Positions 1 to 39,967 of a stretch of 39,967 bases of DNA are shown one piece after another; the first letter of the stretch is position 1; each line of letters begins with the position of its first letter. The stretch is from an uncultured Verrucomicrobiaceae bacterium (lineage in GTDB: Bacteria > Verrucomicrobiota > Verrucomicrobiia > Verrucomicrobiales > Verrucomicrobiaceae). Made by a program: the position numbers and the translations under genes. The notes under the pieces are model-generated. The model was not told the origin of the DNA. It worked only from the letters and a program-made list of their open reading frames with translations, and searched no databases. The stretch is from the NCBI GenBank assembly GCA_937872615.1, contig CALMTT010000694.1, positions 1 through 39,967 on the forward strand, read 5' to 3'.

Positions 1-1025
1 CATCGACGAACGGGCGCCGGGCAGCGTGGCGCGCCAGCCCTCGACGTAGCCGACCCGCCCGTGGGCGAGGCGTGAAGCGGCACGTGAAAATGCACGCGCC
101 ACTCGTCTCCTAGGGGCTCCGGCGTGGATTCCGCCCAAGCCAGTGCTTCCGGAATGTCGCGGAAACGGCGCAACGGATTCTCACCCTCACGGGCGATCAC
201 TTGGTGGAAATACACGGGCTCGTCGAAGCCTCGCAGTCGGCGGAGATTCTCCGGTGTCGGCTGCATTTTGAGCGCTGAGCTGAAGTGCAGCTTGCTCAGG
301 CGGATGCCGGCCCCGGTGATGCGATTCAGGGCCTCGGCGGCCTCTTCGAACTCGATGGCCAGATGGCAGGTGTCGTAGTTCAGGCCGATGAACTTGAAGA
401 AATCGCGATCCTGCGGGTTTTGATCGAAGTAGAGGCCGAAGAACTTCAGCGTCTCGCCGCTCGTCTCAAACAAACCGAGCGGTTCCGGCTCCAAACCGAG
501 GTGCAGATCGTGCCCGCTCTTTTCGGCCACCTTTTCGATGTGCTGGCGGCAGAGGCGCAGGTTCGTGAAAATGGCCGCGAGTTCGTCGGAGCCGATGTTG
601 AAGGTCTTGTGCGAGCCGGGCAGGGTGCTCACGCTGCCGCTCACGCCCGCGGGCAGGAGCTGCGCGAGGAGGTCAAAGAGCAGGTTCGTGTAGTCGAGGC
701 GTTCCTTCGTGGACCAGTCCGGCTTGAAGACCTGCTCCTTCACCCGCGTGCCGTGAAAGGAGCCATAGGGAAAGCCATTGATGGTGAAGACGTAGCAGCC
801 GTTTTGATCCAGCCAGCGGCGGAATTCATCGAGCTTGCCAGGCTGGTTGAGCTCCTGCGCCGCCTGGGCGCTGAGACGCAGGCCAATGCCATACGGATTG
901 CCGCCGCTGACGCGGTCTTTGACGCGGAGGGTGTGCTCTTTGAGGCCACGCCATGTCTCCTCCCACGATTCGCCGCGATGGATGTTCGTGCAGTAGCCGA
1001 GGTGGATGTCGTGGTTGAGGCGCAT
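1..1025 (-). CDS. eboE: EboE-like metabolite traffic protein (TIM-barrel sugar isomerase/epimerase family), 3' end missing or disrupted
   Basis: The minus-strand frame is open from an ATG at 1025 to the left edge, about 341 codons. The N-terminus carries YCTNIHRGESW (residues 11-21), typical of EboE, a member of the xylose-isomerase-like TIM-barrel superfamily. Further barrel motifs are GLEPEPLG, DTCHLAIEFE and, near position 80, HFHVPL. EboE belongs to the ebo cluster, linked in other bacteria to export of secondary-metabolite precursors to the periplasm; its own reaction is not settled. No other ebo gene is in the window, but the cluster could continue to the left. From about position 74 to the edge the translation becomes Arg/Pro/Ala-rich and stops resembling the family, whose C-terminus normally runs on for many residues. 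A frameshift, a break or a poor contig end is possible. I see no Shine-Dalgarno sequence before the ATG. Confidence 0.75.
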   Translation of the reverse strand, partial: MRLNHDIHLGYCTNIHRGESWEETWRGLKEHTLRVKDRVSGGNPYGIGLRLSAQAAQELNQPGKLDEFRRWLDQNGCYVFTINGFPYGSFHGTRVKEQVFKPDWSTKERLDYTNLLFDLLAQLLPAGVSGSVSTLPGSHKTFNIGSDELAAIFTNLRLCRQHIEKVAEKSGHDLHLGLEPEPLGLFETSGETLKFFGLYFDQNPQDRDFFKFIGLNYDTCHLAIEFEEAAEALNRITGAGIRLSKLHFSSALKMQPTPENLRRLRGFDEPVYFHQVIAREGENPLRRFRDIPEALAWAESTPEPLGDEWRVHFHVPLHASPTGGSATSRAGAPRCPAPVRR

Positions 1026-1065
1026 GGTGGGAGCGGGCTTTTAAAGCAAGTGGTTCAAAACACAA

Positions 1066-1093
1066 GGCGGAGGCTCTTTTCAGAACCTCCGCC
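1066..1093 (-). terminator. Hairpin between the DUF1080 gene and eboE, possible intrinsic terminator
   Basis: A perfect 8-bp inverted repeat (GGCGGAGG at 1066-1073, CCTCCGCC at 1086-1093) encloses a 12-nt loop. Read on the minus strand the stem is followed by TTGTGTTTTG, a weak T-rich tail. It lies just downstream of the DUF1080 stop and upstream of the eboE start, so it would separate the two minus-strand genes. The tail is imperfect, so function is inferred. Confidence 0.55.
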
Positions 1094-1119
1094 TCGCGGG
1101 GAATGGTCAGGATGGCAGA

Positions 1120-1815
1120 TCAGGGCAGCGCCTTGATAAACATGTCCTTGTAGAAGGTGGTGCTCTTCGGGTCGTGACCCTGGATGGCGATGGTGCCTTC
1201 GCTCAGCTTGCGGCCGGGCATGTTTTTCAGCGCCGTGGCGGGATCCCAGCCTTCAGGCTCGATGAAATCGACGGTGATCTGGCCGTTGACCTTCAGGATG
1301 ATGTGCTTGCCCTCGACCTTGATGTTGTAGTCGAACCACTCGTCATCCTTGCTGGGGGCCATCGGGACCTTGATGTGCTTGCCGCCTTCCGGCTCCTTCT
1401 GGCCGTCGAGCAGGGCGAGGATGTTGATCACGCCGTAAAGGCTGCCTGTCTTCTTCGGGTCGGTGTGGGTGCTGTTCACCTGGCACTCGTAACCGGCATC
1501 CGGCCAGCCTTTGTCCTGATAACGGGTGTGGAAATAGACACCGCTGTTCGATCCCGGAGTCGTTTTGACCTTCATCTTGAGCTCGAAGCTCTGGAATTTG
1601 GCGTCGCCGTTCGGGCCGGTGTAGAAAAGATGGGCGCGACCGCCGCTGACCTTGAGTTCGCCGTTTTCGACGGTGAAAACGCCGGGGACTTCGTCATTGG
1701 ATTTCCAGCCGGTGAGGTCCTTGCCGTTGAACATGGAGGTCCAGCCGTCGTTGTCAGCGGCGGAGGAGACGAGGGTGAATGCCGCGAAGGCGGCGAGGGT
1801 GAGTTGCTTGAGCAT
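1120..1815 (-). CDS. Secreted DUF1080 (3-keto-disaccharide hydrolase-like) protein
   Basis: 231 aa. The N-terminus is a signal peptide (MLKQLTLAAFAAFTLVSSA, cleavage near residue 19), so the protein is periplasmic or exported. The rest is one DUF1080 domain: it opens with WTSMFNGKDLTGW, contains NSGVYFHTRY and GYECQVNS, and ends with GTIAIQGHD and a final beta-strand. DUF1080 proteins have a concanavalin/LamG-like beta-sandwich fold; some are annotated 3-keto-disaccharide hydrolases, and the family is heavily expanded in Verrucomicrobia and Planctomycetes. The substrate here is unknown. The gene is read alone and is followed by a hairpin. A second, divergent family member lies at 11561-12202, sharing the SNSGVF/Y core, which suggests paralogues with different ligands. 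Confidence 0.88.
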   Translation of the reverse strand: MLKQLTLAAFAAFTLVSSAADNDGWTSMFNGKDLTGWKSNDEVPGVFTVENGELKVSGGRAHLFYTGPNGDAKFQSFELKMKVKTTPGSNSGVYFHTRYQDKGWPDAGYECQVNSTHTDPKKTGSLYGVINILALLDGQKEPEGGKHIKVPMAPSKDDEWFDYNIKVEGKHIILKVNGQITVDFIEPEGWDPATALKNMPGRKLSEGTIAIQGHDPKSTTFYKDMFIKALP

Positions 1816-1981
1816 GGTGAGAGGCTGTTTTTAACGCGAGGCTGCGGGCGTGTCTATGCGGTGTTTTTTGGTGTGGTGGAGGGGCAAATTTAACGCCGCA
1901 GACTGAATCCGTGGGTGAGGCAATCCTCGCAGTCGTTGGCATCCCCGCATCAAAGCCATCTTCTTGCGGAAGATAAACCGG

Positions 1982-2010
1982 CTGACAAAACAAGGATTCT
2001 GTCGATTAAT
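1982..2010 (+). promoter_or_regulatory. Candidate sigma-70-type promoter for the small gene at 2032
   Basis: CTGACA (1982-1987, five of six to the -35 consensus) is followed after 17 nt by ATTAAT (2005-2010, four of six to the -10 consensus). Transcription would begin near 2017, just upstream of the ATG at 2032. This lies in a divergent 216-nt spacer (1816-2031) that is AT-richer than its surroundings and otherwise holds only a small hairpin near 1957. Pattern match only. Confidence 0.3.
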
Positions 2011-2031
2011 CGTCTGCTCGGTGAACAAAAT

Positions 2032-2382
2032 ATGAGCCAGCCGGATGAACATAAGCAAAGGCCTGCAATTGATCGCATGAGATCTGCGGGATTGGAGGTG
2101 GAAGAGAAGCCATACGGATTCCGCCTGGTTTATCGAAGCCAATCAGCCGAATACGTTGGCGAGTGTGGCTACGAATATAACGGGAGCATCTCAATTGCGA
2201 TGAACAATGGGATACCCCCAAATCGGTGGTTCTTTCGTTTCTCGATGGGCGAGATGGCCGACTTCATCATTGCGACCGACGAGGAATCGAAGTCCAGAAA
2301 TGAAGACTTCCTGACGGTCATGGAAGCAATTGACTCCAGATACGACCACGACGGACTCGAGCTGCGTCTTCGAGAAGCGTGA
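2032..2382 (+). CDS. Hypothetical protein, 116 aa
   Basis: I do not recognise a family. The frame can be extended upstream to 1915, but the ATG at 2032 is preferred: it follows the candidate promoter, and the upstream translation is low-complexity. The protein is mixed alpha/beta and soluble with no signal peptide or membrane segment. Its centre, YGFRLVYRSQSAEYVGECGY, looks like paired beta-strands, followed by an acidic helical end with MEAIDSRYDHDGLELRL. Base composition is visibly lower in GC than purD and the DUF1080 gene on either side. The 232 nt after it also lack the local coding pattern. It may be a recent arrival. No operon partner: the left neighbour is divergent, and purD starts 232 nt later. 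Confidence 0.5.
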   Translation: MSQPDEHKQRPAIDRMRSAGLEVEEKPYGFRLVYRSQSAEYVGECGYEYNGSISIAMNNGIPPNRWFFRFSMGEMADFIIATDEESKSRNEDFLTVMEAIDSRYDHDGLELRLREA

Positions 2383-2600
2383 CCTGAATTGCCGCGGGAC
2401 TAGCACCAACTCCGAACAAGTCGGCGGTGAACAAGCATCTACCCGCCCGGAGTCGAAATGCACCCCTTGCCACACTTCGACGTTCGACTGACGTAGAATG
2501 GTAGCCTTGCAACCAACCGTTTGCCCTTTGGTCCTTTGCGTTGAGTCACCACCCATCCGACCGCCCCAAAACCTGATTTGCGCCCGCCGGAGGGCACGCT

Positions 2601-2605
2601 AAGGA
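2601..2605 (+). promoter_or_regulatory. Ribosome binding site of purD
   Basis: AAGGA ends 9 nt before the ATG at 2615 and fixes that start. It is one of the few convincing Shine-Dalgarno matches among the housekeeping genes of this window. Confidence 0.6.
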
Positions 2606-2614
2606 ACGCGCCCC

Positions 2615-3865
2615 ATGAAAATCCTCGTCACTGGCAAAGGCGGGCGCGAGCACGCGCTCCTCACGGCTCTCAGCGAATCGCCGCAGAAGCATGAACTCTT
2701 CGCGTATCCCGGCAGCGATGCCATCGCCACGCTGGCGACGCGGGTGGACGTGCCCGGCCTTCCCGAGCTGATCGCCTGGATGAAGGCGAACGCCATCGAC
2801 CTCTGCATGGCGGGCGAGGAGGCGCTGCTGGTGAAGGATGCCGGCCTGTCCAATCTCTGCGCCGAGGCGGGCATCCCCTGCTGGGGCCCGCGAAAGGAAA
2901 TCGCGCAGCTCGAAGCCTCGAAGGGCTTTGCGAAGAAGTTTCTCAAATGTCACGGCATCCCGACCGCGGACTTCACCATCTGCACAAACGCGGCCGAGGC
3001 GAAGGCTGCGATTACCGAGGTGCCCATCGTGCTGAAATTCGACGGCCTGGCCGCTGGCAAGGGCGTGGCCGTTTGCACGACGAAGGAAGAGGCAGAGCAG
3101 TTCATCGACGACGTGATGGAAAAACGCTGCTTTGGCGCGGGCGACCTGCTGGTGGAAAAATGCCTCACCGGTCCGGAGATCTCCGTTTTCGCCTCGGTGT
3201 GCGATGACGCCTACCAGATCCTCATGCCAGCCCGTGACTACAAACGCATCCGCGACAACGACGAAGGCCCGAACACGGGCGGCATGGGCGCGGTGGCCTC
3301 GCTCGAGCTGGCCGACCCGGCGCTGATGCAGCGCATCGAGCGCGAGATCGTGCAGCCGACCGTCCAGGGCATCCGCAAGGACGGGCTGACCTACCGCGGC
3401 TTCCTCTACTTCGGCCTCATGCTCACGCCCACCGGGCCGCAGATCATCGAGTACAACTGCCGCTTTGGCGATCCCGAGGCCGAGGCCGTGCTGCCGATGG
3501 TGCGCGGGGATTTCGCGAACTACGTCTTCGAAGCCGCGAAAGGCACGCTGAAGCCTGATTTGATCCAGTTTGCCCCCGGCTGGAGCATCTGCCTCATCTC
3601 GGCAAGCGCCGGCTATCCGGCGTCGTCACGCAATGGCGATGTCATCAGCGGTCTCGAAGCCGTGAGCGGTGCCCGCGTGTATCACTGCGGCACGAAACGG
3701 AATGCCGCAGGCCAGTTTGAGACAAACGGCGGCCGCGTGCTGGCCATCGTGGCGCAGGGCGGCACGCGTCATGAGGCGCGTGACAAGGCCTACACCGAGA
3801 GCCGCAAGGTGACTTTTGACGGCTTGCAACGCAGGTCGGACATCGGCACGAGGAACTTCGAGTAA
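2615..3865 (+). CDS. purD: Phosphoribosylamine--glycine ligase (GAR synthetase)
   Basis: 416 aa, normal for PurD. It catalyses ATP-dependent ligation of glycine to 5-phosphoribosylamine, the second step of de novo purine synthesis, in the cytosol. The N-terminal PurD fold shows MKILVTGKGGREHAL. The ATP-grasp domain follows, with KFDGLAAGKGVAVC near residues 142-155, the glycine-rich loop NTGGMGA, and the metal/ATP residues in IEYNCRFGDPEAEAVLP. The C-terminal domain ends with DIGTRNFE, close to the family's usual DIGxR ending. The start is backed by a Shine-Dalgarno sequence. The gene stands alone and converges, 9 nt apart, on the polysaccharide polymerase gene. Confidence 0.97.
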   Translation: MKILVTGKGGREHALLTALSESPQKHELFAYPGSDAIATLATRVDVPGLPELIAWMKANAIDLCMAGEEALLVKDAGLSNLCAEAGIPCWGPRKEIAQLEASKGFAKKFLKCHGIPTADFTICTNAAEAKAAITEVPIVLKFDGLAAGKGVAVCTTKEEAEQFIDDVMEKRCFGAGDLLVEKCLTGPEISVFASVCDDAYQILMPARDYKRIRDNDEGPNTGGMGAVASLELADPALMQRIEREIVQPTVQGIRKDGLTYRGFLYFGLMLTPTGPQIIEYNCRFGDPEAEAVLPMVRGDFANYVFEAAKGTLKPDLIQFAPGWSICLISASAGYPASSRNGDVISGLEAVSGARVYHCGTKRNAAGQFETNGGRVLAIVAQGGTRHEARDKAYTESRKVTFDGLQRRSDIGTRNFE

Positions 3866-3874
3866 GCGGCGGCC

Positions 3875-6445
3875 TCAGTGGCTCGTCGCGGGTTGGTTCA
3901 TCGCCTGGCTAAAGGACTCCCACGCACGGCGGAAGTCTTCTTTGGCCATGTAGATGGCGGCCATTTCCTGATGGAGGTAGGCGGGCGGATTGGGCGTGTT
4001 GCGCACCTTTTCGAGCGTGCGGATGGCCTGATCGAGCTCGTTGCGGTTTTTGTAGGCCTGGAAGAGGTCGATGCCGAGACGTGCATCGAGCGGATTGAAG
4101 AGAAAGGCCCTCTCAAGTGCCTGCACATCCGTGCTGGTGCCGGGCACCGTGCGGAGCAGGGAGGGCAGGTAGATGGAGGCGAGCTCGCAGGCACGCTTGA
4201 AGTCCGATTTCTTCGCGTAGTGCGCTGCGAGAAGCTTCCAGCCGCCGTCACGCTCCCACACCTTGTTGGACTCGATGGCGGCCATGAGGGCGTCCTGGTC
4301 GCCAAGACGGCCCCACATGTCGAAAAGGATGATGCGCTGGGAGGTTTCGAGCGTGCCGAGGTCCGGAGTGCGGGCGAGGATCTCGCGCAGGCAGCGATCG
4401 AAGTCCTCGCGGGTGTTCACGCTGGCGAGGTAGTCGAGCTGGAGGTCGAGCTTCCCGCTGGCGAGCCTCCACACCTGCTCGCGCAACTCGGGGACGTTGA
4501 CGGCGTGGTTGATCATCTGCCGGTAGTAGCCGTGCTGGCCGGGCCCGGCAGCCGGGAAGCGGCGCAAAAACTCACGCCAGCCGAGGATGGCATTCTCAGG
4601 CTTCGGCGATGCCAGCCAGCGCAGGCCCTCGGTGTAGCACATGTAGGCGTAGAAGGGCTCGAGGGCGCGTGCGCGGGTGAAATCGAGCAGCGCATCTTCA
4701 TAGTCTTGGCGCAGCACCAGGCGGATCTCCGCACGCTCAAAGTAGAGCGTGAAATCGAGCGGGCGCATGGCGATGGCGCGGTCGATGAGCGGCAAGGCAT
4801 CCACAGCGGCGCCGGAATTGGCCAGCTCACGAGCCTGCATCCGCAGCATGCGGGCGGAGCTGCTGCCGGGTAGCACGGGATTGCCAAAAGCCACCAGCAT
4901 CCAAGCGCCACCAAGTGTGATGACGGCCAGGCCAGCGGCTCCCATGAGCGATTTGTCCACGAGGGACGATGCGGTGGGCAGTCGGCGCGGTCGGATGGCA
5001 GTGGCGGCGAGCAGTGAGACGACCGCAAAGAAGGCCATGTTGCTCATCGGCACGTCGAAGGTGCCATGTAGAAGGCCCAGCAGCACGCCGATGGCGGCGC
5101 TGTTGCGGATGCGTCGATCATTGCGGCGGGAGCGGTCCTTGGACTTTTTCCCGAACCATGGCCCGCTGGAACGCAGCAGCCAGGCGATCAGCAGCAAACA
5201 CGGCACGAAGGTGGAGAGGCCGCCCTCGGCGAGGATGGTCAGGACGCTGCTCTCGGGGTGCAGTGCCCTCATCCGCGGGTCGTGGGGCAGCACGGGATCA
5301 TGCGTGCCGGTGGCGATGGCAAAGATGGTGTCGAAGTTCCCAAAGCCCATGCCCAGCCAAGGTGCCGCACTGGTGATCTGCAGCGTGTGACGGTAGAGCG
5401 TGGAGCGTGTGTCCATCTGCACGAGCGAGGTGCTGCCCTCCTTGAGACGGGTGGAGACACCGCCGCTGGACACATACAGCGTCGTGACGATCATGAGCAC
5501 GACGGACGCAGTGACCGCCATCTTCCGGAAGAAGCCGCGGCGCATGGCCGAGAAGCCCAGCCACAGCGTCATGCCCAGAAACAGCAGGATGAGCCCCGCA
5601 CGGGAGGTGTTCATGAAAATGGCCGTGGCGGGCATGAAGAAGCCGATGACGTAAAATAACCATGAACGCTGCTTGCGGCGGTTCGCATCGTAGGCAGACG
5701 CCGCGCACAGCACACTGGTGATGGCGGCGAGGCCGCTGATGTGATTGCGGTTGGGGAAGGGGCCGAAGCCCTCACCCCAGTCCTGATGCCGTGGCCACCA
5801 GGTGATTGGCACGAGCTTGAGGTGCTCCATGATCGTCAGCCAGCAGATGAAGACGCCACCCGCCGCCAGCGCCCTCACCATGGTGCTGCGTTGGGCCTGC
5901 GAGAAGCCGCGGCCGATGCACCAAGCCAGCCAGAGCATGCCCGTGGCAAAGTAGGCCCATGACTCAAAGGTCACCCAAGGCTGCGGCGTGGCCATTTTGC
6001 CGAGTTGAAGGCCCCAGTCGTTGACCAGTGTGTCACGCCAGGGCATCGCTCCGTGAAAGGACTGTGGCAAAAAGGCCAGCAGCGGGGCCAGCACGGCACC
6101 GGCGAGGGCGATGAGGGCCACTTTTGGCAGCCGCCTGCGCACCGGAAAGGCCAGCATCACCCCACCGAGCAGCAGGGCGGCCATGCCGCGTGCCCAGGGG
6201 GCATACGCACCACCCAGCACCACCGCCAGCAGCGGCGCGAGGGCAAAGATCCAGCCATGCCAGCCCGGCCCGTCGAGCTCGTGGCTGCTGCCTGCGGCAC
6301 TTGATGATGCTGCCTCATCTTCGTCCTCGTCCATGTCCGCTGGGGGCGCCACAGCCTCCTCGGCGATGCTGCCATCCTCCGCGGCCAGACGTGGCAGCGA
6401 GCGGTGCTTGGGTTCGGAGTCTTCGAAGGCAGGTTTGAATTCCAT
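3875..6445 (-). CDS. O-antigen ligase/polymerase family (Wzy_C) membrane protein with C-terminal TPR region
   Basis: 856 aa. An acidic Asp/Glu/Ser-rich cytoplasmic N-terminus (residues 1-60) is followed by about ten hydrophobic segments up to roughly residue 535. FPNRNHISG and ALHPESSVLTILAEGG fit the Wzy_C/O-antigen ligase core, including a conserved His in the large periplasmic loop. The remaining ~320 residues are helical TPR-like repeats (for example RALEPFYAYMCYTEGL and IRTLEKVRNTPNPPAYLHQE). Such proteins polymerise or ligate lipid-linked glycan repeats in the periplasm; a TPR tail is common in exopolysaccharide versions. The gene begins 15 nt after the glycosyltransferase at 6461-7957 on the same strand, so the two are probably co-transcribed. 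Polymerase versus ligase cannot be told from sequence alone. Confidence 0.85.
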   Translation of the reverse strand: MEFKPAFEDSEPKHRSLPRLAAEDGSIAEEAVAPPADMDEDEDEAASSSAAGSSHELDGPGWHGWIFALAPLLAVVLGGAYAPWARGMAALLLGGVMLAFPVRRRLPKVALIALAGAVLAPLLAFLPQSFHGAMPWRDTLVNDWGLQLGKMATPQPWVTFESWAYFATGMLWLAWCIGRGFSQAQRSTMVRALAAGGVFICWLTIMEHLKLVPITWWPRHQDWGEGFGPFPNRNHISGLAAITSVLCAASAYDANRRKQRSWLFYVIGFFMPATAIFMNTSRAGLILLFLGMTLWLGFSAMRRGFFRKMAVTASVVLMIVTTLYVSSGGVSTRLKEGSTSLVQMDTRSTLYRHTLQITSAAPWLGMGFGNFDTIFAIATGTHDPVLPHDPRMRALHPESSVLTILAEGGLSTFVPCLLLIAWLLRSSGPWFGKKSKDRSRRNDRRIRNSAAIGVLLGLLHGTFDVPMSNMAFFAVVSLLAATAIRPRRLPTASSLVDKSLMGAAGLAVITLGGAWMLVAFGNPVLPGSSSARMLRMQARELANSGAAVDALPLIDRAIAMRPLDFTLYFERAEIRLVLRQDYEDALLDFTRARALEPFYAYMCYTEGLRWLASPKPENAILGWREFLRRFPAAGPGQHGYYRQMINHAVNVPELREQVWRLASGKLDLQLDYLASVNTREDFDRCLREILARTPDLGTLETSQRIILFDMWGRLGDQDALMAAIESNKVWERDGGWKLLAAHYAKKSDFKRACELASIYLPSLLRTVPGTSTDVQALERAFLFNPLDARLGIDLFQAYKNRNELDQAIRTLEKVRNTPNPPAYLHQEMAAIYMAKEDFRRAWESFSQAMNQPATSH

Positions 6446-6460
6446 GAAAGAGGAGCGGGT

Positions 6461-7957
6461 TCAGACGGTGGCAGCCCGGCGGTTCGCATCGGCCCCCGGC
6501 GCAGCGGTGCATTCGGGCTCGATCAGATTGCCTGTGAGGCAATCGGGAAGCACATGCCAGCGGGCGAGACAGCCCTCGAGGGCCGGGAGGAGCTCGTCGA
6601 GGCGCATGCGCCATTCCGCCGGTGATTCACGATCCGCCGGATGATACAGCACGAGCATCCTGCCGGAGCTGAGATCGAGGCGGGTCTCCACGCGGTCCGC
6701 TCCAGGCTGGAGGGAGACATTCATGCGTTCGATCGCGTGCAGAAAGGAACTCTCGAAACCGGCCACGTCCGCGCTGCGCTCCACCTCGAAATCCAGCACG
6801 CGGCCGCGGGCACGGAAGTACTCGCGCACGCGGCGGCGCTCCAATGTCTCGCGGAGCTGCTGGCGCAGGTTTCCAAAGCTGCGCACATAGCCGAGGTAGC
6901 GTGCGCCGGCCACGGCCAGCAGGAAAAGGATCGCGCCGCTCACCGGCAGGGCCAGGCCCTTCGTGAGCAGGATGCTGATGCCGGCGAGACTGAGCACGAG
7001 GCAGACCGAATACATCGCCACGAGGGCGCGGCCTTTGCTGTAACCCAGCAGGATGAGGCGGTGGTGGATGTGCTCGGCATCGGCACGGAAGATCGGCACG
7101 CCGCGGATGGCACGCCGAAGGATGGCAAAGGTCGTGTCGAGGATCGGCACACCTAGCGCGATCACCACGACGAGCAATGCGCCGATCACCGAGCCCTTGT
7201 TGGAAGACAACAGCGACACCGAGGCGATGAAAAAGCCGATCAAGTAGGCACCGCCATCGCCGAGGAAGATCTTCGCGGGTGGCAGGTTGAAGATCAAAAA
7301 GCCACCAAGAGCCCCCGCCATTGTCAAAGACACCGCCGCCACATCCGGCTGGCCTTGGTAGTGACCGATGAAGGCCATCGTGAGGCACAAAAACATCCCG
7401 AAACCGCCCGCGAGGCCGTCCATGCCATCGATCAGGTTCACGATGTTCGGAATGGCCACCAGCCACAGCAGAGTCAGCGGCAGTGCCAGCCAGCCCATCG
7501 AGATGGAGCCTTCACCAAAGGGGCTGCTCAGCACATCCATCGAGACACCCATGGCATACAAAATCATCGCCGTGCCGAGCTGGCCGATCAGTTTCACCCG
7601 TGCTCCGAGCGGCTTCAGGTCATCCACGAAGCCCACGCTGAAGATCAGCGTGTTGCAGATCGCCACCGGCAGCCAGCGGCCCCACTGCACCGCGTCCATC
7701 ATCCACGCGGCGATGGCACCCAGGCAGAGCGTGAGGAAGATCGGTCCGCCGCCGAGGCGCGGGATCGGCTTCTCATGAAACTTCCGCTTCGTGTCGGGCG
7801 CGTCCATGGCGATGCCCGGGTTCAACTTCAGCACCACAAACACCGCCAGCGCCGCCACCAGCACCGCGCCGCCGAAAAACAGAGCCGCGTCCAGTCGGGT
7901 GAGGCGCACTCCGTTCATCGGCCAGGACAGGAGGTCGGGCGTGGTCGGTTCGGTCAT
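6461..7957 (-). CDS. WecA/MraY-family undecaprenyl-phosphate sugar-1-phosphate transferase
   Basis: 498 aa, longer than the usual ~350. It transfers a HexNAc-1-phosphate from a UDP-sugar to undecaprenyl phosphate, the first membrane step of O-antigen, enterobacterial-common-antigen-like or teichoic-type polymers. Visible motifs in order: the cytoplasmic loop DAPDTKRKFHEKPIPRLGG (52-70), the Mg-binding Asp pair in FVDDLKP (112-113), NLIDGMDG (174-181), FLGDGGA (231-237) and HIHHR (296-300). About ten membrane segments end near residue 360. After that comes an unusual ~130-residue soluble extension rich in Arg and Glu, of unknown role. It is upstream of the Wzy_C gene (15-nt gap). The specific donor sugar is not deducible, so wecA is not assigned. 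Confidence 0.9.
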   Translation of the reverse strand: MTEPTTPDLLSWPMNGVRLTRLDAALFFGGAVLVAALAVFVVLKLNPGIAMDAPDTKRKFHEKPIPRLGGGPIFLTLCLGAIAAWMMDAVQWGRWLPVAICNTLIFSVGFVDDLKPLGARVKLIGQLGTAMILYAMGVSMDVLSSPFGEGSISMGWLALPLTLLWLVAIPNIVNLIDGMDGLAGGFGMFLCLTMAFIGHYQGQPDVAAVSLTMAGALGGFLIFNLPPAKIFLGDGGAYLIGFFIASVSLLSSNKGSVIGALLVVVIALGVPILDTTFAILRRAIRGVPIFRADAEHIHHRLILLGYSKGRALVAMYSVCLVLSLAGISILLTKGLALPVSGAILFLLAVAGARYLGYVRSFGNLRQQLRETLERRRVREYFRARGRVLDFEVERSADVAGFESSFLHAIERMNVSLQPGADRVETRLDLSSGRMLVLYHPADRESPAEWRMRLDELLPALEGCLARWHVLPDCLTGNLIEPECTAAPGADANRRAATV

Positions 7958-8034
7958 GGTGGGGATTTCAGGTGGCGAGCATAGCGGTTCGCCCTTCGCC
8001 CGCGAAGCAAAAAATCGTTGCTTTGAGCCTCTTG

Positions 8035-9489
8035 TCAGGGCGTCGCCGTCGAGGAGAAATCGCCACCCAGCGCCAGATGCAGCGCAGCACGGTTCCGCAG
8101 GCGCTGCGCCTTCACGGCGATCAGGGCGCTCTCGGCATCGAAGGTGCGCTGGCGGGTGTCGAGCAGCGTCAGCACATCGCTGAGGCCCTTTTCATACTGG
8201 CTCAGTGCCAGTTTTTCCGCCTGCGAGGCCAGCGCGGCCGCCTGCTGTAGCGCCGCCTCCTGCGCGGTGAGGAACTGCTCCGCGGCCAGCGCCGTCTCCA
8301 CCTCGCGAAACGCCGTCAGCACGCTGTTCGCATAGGTTTGCAGGTTTTCATCGTAGCGGGCGCGTTCGAGGTCGATGCCCGCTTTCAGCCTGCCGCCCTG
8401 GAAAATCGTCTGCGCGGCCTGCGTGCCGAGATTCCACAGCGCCGACTCCGGCCGGATCAACTGGTGCAATTGCTGCGACGTGCGCCCAAAAGCTCCGGTG
8501 ATACGAAAACTCGGCAGCAGCGCCTTCTTCGCCGAGCTCTCATCCGCCAGCGCCGCCGCCACGCGGCGCTCCGCGGCACGCAAATCCGGCCGGCGCAGCA
8601 GCATCTCCGAAGGCAGGCCCGCCGGCACACCACGATGCAGGTTCGGCAGCGTGCCAATGCCACCTTCTTTGCCCGCAGGATAATCGCCCAGCAAGGCTTC
8701 GAGGGCGCGGCGAGTCTCATCCGCCGTGCGACCGCGTTGTTGCAGGGTCGATTCAGCACGCGCGAGGTCCGCGCGGCTCAGTGTCACATCCAGCGCGGCA
8801 CGTTCCGGGTCGATGCCGCGGTCCAATTGGCGTTCCAAGATGCCGAGCTGCGTTTTGCGCACTCGGATGTTTTCCTCCGCGAGGCGTCTCAGGCTCTCCG
8901 TCTCTGCGAGTGTCACCGCTGTCTGCACCGTGTTCGCCGCGAGCGAAAGCCGCGCCGCATGCCAGGTCTCGTCACTCGCCTCCATTCGTGCCACCGCGGC
9001 ACGACGGCCGTCCGCCACCACGCCCCAGAAATCGACGTCCCACGCCACGTTCACCGTCCAGTTAAAGCGGTTCGCGATCTGGTTGATGCCCGCGAAGCGC
9101 TGGTCACCCGGCGCCTGGGCGCGGCTGGCGAAGCCATTCACCCCGACTTGCGGGAAAAGCGAAGCACCTTCCTGCACCACCTGGGCCCGTGCTTGGCGCA
9201 CGCGTGCCTCTGCGGCTTTCAGGCTCGGATTGGCCGTGATCGCGCGATTCACCAGCGCCTTCAGTTTGGTGCTGCCAAAATCATCCAGCCAGCCCGTCGC
9301 GGCTCCCGCTGGCGGTTTCGGCAGCATCACCCAGCGATCCGGTGCCGTGCCTTGCACCGCGAGCAGGTCCGCGTTCAGGCGCTTCGTGCCCAGCGGCTTG
9401 AAAAACGAGCATCCAGCGGCTGGCAGCATCACACCGCAAATCACAGCGACACGGCTCATGCGGCTCAAAAAGGTATCAAAAGACATCAT
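8035..9489 (-). CDS. TolC/NodT-family outer-membrane efflux lipoprotein
   Basis: About 484 aa. I start at 9489 (ATG ATG tandem, 9489 or 9486) because GAAGG lies 5-8 nt upstream and a lipoprotein signal follows, ending in the lipobox LPAAGC. The frame is open upstream to 9609, but that stretch looks untranslated. The protein has the two outer-membrane-efflux repeats: helical segments with LKAAEARVRQARAQV in the first and LLRRPDLRAAERRVAAALA in the second, a hallmark of the NodT/OprM branch. It forms the trimeric outer-membrane exit duct of an RND or ABC tripartite pump. No inner-membrane pump or adaptor gene is nearby, so it may serve a distant pump. It is divergent from the gene at 9608. Confidence 0.9.
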   Translation of the reverse strand: MMSFDTFLSRMSRVAVICGVMLPAAGCSFFKPLGTKRLNADLLAVQGTAPDRWVMLPKPPAGAATGWLDDFGSTKLKALVNRAITANPSLKAAEARVRQARAQVVQEGASLFPQVGVNGFASRAQAPGDQRFAGINQIANRFNWTVNVAWDVDFWGVVADGRRAAVARMEASDETWHAARLSLAANTVQTAVTLAETESLRRLAEENIRVRKTQLGILERQLDRGIDPERAALDVTLSRADLARAESTLQQRGRTADETRRALEALLGDYPAGKEGGIGTLPNLHRGVPAGLPSEMLLRRPDLRAAERRVAAALADESSAKKALLPSFRITGAFGRTSQQLHQLIRPESALWNLGTQAAQTIFQGGRLKAGIDLERARYDENLQTYANSVLTAFREVETALAAEQFLTAQEAALQQAAALASQAEKLALSQYEKGLSDVLTLLDTRQRTFDAESALIAVKAQRLRNRAALHLALGGDFSSTATP

Positions 9490-9607
9490 CTCGCCCTTCT
9501 TAGCCGCCAGGCCCTGCCACGCCATGTGAAACTTCACCCCGCTGAGGCCTGCGAACCTCGCCATCGCTGGAAAAGCCGCCTCGTGAAGGGCGTAGGTTTG
9601 ATATCTC

Positions 9608-11557
9608 ATGCTGATCCTCCGTCTTTCCCTCGCCGCGCTCGTCCTCGTCGTCGCGCCGTCTGCCTATTCACAGGCTGCTTTCCCCTCGCCAGTGCTCACG
9701 AGCATCACCCCGCTCGGCGGCAAGCCCGGTTCCACTGTCGAGTTCTCGCTGCGTGGTGCGGATCTCGATGCGCCGCAGGCCGTGCTCATCGCGGGGCGGC
9801 AGATTCCGATCACCACCAGCACCAAGGCCAGCCTCGCCCTGCCGGCCGATCTCCCCGCGGGCATCTATGACCTGCGCTTCGTGGGGCGTTACGGCGTCAG
9901 CAATCCGCGTGTGTTCCAGGTGAGCCCGCACGAGACCATCATCGGCACCGGCACGAATGTGAAGGCGGACAAAGCGCAGCCCGTGAAGCCCGGCTCGGCC
10001 ATCGAGGGCGTGTTCAAGGCCACCTCGCCGTTATGGTTCGTCTTCGAGGCGAAGAAAGGGCAGGGAATCAGCGCAGCCTTCGACGGTCATCGCTTTGACA
10101 CACGCACCGAATTGCTCGCCACCGTGCTCGACGAACGCGGACGCGAGCTCGCCCGCACGCGTCAGGGCCTTTTGACCTTCACCGCCCCGGCGGATGGCAG
10201 CTATCGCCTTCGTGTGCACGAGCTCATGCACCGCGTGGGCGATGATTATGGCTTCCGCCTCATTCTTGGCGAGCCCGTCAAAGACAACCGCGCTGCTGCG
10301 GCCACCGCGGCTCGCACCATCAAAACCAACGAGACTGTCAAAAGCAGCTTCAGTGATGCGCCGCAGGTCTTCGACCTCGCCTTCAAAGCGGGCGACAAGT
10401 TCGTCATCGAGGTCTTTTCACATCAACTCGGCAACGCCACCGATCCGCATCTCGTCATCGAAAATCTCAAAGCCGATGGCACCACCACCGCACAGGCCGA
10501 GGTGGCGGATGCTCCCGCGATCACACCGGCTCCATCGATCAAGATCGACAACCGCGATCCCTGCTACGCCTATGAGGCAAAAGCCGACGGCACCTTCCGC
10601 ATCAGCGTGAGCGATGCCTTTGCCACCACGCTGCCGTTTGAGCTGCGCATCACACCAACCGGCAGCACGCGACTCCTCGCGCTGCCTTCCATCCTGCCGA
10701 AGGCGGCGAACGCCAAAACCGGCGAGATCGGCTTTGCCAATGTGCTGCGTGGCGGTGTGCATGCCATCGAAGTGGCCGCATTGAATCGCACCACGCTCAG
10801 CGAAGCCATCGAGCTGAAGGCGGACAAGCTCCCCGCCGGTGTCACGAGCCTCGGCGGTTTCATCGGCAAAGGCCACTCGATCGGCTTCATCGCCTTCCAG
10901 GCCGCCGAGGATGCTCCCACCGGTGCCTCGCTCGTCTCCCGCGTGCCGGAGAGCCTTTGCGTGAGCTTTGCTCTTGCTGATGCCACGCGTGACAATCTCC
11001 TCCAACGCACCGCCGGGCCGCCCGCCATCGGTGTCAGCAGTCTTCGCACACCTGCGGCGATTCAAACCGTGCAAAAAGACCTCATCGAAGTCGCAGCGGA
11101 TGGCAAAGTCGAGATCGCGCTGAAGGCCGTGCGCCATGCGGAGTTCACCGATGCGCTCAAACTGAAGGCGCTCGGCCTCATCGATGCCGCCAAGGCTCCC
11201 GAAGCCGACATCGCGGCGAAGGCCGGCGATGGCAAACTCACTCTCGACATGAAGACGCTGAAGCTCGCACCCGGCGATTACGGCTTTATCCTTCAAGGTC
11301 CCGCGAAGATGAAAGTGCGTCGGAACCTCGAAGAACTCACCGAAGCCGAAAAGAAGGCCAAAGAGGCTGCCGAAGCCGTTACAAAGGCCAAGGCCGACAA
11401 ATCACCGAAAGCCGCTGAACTCGTCAAAACGGCCGAAAAAGCCAAAGCAGAGGCAGACAAGGCCGTGAAGGACCTCACCACCAAGGCAGCGCCCAAGGAC
11501 GCCACCTTCATCGTCTGGTCCAATCCCATCCGCCTCCGCGTGCTCGCGAAGAAGTGA
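9608..11557 (+). CDS. Secreted beta-rich protein with IPT/TIG-like and PPC-like domains
   Basis: 649 aa with a signal peptide (residues 1-21, cleavage after AYS). Residues ~30-95 (SITPLGGKPGSTVEFSLRGADL) resemble the IPT/TIG-like start found in large secreted Planctomycete and Verrucomicrobia proteins. Residues ~125-330 contain two PPC (pre-peptidase C-terminal)-like sandwiches (FTAPADGSYRLRVHEL and CYAYEAKADGTFRISVSDAF). No peptidase motif is visible. Near residues 570-632 a Lys/Ala/Glu-rich helical stretch interrupts the last beta-domain: strands GDYGFILQGPAKMKVRR and TFIVWSNPIRLRVLAKK lie on each side. The role is unknown; family context suggests cell-surface or periplasmic adhesion or polysaccharide handling. 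The gene is divergent from the efflux gene (about 118 nt between) and converges, 3 nt apart, on the DUF1080 gene. Confidence 0.8.
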   Translation: MLILRLSLAALVLVVAPSAYSQAAFPSPVLTSITPLGGKPGSTVEFSLRGADLDAPQAVLIAGRQIPITTSTKASLALPADLPAGIYDLRFVGRYGVSNPRVFQVSPHETIIGTGTNVKADKAQPVKPGSAIEGVFKATSPLWFVFEAKKGQGISAAFDGHRFDTRTELLATVLDERGRELARTRQGLLTFTAPADGSYRLRVHELMHRVGDDYGFRLILGEPVKDNRAAAATAARTIKTNETVKSSFSDAPQVFDLAFKAGDKFVIEVFSHQLGNATDPHLVIENLKADGTTTAQAEVADAPAITPAPSIKIDNRDPCYAYEAKADGTFRISVSDAFATTLPFELRITPTGSTRLLALPSILPKAANAKTGEIGFANVLRGGVHAIEVAALNRTTLSEAIELKADKLPAGVTSLGGFIGKGHSIGFIAFQAAEDAPTGASLVSRVPESLCVSFALADATRDNLLQRTAGPPAIGVSSLRTPAAIQTVQKDLIEVAADGKVEIALKAVRHAEFTDALKLKALGLIDAAKAPEADIAAKAGDGKLTLDMKTLKLAPGDYGFILQGPAKMKVRRNLEELTEAEKKAKEAAEAVTKAKADKSPKAAELVKTAEKAKAEADKAVKDLTTKAAPKDATFIVWSNPIRLRVLAKK

Positions 11558-11560
11558 GGC

Positions 11561-12202
11561 TTACTCCAGCGTCTTGATCTTCAGGTTGCGATACCAAACG
11601 GGTGCCTGCGCCTTGCCGTGGAGGCCTTGCAGGCCGATCGGGCCGCTGCGGGCAAAGTCTTTGAGGGCCTTCTTGAACTTGTTCGGCGTGCCGTCCGGGT
11701 TTTTGCCGGTCTCAGGCCAGTTGTCGAGGTTCGCGTCGATGATCGTCTCTCCATTCAGCACCACGGTCACCTGCGGGCCTTTGCATGTGATCGTGTAGTG
11801 GTTCCACTCGCCCACCGGCTTCGCCGCGTTCTTCGTCGGCGGCATCGCGTCGTAGATGGCGCCCAGCATGCCATACTTGCTGCCATCTGCGCTTTCGTGG
11901 ACCTGGATCTCGAGCGCGGCGAGCACGTTCTTGATGTCACCGCTGCGCAGGAAGACGCCGCTGTTCGATTCCTTCGCCACCTTGAACTCCAGATCGAGGA
12001 TGAAATCGCCATACGAGTCCTTCGTCCACAGCGTGTCGTGGTTCTTCGCCACCAGTTCCTTGCCATCAAACTGCCAGCCGGCTGCATCCACCGCGTTCGA
12101 AAGGTCGGCGGCAAACAAATCCTTCCATCCGCTGGTATCCGGATGATCGGCGGCAAAGGTAACAGAGGAAGCGAGGGCGAGGATGGCAGTAAGCAGTTTC
12201 AT
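11561..12202 (-). CDS. Secreted DUF1080 (3-keto-disaccharide hydrolase-like) protein, second copy
   Basis: 213 aa with a signal peptide (MKLLTAILALASSVTFA, cleavage near residue 17). A single DUF1080 beta-sandwich follows, beginning at GWKDLFAADLSNA, with ESNSGVFLRSGD and LEIQVHESADG in the core and a final strand WYRNLKIKTLE. It is only distantly similar to the first copy at 1120-1815, and its NGKDLTGW-like opening is altered to FAADLSNAVDAAGW, so ligand preference probably differs. It is divergent from the thioredoxin-protease gene (77 nt between) and abuts the end of the secreted protein gene at 11557. Function inferred from family only. Confidence 0.87.
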   Translation of the reverse strand: MKLLTAILALASSVTFAADHPDTSGWKDLFAADLSNAVDAAGWQFDGKELVAKNHDTLWTKDSYGDFILDLEFKVAKESNSGVFLRSGDIKNVLAALEIQVHESADGSKYGMLGAIYDAMPPTKNAAKPVGEWNHYTITCKGPQVTVVLNGETIIDANLDNWPETGKNPDGTPNKFKKALKDFARSGPIGLQGLHGKAQAPVWYRNLKIKTLE

Positions 12203-12279
12203 GGGCCGGGGAGAACGGAGTAGCGGAGACAGTTCTTCGCCGTTTGCACGATCTGGCCGGCCAGTGTCGTTTCACGGCC

Positions 12280-13617
12280 ATGAGATCCTTCCTGCTCGCC
12301 CTGTCCTTCGGTTTGGTCACGCTTCCCGCTTTTGCCGAGGATGCGAAGCCGTTTGCGGCTGTCAGCACCACCGGCGCGAAGATCGCATTCCCCGGCGATT
12401 ACAAAGGAAAGGTCGTCATGCTCGACTTTTGGGCCACGTGGTGCGGGCCGTGCATCGGCGAACTGCCGAACCTCACGAAGGTGTATGCCGATCTGCATCC
12501 CAAAGGGCTCGAGATCCTCGGCGTGAGCCTCGACAGCGATGATCGCAAAGCCAGCCTCGGCGAGTTCACGAAGGACAAAGGCATGACGTGGACCCAGATC
12601 TGCGATGGCAAAGGCTGGCAGGCCGAGCTGGCGCAGCTTTATGGCGTGCGCGGCATTCCTGCATGCTTCCTTGTCAATGGCACCACCGGCGAACTGCTCG
12701 CGAAGGGCGCAGACCTTCGCGGTGCCTCGCTGCGGCCCACGATTGAAAAAGCGCTCGGCCTTCCCGTGAGCAACACACCGCCGGTGGCTTCCACACGTCC
12801 GTCTGCGAAGCCCGCGACACCTGCTGCGCCGCCCGCCCCGCCTGATCCGCTGCTCGAGATCGCCCCGAAGGTGGTGAAGCCTGAGCGCTTCCTCAGTCAC
12901 GAAGCCGTCAAAGCCCAGCTCAAGAGCCCGAAGCCGGGCCTCATCTCACTCGTGGCCGAATCCACCCAGTCGAAATCGAGCCGCGATGTCGCCCGCACGG
13001 CCCGTGCGGCTCACCTGCGCATCGGCTGGTTCTACCGCTGCACACGTTGTGACAAGATGCACATCAACATGGCCGGTGCCTATGCCGTCGCGCCGGATGT
13101 CGTCGCCACCGCGAACCATGTCATCGAGCCACCTGCCACGCTGAAGGAAGGCTCGGTGATCGTCGCGAATGCCGACAACGAGATCTTTGCCACGACCGCC
13201 ATCCTCGGTGCCGACGCGAAGGCAGATGTCGCGCTCATTCGGGTGACTGCCGGTGGCTTGAAGCCGCTGCCGCTGCGTGCCGATGTGGACCTCGGCGAGC
13301 CCGCCTACTGCTTCAGCGATCCGTTGAAGCACCGCGGCTACTTCAGCGCCGGCATCGTGAACCGGCTTTACTCGCTCGACAGCACCGAAGGAGCCGCCAG
13401 CCAGCGTCTCAATGTCAGCACGGATTGGGCACAGGGCAGCAGCGGCTCGGCTGTGCTGGATGAATACGGCAACGTCATCGGCCACGTGGCACGCATCCAG
13501 ACCTTCAACAGCAATCCAGCGCCCTCGAACGGCACCACGCTCGTCCTTCACGAGGCCATTCCGGCGAAAACGGTGCTCAACCTCATCAAACGCGTGAACG
13601 AGTCGGCGTCGCGGTGA
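12280..13617 (+). CDS. Thioredoxin-fold (TlpA-like) domain fused to a trypsin-like serine protease
   Basis: 445 aa. The frame is open from a TTG at 12244, but the ATG at 12280 directly precedes a signal peptide (MRSFLLALSFGLVTLPAFA). Residues ~25-165 form a TlpA/ResA-type thioredoxin fold with the active-site motif WCGPC (54-58) and the cis-proline loop GIPACF. A Pro/Ala-rich linker follows (about 170-190). The C-terminal part has a possible metal or redox CxxC (C254, C257) and then a trypsin-like fold with all three catalytic residues: H280 in TANHV, D316 in KADVAL and S390 in GSSGS. The protein would act in the periplasm. Coupling of disulfide chemistry with proteolysis suggests envelope protein quality control, but this is inference. 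The neighbouring DUF1501 gene converges on it, 3 nt away. Confidence 0.88.
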   Translation: MRSFLLALSFGLVTLPAFAEDAKPFAAVSTTGAKIAFPGDYKGKVVMLDFWATWCGPCIGELPNLTKVYADLHPKGLEILGVSLDSDDRKASLGEFTKDKGMTWTQICDGKGWQAELAQLYGVRGIPACFLVNGTTGELLAKGADLRGASLRPTIEKALGLPVSNTPPVASTRPSAKPATPAAPPAPPDPLLEIAPKVVKPERFLSHEAVKAQLKSPKPGLISLVAESTQSKSSRDVARTARAAHLRIGWFYRCTRCDKMHINMAGAYAVAPDVVATANHVIEPPATLKEGSVIVANADNEIFATTAILGADAKADVALIRVTAGGLKPLPLRADVDLGEPAYCFSDPLKHRGYFSAGIVNRLYSLDSTEGAASQRLNVSTDWAQGSSGSAVLDEYGNVIGHVARIQTFNSNPAPSNGTTLVLHEAIPAKTVLNLIKRVNESASR

Positions 13618-13620
13618 TCG

Positions 13621-15045
13621 TCACGCCAGCACCTCGCTGATCACTTTTCCAAAATCACGCTCCAGGCGCTTGCGGCCGGGGATTTCGAGCTGGTGCGGGT
13701 TCAGGCCGAGAAGGTGCAGAATCGTGGCATGCACATCGGTGACGTAGTGCGGATGCTCGACGGCGTGAAAGCCAAGCTCGTCCGTCTGGCCATGAATCGT
13801 GCCGCCTTTGATGCCGCCGCCGGCCATCCAAACGCTGAAACCATACGGATGATGGTCTCGGCCGTCGCTGCCTTGTGATCCGGGCGTGCGGCCAAACTCA
13901 GTCGCAAACACCACGAGCGTGTCATCGAGCATGCCACGTTGCTTCAGATCCTTCAGCAGGCCGCCGATGGGCTGGTCCACCTGCGCAGCTAGATTCGTGT
14001 GATTCTTCTTCAGACCGGAATGCGAATCCCAGGCACCTGCGGCACCATCGCCATGCTGAAGTTGAATGAAGCGCACGCCACGCTCGGCGAGGCGACGTGC
14101 CACAAGCAGTTGTCGCGCAAACGGACCTGCGACCTTGTCATCATAACCGTAGAGTTTCTTCGTCTCGGCGCTCTCGTCATCGAGGTTCATCGTCTCCGGC
14201 ACGGCCGTCTGCATGTTGAAGGCCAGGCGGTAGCTCTTCATGCGTGCGGCGAGGGTTTTATCACCCGGATACTGCTCGGCAGCGAGGCTGTTGAGCCGGT
14301 GAATGAGCTCGAACTGCGCGGCCTGCTCGCCTTTGCCGATTTGAAACTCCGGCGCGGCAAAGGTCAGCGGGTTCTTCGGATCGACTTTGAGGTTCACCGC
14401 GTCGTAAGCTGGGCCGAGGTAGTGCCCGTCACGTACATCGAAGTAACGCGGACCGATGTTCACAAACGATGGCAGGTTCTCCGTCATCGAGCCGAGGCCG
14501 TAGGTCACCCAGGCGCCGAGCGTGGGCACACGCGGCTCGAGCATGTGACGACCGCTGTGAAACTGCACCTGTGCTCCATGATTGTCATCGGTCGTCCACA
14601 TGCCGCGGATAAAGGCGATCTCATCGGCGCACGAGCCGATGTGCGGAAACCAGTCGCTGATCTCGATGCCGCACTGGCCGTAGCGTTTGTAGCCGACCTG
14701 CAGCGGATAGATCACATTGCGCTGCTTGCCGTTCGCATCGTTCACCACGACCACGCGGACCTTTTTGAGCTTCTCCGGATCCTGCACGCTGGAGTAAGGC
14801 GTCTCGCCGATGGTCTTGCCCGCGTATTTCGTGAGCATCGGCTTCGGATCAAAGCTCTCCATGTGGCTCACGCCGCCGCGCATGAAGAGCCAGATGACAC
14901 GCTTCGCCCGCTGAGGGATCACCGGCAGTCCACTTGGCGGCTGCCAGCCCTGCTCGGCACGCAGCATCGAGGTCATCGCGATGCTGCCAAGCCCGCCGAG
15001 GATGTCTCGGCGCAAAAAAGGCGTGGGCGGTGGGCGATGCAGCAT
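13621..15045 (-). CDS. DUF1501 (sulfatase-like, alkaline-phosphatase superfamily) protein
   Basis: 474 aa. An N-terminal Tat-like signal ([14 protein letters not shown]) suggests folded export. The body is DUF1501: [20 protein letters not shown] near the start, [15 protein letters not shown], a central [13 protein letters not shown], and [20 protein letters not shown] near residue 400, with Asp/His residues placed like the metal ligands of the alkaline-phosphatase superfamily. The biochemical role is unproven; these genes are abundant in Planctomycetes and Verrucomicrobia and are usually paired with a DUF1549/DUF1553 cytochrome-like gene. No such partner is here. Instead the upstream neighbours on the same strand are the anti-sigma gene (33-nt gap) and an ECF sigma gene, suggesting co-expression. 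Confidence 0.9.
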
Positions 15046-15078
15046 GTCAGCAATACGCGCCGCGATGCCCTGCTTTTC

Positions 15079-15813
15079 TCAAACGAGCCCAAACAGCCTC
15101 TTCAGCGACGCTGCGTCCGCCGTGGTGGCGAGCAGGAAGGCCTGCGAGCCGTGGCTCCATGAGGCGTAATGCCAGTTCTTCGAGGACTTGAAGCTCGGTG
15201 AATCCTGCGCGGGGCAGCAGTCGAGGCCCTCGTTTTCAAACACGACGAGATGAGCCTCTTTGCCGGCATCCAAGCGGAAGCAGATAATCGACGCCGGGCG
15301 GCCGTCGATCTCGACCCGCTTGCATCCAAAGGTGCTCAAGCTGGCGAGAGCAGCGGGCACCGCGGACGGGCACGGGCATTCCTTCTGCGTGAGCAAGGCC
15401 TTCACAGCTTCATAGCTCTCCGCCTGTGCATCGAGCGGTGTCATGCCATACTCGACCTTGGCCACGGCCGAGAGCGATTGGGCTTCCCACGCGGCCATGG
15501 CGCTGTTTCCGGGCCACAGCAGCGTCCAGCCAAACAGCACGCAGGCCGCGGCCGCGATGGCAGTGGGCGCCAGCCAGCGCAGCGGACGTTTGGCGGGCCT
15601 TTCATAGGCCGCTTGCAAGATGGAGTCCTTCAAGCCGGCCATGGCGGGCAGGCTCGCAAAGGCGTCAGCCACTTCCTCATCAAAAGCGCGGCGTTTTGCA
15701 TGCCATGCCGCCAGCTCTGGATCGCGGGCAAGCATCGCACGGGCTTCGGGCGACGCGTCCTGCGGGCGGAGTGTCGTGGCGTCGAGTTCGAGTCTGGCTT
15801 CTTCGCGGTTCAC
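15079..15813 (-). CDS. Probable membrane anti-sigma factor
   Basis: 244 aa. The cytoplasmic N-terminus (1-78) is helical and acidic, including DPELAAWHAKRRAFDEEVA. One membrane segment lies at residues ~81-102 (WLAPTAIAAAACVLFGW), followed by a ~140-residue outer domain containing several cysteines (CPCP; DCCP). No classical HxxxCxxC zinc motif is visible at the N-terminus, so the assignment rests on topology and on a 4-nt ATGA overlap with the ECF sigma gene, which implies translational coupling. The outer domain ends with WSHGSQAFLLATT, reminiscent of anti-sigma proteins that sense envelope state, but the signal is unknown. The DUF1501 gene follows after 33 nt. Confidence 0.7.
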   Translation of the reverse strand: MNREEARLELDATTLRPQDASPEARAMLARDPELAAWHAKRRAFDEEVADAFASLPAMAGLKDSILQAAYERPAKRPLRWLAPTAIAAAACVLFGWTLLWPGNSAMAAWEAQSLSAVAKVEYGMTPLDAQAESYEAVKALLTQKECPCPSAVPAALASLSTFGCKRVEIDGRPASIICFRLDAGKEAHLVVFENEGLDCCPAQDSPSFKSSKNWHYASWSHGSQAFLLATTADAASLKRLFGLV

Positions 15814-16400
15814 GGTGTGAAAGAGGCGGGGAGGATGTTTTCTTCGAATTTCAGGAGAATGCGGCGCAGGTGGTCCTTTGCTCGCGAAAGGCGTGACATG
15901 ACGGTGCCGATGGGGATGCCGAGCGATTCAGCGATCTCGCGATACGAGAGCTCCTTGAGGTAAAACAGCACCAGCGGTGCCCGGTAGGCCGGATCGAGCT
16001 GGTCGAGCGCCTTTTGCAGCGTCACGGCATCCACGCGCGGCGTTTGCTCTTCGTCATCCTGTTGCGCCGGGCTGTGCAGATCGGGCTCGAACTCCACCTG
16101 CTCGTGTTTTTTCTCCCTCCGGGCGATGCTCAGCCACTCGCGGTAAATGGTCGTGTAGAGCCAGGTCTTCACCTTGGAGCCATCGCGCAGCATGTGGCCC
16201 TTCCGCGCCCATTGCAGGAATGTCTGCTGCACCAGGTCCTGCGCCACCGCCTCGTTCCGGCACATGCTCACGGCAAAACGGAAGAGGCCCTGGTAGTGGG
16301 CGTCCACGATCTGCTCGAAGCTGGGCGGGGAATCGGACACGCGTCGTGCTATCGGGCGAGCTGCGGGCCATTCAAGGCCAAATTCAAGGGCAAGGTCCAT
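15810..16400 (-). CDS. ECF-type RNA polymerase sigma-70 factor
   Basis: 196 aa from the ATG at 16400. A GTG at 16502 would add 34 residues of doubtful, AT-rich sequence. Region 2 is clear: FEQIVDAHYQGLFRFAV and DLVQQTFLQWARKG, then the region 2.4-like KTWLYTTIYREWLSIARR. Region 4 is a helix-turn-helix: LDPAYRAPLVLFYLKELSYR followed by EIAESLGIPIGTVMSRL. It directs RNA polymerase to its own regulon, which by family habit may include its own operon. The stop codon overlaps the anti-sigma start (ATGA), so sigma and anti-sigma are made in a fixed ratio. No clear -35/-10 for autoregulation could be assigned. Confidence 0.9.
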   Translation of the reverse strand: MDLALEFGLEWPAARPIARRVSDSPPSFEQIVDAHYQGLFRFAVSMCRNEAVAQDLVQQTFLQWARKGHMLRDGSKVKTWLYTTIYREWLSIARREKKHEQVEFEPDLHSPAQQDDEEQTPRVDAVTLQKALDQLDPAYRAPLVLFYLKELSYREIAESLGIPIGTVMSRLSRAKDHLRRILLKFEENILPASFTP

Positions 16401-16498
16401 GGTCTGGAGCGGATCATTTTCGATGGGAGTGGCGGCAGGCGCGATTATTCCAGGCTTTTGGAAAATGGGTTCGTTTGGCAAAAAGGGTGTTTTTGAAA

Positions 16499-17392
16499 TC
16501 ACCCCCGTGCCGAGACTTCGACGGACAAGGGTGCGGGGATCATCTCGCCCCGGCGCATGCGCTGGATGCGTTCGAGCTGGGCCATGGCTCGGTACATCTG
16601 TCGTTCCAGCTTGGTCTCATAGCGGAGGATTTTGTCCAGGGTGTCAGCCGCCGGCAACACGGCGGCAGCTTTGAGGGCTTCGTCTTTATGCTCCTCATCC
16701 TCCACGCAGCGCTCCTTGGAGAACTCCGCGGAGCTGATCTCCCGGTCCACGAAAGCCAATGCCTTCTCTTTAATTTGCCGGGCGGTGTCGGGTCCATGGG
16801 GCTCCTGCTCCAATTGAAGGCGCAGCGTTTCCAAAGACTTGGTGAGGGAGTTGGGCTGACCGCCAAAGCGGGTGACGAGTTCCTGCACCGCCTCGGCCCG
16901 GATCGTGCCATGTTCTTCCACATCGGCACGCACAGGCCGAAGGTAACTGAGAAGCACCGAGGCACCGATGGAACAGTCCTTCATCGGGTAGATGGGATCA
17001 CCGAGTGACCTCCAATGCATCCATTGCAAGACCGGGTGGGTTCCCTGGCTCCGCTTGCGGTGACCGCTGTCCACACTGTGGGCGATGGCTCCGCTTTCGG
17101 CGATCATGGCACGGCGCAGCCGCCAGTGGGCTGTCACGATCTGGTCCACCAGCATCTCCTCGACGGGGCCTTCGGGCTGGAGGTCGTCCCAGAAGCGCTG
17201 GTGAAGCGCCTCCAGTTCGGAGCGGTCTTCCTGATAATGCTGCCCCTCCACGAGCACCTGCCGGGACAGGATGCCATGCTTGAGGGCATTCATCTTTGAG
17301 ACTTCGCGGCCCCGCGCGGTGCGCGGTCCGGTGGAACGCAGGGCGTTGCGGCGGTTGGCGGCCAGTTGTTTTTCGGTGACTCGTTTGGGCAT
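16499..17392 (-). CDS. Conserved hypothetical protein with N-terminal 'RNALxSTGPRT' motif
   Basis: 297 aa. The basic N-terminus (AANRRNALRSTGPRT, then SKMNALKHGILSRQ) belongs to a family I recognise by sight as frequent in Acidobacteria, Planctomycetes and Verrucomicrobia, but whose function I do not know. The remainder is helical; the C-terminus ILRYETKLERQMYRAMAQLE followed by RMRRGE is also typical of it. The basic ends suggest nucleic-acid binding, which is inference. GGGAGG at 17401-17406 lies 8 nt before the ATG and inside the end of the KTSC gene, so translation of the two is probably coupled (3 nt between coding regions). The gene marks the start of the accessory-looking block. Confidence 0.75.
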   Translation of the reverse strand: MPKRVTEKQLAANRRNALRSTGPRTARGREVSKMNALKHGILSRQVLVEGQHYQEDRSELEALHQRFWDDLQPEGPVEEMLVDQIVTAHWRLRRAMIAESGAIAHSVDSGHRKRSQGTHPVLQWMHWRSLGDPIYPMKDCSIGASVLLSYLRPVRADVEEHGTIRAEAVQELVTRFGGQPNSLTKSLETLRLQLEQEPHGPDTARQIKEKALAFVDREISSAEFSKERCVEDEEHKDEALKAAAVLPAADTLDKILRYETKLERQMYRAMAQLERIQRMRRGEMIPAPLSVEVSARG

Positions 17393-17395
17393 GGC

Positions 17396-17584
17396 TCAAT
17401 ACCTCCCGCGGATGTTCTGGTTGTAGTAGCGGCCCATGGAGGACGCCCGCATCAGTCCGTAATAGACCGAAGGCGGCACGCCGGGGTGATCATATCGGCA
17501 GCTGTTGTGAAACACGACGACCAGGGTGTAGCCGTCGTAACCGACGGCCCGGATGGCGGTGGAATCGACCGGGATAAGGCTCAT
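17396..17584 (-). CDS. KTSC-domain protein
   Basis: 62 aa, the full length of a stand-alone KTSC domain (named after the lysyl-tRNA synthetase fusion in which it occurs). Diagnostic features are the opening IPVDSTAIRAVGYDGYT, VVFHNSCRYDHPGVPPSVYY and the ending GRYYNQNIRGRY. The domain is small and beta-rich; its role is not established, though RNA association has been proposed. A strong Shine-Dalgarno AGGAGG (17593-17598) is placed 8 nt before the ATG, better than almost any other in the window. It is upstream of and coupled to the unknown gene at 16499-17392. The 220 nt before it (17585-17804) hold no convincing gene. Confidence 0.88.
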   Translation of the reverse strand: MSLIPVDSTAIRAVGYDGYTLVVVFHNSCRYDHPGVPPSVYYGLMRASSMGRYYNQNIRGRY

Positions 17585-17592
17585 GGTGTGCC

Positions 17593-17598
17593 CCTCCT
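17593..17598 (-). promoter_or_regulatory. Strong Shine-Dalgarno sequence of the KTSC gene
   Basis: AGGAGG on the minus strand, 8 nt from the ATG at 17584. Unusually strong for this window, where most genes lack a clear site; GGGAGG before the next gene is similar. This suggests the pair came with its own translation signals. Confidence 0.6.
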
Positions 17599-17804
17599 GG
17601 TTGATTGTTGATTCGGTTCTGCCTGGTTAGGTGCCTCGCAGGTGTTTGAAGACCGCGCATTGATGCCGGTCGCGGATGCGGCGTGCAATGTTGTTTTCAT
17701 CGCCGTGCATCATGGAGAACATTCGCCGATCGCGGTAACGGGACAAAGATAGTTGGAATCTCCGACACCAGAAAATCTGGTGGCGATTTTTCTGGTGAAC
17801 TAGC

Positions 17805-18758
17805 TCACCAATCTCCTCGCCAGAGGTCCCGCGCAGGAGCGATGTTTTTGAGTTCCTTCGCAAAGTCCTCAAATGCCTCACGATGAATGGCCCGCTGGGA
17901 GGCCTTGCCTGATCGTGAATCCTTGATGGCTCGGCGAGTCCAGCTTTGCTTCTTCATCCCGAGGTCGGGAGATTCCAGAAAGTCCGGCTTCTGTTGCAAG
18001 AGCATTTCCTCGCCGAGTTTGGCCCACTTGCGGGCGTTCGCTTTGGTGAACTTGGGGAGTTCCAAGGTTTTTTTCGCCCAATCAGGGCAGCCATCGGTGG
18101 TTGTATGGCGGTTCTTGCTCTCCACCGCCTCTTTGTAGGTGAAGCGGGTTTGGAACAAGGTTTGATAAATGGCCGTAGCCCAGCAGCGGATGACATTCTC
18201 ATCCGCTGTGCGGGCGGAAAGAATGTATCCTTTGATGTCCTTGCCTAGCTCGAGTTTGGAAATGGTGTCAGCGATGGGGCGATGCCATTCTTTTTCAGTG
18301 AGGTCGGCTAGCACTGGCCACTCGGATTTGGTTGCGGCGATTTGCCGGCACAGATCAGGCTTTCGCTCCATGAGCAAAGACAGAAAAGTCGCGGCATACT
18401 TCGCCAGATCGTAAAGGTCTCTGGCGGCGTCTTCGGCAGATGCAGGGACATATGGGCCTTGATAGACGTCTTCTTCTGCACGGTTACGGCAAATCTCGAA
18501 CTTGAAGTTACAGTGGCCGATGGCTTCCATGTAGAGCGTATCCATTTCCATCAATGCATTCGGTGCATGCTTGGTGGTGTCGAAGCATTTGCCCAAGCTT
18601 CGCATTCTTCGCCTTCCCCACGTTTCATCCTCCAGCTCAAACGGCCGGAAGGCCGGGCGTGGAGGTAGACTATCTAATCCTGCCAAGAGACTCTTTCGTG
18701 GCGTCACACTCTGCTTTTTTGACCCTCCCCGACTTTTCTTCTTCTCTGATGGTTTCAT
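17805..18758 (-). CDS. Hypothetical protein, 317 aa
   Basis: I do not recognise a family. A Lys/Ser/Arg-rich disordered start (MKPSEKKKSRGGSKKQSV) is followed by a soluble, mostly helical protein. Features include FDTTKHAPNALMEMDTLYME, a central CNFKFEICRNRAEEDVY, a helix AARDLYDLAKYAATFLSLLM, and a basic Trp-rich C-terminus (SWTRRAIKDSRSGK to WRGDW). There is no signal peptide or membrane segment. Base composition is lower in GC than the housekeeping genes. It lies within the minus-strand accessory run, 39 nt downstream of the HIRAN gene end, so it may be co-transcribed with the HIRAN/J-domain pair. Nucleic-acid binding or an enzymatic role cannot be decided. Confidence 0.7.
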   Translation of the reverse strand: MKPSEKKKSRGGSKKQSVTPRKSLLAGLDSLPPRPAFRPFELEDETWGRRRMRSLGKCFDTTKHAPNALMEMDTLYMEAIGHCNFKFEICRNRAEEDVYQGPYVPASAEDAARDLYDLAKYAATFLSLLMERKPDLCRQIAATKSEWPVLADLTEKEWHRPIADTISKLELGKDIKGYILSARTADENVIRCWATAIYQTLFQTRFTYKEAVESKNRHTTTDGCPDWAKKTLELPKFTKANARKWAKLGEEMLLQQKPDFLESPDLGMKKQSWTRRAIKDSRSGKASQRAIHREAFEDFAKELKNIAPARDLWRGDW

Positions 18759-18797
18759 GTGTCTTTGAAGCTGGAAGTTTATAGTCTGGATTCTCCG

Positions 18798-19202
18798 TCA
18801 AAAATCCCGCATAAACACACGCATCTGCGCTTTCAGCCAAGTGCCGTGGAGTTCTTTGGACTCGAGGCGGCCGAAGAGGAGTTTGCCGGCGTCCATGAGG
18901 CGGGCGGGGGCTTCGTTTTTGGCGCGGGGGAGGTAGCCGAGGTGGTGCCCGGCCTCGTCGAAGATCATGATGGCGAGGGTGTCGTGCGGGTTCTGTGGCT
19001 CGCGTTTGAGCACGAGCAGATTGCCGGGCAGCAGGGTGGGTTCCACGGCTTCGAGATCGCGATGGCTGGTGCCGGCGATCTGGCACTCGATGAGCATGAT
19101 CTCCTTGGCAAAGGGCATCAAAGCGCCATCGCCGCCGAAGCTGCCGTGGATGAGCGCCAGCAGCGCGGGATCAATTGGGACCAAACTGGATGCCGGGGAC
19201 AT
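18798..19202 (-). CDS. HIRAN-domain protein
   Basis: 134 aa. Residues ~35-125 match HIRAN: IECQIAGTSHRDLEAVEPTL, then a typical GNLLVLKREPQNPHDTLAIM core with the conserved N/HDxxAI segment, followed by GYLPRAKNEAPARLMDAGK. In HLTF/Rad5 helicases HIRAN binds 3' single-stranded DNA ends; bacterial stand-alone forms are presumed to recognise DNA ends or damaged DNA. No helicase or nuclease domain is attached here. The start codon lies inside the end of the preceding J-domain-like gene (32-nt overlap in a different frame), so the two are translationally linked. Function in DNA repair or defence is inference. Confidence 0.85.
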   Translation of the reverse strand: MSPASSLVPIDPALLALIHGSFGGDGALMPFAKEIMLIECQIAGTSHRDLEAVEPTLLPGNLLVLKREPQNPHDTLAIMIFDEAGHHLGYLPRAKNEAPARLMDAGKLLFGRLESKELHGTWLKAQMRVFMRDF

Positions 19203-19998
19203 GCGGAGGCGGGAGGAGGGTTTCGAGATGCTTTTCTAACGCGGCGGCCTGCGCCTGCAACGGCCCCGTTTCCTTCTCCAGCGCCGTGCGGCGCATGGTG
19301 ATCCACACCTCGTTGTCCAAATCCTCCCGCAGGGTGAAGGGCGGCTGGCTTTCGATCTCCGCGATTTTCCGTTTCAGCTCCGCGATGCGCTTTTCCAGCA
19401 TGGTGTGCTCGGCTTGCAGCTTCTCCAGGGCATCCGGCGTGTTTTCGGGCGGCTTGGCATCCTTCAGCAGTAAGGCTAACGCCCGCAGCTTCTCCAGGTC
19501 GCCGAGATCGTAGGCATGCTGCACCTGCTGCCACATCTGGCGGGTGCCGTGATCCTGCTCCGGGTGCAGATCAGGATGGAGCTGCTTCACCAGCTGGTAA
19601 TACAGCTTCTTCAGCTCGGCGTTGTGCTCGTCGGAAAGCAGGTGCGTCAGGCGTTCTTCCGCGTGTTGCAGTTTCTCGGCCGCTTCCTTGAGCTTCACCT
19701 CCCACAGCACCTGCTCTTCCTGCACCTGCGCCTCGATCTGCCGCACATCCGGCACCTGCCCGCGATTCAGCGCGGCCTGCATCAGCTCGATCGTGCGCTT
19801 CAGCCGCGCCACGCGGAACTGCGCCTTCAGCTTCTCCAGTTCCCAGGCACCGAGCTTTGTCTGGTAGATCGCCAGCAGGTTCGGGCGCACCGTGTGGGCG
19901 AGGTCATGCGCCTCCGTGAGCAGGGCGGCAAGCTCCGCGCGGAGTTCGGCATTGGCTTCAGTGAAGCGCTGGATGTCGGGATGGAGGACGGGGGTCAT
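19171..19998 (-). CDS. Coiled-coil protein with degenerate J-domain (DnaJ-like)
   Basis: 275 aa from the ATG at 19998; a TTG at 20019 overlaps the previous stop and is an alternative. The protein is almost wholly helical. Residues ~10-120 are a coiled coil. Residues ~128-175 look like the second half of a J-domain: YYQLVKQLHPDLHPEQ with the invariant HPD at about 141-143, then QMWQQVQHAYDLGDLEKL matching J-domain helix III. A second coiled coil (KLQAEHTMLEKRIAELKRKI) follows. J-domains recruit Hsp70 (DnaK). Here the domain is embedded between coiled coils and lacks the Gly/Phe and zinc regions, so this is not DnaJ itself. It overlaps the HIRAN gene and follows the 287-aa unknown gene by 17 nt. 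Confidence 0.75.
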   Translation of the reverse strand: MTPVLHPDIQRFTEANAELRAELAALLTEAHDLAHTVRPNLLAIYQTKLGAWELEKLKAQFRVARLKRTIELMQAALNRGQVPDVRQIEAQVQEEQVLWEVKLKEAAEKLQHAEERLTHLLSDEHNAELKKLYYQLVKQLHPDLHPEQDHGTRQMWQQVQHAYDLGDLEKLRALALLLKDAKPPENTPDALEKLQAEHTMLEKRIAELKRKIAEIESQPPFTLREDLDNEVWITMRRTALEKETGPLQAQAAALEKHLETLLPPPHVPGIQFGPN

Positions 19999-20015
19999 GA
20001 TGCGGGTGAATGCTT

Positions 20016-20879
20016 TCAAAAGTCTTCATCCCAAGGCATGCACTCGGCTGGTCGATGTTTCATTTCCTCAGTCAGCGAAACCCACTCGAAGAACGGCGGA
20101 CGTGGTTCCCGGAGCACGAAGGCACGCAGCAACGCGAGCACATCGGATTGGCAGATCAACTCGAACTCGTGGCGTTGAGTCCAGCGGTAGAAGTATTCAC
20201 CCATGTAAAGCCGCACGATAGGCATGCCCTTGGGCACAAATCGACGCTGTATCGCACGGCCCTTCATCGTATGCGGTGATTTGTAGCGGACATGCCAGTG
20301 ATCAAAGGCGTTCCACGATTTCATATAATCCGCCTCTCTCCATTCCACCGTAAAGCGTCCGTGAAGAGCAGAGACCTGAATGTAGTCGTTCTTGTGATTC
20401 ATCAGCATGGCGTGGCCGGCTTCACCGGAAGGAGCGAGATCGTTCAGCAAGCCGGACAGCTCGGTCACAGAAGGGTCCCAAACAGAATGTGAACCATCCC
20501 CTGGAATCCAGATGGATTGCTTCGGCAGCGAACCTGGAAATTCCCGGGTGTCTTCACCTGACCAGCCAAAGACAAGTTTGCGCAGGTAGCGATGAGCCAT
20601 CTTGGCTTCCTCGGCCCCTTCGGACGGCGGATCAGGAAGCGTCACAAAGACAAACTTGGCGAGGTGCGGTTCTTGATCCCACACAATCTGCCAGTCCCAC
20701 TCCTCACCCTTCTTCCGACCACGCGTAGCATCCTTCTCGAACTGCTTCACCAGCTTGGCCGGATCAAAGGGCTGAATCGCCGGGTGCATCTGGCCGCGTA
20801 GCAGCGCGGCATGCACTTCATCCGGCGGGCCGGGCAGGTCGTTGTCGGCCCATTTCCAGAAGTAGTAGCTGGCGGTCAT
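20016..20879 (-). CDS. Hypothetical protein, 287 aa
   Basis: Family not recognised. I choose the ATG at 20879, where the sequence opens MTASYYFWKWADNDLPG, giving 287 aa; a longer frame exists but its extra residues read like spacer. The protein is soluble and rich in Trp, Tyr and Phe: WDWQIVWDQEPHLAKFVFV, FGWSGEDTREFPGSLPKQ, and a C-terminal YMGEYFYRWTQRHEFEL. The N-terminal third, with a predicted FxxWAxxDLPG and AALLRGQMHPAI, suggests an alpha/beta fold. It starts 20 nt after the RelE-type toxin gene ends and ends 17 nt before the J-domain-like gene, so toxin, this gene, J-domain and HIRAN form one tight minus-strand array. No function can be assigned. Confidence 0.75.
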   Translation of the reverse strand: MTASYYFWKWADNDLPGPPDEVHAALLRGQMHPAIQPFDPAKLVKQFEKDATRGRKKGEEWDWQIVWDQEPHLAKFVFVTLPDPPSEGAEEAKMAHRYLRKLVFGWSGEDTREFPGSLPKQSIWIPGDGSHSVWDPSVTELSGLLNDLAPSGEAGHAMLMNHKNDYIQVSALHGRFTVEWREADYMKSWNAFDHWHVRYKSPHTMKGRAIQRRFVPKGMPIVRLYMGEYFYRWTQRHEFELICQSDVLALLRAFVLREPRPPFFEWVSLTEEMKHRPAECMPWDEDF

Positions 20880-20898
20880 GGTGCGTTGGGATGGAGGG

Positions 20899-21159
20899 TT
20901 AACGATACACCTCACGCCGGTGGGCGATCTTCACCACCAGCACGAGCAGTTCCGCATCGCGGATGGCATACAGCACACGGTAGTCGCCGATGCGCACACG
21001 ATGGATGCCATCGCTCGCGGCGAGCAGCTTCATGCCTTCCGGCCTGGGATTGACGGCCAGCGCGTCGATGGCCTCCTCGATCCGGCCACGCAGGCGCTCA
21101 TCACGCAGATCGCGCAGGAATTTCCGGGCCTGGTTGCTCAGGCTAACCTGCCACGCCAT
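20899..21159 (-). CDS. RelE/ParE-family toxin
   Basis: 86 aa, the usual size. The fold is clear: SLSNQARKFLRDLRDERLRG helices, then GMKLLAASDGIHRVRIGDYR and VLYAIRDAELLVLVVKIAHR, with the final HRREVY typical of RelE-like mRNA interferases (ribosome-dependent cleavage or, in the ParE branch, gyrase inhibition). Catalytic basic and aromatic residues in the C-terminal strands are present. AGGAGG (21166-21171) is 6 nt before the ATG. The start overlaps the end of the antitoxin gene by 17 nt, the classical antitoxin-first arrangement. RelE versus ParE cannot be settled by eye. Confidence 0.88.
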   Translation of the reverse strand: MAWQVSLSNQARKFLRDLRDERLRGRIEEAIDALAVNPRPEGMKLLAASDGIHRVRIGDYRVLYAIRDAELLVLVVKIAHRREVYR

Positions 21160-21358
21160 GCAGTTCCTCCTTCACCTTCTCCCATGGAGTCCATGCGGCT
21201 TCCTCCTTCAGCACGGCCCGTGCGTCGCGCAGGTCGTCCATGTCCTCCAGGCGCTCACGGATCGCTTCCGCATCGAAGGCGAGGAGGCTGTCGAGAAAGG
21301 AACGGTGTTCGGCTGGCGGCAGGGCGCGCACGGCTTGGGCAAGTTGGGCGGCAGACAT
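21143..21358 (-). CDS. Antitoxin of the RelE/ParE-type module
   Basis: 71 aa, small and acidic: MSAAQLAQAVRALPPAEHRS then LEDMDDLRDARAVLKEEA. It overlaps the toxin gene by 17 nt and precedes it, which is why it is called the antitoxin; this helical family (addiction-module protein type) has no strong motif of its own. It would bind and neutralise the toxin and, as a complex, may repress its own promoter. I see no Shine-Dalgarno site; CATACT close to the ATG could be a -10 element giving a nearly leaderless message. No operator palindrome is obvious. Confidence 0.75.
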   Translation of the reverse strand: MSAAQLAQAVRALPPAEHRSFLDSLLAFDAEAIRERLEDMDDLRDARAVLKEEAAWTPWEKVKEELHGVAG

Positions 21359-21424
21359 GCCACAAGTATGCCGGGCGGCGTGGAAACAGGCAAGCGGGAG
21401 ATTGCGGGCCGCTGGCAGATCGCT

Positions 21425-21967
21425 TCACAGCTCCCTGTCATCGCAGGTCGAGAGGACCGCGTACGACAGGCCGCGAGCTTGCCCCCATTTCCAGATGGAG
21501 TCCATCTCATCCCAGCCTTCGATGGCCGCCAGCCGCCGGTCACAGGCGATTTTAGCCTCAAGTTCAGCGCGACAGCGGGGGCTGAATTCATAGCGCTCAT
21601 CGGCCAGCCATTCCTCAAGGTGTTCCGCATGCCGCAGCAGTCTCGAACTCGAAAAATGATGAGGGAACTCCCACAGCGAGCCGAAGAAGGCGAAGTTTGC
21701 CTGCCGCTTCGCAGGACCGCCGATCATGCCTTCGCCGGTGCCATGCCATTCCCACAGGCGGATCGGGCGGCCGCCTTCATGCTGTTTCCAGACTTCATAC
21801 GGCACGCCCCAGAGTTCCATCCCTGGATGCACCGAACGAGCCCTCCCGTCATAGGGCTTCCGCACATAGCGCGTTTTGACCAGCACACCGTCCGCCACGT
21901 CATAAGGAGACACCTGTGCCACTTGCGCGGCGGGCGGCAGGTTCTTGAGGCGGTCTTGCTTCGTCAT
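21425..21967 (-). CDS. Hypothetical protein, 180 aa
   Basis: No family recognised. The N-terminal half is beta-rich with many Gly, Pro and Trp (VHPGMELWGVPYEVWKQHEG, RLWEWHGTGEGMIGG); the C-terminal half is helical (LRHAEHLEEWLADERYEFSP, AKIACDRRLAAIEGWDEMD). No signal peptide or membrane segment, no cysteine metal motif. It lies 66 nt upstream of the antitoxin gene and 27 nt downstream of the next unknown gene on the same strand. Its coding character is supported by length, uninterrupted frame and lack of a better frame on the other strand. Confidence 0.65.
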   Translation of the reverse strand: MTKQDRLKNLPPAAQVAQVSPYDVADGVLVKTRYVRKPYDGRARSVHPGMELWGVPYEVWKQHEGGRPIRLWEWHGTGEGMIGGPAKRQANFAFFGSLWEFPHHFSSSRLLRHAEHLEEWLADERYEFSPRCRAELEAKIACDRRLAAIEGWDEMDSIWKWGQARGLSYAVLSTCDDREL

Positions 21968-21994
21968 GGCTTGGTTGTTCCGCAGTCTCTTCCA

Positions 21995-22297
21995 TCAAGC
22001 GCGTTTCTTTCGCGCAGCGGCCTTCTTCGCCGGGCGTTTGGCGGCAGGCGGCTTGCGTTCCAGCAGCGGCAGCAGGATTTCCCGCCAGTTCTCCACGGTT
22101 CCAATGACACCATTGATCTCCAGCACGTTTTCCAGATGAAAAATGTCCACCTGCTGGTCACAGCAGCCGCACTTGATGCGCATACGCGCCATCATCCGTT
22201 TGGAGGCGGGTTTCGACCAGGCGCGCAGAGACATGGAGTAGCTTCCCGGACGTTGCTGGCACATGCGGTGGTTCAACTCGGTGGGTATCTTCTTCAT
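21995..22297 (-). CDS. Small protein with Cys pair and Lys/Ala-rich tail
   Basis: 100 aa, family not recognised. The middle holds MRIKCGCCDQQVDIFHLENV, a CxCC arrangement with no second Cys pair, so full zinc-ribbon coordination is uncertain. The C-terminus (KRPAKKAAARKKRA) is a histone-H1-like Lys/Ala/Pro tail of the kind often attached to small DNA- or RNA-binding proteins. It lies 27 nt upstream of the 180-aa unknown gene, and a palindromic repeat begins 12 nt upstream of its start. Nucleic-acid binding is inference from the tail. Confidence 0.6.
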   Translation of the reverse strand: MKKIPTELNHRMCQQRPGSYSMSLRAWSKPASKRMMARMRIKCGCCDQQVDIFHLENVLEINGVIGTVENWREILLPLLERKPPAAKRPAKKAAARKKRA

Positions 22298-22308
22298 ACG
22301 TCAGGAAT

Positions 22309-22388
22309 GGAGCGCGGACGCCCTCGTCCGCATCGGAAAAGTGTGGCGGCGCAGCCGCGATGAAAGCGGAGGGGAGTCTCCGCGCTCC
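22309..22388. repeat. 80-bp palindromic repeat element (REP/MITE-like)
   Basis: The element is bounded by exact 10-bp inverted ends, GGAGCGCGGA (22309-22318) and TCCGCGCTCC (22379-22388). Two internal hairpins are visible: GCGGACG/CGTCCGC (22314-22320 with 22325-22331) with a 4-nt loop, and GCGGC/GCCGC (22346-22350 with 22354-22358) with a 3-nt loop. It sits between two divergent genes. From memory, similar GGAGCGCGGAC... elements recur in Prosthecobacter/Verrucomicrobium genomes; only one copy is visible here. No transposase is adjacent, so it would need a trans-acting one if mobile. Confidence 0.7.
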
Positions 22389-22437
22389 TCTCGACATTCT
22401 GCTTGCCTGTTTTCCGTGTTTCATGGCAGAAAGGGGC

Positions 22438-22875
22438 ATGTCCCTTCCCCGACACGTCGATATCACCTGCCCGAAATGCAACACGACCCAGGAGATGACC
22501 CTCTGGGACAGCGTGAACGCCTCAGAGCACCCGCATTTGAAGGAGGAGATTCTAGAGCAGCGGCTGAATGTCTTCTTTTGCAGCCAGTGTGACTACCAGG
22601 GTTCCGTGGACAACTCCGTGCTTTATCACGACATGGACGGCAAGTTCTGCGTTCAATACGTCGCCAAGGAGGACATGAAGAGTCCGGACTACTACCGGCA
22701 CCTCACCAAGCAAGGCACCCTGATCTTTGATCCACTGTCCACCAAGCTCATGGGCAAGAGCGGCGGCGAATACCTCGCCCGCCCACATCATGTGTTCTCC
22801 ATGAAGGAGATGCTGCTGTACATCTTGTTCCGCCAGTTCTGTGAGGAGTATGGCAGGGATGTGGACGTGGCGTGA
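22438..22875 (+). CDS. CpXC-domain zinc-ribbon protein
   Basis: 145 aa from the ATG at 22438, chosen because GAAAGG lies just upstream and the domain begins at once. The N-terminus has ITCPKC (Cys11, Cys14) and a second pair in FFCSQCDYQG (Cys48, Cys51), the defining CpXC arrangement, presumably binding one zinc. The rest is alpha/beta: VLYHDMDGKFCVQYVAKEDM and a C-terminal helix MLLYILFRQFCEEYG. CpXC proteins are of unknown function; the family is widespread and probably cytosolic. It is the only plus-strand gene in the accessory block and converges, 8 nt apart, on the next gene. Confidence 0.88.
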   Translation: MSLPRHVDITCPKCNTTQEMTLWDSVNASEHPHLKEEILEQRLNVFFCSQCDYQGSVDNSVLYHDMDGKFCVQYVAKEDMKSPDYYRHLTKQGTLIFDPLSTKLMGKSGGEYLARPHHVFSMKEMLLYILFRQFCEEYGRDVDVA

Positions 22876-22883
22876 CGCAGGCC

Positions 22884-23363
22884 TCAATCAATGATCATTC
22901 CTTTCATGCGATCCAAGAAAAGAGACACTTGCTGCTCATCACAGGAATCACCGTGGGATTGCGGATGAAGAATGTCCGCTTTCCATGCTCCGATGAAGCG
23001 TGACAACTCGCAGCACAGACCGCGAATAAACCTGCCGTAATCCTCACATGCCTTAAACACCACCTCGTGCGTCAAGGCACTGGTGGCGGGCTTCTGAAGT
23101 CGGCAGCGCAGCACTTGAAAGCGGCGACATGGCCACTCTCTTATGTTCATCTTACGGGCGGTGAGCCGGTAGCGGAATTTCTTGTCATCAAACTCAACGA
23201 AATGCTCGGCGTCATCGTTTCCGGCCAGTTCCAATCCCCAGGTGGCGATGGCTCCCCAAGGGCAGTTTGCTGCCGAAAGGCAAAGACGCAGGCAGCCATG
23301 ATCGTGCTTCATGCACAATTCGACTGTGTCTGGGTCCCGTGCTGCGAAGGTGATTTCAAACAT
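22884..23363 (-). CDS. Hypothetical protein, 159 aa
   Basis: Family not recognised. I choose the ATG at 23363, where a beta-rich domain begins (MFEITFAARDPDTVELCMKH). It continues with GAIATWGLELAGNDDAEHFV and the basic KFRYRLTARKMNIREWPCRR, then a helical end (YGRFIRGLCCELSRFIG). Seven or more cysteines are scattered without a clear metal motif. No export signal. It follows the restriction-modification gene by 41 nt on the same strand and converges on the CpXC gene. It could be an accessory of the R-M enzyme, but nothing in its sequence shows that. Confidence 0.6.
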   Translation of the reverse strand: MFEITFAARDPDTVELCMKHDHGCLRLCLSAANCPWGAIATWGLELAGNDDAEHFVEFDDKKFRYRLTARKMNIREWPCRRFQVLRCRLQKPATSALTHEVVFKACEDYGRFIRGLCCELSRFIGAWKADILHPQSHGDSCDEQQVSLFLDRMKGMIID

Positions 23364-23404
23364 GGCTTGGGTACGTTTGCTGCGGATTCGGAAATCCACA
23401 CTCC

Positions 23405-26400
23405 TCAGAGCGGCATCCGTGGCGGAGCAGTGGCCCACATCAGTTTCACTTCCTCCGGCGTGAGGTCGTAGGCTTGATTGATGAGGTCGCTGAGGGTGCG
23501 TTCGAGGTGGAGGGCTTCGGTGGCTTGCTGGCGGGCGGGGGCGATGCTGCGGGTGTGCTCGTCACGCAGGGCAGCGAGGGTGGCGGCGGTGAGGGGCTGC
23601 TTTTTGCCGCGCAGCTTCTTCACCTCGGCCACGAAGGCGTCGGAATCGAGGTCGGTCAGCGCGGCGAGCTTCTGGCTGGGCTTTTCGATGGCGTATTCCA
23701 CCCGCAACCAGTCGAGCACCGTGCGCTGCGTCTGCTGCTGGGCGGCCGTGATCTCGATGAGGCGGCGCACGGCGGTTTCGGCGGCCTCGCGGACCGCGGC
23801 GGTGGGTTCGGCGATGGGAAGCTCGGCCATTTTGAACGCCACCGGGCTGAGCGCCTCGTCCTTCATGTGCGGTAGCTCGCGCCAGTTGAACCACCATATC
23901 AAAGGTGAGTTCAAAACGGCGAGCAGATACAAATCATCGGTCGGGAGAATGAACGTCTTGTTGTTCGAGAAGACTCCGTTCGCTTCCAGAGCGTATGAGG
24001 GATGAAACTGAATCTCCTGATAAACGAGCTTCGGCCTTTTGAAGATGTCCCACGATTTGAAAGGCGACAGTTCCCACCAATATCGAACGGTGTTCTTCCG
24101 TCCTTTGAGAGCTTCGCGGTGGCTGTCCATGTGCGCGAATACTGATGGGTATGATTTGGCGAAAATGGCTTCTGCGTCCTGCTGGTCGCTCCAAGGCCAT
24201 TTGTGTTCGTTGCTCGAACGAAACGCGACCAACCACTCATCATTCCATTCGGAGGACCAGCGCTTCACATCCTGGCCGCGATAGTAACGAATGAAGATTT
24301 CCTCACAGCCGGGGTCACTTTTCACCATGAGGCGCTTCTGCTCATCGCTGACGAAGAATGCATCATTGCAGCCCGTCTTGAGCCCATAGATTGGATCGCA
24401 GCCGACAAACTTTTGGAGTGTTACTCCTGTGGCGCGAATTCGGGCCATCAAGGTCATCACTTCGCTTCGCTCAAGCTGCCACCCTTCCGATGTGAGCTGA
24501 TCCAAATCAAGTTCAGCACCTTCTTTGTCGATCTGAACGCTCAAGTCGTCGATGCGGAGCTGCTCACGCGGAATGGTGCAGAGGCGGGCGGTGGTCGGCT
24601 TGGCTTCGGTGGTCGGTTTTTCGGCGACGATGATGCAGGGGAAGACATCGGCCTCCTCGAAGATTTGCTTCGCGTGGCCGAAATCGACGACGCTGCGCAC
24701 CCAGGCCTGATCGCGGAAGAAGCGGCGCAGGGGCTCGCCGTAGCCGGCTTTCATCCATTTGTTCGTGACGATGTAGGACATGAGTCCACCGGGGCGGAGG
24801 AGCTTCATCCCCAGCTCGTAGAAATAGACGTAGAGGTCCGCCATGCCATGGTAGCTGGCGTAGCGTTGCTCCAGCCACGCTTTGAATGGCGTGAGCAGTT
24901 CCTGCCGCACATAGGGCGGATTTCCCACGACGACATCGAAGCCGCCTGTGGCAAAAACCTCCGGGAAGGCGGCCTGCCAGTCGAAGGCCTTCGCGTGCAC
25001 CGTGGTGTCGCTGATGATGCTGTTCCCCTCGCGGATGCTGTGGTCGAGGCTGGTGAGCTGTTTGCCGTGCGCGGCGGTTTTGATCCAAAGGCTGAGCTGG
25101 CAGATCTGAATGGCCTCGGCATTCAAATCGACGCCGTAGAGGTTGTGCTGGAGGATCTGGCGGTCGAGATCGAAGAGGGTGCGGTGGCCGCGCAGCTCCT
25201 CCAGGCGTGCATTGGACACCTCGTAATGGGCGTGGAGCTGGTCAAAGGCCTCGATGAGGAAAGCACCGCTGCCGCAGGCGGGATCGACAATGCGCAGGGC
25301 CTTCAACTGCTCCTGCCACTGCTCCCAGAAGCGGATGAGCGCTTTTCGTTGCGGCTCATTGAGCGCGGCGAGGTCGTAGGCGCTGGGATCGGCGAGGGCT
25401 TTCCTGGCCGTGCCGGTGGCGGCGGTCTCCTCGGTGCGGCGCAGGGCCTCAAAGCGGGCGAGGATGACGCTGCCGAGCGTCTGCTCGACGATGTAGCGGG
25501 TGATGAAGGCGGGGGTGTAGAAGGCACCTTCCTTTTTGCGGCGTGTCTTTGCCTCCGCCTCATCGGGCGCGGCCTCGCCGCTGGCGAGATCGAGCCGCAG
25601 GCGCTCCAGGTCGGTGATGGATTGCTCAAAGATGTGGCCGAGGATGTCCACATCAATGACGGGGCGGATTTCCACGCTGTCATCGGCCGCGTCGGACTCG
25701 CGGGCGGGACGGTAGTCGTATTCGGCGAGGTCGCGGAAGAGGGCGCAGACGCCATCCGGCACGGTGAGGGTATCGAGGCCGGGATCGTGAGCGAAGAGGC
25801 CGCCGTTGTAAGCAGGGATCTTCAGTGTGGCATTGCCGACATCGACGCTGCGAAAGAGGCCGCGGAAGTTTTCCCAGATGGGCCGCGGGTTGTAGGGATC
25901 GCTGTGCTCGAAGGCTCCGCGCACGGTGTTCGGCGGCAGCAGGCCGCGATCCTCGCAGAAGGAGCAGAAGAGCACGCGGTCGAGCAGCTTCTGGGTGCAG
26001 CGGAGGATTTCATTGGGATCCGCGGCGCTGTTCGCGTGGCGGAGCTGGGTGAAGACCTGCTGCCGGATGCCGGCGTAGAGGCCGTAGAACTGGTTCGTCA
26101 GCTCGCGGCCCGCGCTTTCGGAGGAGCGCAGCAGGGTGTCGAGATGGCTGGGGCCGCTCTCCGGCACCACGCGCTCCGCGCCGAGGAGGAAGACGAAGCG
26201 GCGCAGCAACGCCTCATCGCTGGCGAGGCGCACGGTGTCAAAGCGCTCGTAGGTCTGCTGGTTCGAGCCTTTGTGATGCAGCCGCGTCTCCCGCATGGAG
26301 GTGACGATGATCCAATCACACGGCAGATTGATGGCGTAGCGGTAGGCCTGATCGACGGCGGACATGCGGCGTCCGGCAAAGGGCCGCTCCAGCGGATCAC

Positions 26401-26752
26401 GCGTGCCCTTTCCCTCGACGGCGACGACGAAACGCTGCGTGGAGGCGGTGAAGCGCCCCAACGCGGCATCCGCGAACTGGCCGTCCACCTCGACATGCGT
26501 CTCCCGCAGCATGGTGAAGCTATCGCCGGCGGCAGCAGGGCCGGTGTAGCCGAGTAGCTGACCGAAAATGTCGGTGAGGAACTCCGGCAGCAGCGCGGTT
26601 TCCTTGAACGTGTCCGCCTTGCCGGAGCTGATGAGGTCCGCCCAATGCTGGAGGCGCGGACGGGCGGCCTCGACGGTAGCGGGCAGGTTAAAAGCATGCG
26701 CGGCCTTGCGCAGGAGTTCGGGGGAGAAGAGGGGCTTGGTTTCGACGGCCAT
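23405..26752 (-). CDS. Type IIG (Eco57I-like) restriction-modification enzyme
   Basis: 1,115 aa from the ATG at 26752; a GTG at 26845 would add 31 residues. A single chain should both cut and adenine-methylate DNA. Residues ~15-130 hold a probable PD-(D/E)xK nuclease, with VVAVEGKGTRD near 108-118. A helical linker follows, with the Eco57I-type signature KKEGAFYTPAFITRYIVEQ. The N6-adenine methyltransferase then shows motif I DPACGSGAF (about 487-495) and motif IV NPPY (about 610-613). The C-terminal third is a TaqI-like target-recognition domain (YGLKTGCNDAFFV, RYYRGQDVKRW). Recognition site is not predictable. The gene is divergent from mpl and lies at the edge of the accessory block, consistent with phage defence. 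Confidence 0.9.
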   Translation of the reverse strand: MAVETKPLFSPELLRKAAHAFNLPATVEAARPRLQHWADLISSGKADTFKETALLPEFLTDIFGQLLGYTGPAAAGDSFTMLRETHVEVDGQFADAALGRFTASTQRFVVAVEGKGTRDPLERPFAGRRMSAVDQAYRYAINLPCDWIIVTSMRETRLHHKGSNQQTYERFDTVRLASDEALLRRFVFLLGAERVVPESGPSHLDTLLRSSESAGRELTNQFYGLYAGIRQQVFTQLRHANSAADPNEILRCTQKLLDRVLFCSFCEDRGLLPPNTVRGAFEHSDPYNPRPIWENFRGLFRSVDVGNATLKIPAYNGGLFAHDPGLDTLTVPDGVCALFRDLAEYDYRPARESDAADDSVEIRPVIDVDILGHIFEQSITDLERLRLDLASGEAAPDEAEAKTRRKKEGAFYTPAFITRYIVEQTLGSVILARFEALRRTEETAATGTARKALADPSAYDLAALNEPQRKALIRFWEQWQEQLKALRIVDPACGSGAFLIEAFDQLHAHYEVSNARLEELRGHRTLFDLDRQILQHNLYGVDLNAEAIQICQLSLWIKTAAHGKQLTSLDHSIREGNSIISDTTVHAKAFDWQAAFPEVFATGGFDVVVGNPPYVRQELLTPFKAWLEQRYASYHGMADLYVYFYELGMKLLRPGGLMSYIVTNKWMKAGYGEPLRRFFRDQAWVRSVVDFGHAKQIFEEADVFPCIIVAEKPTTEAKPTTARLCTIPREQLRIDDLSVQIDKEGAELDLDQLTSEGWQLERSEVMTLMARIRATGVTLQKFVGCDPIYGLKTGCNDAFFVSDEQKRLMVKSDPGCEEIFIRYYRGQDVKRWSSEWNDEWLVAFRSSNEHKWPWSDQQDAEAIFAKSYPSVFAHMDSHREALKGRKNTVRYWWELSPFKSWDIFKRPKLVYQEIQFHPSYALEANGVFSNNKTFILPTDDLYLLAVLNSPLIWWFNWRELPHMKDEALSPVAFKMAELPIAEPTAAVREAAETAVRRLIEITAAQQQTQRTVLDWLRVEYAIEKPSQKLAALTDLDSDAFVAEVKKLRGKKQPLTAATLAALRDEHTRSIAPARQQATEALHLERTLSDLINQAYDLTPEEVKLMWATAPPRMPL

Positions 26753-26885
26753 GCGGGCTGCATGGAAGCGGGCACAGCGCGAAATGGCAAGCGATGTGGC
26801 GTCCGGCGTGAATCTTCCTGCCTCCGCACTTTTTTGGAGCGACACGGCTAAATCCGGCTTCTATCGCTGCCCTCCTACCTGATTC

Positions 26886-28271
26886 ATGTCCCAGTCACCC
26901 AAGCACATTCACCTCATCGGCATCTGCGGCACAGCGATGGGGTCCACCGCGGTCGCTTTGAAAGCCCTCGGCCACCACGTCAGCGGCAGCGATGACAAGG
27001 TCTATCCGCCGATGAGCGATGTGCTCGCGAATGCAGGCATCCCGGTGCTCGCTGGGTTCAAGCCAGAAAACCTCCCGCTGAACGCGGATGTGTATGTCGT
27101 GGGCAATGCCATCTCACGCGGCAATCAGGAGCTCGAAACGCTGCTCGAAAAGAAGCTGCCCTACGTCTCGATGGCCGAGATGCTCAAGCAGCAGGTCATC
27201 CAGGGGAAACGCAGCTTTGTCGTCAGCGGCACACATGGCAAAACGACGACCACCACCATGCTGGCTTGGCTTTTCGAGCACGCGGGCAAGAATCCCGGCT
27301 TCATGATCGGCGGCGTGCCGGAGAATTTTGAATCGGGTGCCCGCTTCACGCATTCCGACATCTTCGTCATTGAGGGCGACGAGTATGACACAGCTTACTT
27401 CGACAAGCGCAGCAAGTTCCTCCACTACCTGCCGGAGTGCGCCATCGTGAACAACATCGAGTTTGATCACGCCGACATCTTCCCGGATCTCGACGCCATC
27501 CTGCTGAGCTTCCAGCGCTTCCTCAACACCGTGCCACGCAATGGCCTCGTGCTCATCAACGGCGATGATCCGAACTGCCTCACGCTCCGTGCGAAATGCC
27601 CTGCACCGCTCAAAACGGTCGGCCTCGGCCCCACGAATGATTTTCGCATTCAAATCACCGCCACGAAGCCGGACAGCACGGCTTTCACCCTCAACGGCGA
27701 GCCCTTCGAGGTGCCGATGGTGGGCGAGTTCAATGCCCGCAACGCCGCCATGTGCGTCTGTGCCGCCCGCTTTGGCGGCCTGAGCGACCACGAGATCCGC
27801 GCCGGGCTCTCAAACTTCCTCGGCGTGCGCCGCCGCCAGCAGGAACGTGGTGCCGCGCATGGCATCACCATCATCGACGATTTCGGTCATCATCCAACCG
27901 CCATCCGTGAAACGCTGCGCGGCCTGCGCCAGCGCTACACCGGCCGCCGCCTGTGGGCCATCTTTGAGCCTCGTTCCAACACCAGCCGCCGCAACGTGCT
28001 GCAAAACGAGCTCATCGAAGCCCTCGCCGAGGCCGATGCCAGCGTCATCGCCGCCGTCGCGAACCCCGAAAAGGTTGCCGCGGATCAACGCCTCGACACC
28101 GCCAAGGTCGCCGCCGCCGTCACCGCCCGCGGCAAGCCCTGCTGGTTTGAGCCGAACACCGACGCCATCGTCCAGCGCCTTAAATCTGAGGCCCGCCCGG
28201 GTGATGTCATCATCGTCTTCAGCAACGGCGGCTTCGACGGCATCCACGACAAGCTGCTGCACGCGCTGTGA
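26886..28271 (+). CDS. mpl: UDP-N-acetylmuramate:L-alanyl-gamma-D-glutamyl-meso-diaminopimelate ligase
   Basis: 461 aa, typical for Mpl. It reattaches the tripeptide released by cell-wall turnover to UDP-MurNAc, so peptidoglycan is recycled, and acts in the cytosol. Mur-ligase features: the Rossmann-like start HLIGICGTAMGS, the ATP P-loop GTHGKT (115-120), NNIEFDHADIF, and DDFGHHPTA in the C-terminal domain. The sequences EFDHADIF and FEPRSNTSRRN are those of Mpl rather than MurC, which settles the choice. The gene stands alone, divergent from the restriction-modification gene and convergent with the small gene at 28306. No clear Shine-Dalgarno sequence precedes the ATG. Confidence 0.93.
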   Translation: MSQSPKHIHLIGICGTAMGSTAVALKALGHHVSGSDDKVYPPMSDVLANAGIPVLAGFKPENLPLNADVYVVGNAISRGNQELETLLEKKLPYVSMAEMLKQQVIQGKRSFVVSGTHGKTTTTTMLAWLFEHAGKNPGFMIGGVPENFESGARFTHSDIFVIEGDEYDTAYFDKRSKFLHYLPECAIVNNIEFDHADIFPDLDAILLSFQRFLNTVPRNGLVLINGDDPNCLTLRAKCPAPLKTVGLGPTNDFRIQITATKPDSTAFTLNGEPFEVPMVGEFNARNAAMCVCAARFGGLSDHEIRAGLSNFLGVRRRQQERGAAHGITIIDDFGHHPTAIRETLRGLRQRYTGRRLWAIFEPRSNTSRRNVLQNELIEALAEADASVIAAVANPEKVAADQRLDTAKVAAAVTARGKPCWFEPNTDAIVQRLKSEARPGDVIIVFSNGGFDGIHDKLLHAL

Positions 28272-28279
28272 TGCCAGCG

Positions 28280-28302
28280 AGTGCAGCAAACGATGCTGCA
28301 CT
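28280..28302 (+). terminator. Hairpin after mpl
   Basis: A 9-bp perfect stem (AGTGCAGCA, 28280-28288, with TGCTGCACT, 28294-28302) and a 5-nt loop lie 9 nt after the mpl stop and before the convergent gene's stop. The tail TGTTCAGG is T-poor, so it may terminate weakly, possibly in both directions. Confidence 0.5.
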
Positions 28303-28305
28303 TGT

Positions 28306-28560
28306 TCAGGCCGCTGCCAGTGATTCGATCTTTTCCAAGTTCAACGCACCGCCACCGCGCAGATAAAACTGTGTGATGCCCTCACGCAAAGTGCGGTAGA
28401 GGGCAGGGTCGGTCTGAGCGAGGCTAGGAGGCACATCGTGCTTCACATAGCGCAATAGAGCAGCTACTTCGGCCCAGCGGCGCTCTTTGAGCCGACGGGC
28501 AAGCAACTCGGGTTTTTCGAGCATTTCGCGGGCGGTGAGTTCTTCTTCGCGGGCTGTCAT
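28306..28560 (-). CDS. Small helical protein coupled to the nucleotidyltransferase gene
   Basis: 84 aa, mostly charged helices: MTAREEELTAREMLEKPELLARR-like start, RWAEVAALLRYVKHDVPPSL, and GITQFYLRGGGALNLEKIES. Family not recognised. Its start overlaps the stop of the nucleotidyltransferase-like gene by 4 nt (ATGA), so the two are translationally coupled and probably work together. Size, charge and coupling would fit the partner of a nucleotidyltransferase toxin-antitoxin pair, but the sequence does not prove it. It is convergent with mpl. Confidence 0.65.
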   Translation of the reverse strand: MTAREEELTAREMLEKPELLARRLKERRWAEVAALLRYVKHDVPPSLAQTDPALYRTLREGITQFYLRGGGALNLEKIESLAAA

Positions 28561-29093
28561 GGCTTAAGTATCTGCAAGTAGACGAGATTTTCCAGGACTT
28601 GTTCTCTGGCAGGCTCTGGCATGGCATCAGCACAGGCCTTGACTGCCTCAGCAGTCACTCGGTGTCTGCTCGCGAGAAAAATCACGTCTTCAACATCCCT
28701 CTCATCCCCACGTGCGAGCTTGGAGGCGATCAGATTGGGCCATGGTGGCAGGTAAATGTGCAGTCTTCCCATGCGTGCCCAAAGCACAGGCGTGAACGGC
28801 GCTGTTTGAGATGGTCCTGGTGTGATGATTTGCACATATGGGCGATCTGGATCGAGCTGTTCTCGAGGGTCGAAGAGTAATCCGGCAGATTCGACGGCAC
28901 GTTTGAGTTCGAGGCGGTCAAAGTCACTGGCTGGCTGCCATACATCAAGATCGCGAGACGAGCGTCCGGGCATGGCTTCGAGCAGGCATGCGGCGGAACC
29001 AATCAAGCAAAGTGAAACAGGAGGGCCAGAAGGTAGAAGCGCCTCGGAAATAGCTTCGAGGTGAGCGATCCAAGCTGTGCGATCCAGTTTCAT
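28557..29093 (-). CDS. Nucleotidyltransferase-fold protein (DUF6036/AbiEii-like)
   Basis: 178 aa. The N-terminal half has the nucleotidyltransferase signature: a helix, then CLIGSAACLLEA with the catalytic-type GS (32-33), then GRSSRDLDVW with the two metal-binding Asp residues (48, 50). Later PPWPNLIASKLARGDERDVE supplies the conserved K...R.D pattern of AbiEii/DUF6036-type proteins. It would transfer a nucleotide to an RNA or protein, or be a domesticated relative; the target is unknown. It begins 13 nt after pheT ends on the same strand, so it may be read through from pheT, and overlaps the 84-aa partner (ATGA). Confidence 0.75.
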   Translation of the reverse strand: MKLDRTAWIAHLEAISEALLPSGPPVSLCLIGSAACLLEAMPGRSSRDLDVWQPASDFDRLELKRAVESAGLLFDPREQLDPDRPYVQIITPGPSQTAPFTPVLWARMGRLHIYLPPWPNLIASKLARGDERDVEDVIFLASRHRVTAEAVKACADAMPEPAREQVLENLVYLQILKP

Positions 29094-29106
29094 GGAATGA
29101 GGGCAG

Positions 29107-31485
29107 TTACCTCCGCACCGTCGCCGGAAGCGCCTTCTCTAGTGCGGCGAGGATACGCTGGTGGGCGGCATCGACTTCGGCGGTTTCGAGGGTCTTTTCG
29201 GGGCTGCGGTAGGTGAGGGTCCAGGCGATGGATTTGCGGTCGCTGGGGATCTTTTGGCCGGTGGGGTCGGTGAAGACGTCGAAGACCTCGCTGGCGATGA
29301 AGAGGGGCTCTTTTTGCGTGGCGAAGAAGGCGGCGACTTTGGCGTGCGGGAGATCGGCGGGGACTTCCATGGCGACATCGCGGGTCATGCCGGGGAAGCG
29401 TGGGAGTTCTTCAAACTTCGCGGGGCCGGTGCTGCCTTGGCGCAGGGCGCTGAGGAGCAACTCGGCGACATAGACGGGATGACGGGCGCTGATGTCGCGG
29501 GCGCGGGAGGGATGCAGTTGGGCGATCCAGCCGAGGTTGCGATTGCCGGCGCGGAGTTCGCTGGTGAGCAGGAAGTTCGCGGGGGATTCTTTGACGGCCT
29601 TTGGCTCGATGCTGACGCGACTGAGGCCGGGCAGGTTTTGAATGATGCCCATGAGCTCATGGATGTCGGCAGGCTGCGGCGTGCGGGCGTGCCAGCTCGA
29701 TGGGCTGACGGGGCCGCTGATGAGGATGGCGAGGCGTTCTTCTTCGCGGCTGCCACCATTCGGGAGCTTCAGGAAGACGCGGCCGAGCTCGAAGAAGCGC
29801 AGGCGGTCGGCGCCTTGGCGGATGTTCAGTGCGGCGGTGGCGATGAGGCCTGAGATGATGCTGGGGCGCAACGTGGTGTGGTCTTCGCTTAGCGGATTCT
29901 TCACGGCGACACCGGTGCCGCCGCCGAGGGTATCGGCGAGTTGGGATTCGGCGACGAGGCGCAGGGTTTGCGCTTCAAAGCAGCCGCGATTGACCAAAGC
30001 CTGACGGATGGTCATGGCGAAGTCGTAGGCGCGATCCGTGGCATCGCTGGGGACGGCGACGGCGGTCATTTTCGATGGGACGCGGTCGAGACCGATGACG
30101 CGGGCGATTTCCTCGATGAGATCGACGGGGCGCTGGAGGTCGGCTCGGTAGCTGGGGATGCTCCAAGTGCCGTTTTCGTGCTTGAGGCCGAGTTTGGTCA
30201 AAATGGAGCGGATTTCGTCGCTTGAGAGATCGGGGGTGCCGAGAAGTTTTCGGGCGCGATCATCATCGAGGGCGATTTGACCAGTCAAAACGGGTGTTTC
30301 ACCTGCGACGAGCAAAACATCGTCGGCGGAGCCTCCGGCGATTTCGAGGATGAGCTTCGTGGCGAGTTCGGAGCCGCCAGCGACTTGCTGCGGGTCGATG
30401 CCGCGCTCGAAGCGGTAGCTGCTGTCGCTGCTGAGGCCGAGTCGGCGGGAAGTGCGGCGGATGTTGGACGGCGTGAACCACGCGGCTTCCAGCAGCACGT
30501 TCGTGGTGGCTTCGGTGACGCCGGTTTCTTCACCGCCCATGACTCCGGCGATGGCGACGGCACGCTTTTGATCGGCGATGACGAGGTCGTCGGTTTGCAG
30601 CGTGTAGGTCTGCGCATCGAGGGCGAGGAATTTTTCGCCGTCGGTGGCTTGGCGCACGACGATGGAGCCGCTGAGCTTGTCGAGGTCGAAGCAATGCAGC
30701 GACTGGCCCATTTCCATCATGACGTAGTTCGTGATGTCCACGATGCTGTTGATGGGACGCAGGCCGATGCTTTCGAGGCGACGACGCAGCCATTCCGGGC
30801 TGGGGCCGACTTTGACGCCTTTGATGAGGCGTGCGGTGTACAGTGGGCAGACTTCTTTGGCTTCGAGTTTGATGTCGGAGGCGGCTGCTTTCGTTTTTGT
30901 CGCGGTGTAACCGCGCTGGCCTTTGAGCGGGATGCCGGTGAGGGCGCTGAGCTCGCGGGCGAGGCCGAGGTGGCTGAGGAGGTCGGGGCGATTCGGCGTG
31001 ATCTCGAGGTCAAAGACGACATCGGAAGGCACGAGCTGATTGAAGGGCGTGCCGATGGGCGAATCGGGCGACAGGATGAGCAGACCGCTGTGGTCATCGC
31101 CGAGGCCGAGTTCTTTGCCGCTGCACATCATGCCCAGGCTGGCCACATCGCGCAGTTTGCCTTCTTTGATGGTGAATCCGCCGGGCAAAACGGCTCCGGG
31201 GAGTGCGAGGGGCACTTTGTCGCCTGCTTTGAAGTTCTTCGCGCCGCAGACGATCTGTCGCGGGGTGCCGCTGCCGTCATTGACCTGGCAGACGCTGAGT
31301 TTGTCGGCATTCGGGTGCTGCACGAAGGAGTCGATCTGAGCCACGACGACCTTGTCAGTGGTCACGCCGCGTTCTTCGATGCCTTCGACCTCGACACCGG
31401 CGAAGGTGAGCAGGTCAGAGAGCTGCGGGACGGTGTAGCTGCTGAGATCGAGATGAGTGCTGAGCCAGGAGAGGGAGACTTGCAT
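29107..31485 (-). CDS. pheT: Phenylalanine--tRNA ligase beta subunit
   Basis: 792 aa, full length. With PheS it forms the cytosolic (alpha-beta)2 enzyme that charges tRNA-Phe. Order of domains: N-terminal tRNA-binding (EMAP-like) fold at about 40-155 (HPNADKLSVCQVNDG), the B3/B4 editing domain (IVDITNYVMMEMGQSLHCFD), the B5 domain (about 400-475), a catalytic-like core (RYRP-type segment replaced here by YRFERGIDPQQVAG in the B-domain), and the FDX-ACB anticodon-binding end (ELPRFPGMTRDVAMEVPADL). It follows pheS but is separated by a 122-nt spacer filled with an inverted repeat, unusual for the normally tight pheST operon. No Shine-Dalgarno site. Confidence 0.96.
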   Translation of the reverse strand: MQVSLSWLSTHLDLSSYTVPQLSDLLTFAGVEVEGIEERGVTTDKVVVAQIDSFVQHPNADKLSVCQVNDGSGTPRQIVCGAKNFKAGDKVPLALPGAVLPGGFTIKEGKLRDVASLGMMCSGKELGLGDDHSGLLILSPDSPIGTPFNQLVPSDVVFDLEITPNRPDLLSHLGLARELSALTGIPLKGQRGYTATKTKAAASDIKLEAKEVCPLYTARLIKGVKVGPSPEWLRRRLESIGLRPINSIVDITNYVMMEMGQSLHCFDLDKLSGSIVVRQATDGEKFLALDAQTYTLQTDDLVIADQKRAVAIAGVMGGEETGVTEATTNVLLEAAWFTPSNIRRTSRRLGLSSDSSYRFERGIDPQQVAGGSELATKLILEIAGGSADDVLLVAGETPVLTGQIALDDDRARKLLGTPDLSSDEIRSILTKLGLKHENGTWSIPSYRADLQRPVDLIEEIARVIGLDRVPSKMTAVAVPSDATDRAYDFAMTIRQALVNRGCFEAQTLRLVAESQLADTLGGGTGVAVKNPLSEDHTTLRPSIISGLIATAALNIRQGADRLRFFELGRVFLKLPNGGSREEERLAILISGPVSPSSWHARTPQPADIHELMGIIQNLPGLSRVSIEPKAVKESPANFLLTSELRAGNRNLGWIAQLHPSRARDISARHPVYVAELLLSALRQGSTGPAKFEELPRFPGMTRDVAMEVPADLPHAKVAAFFATQKEPLFIASEVFDVFTDPTGQKIPSDRKSIAWTLTYRSPEKTLETAEVDAAHQRILAALEKALPATVRR

Positions 31486-31516
31486 AGCTGGGGACGCTGG
31501 GAGGAAAGGGTTTGTA

Positions 31517-31601
31517 AACCACGAATAGTCACGAATTCACACGAATGGCTTTGAAGCCCTAGGCTGAACTCATTCGTGAAAATTTGTGAGCATTCGTGGT
31601 T
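31517..31601. repeat. 85-bp imperfect inverted repeat between pheS and pheT
   Basis: Two 31-nt arms (31517-31547 and 31571-31601) are inverted copies matching at 26 of 31 positions, both beginning AACCACGAAT when read outward-in. The 23-nt centre contains a smaller hairpin (AGCC/GGCT at 31555-31565). The arms consist of CACGAAT units. From memory, AACCACGAAT...CACGAAT repeats recur in intergenic DNA of Verrucomicrobia and other groups. The transcript would form a long stem and could tune pheT expression or just be a mobile repeat insertion. Confidence 0.7.
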
Positions 31602-31607
31602 AAAAGA

Positions 31608-32633
31608 TCAGGCGGCGAACTGTTGGAGGAAGCGGACGTCGTTTTCGATGAGGTGACGGATGTCGGTGATGCTGTGCAGGATCATCGCGAGGCGGTCGAG
31701 GCCGAGACCGAAGGCGAAGCCGGTGGTGGTCTCGGGATCGAAGAGATTGTCGCCGCGGCTCTTGTTCACGGCGGTGAAGACCGCGGGATCGACCATGCCG
31801 CAGCCGGCGATTTCGATCCAGCGGGCGTCTTTGCCCTTCGCTTCGAGTTTCACATCGATCTCGAAGCTCGGCTCTGTGAACGGGAAGAAGTGCGGGCGGA
31901 AGCGCACGGCGGTGTTGGGGCCGAAGATCTCGCGGAAGAAGGCTTCGAGCGTGCCTTTGAGATCGGCGAGGCTGACGTCGTTGGAGACGTAGAGACCTTC
32001 GAGTTGGTTGAAGACGCTGAGGTGCGTGGCGTCGATCTCATCGCGGCGATACGCGGCTCCGGGCGCGATGATGCGGATGGGCAGCGACTTCGCGGCTTCC
32101 ATGGTGCGGATCTGCACGCTGGAGGTGTGCGTGCGCAGCAGGCGACCATCGGGGAGGTAGAAAGTGTCTTTTTCATTCCGCGCCGGATGATCGGCAGGCG
32201 TGTTGAGAGCGTCGAAGCAGTGGAATTCGGTCTCGATCTCCGGTCCTTCGGCCAAAATGAAGCCGAGGCGACGCAGCGTGCGGATGGCGAGATCGCGAAT
32301 CTGTGTGAGCGGATGCAAAGCGCCGTTTCCAGTGCCCGGACGGCCCGGAAGCGTGATGTCGATGCCTTCGACGGCCTTCGCGTCCAGCGCAGCCTGGAGA
32401 GCGAGCTTCTTCGACTCGATGCCATCCGTGATGGCGGTGCGCACGTCGTTGAGTTTGGCACCGACTTCCTTCTTCTGATCGACGGGCACGTCCCGCATGT
32501 TTTGGCTCAGCGCGGTGACGCTGCCTTTTTTGCCAAGGAAGTTCACGCGCACGGCTTCGAGCGCGGTTTCATCCTGAGCGGCGGCGAGAGCAGCGAGAGC
32601 TTCGGTTTTGAGGGAATCGAGTTGGGAGAGCAT
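31608..32633 (-). CDS. pheS: Phenylalanine--tRNA ligase alpha subunit
   Basis: 341 aa, normal. It is the catalytic subunit with PheT. The N-terminal coiled coil (residues 1-90, including NFLGKKGSVTALSQNM) contacts tRNA. The class II core shows motif 2 (LLRTHTSSVQIRTM), the acceptor region EFHCFDALNTPADHPAR, RRDEIDATHLSVFNQLEG, and motif 3 (GFAFGLGLDRLAM), with SITDIRHL close behind. It starts 49 nt after the giant repeat-protein gene ends on the same strand, with no clear terminator between, so read-through is possible. The gap to pheT holds the inverted repeat. No good Shine-Dalgarno; GGAAG lies 12 nt upstream. Confidence 0.97.
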   Translation of the reverse strand: MLSQLDSLKTEALAALAAAQDETALEAVRVNFLGKKGSVTALSQNMRDVPVDQKKEVGAKLNDVRTAITDGIESKKLALQAALDAKAVEGIDITLPGRPGTGNGALHPLTQIRDLAIRTLRRLGFILAEGPEIETEFHCFDALNTPADHPARNEKDTFYLPDGRLLRTHTSSVQIRTMEAAKSLPIRIIAPGAAYRRDEIDATHLSVFNQLEGLYVSNDVSLADLKGTLEAFFREIFGPNTAVRFRPHFFPFTEPSFEIDVKLEAKGKDARWIEIAGCGMVDPAVFTAVNKSRGDNLFDPETTTGFAFGLGLDRLAMILHSITDIRHLIENDVRFLQQFAA

Positions 32634-32682
32634 GGAAAGGGGGCGCTTCCATGCCTGAATTCGGGACCGTCTGCCAGTGGAT

Positions 32683-35600
32683 TTATGGCTGCGTCACGCG
32701 GACGCGGCTGAAGATCTTGTCCACGGTGGCGGGATCGGCGGGTTCTTCGATGATGACGCGTTCCCAGCCGGGGGCGATGGGCGTGACGGTGGGCGTGGTG
32801 GTGATGGGCGCCCAGGAACTCAGTGTGGTGGATTTTTCCGGCAGGTAGGTGATGCCGCCGGTGGTGCGGCGGATGAATTCGATGCGGAAAACGCTGCCGG
32901 GGCCGCTGCCGGTGCGCTGCACGGTGGGAAGGCCGGAGGTGCCAGTGCCGGGAAGAAGCGTATGAAGGTCCACAACGGCGGGATTGAGATTGAAGGCGTA
33001 TTTGAGGAGGTTTGACAGACCATCGCTGGCCGGGTTGGAGTCGAGGCCGCCTGTGCTGGCACCCAGGCCTGCGGAGGAGGCCCAAGTTTGATAGGCTGAG
33101 TCTGGGACGACGAGTCCGATGAGCGGGAAGTTGAAGGTGCTTTCATCGACATCGTTGCTGTTGAGATTCAAACTGCCGCTGAAGGTGCCTGCGCTGGTGG
33201 CATCGAGACGTGTTTGGAAGGTGTATGTCGCGCTCGGAGCGAGACTGGAGCCCGGCAGCGCGGTTTGCAGCGTGTATCCGGCGGGCGGCGTGATGCTGCT
33301 GAGCTGCAAATCGGCCGTGCCAGTGTTTTGCACGGTGAAGCTGCGCGTCACAGCCATGCTTTGGGTGGTGATGCCGAAGTCGATGGCGGTGCTTTGTCCG
33401 TCAGCGAGCTGCGGCGCGGCGTTGGTGGTGCCGTCATGCACGACGATCTCGGGTGCGAGCGCATCCGGCGTGTAGCGGAGGAGGATCACCTGGCCGTCAT
33501 TGCCGAGATAGCCCCAGCCACCGACGATGATGCTGCCATCGCTCTGGGTGGCGATGCCCCAGGCGTACTGATCGCGGCCAGGGGAGGGATTGACGATGGA
33601 GACTCCGCTGGTGCCAAAGGAGGTGTCGAGCAGGCCATTGGCGAGCAGGCGGATGGCCACGATGTCGTTGTCGGTGCCGTTGTAGCGATAGCCGGCGGCG
33701 AGGATGCGGCCGTCGGGTTGCAAGGCGAGGTCGTAGATGCTTTCGGAGTTTCCAGGAGAGGTTTGGACGCTCGTTTTGCCGCTAATGCCAAAGGTGGTGT
33801 CGAGCGTGCCGTTGGTGAGGTAGCGGGCGATGGTGAGCTCGCCATCGGAGCCGTTGGAGGCGAGGCCGCCGAGGAGGATTTTGCCATCTGGGAGGAGCTG
33901 GATGGCGTAGGCGATGTCATCGAGGCTGCTGAGGGAGCTGACGACCTTGCCGCCAGTGCCGAAGGTGGTGTCGAGCGTGCCATTGCTGTTGAAGCGAGCG
34001 AGGGCAAAGTCATCGAGAACGCCGGTGGCGGTCTGGCAGCCGAGGAGGATTTTGCCGTCTGGCTGGAGTGTCATGGACCAGCAGCGGTCGAGATCATTGC
34101 CAAAGGCCATCGTGACGATGCCGAAGGTGGCGTCGAGCGTGCCGTTTGAGTTCAATCGCACGAGGGCGACATCGTCATTGCTGCCGTTGTTGGAGTAACC
34201 ACCGACGAGGATTTTGCCGTCCGGCTGGAGGGCGACGGCACGTGCGATGTCGAGGCCGGTGCCGATGGGCAGGATCACTTTGCCGGCGGTGCCAAAAGTG
34301 GTGTCGAGAGCGCCGTCGGCATTCAGGCGAATGAGGCTGAAGTCCTCGTTCGTGGCGAGCGAGTAGCCTGCGAGAATGGTTTTACCATCTGGCTGCACAG
34401 TGATGGCATACGGGAAGTCCGAGTTGGCTCCGACGGGCACGCGGGTGATGCCATCTGGCGGCACGCTGGTGTCTGGCGTGCCATCCGGGAGGAAGCGGGT
34501 AAGCTGGAAGTCGCTGCTGGCACCGGAGTTACCGTTTCCAGTGATGAAAACGCGGTCGTCAGGCAGCATCGCCATCGCATAGCCAGCATCGAAGCTCACG
34601 GCGAAGTCATTGCTGAGAATTCCAGAGCCGCCGACGGTGGTGTCGAGGGCACCAGCGGCAGTGGTGACGAGCAAAACGGCCTCGTCATCCCGTGCGGCGG
34701 CGGCATAGCCGACGATGGCGATGCGGCCATCGGCGAGGGATTTAACGCCCCGGCCTTGCTCTGTGCCAGCACCGATGGGGAAGATGGCTTTGCCATCCGT
34801 GTCGAAAGTGGTGTCGAGTGAACCTGCCGTGTTGTGGCGTGCGAGGGCGATGTCGTAGTTCGTGCCGTTCCAAGTGATGCCGGTGGTGAGGATTTTGCCA
34901 TCGGCCTGGAGGTCCATGCTGTAAGCCCAGTCGGTGGAGGTGCCAAAGGTGGTGGTGACTTTGCCATCGGTGTCGAAGGTCGTGTCGAGGCTGCCGTTGC
35001 TGTTGTAGCGGGCGAGGGCGAATTCGTCTCCCACACTAGGCATATTGGCATAGCCTGCAGCGACGATTTTTCCGTCGCCTTGGAGTTGTATTTGTCGGAT
35101 TGTGTCGGCGCTTGTGCCTATGGTTGTCGTGACCTTCCCGTCAGTGTCAAATGTGGCGTCCAGTGAGCCATTGACGTTGAGACGAACAAGAGAGAAGTCA
35201 TCATTACTGCCGTTGCTGGACAGTCCGGCCAGAATGATTTTCCCGTCTGTTTGAACGGTTGAGGAGTAACAAAAGTCCGTTGTTGAACTGATGGAGACGT
35301 TCAAGATGCCGTCAGAGTCAAAGGTCGTGTCGAGTTCTCCGGAAGACGTGAACCGCACGGCGACCATGTCGTAATTGAACAGGGACCCCGACTGGAACAA
35401 GCCGTGTCCAGCAATAATGATCTTTCCATCTGCCTGGATAGAAGCTGTGTTGCAGGAGTCGAAGCTGTCGGTTGGGGCAACGATAACCTTGCCGTCACCA
35501 CTGAAACTGTTGTCCAACGCCCCGTTGGTCTGCAAGCGGACTGCAAACATGTCATCGTTCGTGCCATTGCTGGCAGTCCCTGCCAAAATGATCTTGCCAT

Positions 35601-38600
35601 CCGGCTGCACGAGCACGCTGTTGGCGGTGTCGCTATTGCCATTCAAATCATAGATCACGGCTCCACCGCTGCCAAAGGTGATGTCCGGTGTTCCATCGGT
35701 GTTCCAGCGGGTGACGAGCACATCGTAAGTTACTCGTCCGCCGGTGTAGGTGCGGCCTGCGGCGATGATTTTGCCATCTGCCTGCTGGGCGACGCTGTAG
35801 TAGTGATCTTGGCCGGTGGTGATGCCTTGAGTCACCTGGCCTCCAGAGCCGAATCCGGCATCAAGCTGGCCCGGGGGCGGCAAAACAGCCATCACATTGC
35901 CGACGACGGGAATTTCAAAATTGGCCTCATCGCTGTCATTGCTGGTGATGACGAGGTTTCCGCTGAAAAGGCCCGCAGAGGCCGCGTCGAGCCGAAGTTG
36001 GAAAACGGCGCTGGAACTGCTGGCGATGCTGGAGGGCGCATTTTGCACGGTAAAGCCCGCCGGGGCCGTGATGGAACTGATGGTGAGGCTGGAGAAGCCC
36101 TGATTGGCGACGGTGAAGCTGCGGATGACCTGGCTGCCCATGAGCGTGGAGCGGTAGTTCACGGTGGAAGCCTGTGCATCGCTCAAAGCGGTGCCGTCGA
36201 GGCTTACCGCGATCTCCGGCGCATCCACGCTGCCGCGAACGGGGAAGTCAAAGGAGGCCTCGTCCGCGTCATTGCTGGCGATGACGATGCTGCCGCTGAA
36301 AAAGCCCGCGCTGGTGGCATCCAGGCGGATTTGGAAGGTGGCGATGCCTCCCACCGTCACGACGGAGGGCGCTCCGAGCACGCTGAAACCAGTCGGTGCG
36401 GTGATGGAGCTGATGGTGAGGTCTGCGCTGCCCGGATTGGTGATCTGAAAGCTGCGTGTCACAGCAGAACCGGAGGGCACCGCTCCGTAGTCGAGCACGG
36501 TGGTCTGGCCATCGGTCAGGGCGGTGGCAGGCAGCGTGTTGGCATCCGCGAGAGTGATCTCCGGCACGAGGGCATCCGGCAGCAGGCGCAGCACGAGCAT
36601 CTGGGTGTCGCTGCCCGGATTCACTGTGTAGCCGGTGATGACGATGGCACCGTCGTTTTGCACCGCGATGGCATACCCATAGTCAGTGCCCGTGCCGTAA
36701 GGGATGACGAGCTTGCCATCGCCATCGAAGCTGCTGTCGAGCAGACCGTTTTCGAGGAAGCGGAGCACGGCGATGTCGTAGCTGGTGCCGTTGTAGGTGC
36801 GGCCAGTGGCGAGGATCTTGCCGTCCGGCTGCAAAGCGATGCCATAGATCGTGTCCGTGCTGGCGAGGACGGGGACGATGGTCTTGCCACCGGAACCGAA
36901 TGCGGGGTCGTAGCTGCCATTGGCATTGAGGCGGACGATGGCGGCATCGCTGTTGGCCTCACCTGCGGCGAGGATTTTACCATCGGGGAGCACTTGGAGC
37001 GCATACACATACTCGGAGTTGCTCGCTGGAGTCAAGGTGACGAGCCCGCTGGTGCCAAAGCTCGTGTCGAGCGTGCCGTTGGCATTGTAGCGGGCGAGGC
37101 CGAAGTCGGTGCTGGTATTGCCAGCATTGCGCGTCTCGCCTGCGACGAGGATGCGCCCGCCTGAGTAGGCCGCGATGGCGTAGAGGCGATCTGTACCCAC
37201 CGTGGCGGTGGTGGTGACTTTTCCACCCGTGCCGAAGGTGCCATCGAGGCTGCCGTCTGCATTATACCGGGCGATGGCGTAGTCATCATTGCTGCCGTTG
37301 CTGGAATAGCCCGCCAGGACGATGCGTCCGTCGTTTTGCAGCAAAAGGGCGCGGCCAATATCAGTGCTGGCGCCGATGGTGGTGGTGGCGCTGCCATTGT
37401 TGCCAAAGCTGGTGTCCGGCGTGCCGTCTGCATTTTGGCGCATGACCATGAAGTCATCGTTGCTGATGAAGGAGTGGCCGCCGAAGACGATCTTGCCATC
37501 CGGCTGCACGGCCACGCCGTAAGCGCGATCCGTGCTGGTGCTTACACGGGTGATGGTCTTTCCGCCGGTACCATAGCTGTTGTCCAGCGTGCCGTCAGGC
37601 AGGAAACGGGCGGCGGTGACGTCGTCAGTGACACCCTGGTAGATGTAGCCAGCGGCGATGATTTTTTGATCCGGCTGAATGGTCATCGCCAGACCGTAGT
37701 CCGAGCCTTGACCAAAATTGAGAAGAGCGACTCCAGACGAGCCAAAGGTGCTCCGCGTGCTGCCGTCTGGCTCCAGGCGTGTCACGGCCACGTCGTTGTC
37801 GCTGCCATTGAAGGCATAGCCTGCCAGCACGATGCTGCCATCCGCGTGCAGGGCCACGGCACGGGCAAAGTCACTGTTGTTTCCCGGTGCGAGCGGCAGC
37901 ACTCGCTTTCCATCCGTGTCAAAGGTGGTGTCCAGTGCCCCGGCGGAGGTATAGCGGGCAATGGCGAAGTCATCCGCCGTGCCCGTGGTGATGGAGTAGC
38001 CAGCGGCGATGACCTTGCCATCACTCTGCAAGGCGACGCCGTAGATGCGGTCGGTGCCGGTGCCGATAGGCGTGGTCACCTTCCCGTCTGTGTCGAAGCT
38101 GGTGTCCAGCGAGCCGTTCGTGTTGTAGCGGGCGAGGGCGAAATCGGACCCCACCATGTAGCCGCCGACGAGGATTTTGCCGTCCGGCTGGAGGAGCATG
38201 TCATGGATACGGTCCGTGCCGGTTCCGATGGTGGTGGTCACTTTGCCATCCGTGTCAAAGGTGGTGTCCAGCGTGCCGTCCGTGTTGTAGCGCACGAGGG
38301 CGAAGTCCTCGTTCGTCATCGCGGCATAGCCTGCGAGGATGATCTTGCCGTCTCCCTGCAAGGCGGCGGTGTAGGCGATCTCGGTGCCAGTGCCGATGGT
38401 GGTGACCACCTTTCCGCCTGTGCCGAAGGTGGAATCGAGCGCACCGGTGCTGGTGTAACGCACGGCGGCGAAATCGCTGTTTGTGCCGTTATTAGCTTCG
38501 CCGGCCAGCACGATTTTGCCATCTGGCTGCACGAGCACCTTCCAGCCGTAGTCACTCGCGCTGCCGATGCCGGTGGTGACGATGCCATCGGTATCAAACG

Positions 38601-39967
38601 AGGAGTCGAGGCTGCCGTCCGCGAGATAGCGCACGAGGGCGAAATCGTAGTTGCTGCCGTTATAGGTGTAGCCCCCGGCGAGGATCTTGCCGTCTGGCTG
38701 GAGAGCGAGGCTGTAGATGCGGTCACTGCTCGTGCCCACGCGGGTGATGACGATGCCCGCATTGCCGAAAGTGCTGTCCAACGTGCCATCTACGTTCAGG
38801 CGGGCGAGGAAGAACTCGTAGTCCCCGCCCATGTAGGCATTGCCGCCGACGAGAGTTTTCCCATCGTTGAGGGCGAGAGTGGCATAGGCTTCATCATTGG
38901 CACCACCAAAGCCCGTGGGAGCGAAGCCATCCCCGCTGAAGGACGGGTCCGGCTGGCCTGCGGCGAGAGCTATGGCTGTCACCACGCCCGCCACCGGCGC
39001 CTCGAAGCTGGCCTCGTCCGCGTCGTTGTTGGCGATGACCACGTTTCCGGCAAAACTGCCAGCTGTTGCTGCGGTGAGGGTGACCTGGAAAACGGCGCTG
39101 GAGCTGGCGGGGATGCTGGTGGGAGCATTTTGGACGGTGAAACCAGCGGGCGGAGTGATGGAGGTGATGCTCAGGGCTGCCAAACCCGTGTTTTCGATGA
39201 CAAAACTCTGTGTGACCGCGATGCCCTGCGGCGTGGAGCGGAAGGAAACCGGTAATGACTGCCCATCGGCCACATTTTGCCCATCGGCATTCAGAGCGAT
39301 CTCCGGCGCATCCACGCCGCCACGCACCGGGAACTCGAAACTGGCTTCATCCGCGTCGTTGCTGCTCAAGACGATGTTTCCGTTGAAAAAGCCCGCGGAG
39401 GCCGCGGTGAGCTGAATTTGGAAAGTGGCCTCGCCACCGGCGGAAACGAGCGAGGGCGGATTTTGCACGCTAAAACCCGCCGGAGCCGTGATGGAGGCCA
39501 AAACGAGGTCCGAGGTGCCGGGGTTCGAAATCGTGAAATCACGCGTGATGGCCGATCCGGTGCCGGTGGAGCCGAAATCGACCGCGGTGGGCTGCCCGTC
39601 GGTCAAAACAGGTGCCAGCGAGGTATCTCCATCGAACACGGTGATCTCCGGCTGGAGCGAGTCGCCTACCAGACGCATGACGAGGAACTCAGGATTCGCG
39701 CCCTGGTAGGTGTAGCCGCCCACGACGATGCTGCCGTCACTTTGCAGGGCCACCGCATTGGCATAATCATCACCCGTGCCCGGCGCGGCGATGAGGTCGT
39801 TGGTGGAAATGATCTGCGCGGCTTGCTGGAGCGTGATGGTGTCGCTGGTGAGCGCATCGCTGGTTTCATCGCCGGGCAAACCGGACGTGTGACTGAACAT
39901 CTGGCGGATGGTGATCGTGCCCTTTTGCCCGGTGTAATACTGCGGAAAGAACTTGGACGCCGGATCA
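32683..39967 (-). CDS. Giant delta-60-repeat/choice-of-anchor-D surface protein, joined in frame to a partial serine hydrolase; 5' end outside window
   Basis: The frame is open from the right edge to a TAA at 32683, about 2,427 codons; a Met at 39900 is internal, not a convincing start. Order: partial class C beta-lactamase-like segment (IRQMFSHTSGLPGDE, up to about residue 42 after that Met); half a delta-60 repeat; two choice-of-anchor-D (ASH-like) domains (about 85-305); 14 delta-60 repeats (about 315-1110); two more anchor-D domains (1110-1335); 14 more repeats (1343-2148); one anchor-D domain; and a C-terminal domain (2262-2405) with YQTWASSAGL and DGLSNLLKYAFNLNP, common on exported Verrucomicrobia proteins. 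Delta-60 units carry DGKIlvaG and lDttF and are predicted beta-propeller blades. It is probably secreted and cell-surface attached; the ligand is unknown. pheS follows after 49 nt. Confidence 0.85.
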   Translation of the reverse strand, partial: DPASKFFPQYYTGQKGTITIRQMFSHTSGLPGDETSDALTSDTITLQQAAQIISTNDLIAAPGTGDDYANAVALQSDGSIVVGGYTYQGANPEFLVMRLVGDSLQPEITVFDGDTSLAPVLTDGQPTAVDFGSTGTGSAITRDFTISNPGTSDLVLASITAPAGFSVQNPPSLVSAGGEATFQIQLTAASAGFFNGNIVLSSNDADEASFEFPVRGGVDAPEIALNADGQNVADGQSLPVSFRSTPQGIAVTQSFVIENTGLAALSITSITPPAGFTVQNAPTSIPASSSAVFQVTLTAATAGSFAGNVVIANNDADEASFEAPVAGVVTAIALAAGQPDPSFSGDGFAPTGFGGANDEAYATLALNDGKTLVGGNAYMGGDYEFFLARLNVDGTLDSTFGNAGIVITRVGTSSDRIYSLALQPDGKILAGGYTYNGSNYDFALVRYLADGSLDSSFDTDGIVTTGIGSASDYGWKVLVQPDGKIVLAGEANNGTNSDFAAVRYTSTGALDSTFGTGGKVVTTIGTGTEIAYTAALQGDGKIILAGYAAMTNEDFALVRYNTDGTLDTTFDTDGKVTTTIGTGTDRIHDMLLQPDGKILVGGYMVGSDFALARYNTNGSLDTSFDTDGKVTTPIGTGTDRIYGVALQSDGKVIAAGYSITTGTADDFAIARYTSAGALDTTFDTDGKRVLPLAPGNNSDFARAVALHADGSIVLAGYAFNGSDNDVAVTRLEPDGSTRSTFGSSGVALLNFGQGSDYGLAMTIQPDQKIIAAGYIYQGVTDDVTAARFLPDGTLDNSYGTGGKTITRVSTSTDRAYGVAVQPDGKIVFGGHSFISNDDFMVMRQNADGTPDTSFGNNGSATTTIGASTDIGRALLLQNDGRIVLAGYSSNGSNDDYAIARYNADGSLDGTFGTGGKVTTTATVGTDRLYAIAAYSGGRILVAGETRNAGNTSTDFGLARYNANGTLDTSFGTSGLVTLTPASNSEYVYALQVLPDGKILAAGEANSDAAIVRLNANGSYDPAFGSGGKTIVPVLASTDTIYGIALQPDGKILATGRTYNGTSYDIAVLRFLENGLLDSSFDGDGKLVIPYGTGTDYGYAIAVQNDGAIVITGYTVNPGSDTQMLVLRLLPDALVPEITLADANTLPATALTDGQTTVLDYGAVPSGSAVTRSFQITNPGSADLTISSITAPTGFSVLGAPSVVTVGGIATFQIRLDATSAGFFSGSIVIASNDADEASFDFPVRGSVDAPEIAVSLDGTALSDAQASTVNYRSTLMGSQVIRSFTVANQGFSSLTISSITAPAGFTVQNAPSSIASSSSAVFQLRLDAASAGLFSGNLVITSNDSDEANFEIPVVGNVMAVLPPPGQLDAGFGSGGQVTQGITTGQDHYYSVAQQADGKIIAAGRTYTGGRVTYDVLVTRWNTDGTPDITFGSGGAVIYDLNGNSDTANSVLVQPDGKIILAGTASNGTNDDMFAVRLQTNGALDNSFSGDGKVIVAPTDSFDSCNTASIQADGKIIIAGHGLFQSGSLFNYDMVAVRFTSSGELDTTFDSDGILNVSISSTTDFCYSSTVQTDGKIILAGLSSNGSNDDFSLVRLNVNGSLDATFDTDGKVTTTIGTSADTIRQIQLQGDGKIVAAGYANMPSVGDEFALARYNSNGSLDTTFDTDGKVTTTFGTSTDWAYSMDLQADGKILTTGITWNGTNYDIALARHNTAGSLDTTFDTDGKAIFPIGAGTEQGRGVKSLADGRIAIVGYAAAARDDEAVLLVTTAAGALDTTVGGSGILSNDFAVSFDAGYAMAMLPDDRVFITGNGNSGASSDFQLTRFLPDGTPDTSVPPDGITRVPVGANSDFPYAITVQPDGKTILAGYSLATNEDFSLIRLNADGALDTTFGTAGKVILPIGTGLDIARAVALQPDGKILVGGYSNNGSNDDVALVRLNSNGTLDATFGIVTMAFGNDLDRCWSMTLQPDGKILLGCQTATGVLDDFALARFNSNGTLDTTFGTGGKVVSSLSSLDDIAYAIQLLPDGKILLGGLASNGSDGELTIARYLTNGTLDTTFGISGKTSVQTSPGNSESIYDLALQPDGRILAAGYRYNGTDNDIVAIRLLANGLLDTSFGTSGVSIVNPSPGRDQYAWGIATQSDGSIIVGGWGYLGNDGQVILLRYTPDALAPEIVVHDGTTNAAPQLADGQSTAIDFGITTQSMAVTRSFTVQNTGTADLQLSSITPPAGYTLQTALPGSSLAPSATYTFQTRLDATSAGTFSGSLNLNSNDVDESTFNFPLIGLVVPDSAYQTWASSAGLGASTGGLDSNPASDGLSNLLKYAFNLNPAVVDLHTLLPGTGTSGLPTVQRTGSGPGSVFRIEFIRRTTGGITYLPEKSTTLSSWAPITTTPTVTPIAPGWERVIIEEPADPATVDKIFSRVRVTQP
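33456..35868 (-). repeat. Delta-60 repeat block 2 (14 units, ~172 bp each)
   Basis: Fourteen consecutive protein units of about 54-61 residues, each with an lDttFgtdGkv start, a central Q.DGKI..aG and an alarRynsdGs end. Unit 8 is the most divergent (LDTTVGGSGILSNDF; LPDDRV). Unit 14 ends in LLRYTPDALAPEI, running into the next anchor-D domain. Boundaries are approximate. Confidence 0.85.
36570..38955 (-). repeat. Delta-60 repeat block 1 (14 units, ~170 bp each)
   Basis: Fourteen consecutive units of the same type. Unit 8 again is atypical (TRSTFGSSGVALLNF; QPDQKI) and shares RFLPDGT with unit 8 of block 2; unit 9 shares ITRV. Unit 14 ends in LRLLPDALVPEI, as in block 2. The blocks are therefore aligned position by position, suggesting duplication of a whole block. 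Confidence 0.85.
39775..39966 (-). other. Serine hydrolase (beta-lactamase class C-like) fragment at the N-terminal end of the giant frame
   Basis: About 64 codons reading FFPQYYTGQKGTITIRQMFS, HTSGLPGDE and LIAAPGT. The ITIRQ(L/M)xxHTSGLP stretch is a landmark of class C beta-lactamase/D-alanyl-D-alanine-type serine hydrolases and lies between their SxxK nucleophile and YxN/YGG motifs. In normal members PGT is followed by Phe/Ser-Tyr-Gly and more of the fold. Here, right after PGT (39775-39783), the sequence becomes GDDYANAVALQSDGSI, a delta-60 unit. The SxxK part would lie beyond the window. Confidence 0.75.

Follow-up and report, generated by a model that had tools for sequence, protein, structure and literature searches.

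A thioredoxin domain joined to a PDZ-less HtrA-like protease in Verrucomicrobiota: a possible tethered reductase-protease

Clearing disulfide-bonded misfolded envelope protein needs both reduction and cutting, steps that are normally described as the work of separate factors. The TlpA, ResA and DsbE oxidoreductases are, to our knowledge, single-domain proteins without a protease, and MarP (Rv3671c), a membrane-anchored HtrA-like protease of mycobacteria for which control by a disulfide outside the position considered here has been reported, carries no thioredoxin that we know of. A direct tie between a disulfide and HtrA activity is described for DegP, in which the Cys57–Cys69 disulfide of the LA loop (precursor positions 83 and 95) regulates activity, its removal raising activity; human thioredoxin 1 reduces this disulfide in vitro, and the authors confine the mechanism to Enterobacteriaceae (PMC4339722). 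A second kind of tie acts through the substrate: HhoA, a Deg protease, accepts PsbO as a substrate once thioredoxin has reduced it (PMC3446894). The protein described here unites both steps, reduction and cutting, in one polypeptide, and the two appear to have been joined more than once.

The window, a stretch of 39,967 nucleotides from an uncultured Verrucomicrobiaceae bacterium (contig CALMTT010000694.1), encodes this protein (P0001, 445 residues) on its plus strand at 12280–13617, with an ATG at 12280 and a stop codon that ends at 13617. The original prediction had seen thioredoxin and trypsin-like domains in one protein here, which is borne out by the single open reading frame, by Pfam matches above cut-off to AhpC-TSA (residues 21–133, E = 7.7e-17) and Trypsin_2 (residues 270–401, E = 1.3e-17) and by a WCGPC redox active site at residues 54–58 (12439–12453). 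That the protein is exported, as was also proposed, agrees with its start, MRSFLLALSFGLVTLPAFA, which by eye looks like a signal peptide (residues 1–20, MRSFLLALSFGLVTLPAFAE; 12280–12339). The domain that follows (residues 21–159, 12340–12756) has the thioredoxin fold and WCxxC of the TlpA/ResA type, export being judged by eye; besides AhpC-TSA/Redoxin in Pfam, it matches by sequence the PDB entries 3kcm, 3gl3 (DsbE), 4nmu (ResA) and 1jfu (TlpA). An AlphaFold2 model of residues 21–445 (mean pLDDT 88.1, pTM 0.59) is confident except in part of a Pro/Ala-rich linker at about residues 161–190 (12760–12849), where model residues 151–164 (model number + 20 = protein number) fall below a pLDDT of 50 and where length varies in the alignment of relatives.

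Beyond the linker, at about residues 226–445 (12955–13614), lies a two-barrel serine protease domain with the His-Asp-Ser triad of the HtrA/Deg (S1C) proteases. In structure comparisons of the model it matched HtrA1 (3nzi; Z 23.0, rmsd 2.6, 192 residues aligned) and DegS (3gdv; Z 22.5, rmsd 2.8, 196 aligned), and hhalign aligned it with DegP at E = 1.1e-13. Because Pfam found no PDZ domain in P0001, the chain of which ends at the protease domain, we call the domain HtrA-like and not HtrA proper. The triad had been read as His280-Asp316-Ser390; His280 (13117–13119) and Asp316 (13225–13227) stand, each being retained in 80 of 80 aligned relatives (L157 and L170 omitted from this count), while the true serine is Ser388 (13441–13443), the second serine of GSSGS (386–390), which aligns with the serine of the HtrA GNSGG motif and is likewise present in all 80.

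Among 80 loci kept of 212 relatives in a scan of genome contigs, 16 (L009–L024) are full-length fusions at 43–89% identity. Because of these relatives and the confident model (pLDDT 88), the P0001 gene is genuine, neither a frameshift nor a chance product. The full-length fusion occurs in 16 of 56 related genomes, all 16 of them among the 35 genomes of the window's genus, and in two lengths, about 445 residues and about 730 residues; the long form has an extra N-terminal region, for which Pfam gave only a sub-threshold GEVED match in the one long form searched. Fusions of other architectures occur in two phyla: L139 (607 residues), L165 (668 residues), L170 (576 residues) and the L152/L153/L155 group, in which the longer L152 locus has two thioredoxin domains ahead of the protease, the second recognized by eye. 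The suggested search for other proteins with TlpA-like and trypsin domains was thus productive, and the two domains are not found only separately elsewhere. WC[GK]PC is retained in 28 of 28 fused thioredoxin domains. In the window's phylum, the protease profile itself matches in at least 22 of 387 genomes, and in that of G435, a Planctomycetaceae bacterium, in at least 20 of 294; both are lower bounds, as mostly 6 and 9 candidates per genome, respectively, were scored.

In the Planctomycetota fusion with two thioredoxin domains (L172, 10–3216; L152, 994–1416), a stretch of 140 residues ahead of the protease has YQACNAEVCMPP. By eye, a DsbD-alpha domain had seemed to lie between thioredoxin and protease in L152, and this candidate was rejected: the stretch matches no Pfam family and no PDB entry, BLAST against the host DsbD gave an E-value of 0.22, and PF11412 has no match at that place.

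In the protease-domain tree, which holds 81 of 82 rows (the cut-off domain of L157 being omitted), the fusion label needs four changes, at least two of which are forced by starred branches; on the thioredoxin tree it needs five, at least three of them forced, a weaker result as long branches meet there. Both trees were made by a quick method and hold some long branches. Their topology, together with the differing architectures in Verrucomicrobiota and Planctomycetota, suggests that the fusion probably arose more than once, with at least two origins. The recurrence of the fusion suggests that thiol reduction and this protease are functionally tied, although these phyla are rich in TlpA-type domains and repeated fusion may therefore partly reflect supply. 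Taken to its end, the argument from supply would make the thioredoxin just one of many TlpA modules spread among exported proteins, with no coupled function, and the many unfused thioredoxin relatives in the same genomes suit that reading. It is nevertheless improbable, given that the fusion architecture is kept over a clade of 22 rows at 44–90% identity to the window protein and that the ordinary HtrA proteases examined do not share it. For this comparison, 36 loci of ordinary Trypsin_2 proteins were drawn from a search of the window's own genome and of 27 relatives; 32 of these loci were readable (L182, L183, L214 and L215 gave no usable ORF). No thioredoxin domain was found in any of the 32 control ORFs, against 28 of 81 in the subfamily (p = 2e-5, a nominal value, the rows being related and the controls being the strongest Trypsin_2 matches); nominal thioredoxin matches on L191, L195 and L196 proved to be PDZ domains. 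Nor does a cysteine pair precede the GSG strand in any of the 32, whereas a CxxCxxxH motif is present in 74 of the 81 subfamily domains. Absent from the controls and frequent in the subfamily, the hairpin that holds this motif and the thioredoxin fusion thus characterize this subfamily. The window's genome also encodes an unfused paralogue (L002, G000:C520, frame 1270–2283) of about 337 residues, whose hairpin reads CTKCDKWH and which can serve as a natural control for the fusion.

The CxxCxxxH hairpin of P0001 (C254, C257 and H261; 13039–13062) contains the extra CxxC noted at 254/257 ahead of the protease in the original prediction, which is CTRC at residues 254–257. The two cysteines lie in the turn between model strands 225–234 and 240–251, the first hairpin of the protease; hhalign places the second strand of this hairpin on the DegP strand after the LA loop, and DegS, from its residue 45 on, aligns with the whole protease domain, including the helix and the first strand. 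Because this strand order matches the DegP and DegS alignments, the CxxC of the model occupies the LA-loop place, a placement by topology and not by aligning the loops residue by residue. C254 is kept in 76, C257 in 75 and H261 in 78 of 80 domains, and the cysteines are lost as a pair, both being present in 75, one in 1 and none in 5 of 81 domains. With the protease tree rooted at its midpoint, the hairpin is found on either side of the root, although the true root may differ, and the hairpin therefore probably predates the fusion of the window.

The proposal attached to this motif was that the fused thioredoxin reduces or oxidizes it and so gates proteolysis: a C254–C257 disulfide in the LA-loop hairpin would be switched in cis. 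Much about the hairpin is consistent with a gate, namely a near-invariant cysteine pair (C257 in 75 of 80) that is lost as a unit, its position between protease strands one and two, the place of the LA loop in DegP, and the joining of a thioredoxin to this subfamily more than once. DegP lacking the loop disulfide, moreover, cleaves better, and human thioredoxin 1 reduces that disulfide in vitro (PMC4339722). A gate built for a fused thioredoxin should follow the thioredoxin, however, and the CxxC does not. It is conserved among homologues, as the original proposal required, but 25 of the 28 fused domains and 49 of the 53 unfused ones have an intact CxxCxxxH (Fisher p = 0.69). Among unfused proteins, L123, L125, L138 (which has C-x4-C) and L167 lack the motif, and the fusions L023, L139 and L170 lack CxxC while keeping WCGPC and the catalytic triad. 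A tree-based independent-pairs test of CxxC against fusion yielded two pairs on starred branches, too few to decide. In the flanks covered, a thioredoxin gene lies beside only 1 of 54 unfused loci (L137), on the opposite strand. Equal retention with and without thioredoxin therefore lends no support to a gate worked by the fused domain and, with the CxxC independent of fusion and absent from L023, L139 and L170, the benefit of fusion cannot rest on the CxxC alone. Further points against a gate are the C-x4-C of L138, which differs from a redox CxxC, the near-invariant His261, which a simple disulfide leaves unexplained, and the restriction of the DegP mechanism to Enterobacteriaceae by its authors (PMC4339722). 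The original proposal is thus supported in part: the CxxC is real and, in favour of a gate, sits at the LA-loop place, but it is uncoupled from the fusion; a redox gate on C254/C257 is unproven and not the simplest reading, although DegP is a real precedent. Because the DegP pair at this place controls activity, we allow such a gate a minority chance. A broader form of the idea, which we consider unlikely, is that this subfamily in Verrucomicrobiota and Planctomycetota has a redox-sensitive hairpin and repeatedly acquired its own thioredoxin as the reader or writer of that hairpin; if true, this would be a one-polypeptide, redox-switched envelope protease.

The composition of the hairpin may point elsewhere. 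Its consensus in 74 domains, C-x-[KR]-C-[DSNE]-x-[WML]-H, resembles half a zinc knuckle more than a redox CxxC; a hairpin turn is a usual site of a zinc knuckle, and zinc sites tolerate C-x4-C, as seen in L138. From the shape of this motif and the retention of His261 in 78 of 80 domains, the hairpin perhaps binds zinc or another metal that holds the LA-loop hairpin or a subunit contact. In the full form of this explanation, the two halves of the protein would be largely independent and the thioredoxin would serve general envelope thiol chemistry, which we judge rather unlikely: independent halves leave the recurrent fusion unexplained, and the family conserves no fourth ligand, since besides the catalytic histidine the candidate ligands conserved over the 80 rows are C254, C257 and H261, and position 344 is cysteine in only 45 of 80. 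The other protease cysteines (P0001 positions 220, 278, 311, 344 and 426) vary by clade, in 21, 19, 7, 45 and 25 of 81 rows, and those at 278 and 426 never co-occur in the 81 rows. A disulfide between the CxxC and C344 was rejected as a general feature, position 344 being cysteine in 45 of 80 domains and L107, L108 and L116 keeping the CxxC without C344.

The reading that we prefer, to which we would give a probability of roughly 45%, is that P0001 is an exported two-module quality-control enzyme in which the tethered thioredoxin opens client disulfides and the hairpin is structural. The TlpA-type thioredoxin would be kept reduced by DsbD of the host, which could feed such a domain because the host genome encodes a DsbD with DsbD_N, a membrane part and WCLTC. 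Tethered through the flexible linker to the PDZ-less HtrA-like serine protease, the thioredoxin would reduce wrong or stabilizing disulfides of client proteins, and the opened client chain would be cut by the adjoining protease. The simplest link of reduction to cutting is thus suggested to be the client, reduced and then cut, by analogy with PsbO and HhoA. The CxxCxxxH hairpin would most likely be structural, a metal knuckle or a small stabilized turn, and no switch for the fused thioredoxin. The retention of the CxxC in 25 of 28 fusions counts against this client-directed model and also fits a redox role.

The neighbourhoods compared show no conserved partner gene beside the fusion. The flanking gene for a 649-residue protein and the 3-keto-disaccharide hydrolase and DUF1501 genes are common only to the two nearest relatives (L009 and L010), and an operon with the fusion gene was rejected on this ground. 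Elsewhere in the window, a sigma-70 family (ECF-like) gene on the minus strand (15079–16502) overlaps a downstream gene that, by eye, may encode an anti-sigma factor and has no Pfam match. Also on the minus strand are a gene for a protein of 1146 residues (23405–26845), by eye a type IIG/PglX-like DNA methyltransferase with an NPPY motif that is possibly involved in restriction or phage defence, and one for a highly repetitive, probably exported protein of 2405 residues with many 'DGKI..AG' repeats (32683–39900).

A literature search that covered few subscription journals gave no published report, for these phyla, of a thioredoxin fused to an HtrA or trypsin protease. Within the literature covered, P0001 presents known domains in a recurrent combination, and a loop motif without a counterpart. 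Because the thioredoxin and the CxxC are each present in some natural variants and absent from others, LA-loop redox control becomes testable outside Enterobacteriaceae.

Each of the known systems accounts for part of this protein. TlpA, ResA and DsbE share with P0001 a thioredoxin domain with WCxxC, to which its first domain is matched by sequence. MarP shares an HtrA-like domain, and P0001 gives a weak match to the NCBIfam MarP model (E = 3e-4, far below cut-off). The Synechocystis HhoA/PsbO pair is alike in its logic, thioredoxin reduction opening a substrate to a Deg protease (PMC3446894), although there two separate proteins act in turn, whereas P0001 has both in one polypeptide. Finally, E. 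coli DegP shares the chymotrypsin-fold protease, the order of the triad and a cysteine pair at the LA-loop place; its cysteines, however, belong to a long loop that keeps them 12 residues apart, in contrast to the tight CxxCxxxH hairpin of P0001, and DegP combines its protease with PDZ domains and lacks a thioredoxin domain, whereas P0001 has no PDZ domain and carries a thioredoxin of its own.

Follow-up and report, generated by a model that had tools for sequence, protein, structure and literature searches.

A serine hydrolase/delta-60 repeat junction at the end of a Verrucomicrobiaceae contig, very probably an assembly or library chimera

The junction between a serine hydrolase piece and a delta-60 repeat array at the end of contig C694 is very probably an assembly or library chimera. 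Both sides of the junction have a proper continuation elsewhere: the repeat gene in a head on contig C224, which is placed by synteny and with ~1.6 kb between the two contigs absent, and the hydrolase in an intact gene of another genome (L058), which runs through the break. The two sides also differ in lineage affinity, as identity within the genus rises to 99% for the neighbouring pheS but to at most ~39% for the hydrolase piece, which reaches 83% outside it. An assembly mis-join was among the three possibilities named in a preliminary description of the sequence, and it is favoured by the C224 head, the synteny and the foreign affinity of the hydrolase.

Reading frame and break point

The stretch of DNA analysed here (the window) covers contig C694 in full (39,967 bp); the contig comes from a draft genome of 744 contigs that is 91% complete with 7.4% contamination. 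Position 39967 is the physical end of the contig. No stop codon interrupts the minus-strand frame 39966-32683, which stays open as far as the window's right end. The break falls ~190 bp short of this end, so that the hydrolase side is supported by ~190 bp only. The features of the window are listed in Table 1.

Table 1 Positions of the features in the window.
Feature	Position	Strand	Basis
64-aa PF00144 serine hydrolase piece, foreign to the locus	39775..39966	-	PF00144, E 8.7e-9
Junction with short possible homology	39771..39783	-	GGCACGG, ~6-9 nt
3' part of the giant delta-60 gene	32683..39774	-	DUF5122, TIGR02608 and choice-of-anchor D matches; unit positions
pheS	31608..32633	-	PF01409, 5.6e-87; neighbour used for synteny; 96-99% identical in the closest relatives
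pheT	29107..31485	-	PF03483, PF17759 and others
Eco57I-type restriction-modification methylase	23405..26845		TaqI-like specificity domain

From 39774 downwards, the repeat part of the frame starts with the second half of block 1's unit 14 and a pair of Ig-like domains. Block 2 (14 units), a further Ig-like pair and block 3 (also 14 units) come next, and a single Ig-like domain and a C-terminal domain complete the protein. TIGR02608 matched 29 stretches in the frame with 1382.6 bits against a cut-off of 76.5. The gene thus carries tandem ~57-aa delta-60 units (TIGR02608/PF17164) above the cut-off, in two full 14-unit blocks and a half unit.

The direct passage from a hydrolase to delta-60 repeats within one frame and without a linker, as described previously, was borne out by PF00144 and delta-60 matches on the two sides, which are far beyond chance. 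The exact break is at 39774/39775 inside a GGCACGG(G) run, and the earlier start of 39755, correct to ~20 bp, lies that distance past it. The protein reads PGT at the break, followed by GDDYANAVALQSDGSI and then by the delta-60 repeats. The half unit after the junction, which had been likened to unit 14, is 49% and 50% identical to that unit in the two complete 14-unit blocks over ~60-65 aa.

At the corresponding place, the sequence is TAC GGC ACG GGC ACT GAC TAT in unit 14 of block 2 and CCC GGC ACC GCG TTC in the intact hydrolase gene of L058. The letters common to the repeat and hydrolase sides at the break are about GGCACG(GG), or 6-9 nt. As this homology is shorter than the usual assembly k-mer, it would fit a chimera among the library molecules or a contig end wrongly extended in the repeat array. 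Base composition was of no use for discriminating the two sides (GC of 0.606 in the hydrolase piece versus 0.616 in the repeat gene).

A genuine recent fusion, in which a horizontally acquired hydrolase gene entered the repeat array through short-homology recombination, either in the sequenced strain or in a fraction of the population, is very unlikely. In its favour, the reading frame continues through the junction, and relatives secrete hydrolases of this family, so that a chimera at the surface is conceivable. However, a frame is retained across such a junction by chance in 1 of 3 cases, and the delta-60 ORFs examined in nine further genus members contained no hydrolase. The junction string occurs once in the genome of the window, with no second copy found. 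The junction was absent from 56 relatives and from genome_contigs and viral_contigs; the occurrence in relatives that had been named as the mark of a stable fusion was thus found in 0 of 56, and no independent genome was found to share the junction.

The head of the repeat gene on a second contig

Contig C224 (5552 bp) was found by searching the genome of the window with the repeat part. It carries rpmI (TIGR00001) and rplT (TIGR01032), followed by a repeat-gene ORF that starts at 1350 and is still open, in frame, at the final base (5552). This ORF encodes an N-terminal hydrophobic stretch, a Peptidase_S8 domain (2.4e-32), a BACON domain, two choice-of-anchor D (Ig-like) domains and delta-60 units 1-4. 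Its Ig-like and repeat part shares 51% identity with the paralogous C694 stretch; the longest exact string common to C224 and the gene on C694 measures 22 nt and is located in a repeat. The repeat gene is therefore present as a head without a tail on C224 and as a tail without a head on C694.

The order rpmI-rplT-pheS-pheT is well known to be conserved. The repeat gene on C694 is adjoined by pheS and then pheT, and the four genes lie together in relatives of the genus with PheS 96-99% identical. Because the cluster is contiguous in these relatives, C224 (rpmI-rplT-head) and C694 (tail-pheS-pheT) represent the two sides of one locus. The gap between rplT and pheS is 94 bp in L139, 89 bp in L142 and 105 bp in L143, and ~0.9-1.3 kb in others. 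No rplT was found within ~12 kb upstream of pheS in L141, or in the stretches read from the more distant genus members L147-L149.

The rplT-pheS gap appears as an insertion spot in the genus, closed (~90-105 bp) in some members and occupied by the giant repeat gene in the genome of the window. Among the gaps examined (L140, L145, L146, L150, L151 and L152), a metallophosphoesterase gene was seen in L145, a HepT/nucleotidyltransferase pair in L152, and a transposase-like ORF together with an acyltransferase gene in L151.

The search of the window's own genome recovered the beginning of the missing repeat block (units 1-4) next to rpmI-rplT on C224, but not the ~1.6 kb in between. If block 1 had 14 units, ~546 residues (~1.6 kb) would be missing between unit 4 on C224 and unit 14 on C694. 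Judging from synteny and domain order, the two contigs, which share no sequence overlap, would be joined by ~1.6 kb of unassembled repeats. The proposal that half a hydrolase had replaced an upstream repeat block does not agree with the beginning of this block lying with rpmI-rplT on C224 and the C694 part lying with pheS-pheT. The fusion reading would also require recombination to have deleted the subtilase head together with the greater part of block 1, a combination that is highly improbable since the normal head is present on C224 in the same assembly and the rplT-pheS synteny places it at this locus.

Affinity of the hydrolase piece

The 64 residues at the start of the frame match PF00144 (Beta-lactamase) at positions 77-140 of the 329-position profile. 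This part does not include the SxxK and Y-x-N-type motifs of a full serine hydrolase or class C beta-lactamase: comparison with L058 indicates that SxxK lies beyond the contig end and that the piece stops just before the Y motif. Lacking both, the piece could not be an enzyme.

The nearest relative, L059, is 83% identical over 52 aa (86% in DNA), followed by L058 with ~70% over 64 aa (78% in DNA). The genomes of L058 and L059 group in one other family of Verrucomicrobia, and the family search lists no genome of the family of the window. The intact serine hydrolase that had been suggested as a search target was thus found, in a different family. The L058 enzyme has 443 aa and belongs to the same subfamily as the terminal 64 aa; unlike the window frame, it has SSTK (about residues 102-105), Y192, its own C-terminus and no delta-60 repeats, and its sequence PGT-AFCYGG runs through the break point. 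In L059, the contig ends inside the hydrolase gene at 4947-4949, ~35 bp before the position of the window break, which may be chance.

In the 34 genomes of the genus that were searched, the best matches to the piece were ~39% or less, and the subfamily was not found. Among 388 sampled genomes of the phylum (E up to 1e-10), it was found in none except the genome of the window itself. The rest of the hydrolase was not found in that genome, which holds only ordinary paralogues of about 23-37%, and no relative was found among viral contigs.

These searches bear on a mis-join of two loci within one genome, by which the hydrolase would be a gene of the host itself with its remainder unbinned. Such a gene could be missing from a bin that is 91% complete, and the GC of the piece equals that of the repeat gene. 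This origin is nonetheless highly improbable, since the subfamily occurs in 0 of the 34 genus genomes and in 0 of the 388 phylum genomes besides the window's own, and its close relatives are found only in one other family. There is likewise very little probability that, in a minority strain, a hydrolase fragment acquired horizontally has become fused to a delta-60 tail as a headless surface chimera. Against a genuine fusion stand the length of the piece (~190 bp at a contig end), the lack of both catalytic motifs and the want of a genus homologue above ~39%. The surface-displayed chimera envisaged earlier is not supported, given the origin of the hydrolase piece in a lineage outside the genus and the normal head on C224.

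Proposed origin of the junction and the predicted protein

Under the preferred reading, an assembly or library chimera, the true gene would encode one giant surface-type protein between rplT and pheS, with a membrane-anchored or secreted subtilase head, a BACON domain, paired Ig-like domains and three blocks of delta-60 beta-propeller repeats. The assembly would have broken inside the first repeat block, one end becoming C224 with units 1-4. The C694 end would have been extended from the middle of unit 14, through short homology, by ~190 bp from the genome of a co-occurring bacterium, taken from an unrelated gene for a serine hydrolase. The source of the mis-join was probably a chimeric read or a faulty contig-end extension. 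Short-read metagenome assemblies often contain chimeric contigs: one benchmark (PMC11261854) gives 22 per genome with MEGAHIT and 2.6 with SPAdes. C694 resembles such inter-genome chimeras in holding two lineages in one contig, with the break ~190 bp from the end and in a repeat-rich gene of the kind that fragments assemblies. It differs in that the foreign part is very short and by chance in frame, and hence resembles a protein fusion.

Related subtilase-headed proteins of 2857-2864 aa occur in the same genus, for example in G019 and G034. Their S8 heads are 57-58% identical over ~700 aa to that of the window's genome, whereas they bear RCC1-type propeller repeats in place of delta-60 repeats. 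In the stretches read from G019, G034 and G005, the subtilase-headed gene was not near pheS. Related heads were observed with differing tails, namely RCC1 (L116 6086-14677 and L117 6414-14984), delta-60 (L096 1350-5552) and MBG domains (L120 1641-5987). Modular tail exchange among related subtilase heads is possible.

The diagnosis of a chimera averts the report of a false new fusion protein, and the conserved neighbours rplT and pheS, split over two contigs, provide a cheap check by which the true gene comes to light. Its product, a three-block delta-60 protein with a subtilase head encoded within a conserved translation-gene cluster, is modestly new and of a kind already known. Because it combines a hydrophobic N-terminal segment, an S8 protease, Ig-like spacers and propeller repeats, the true protein is likely, as predicted from its parts, to be a protease that is secreted or exposed on the surface and has binding repeats.
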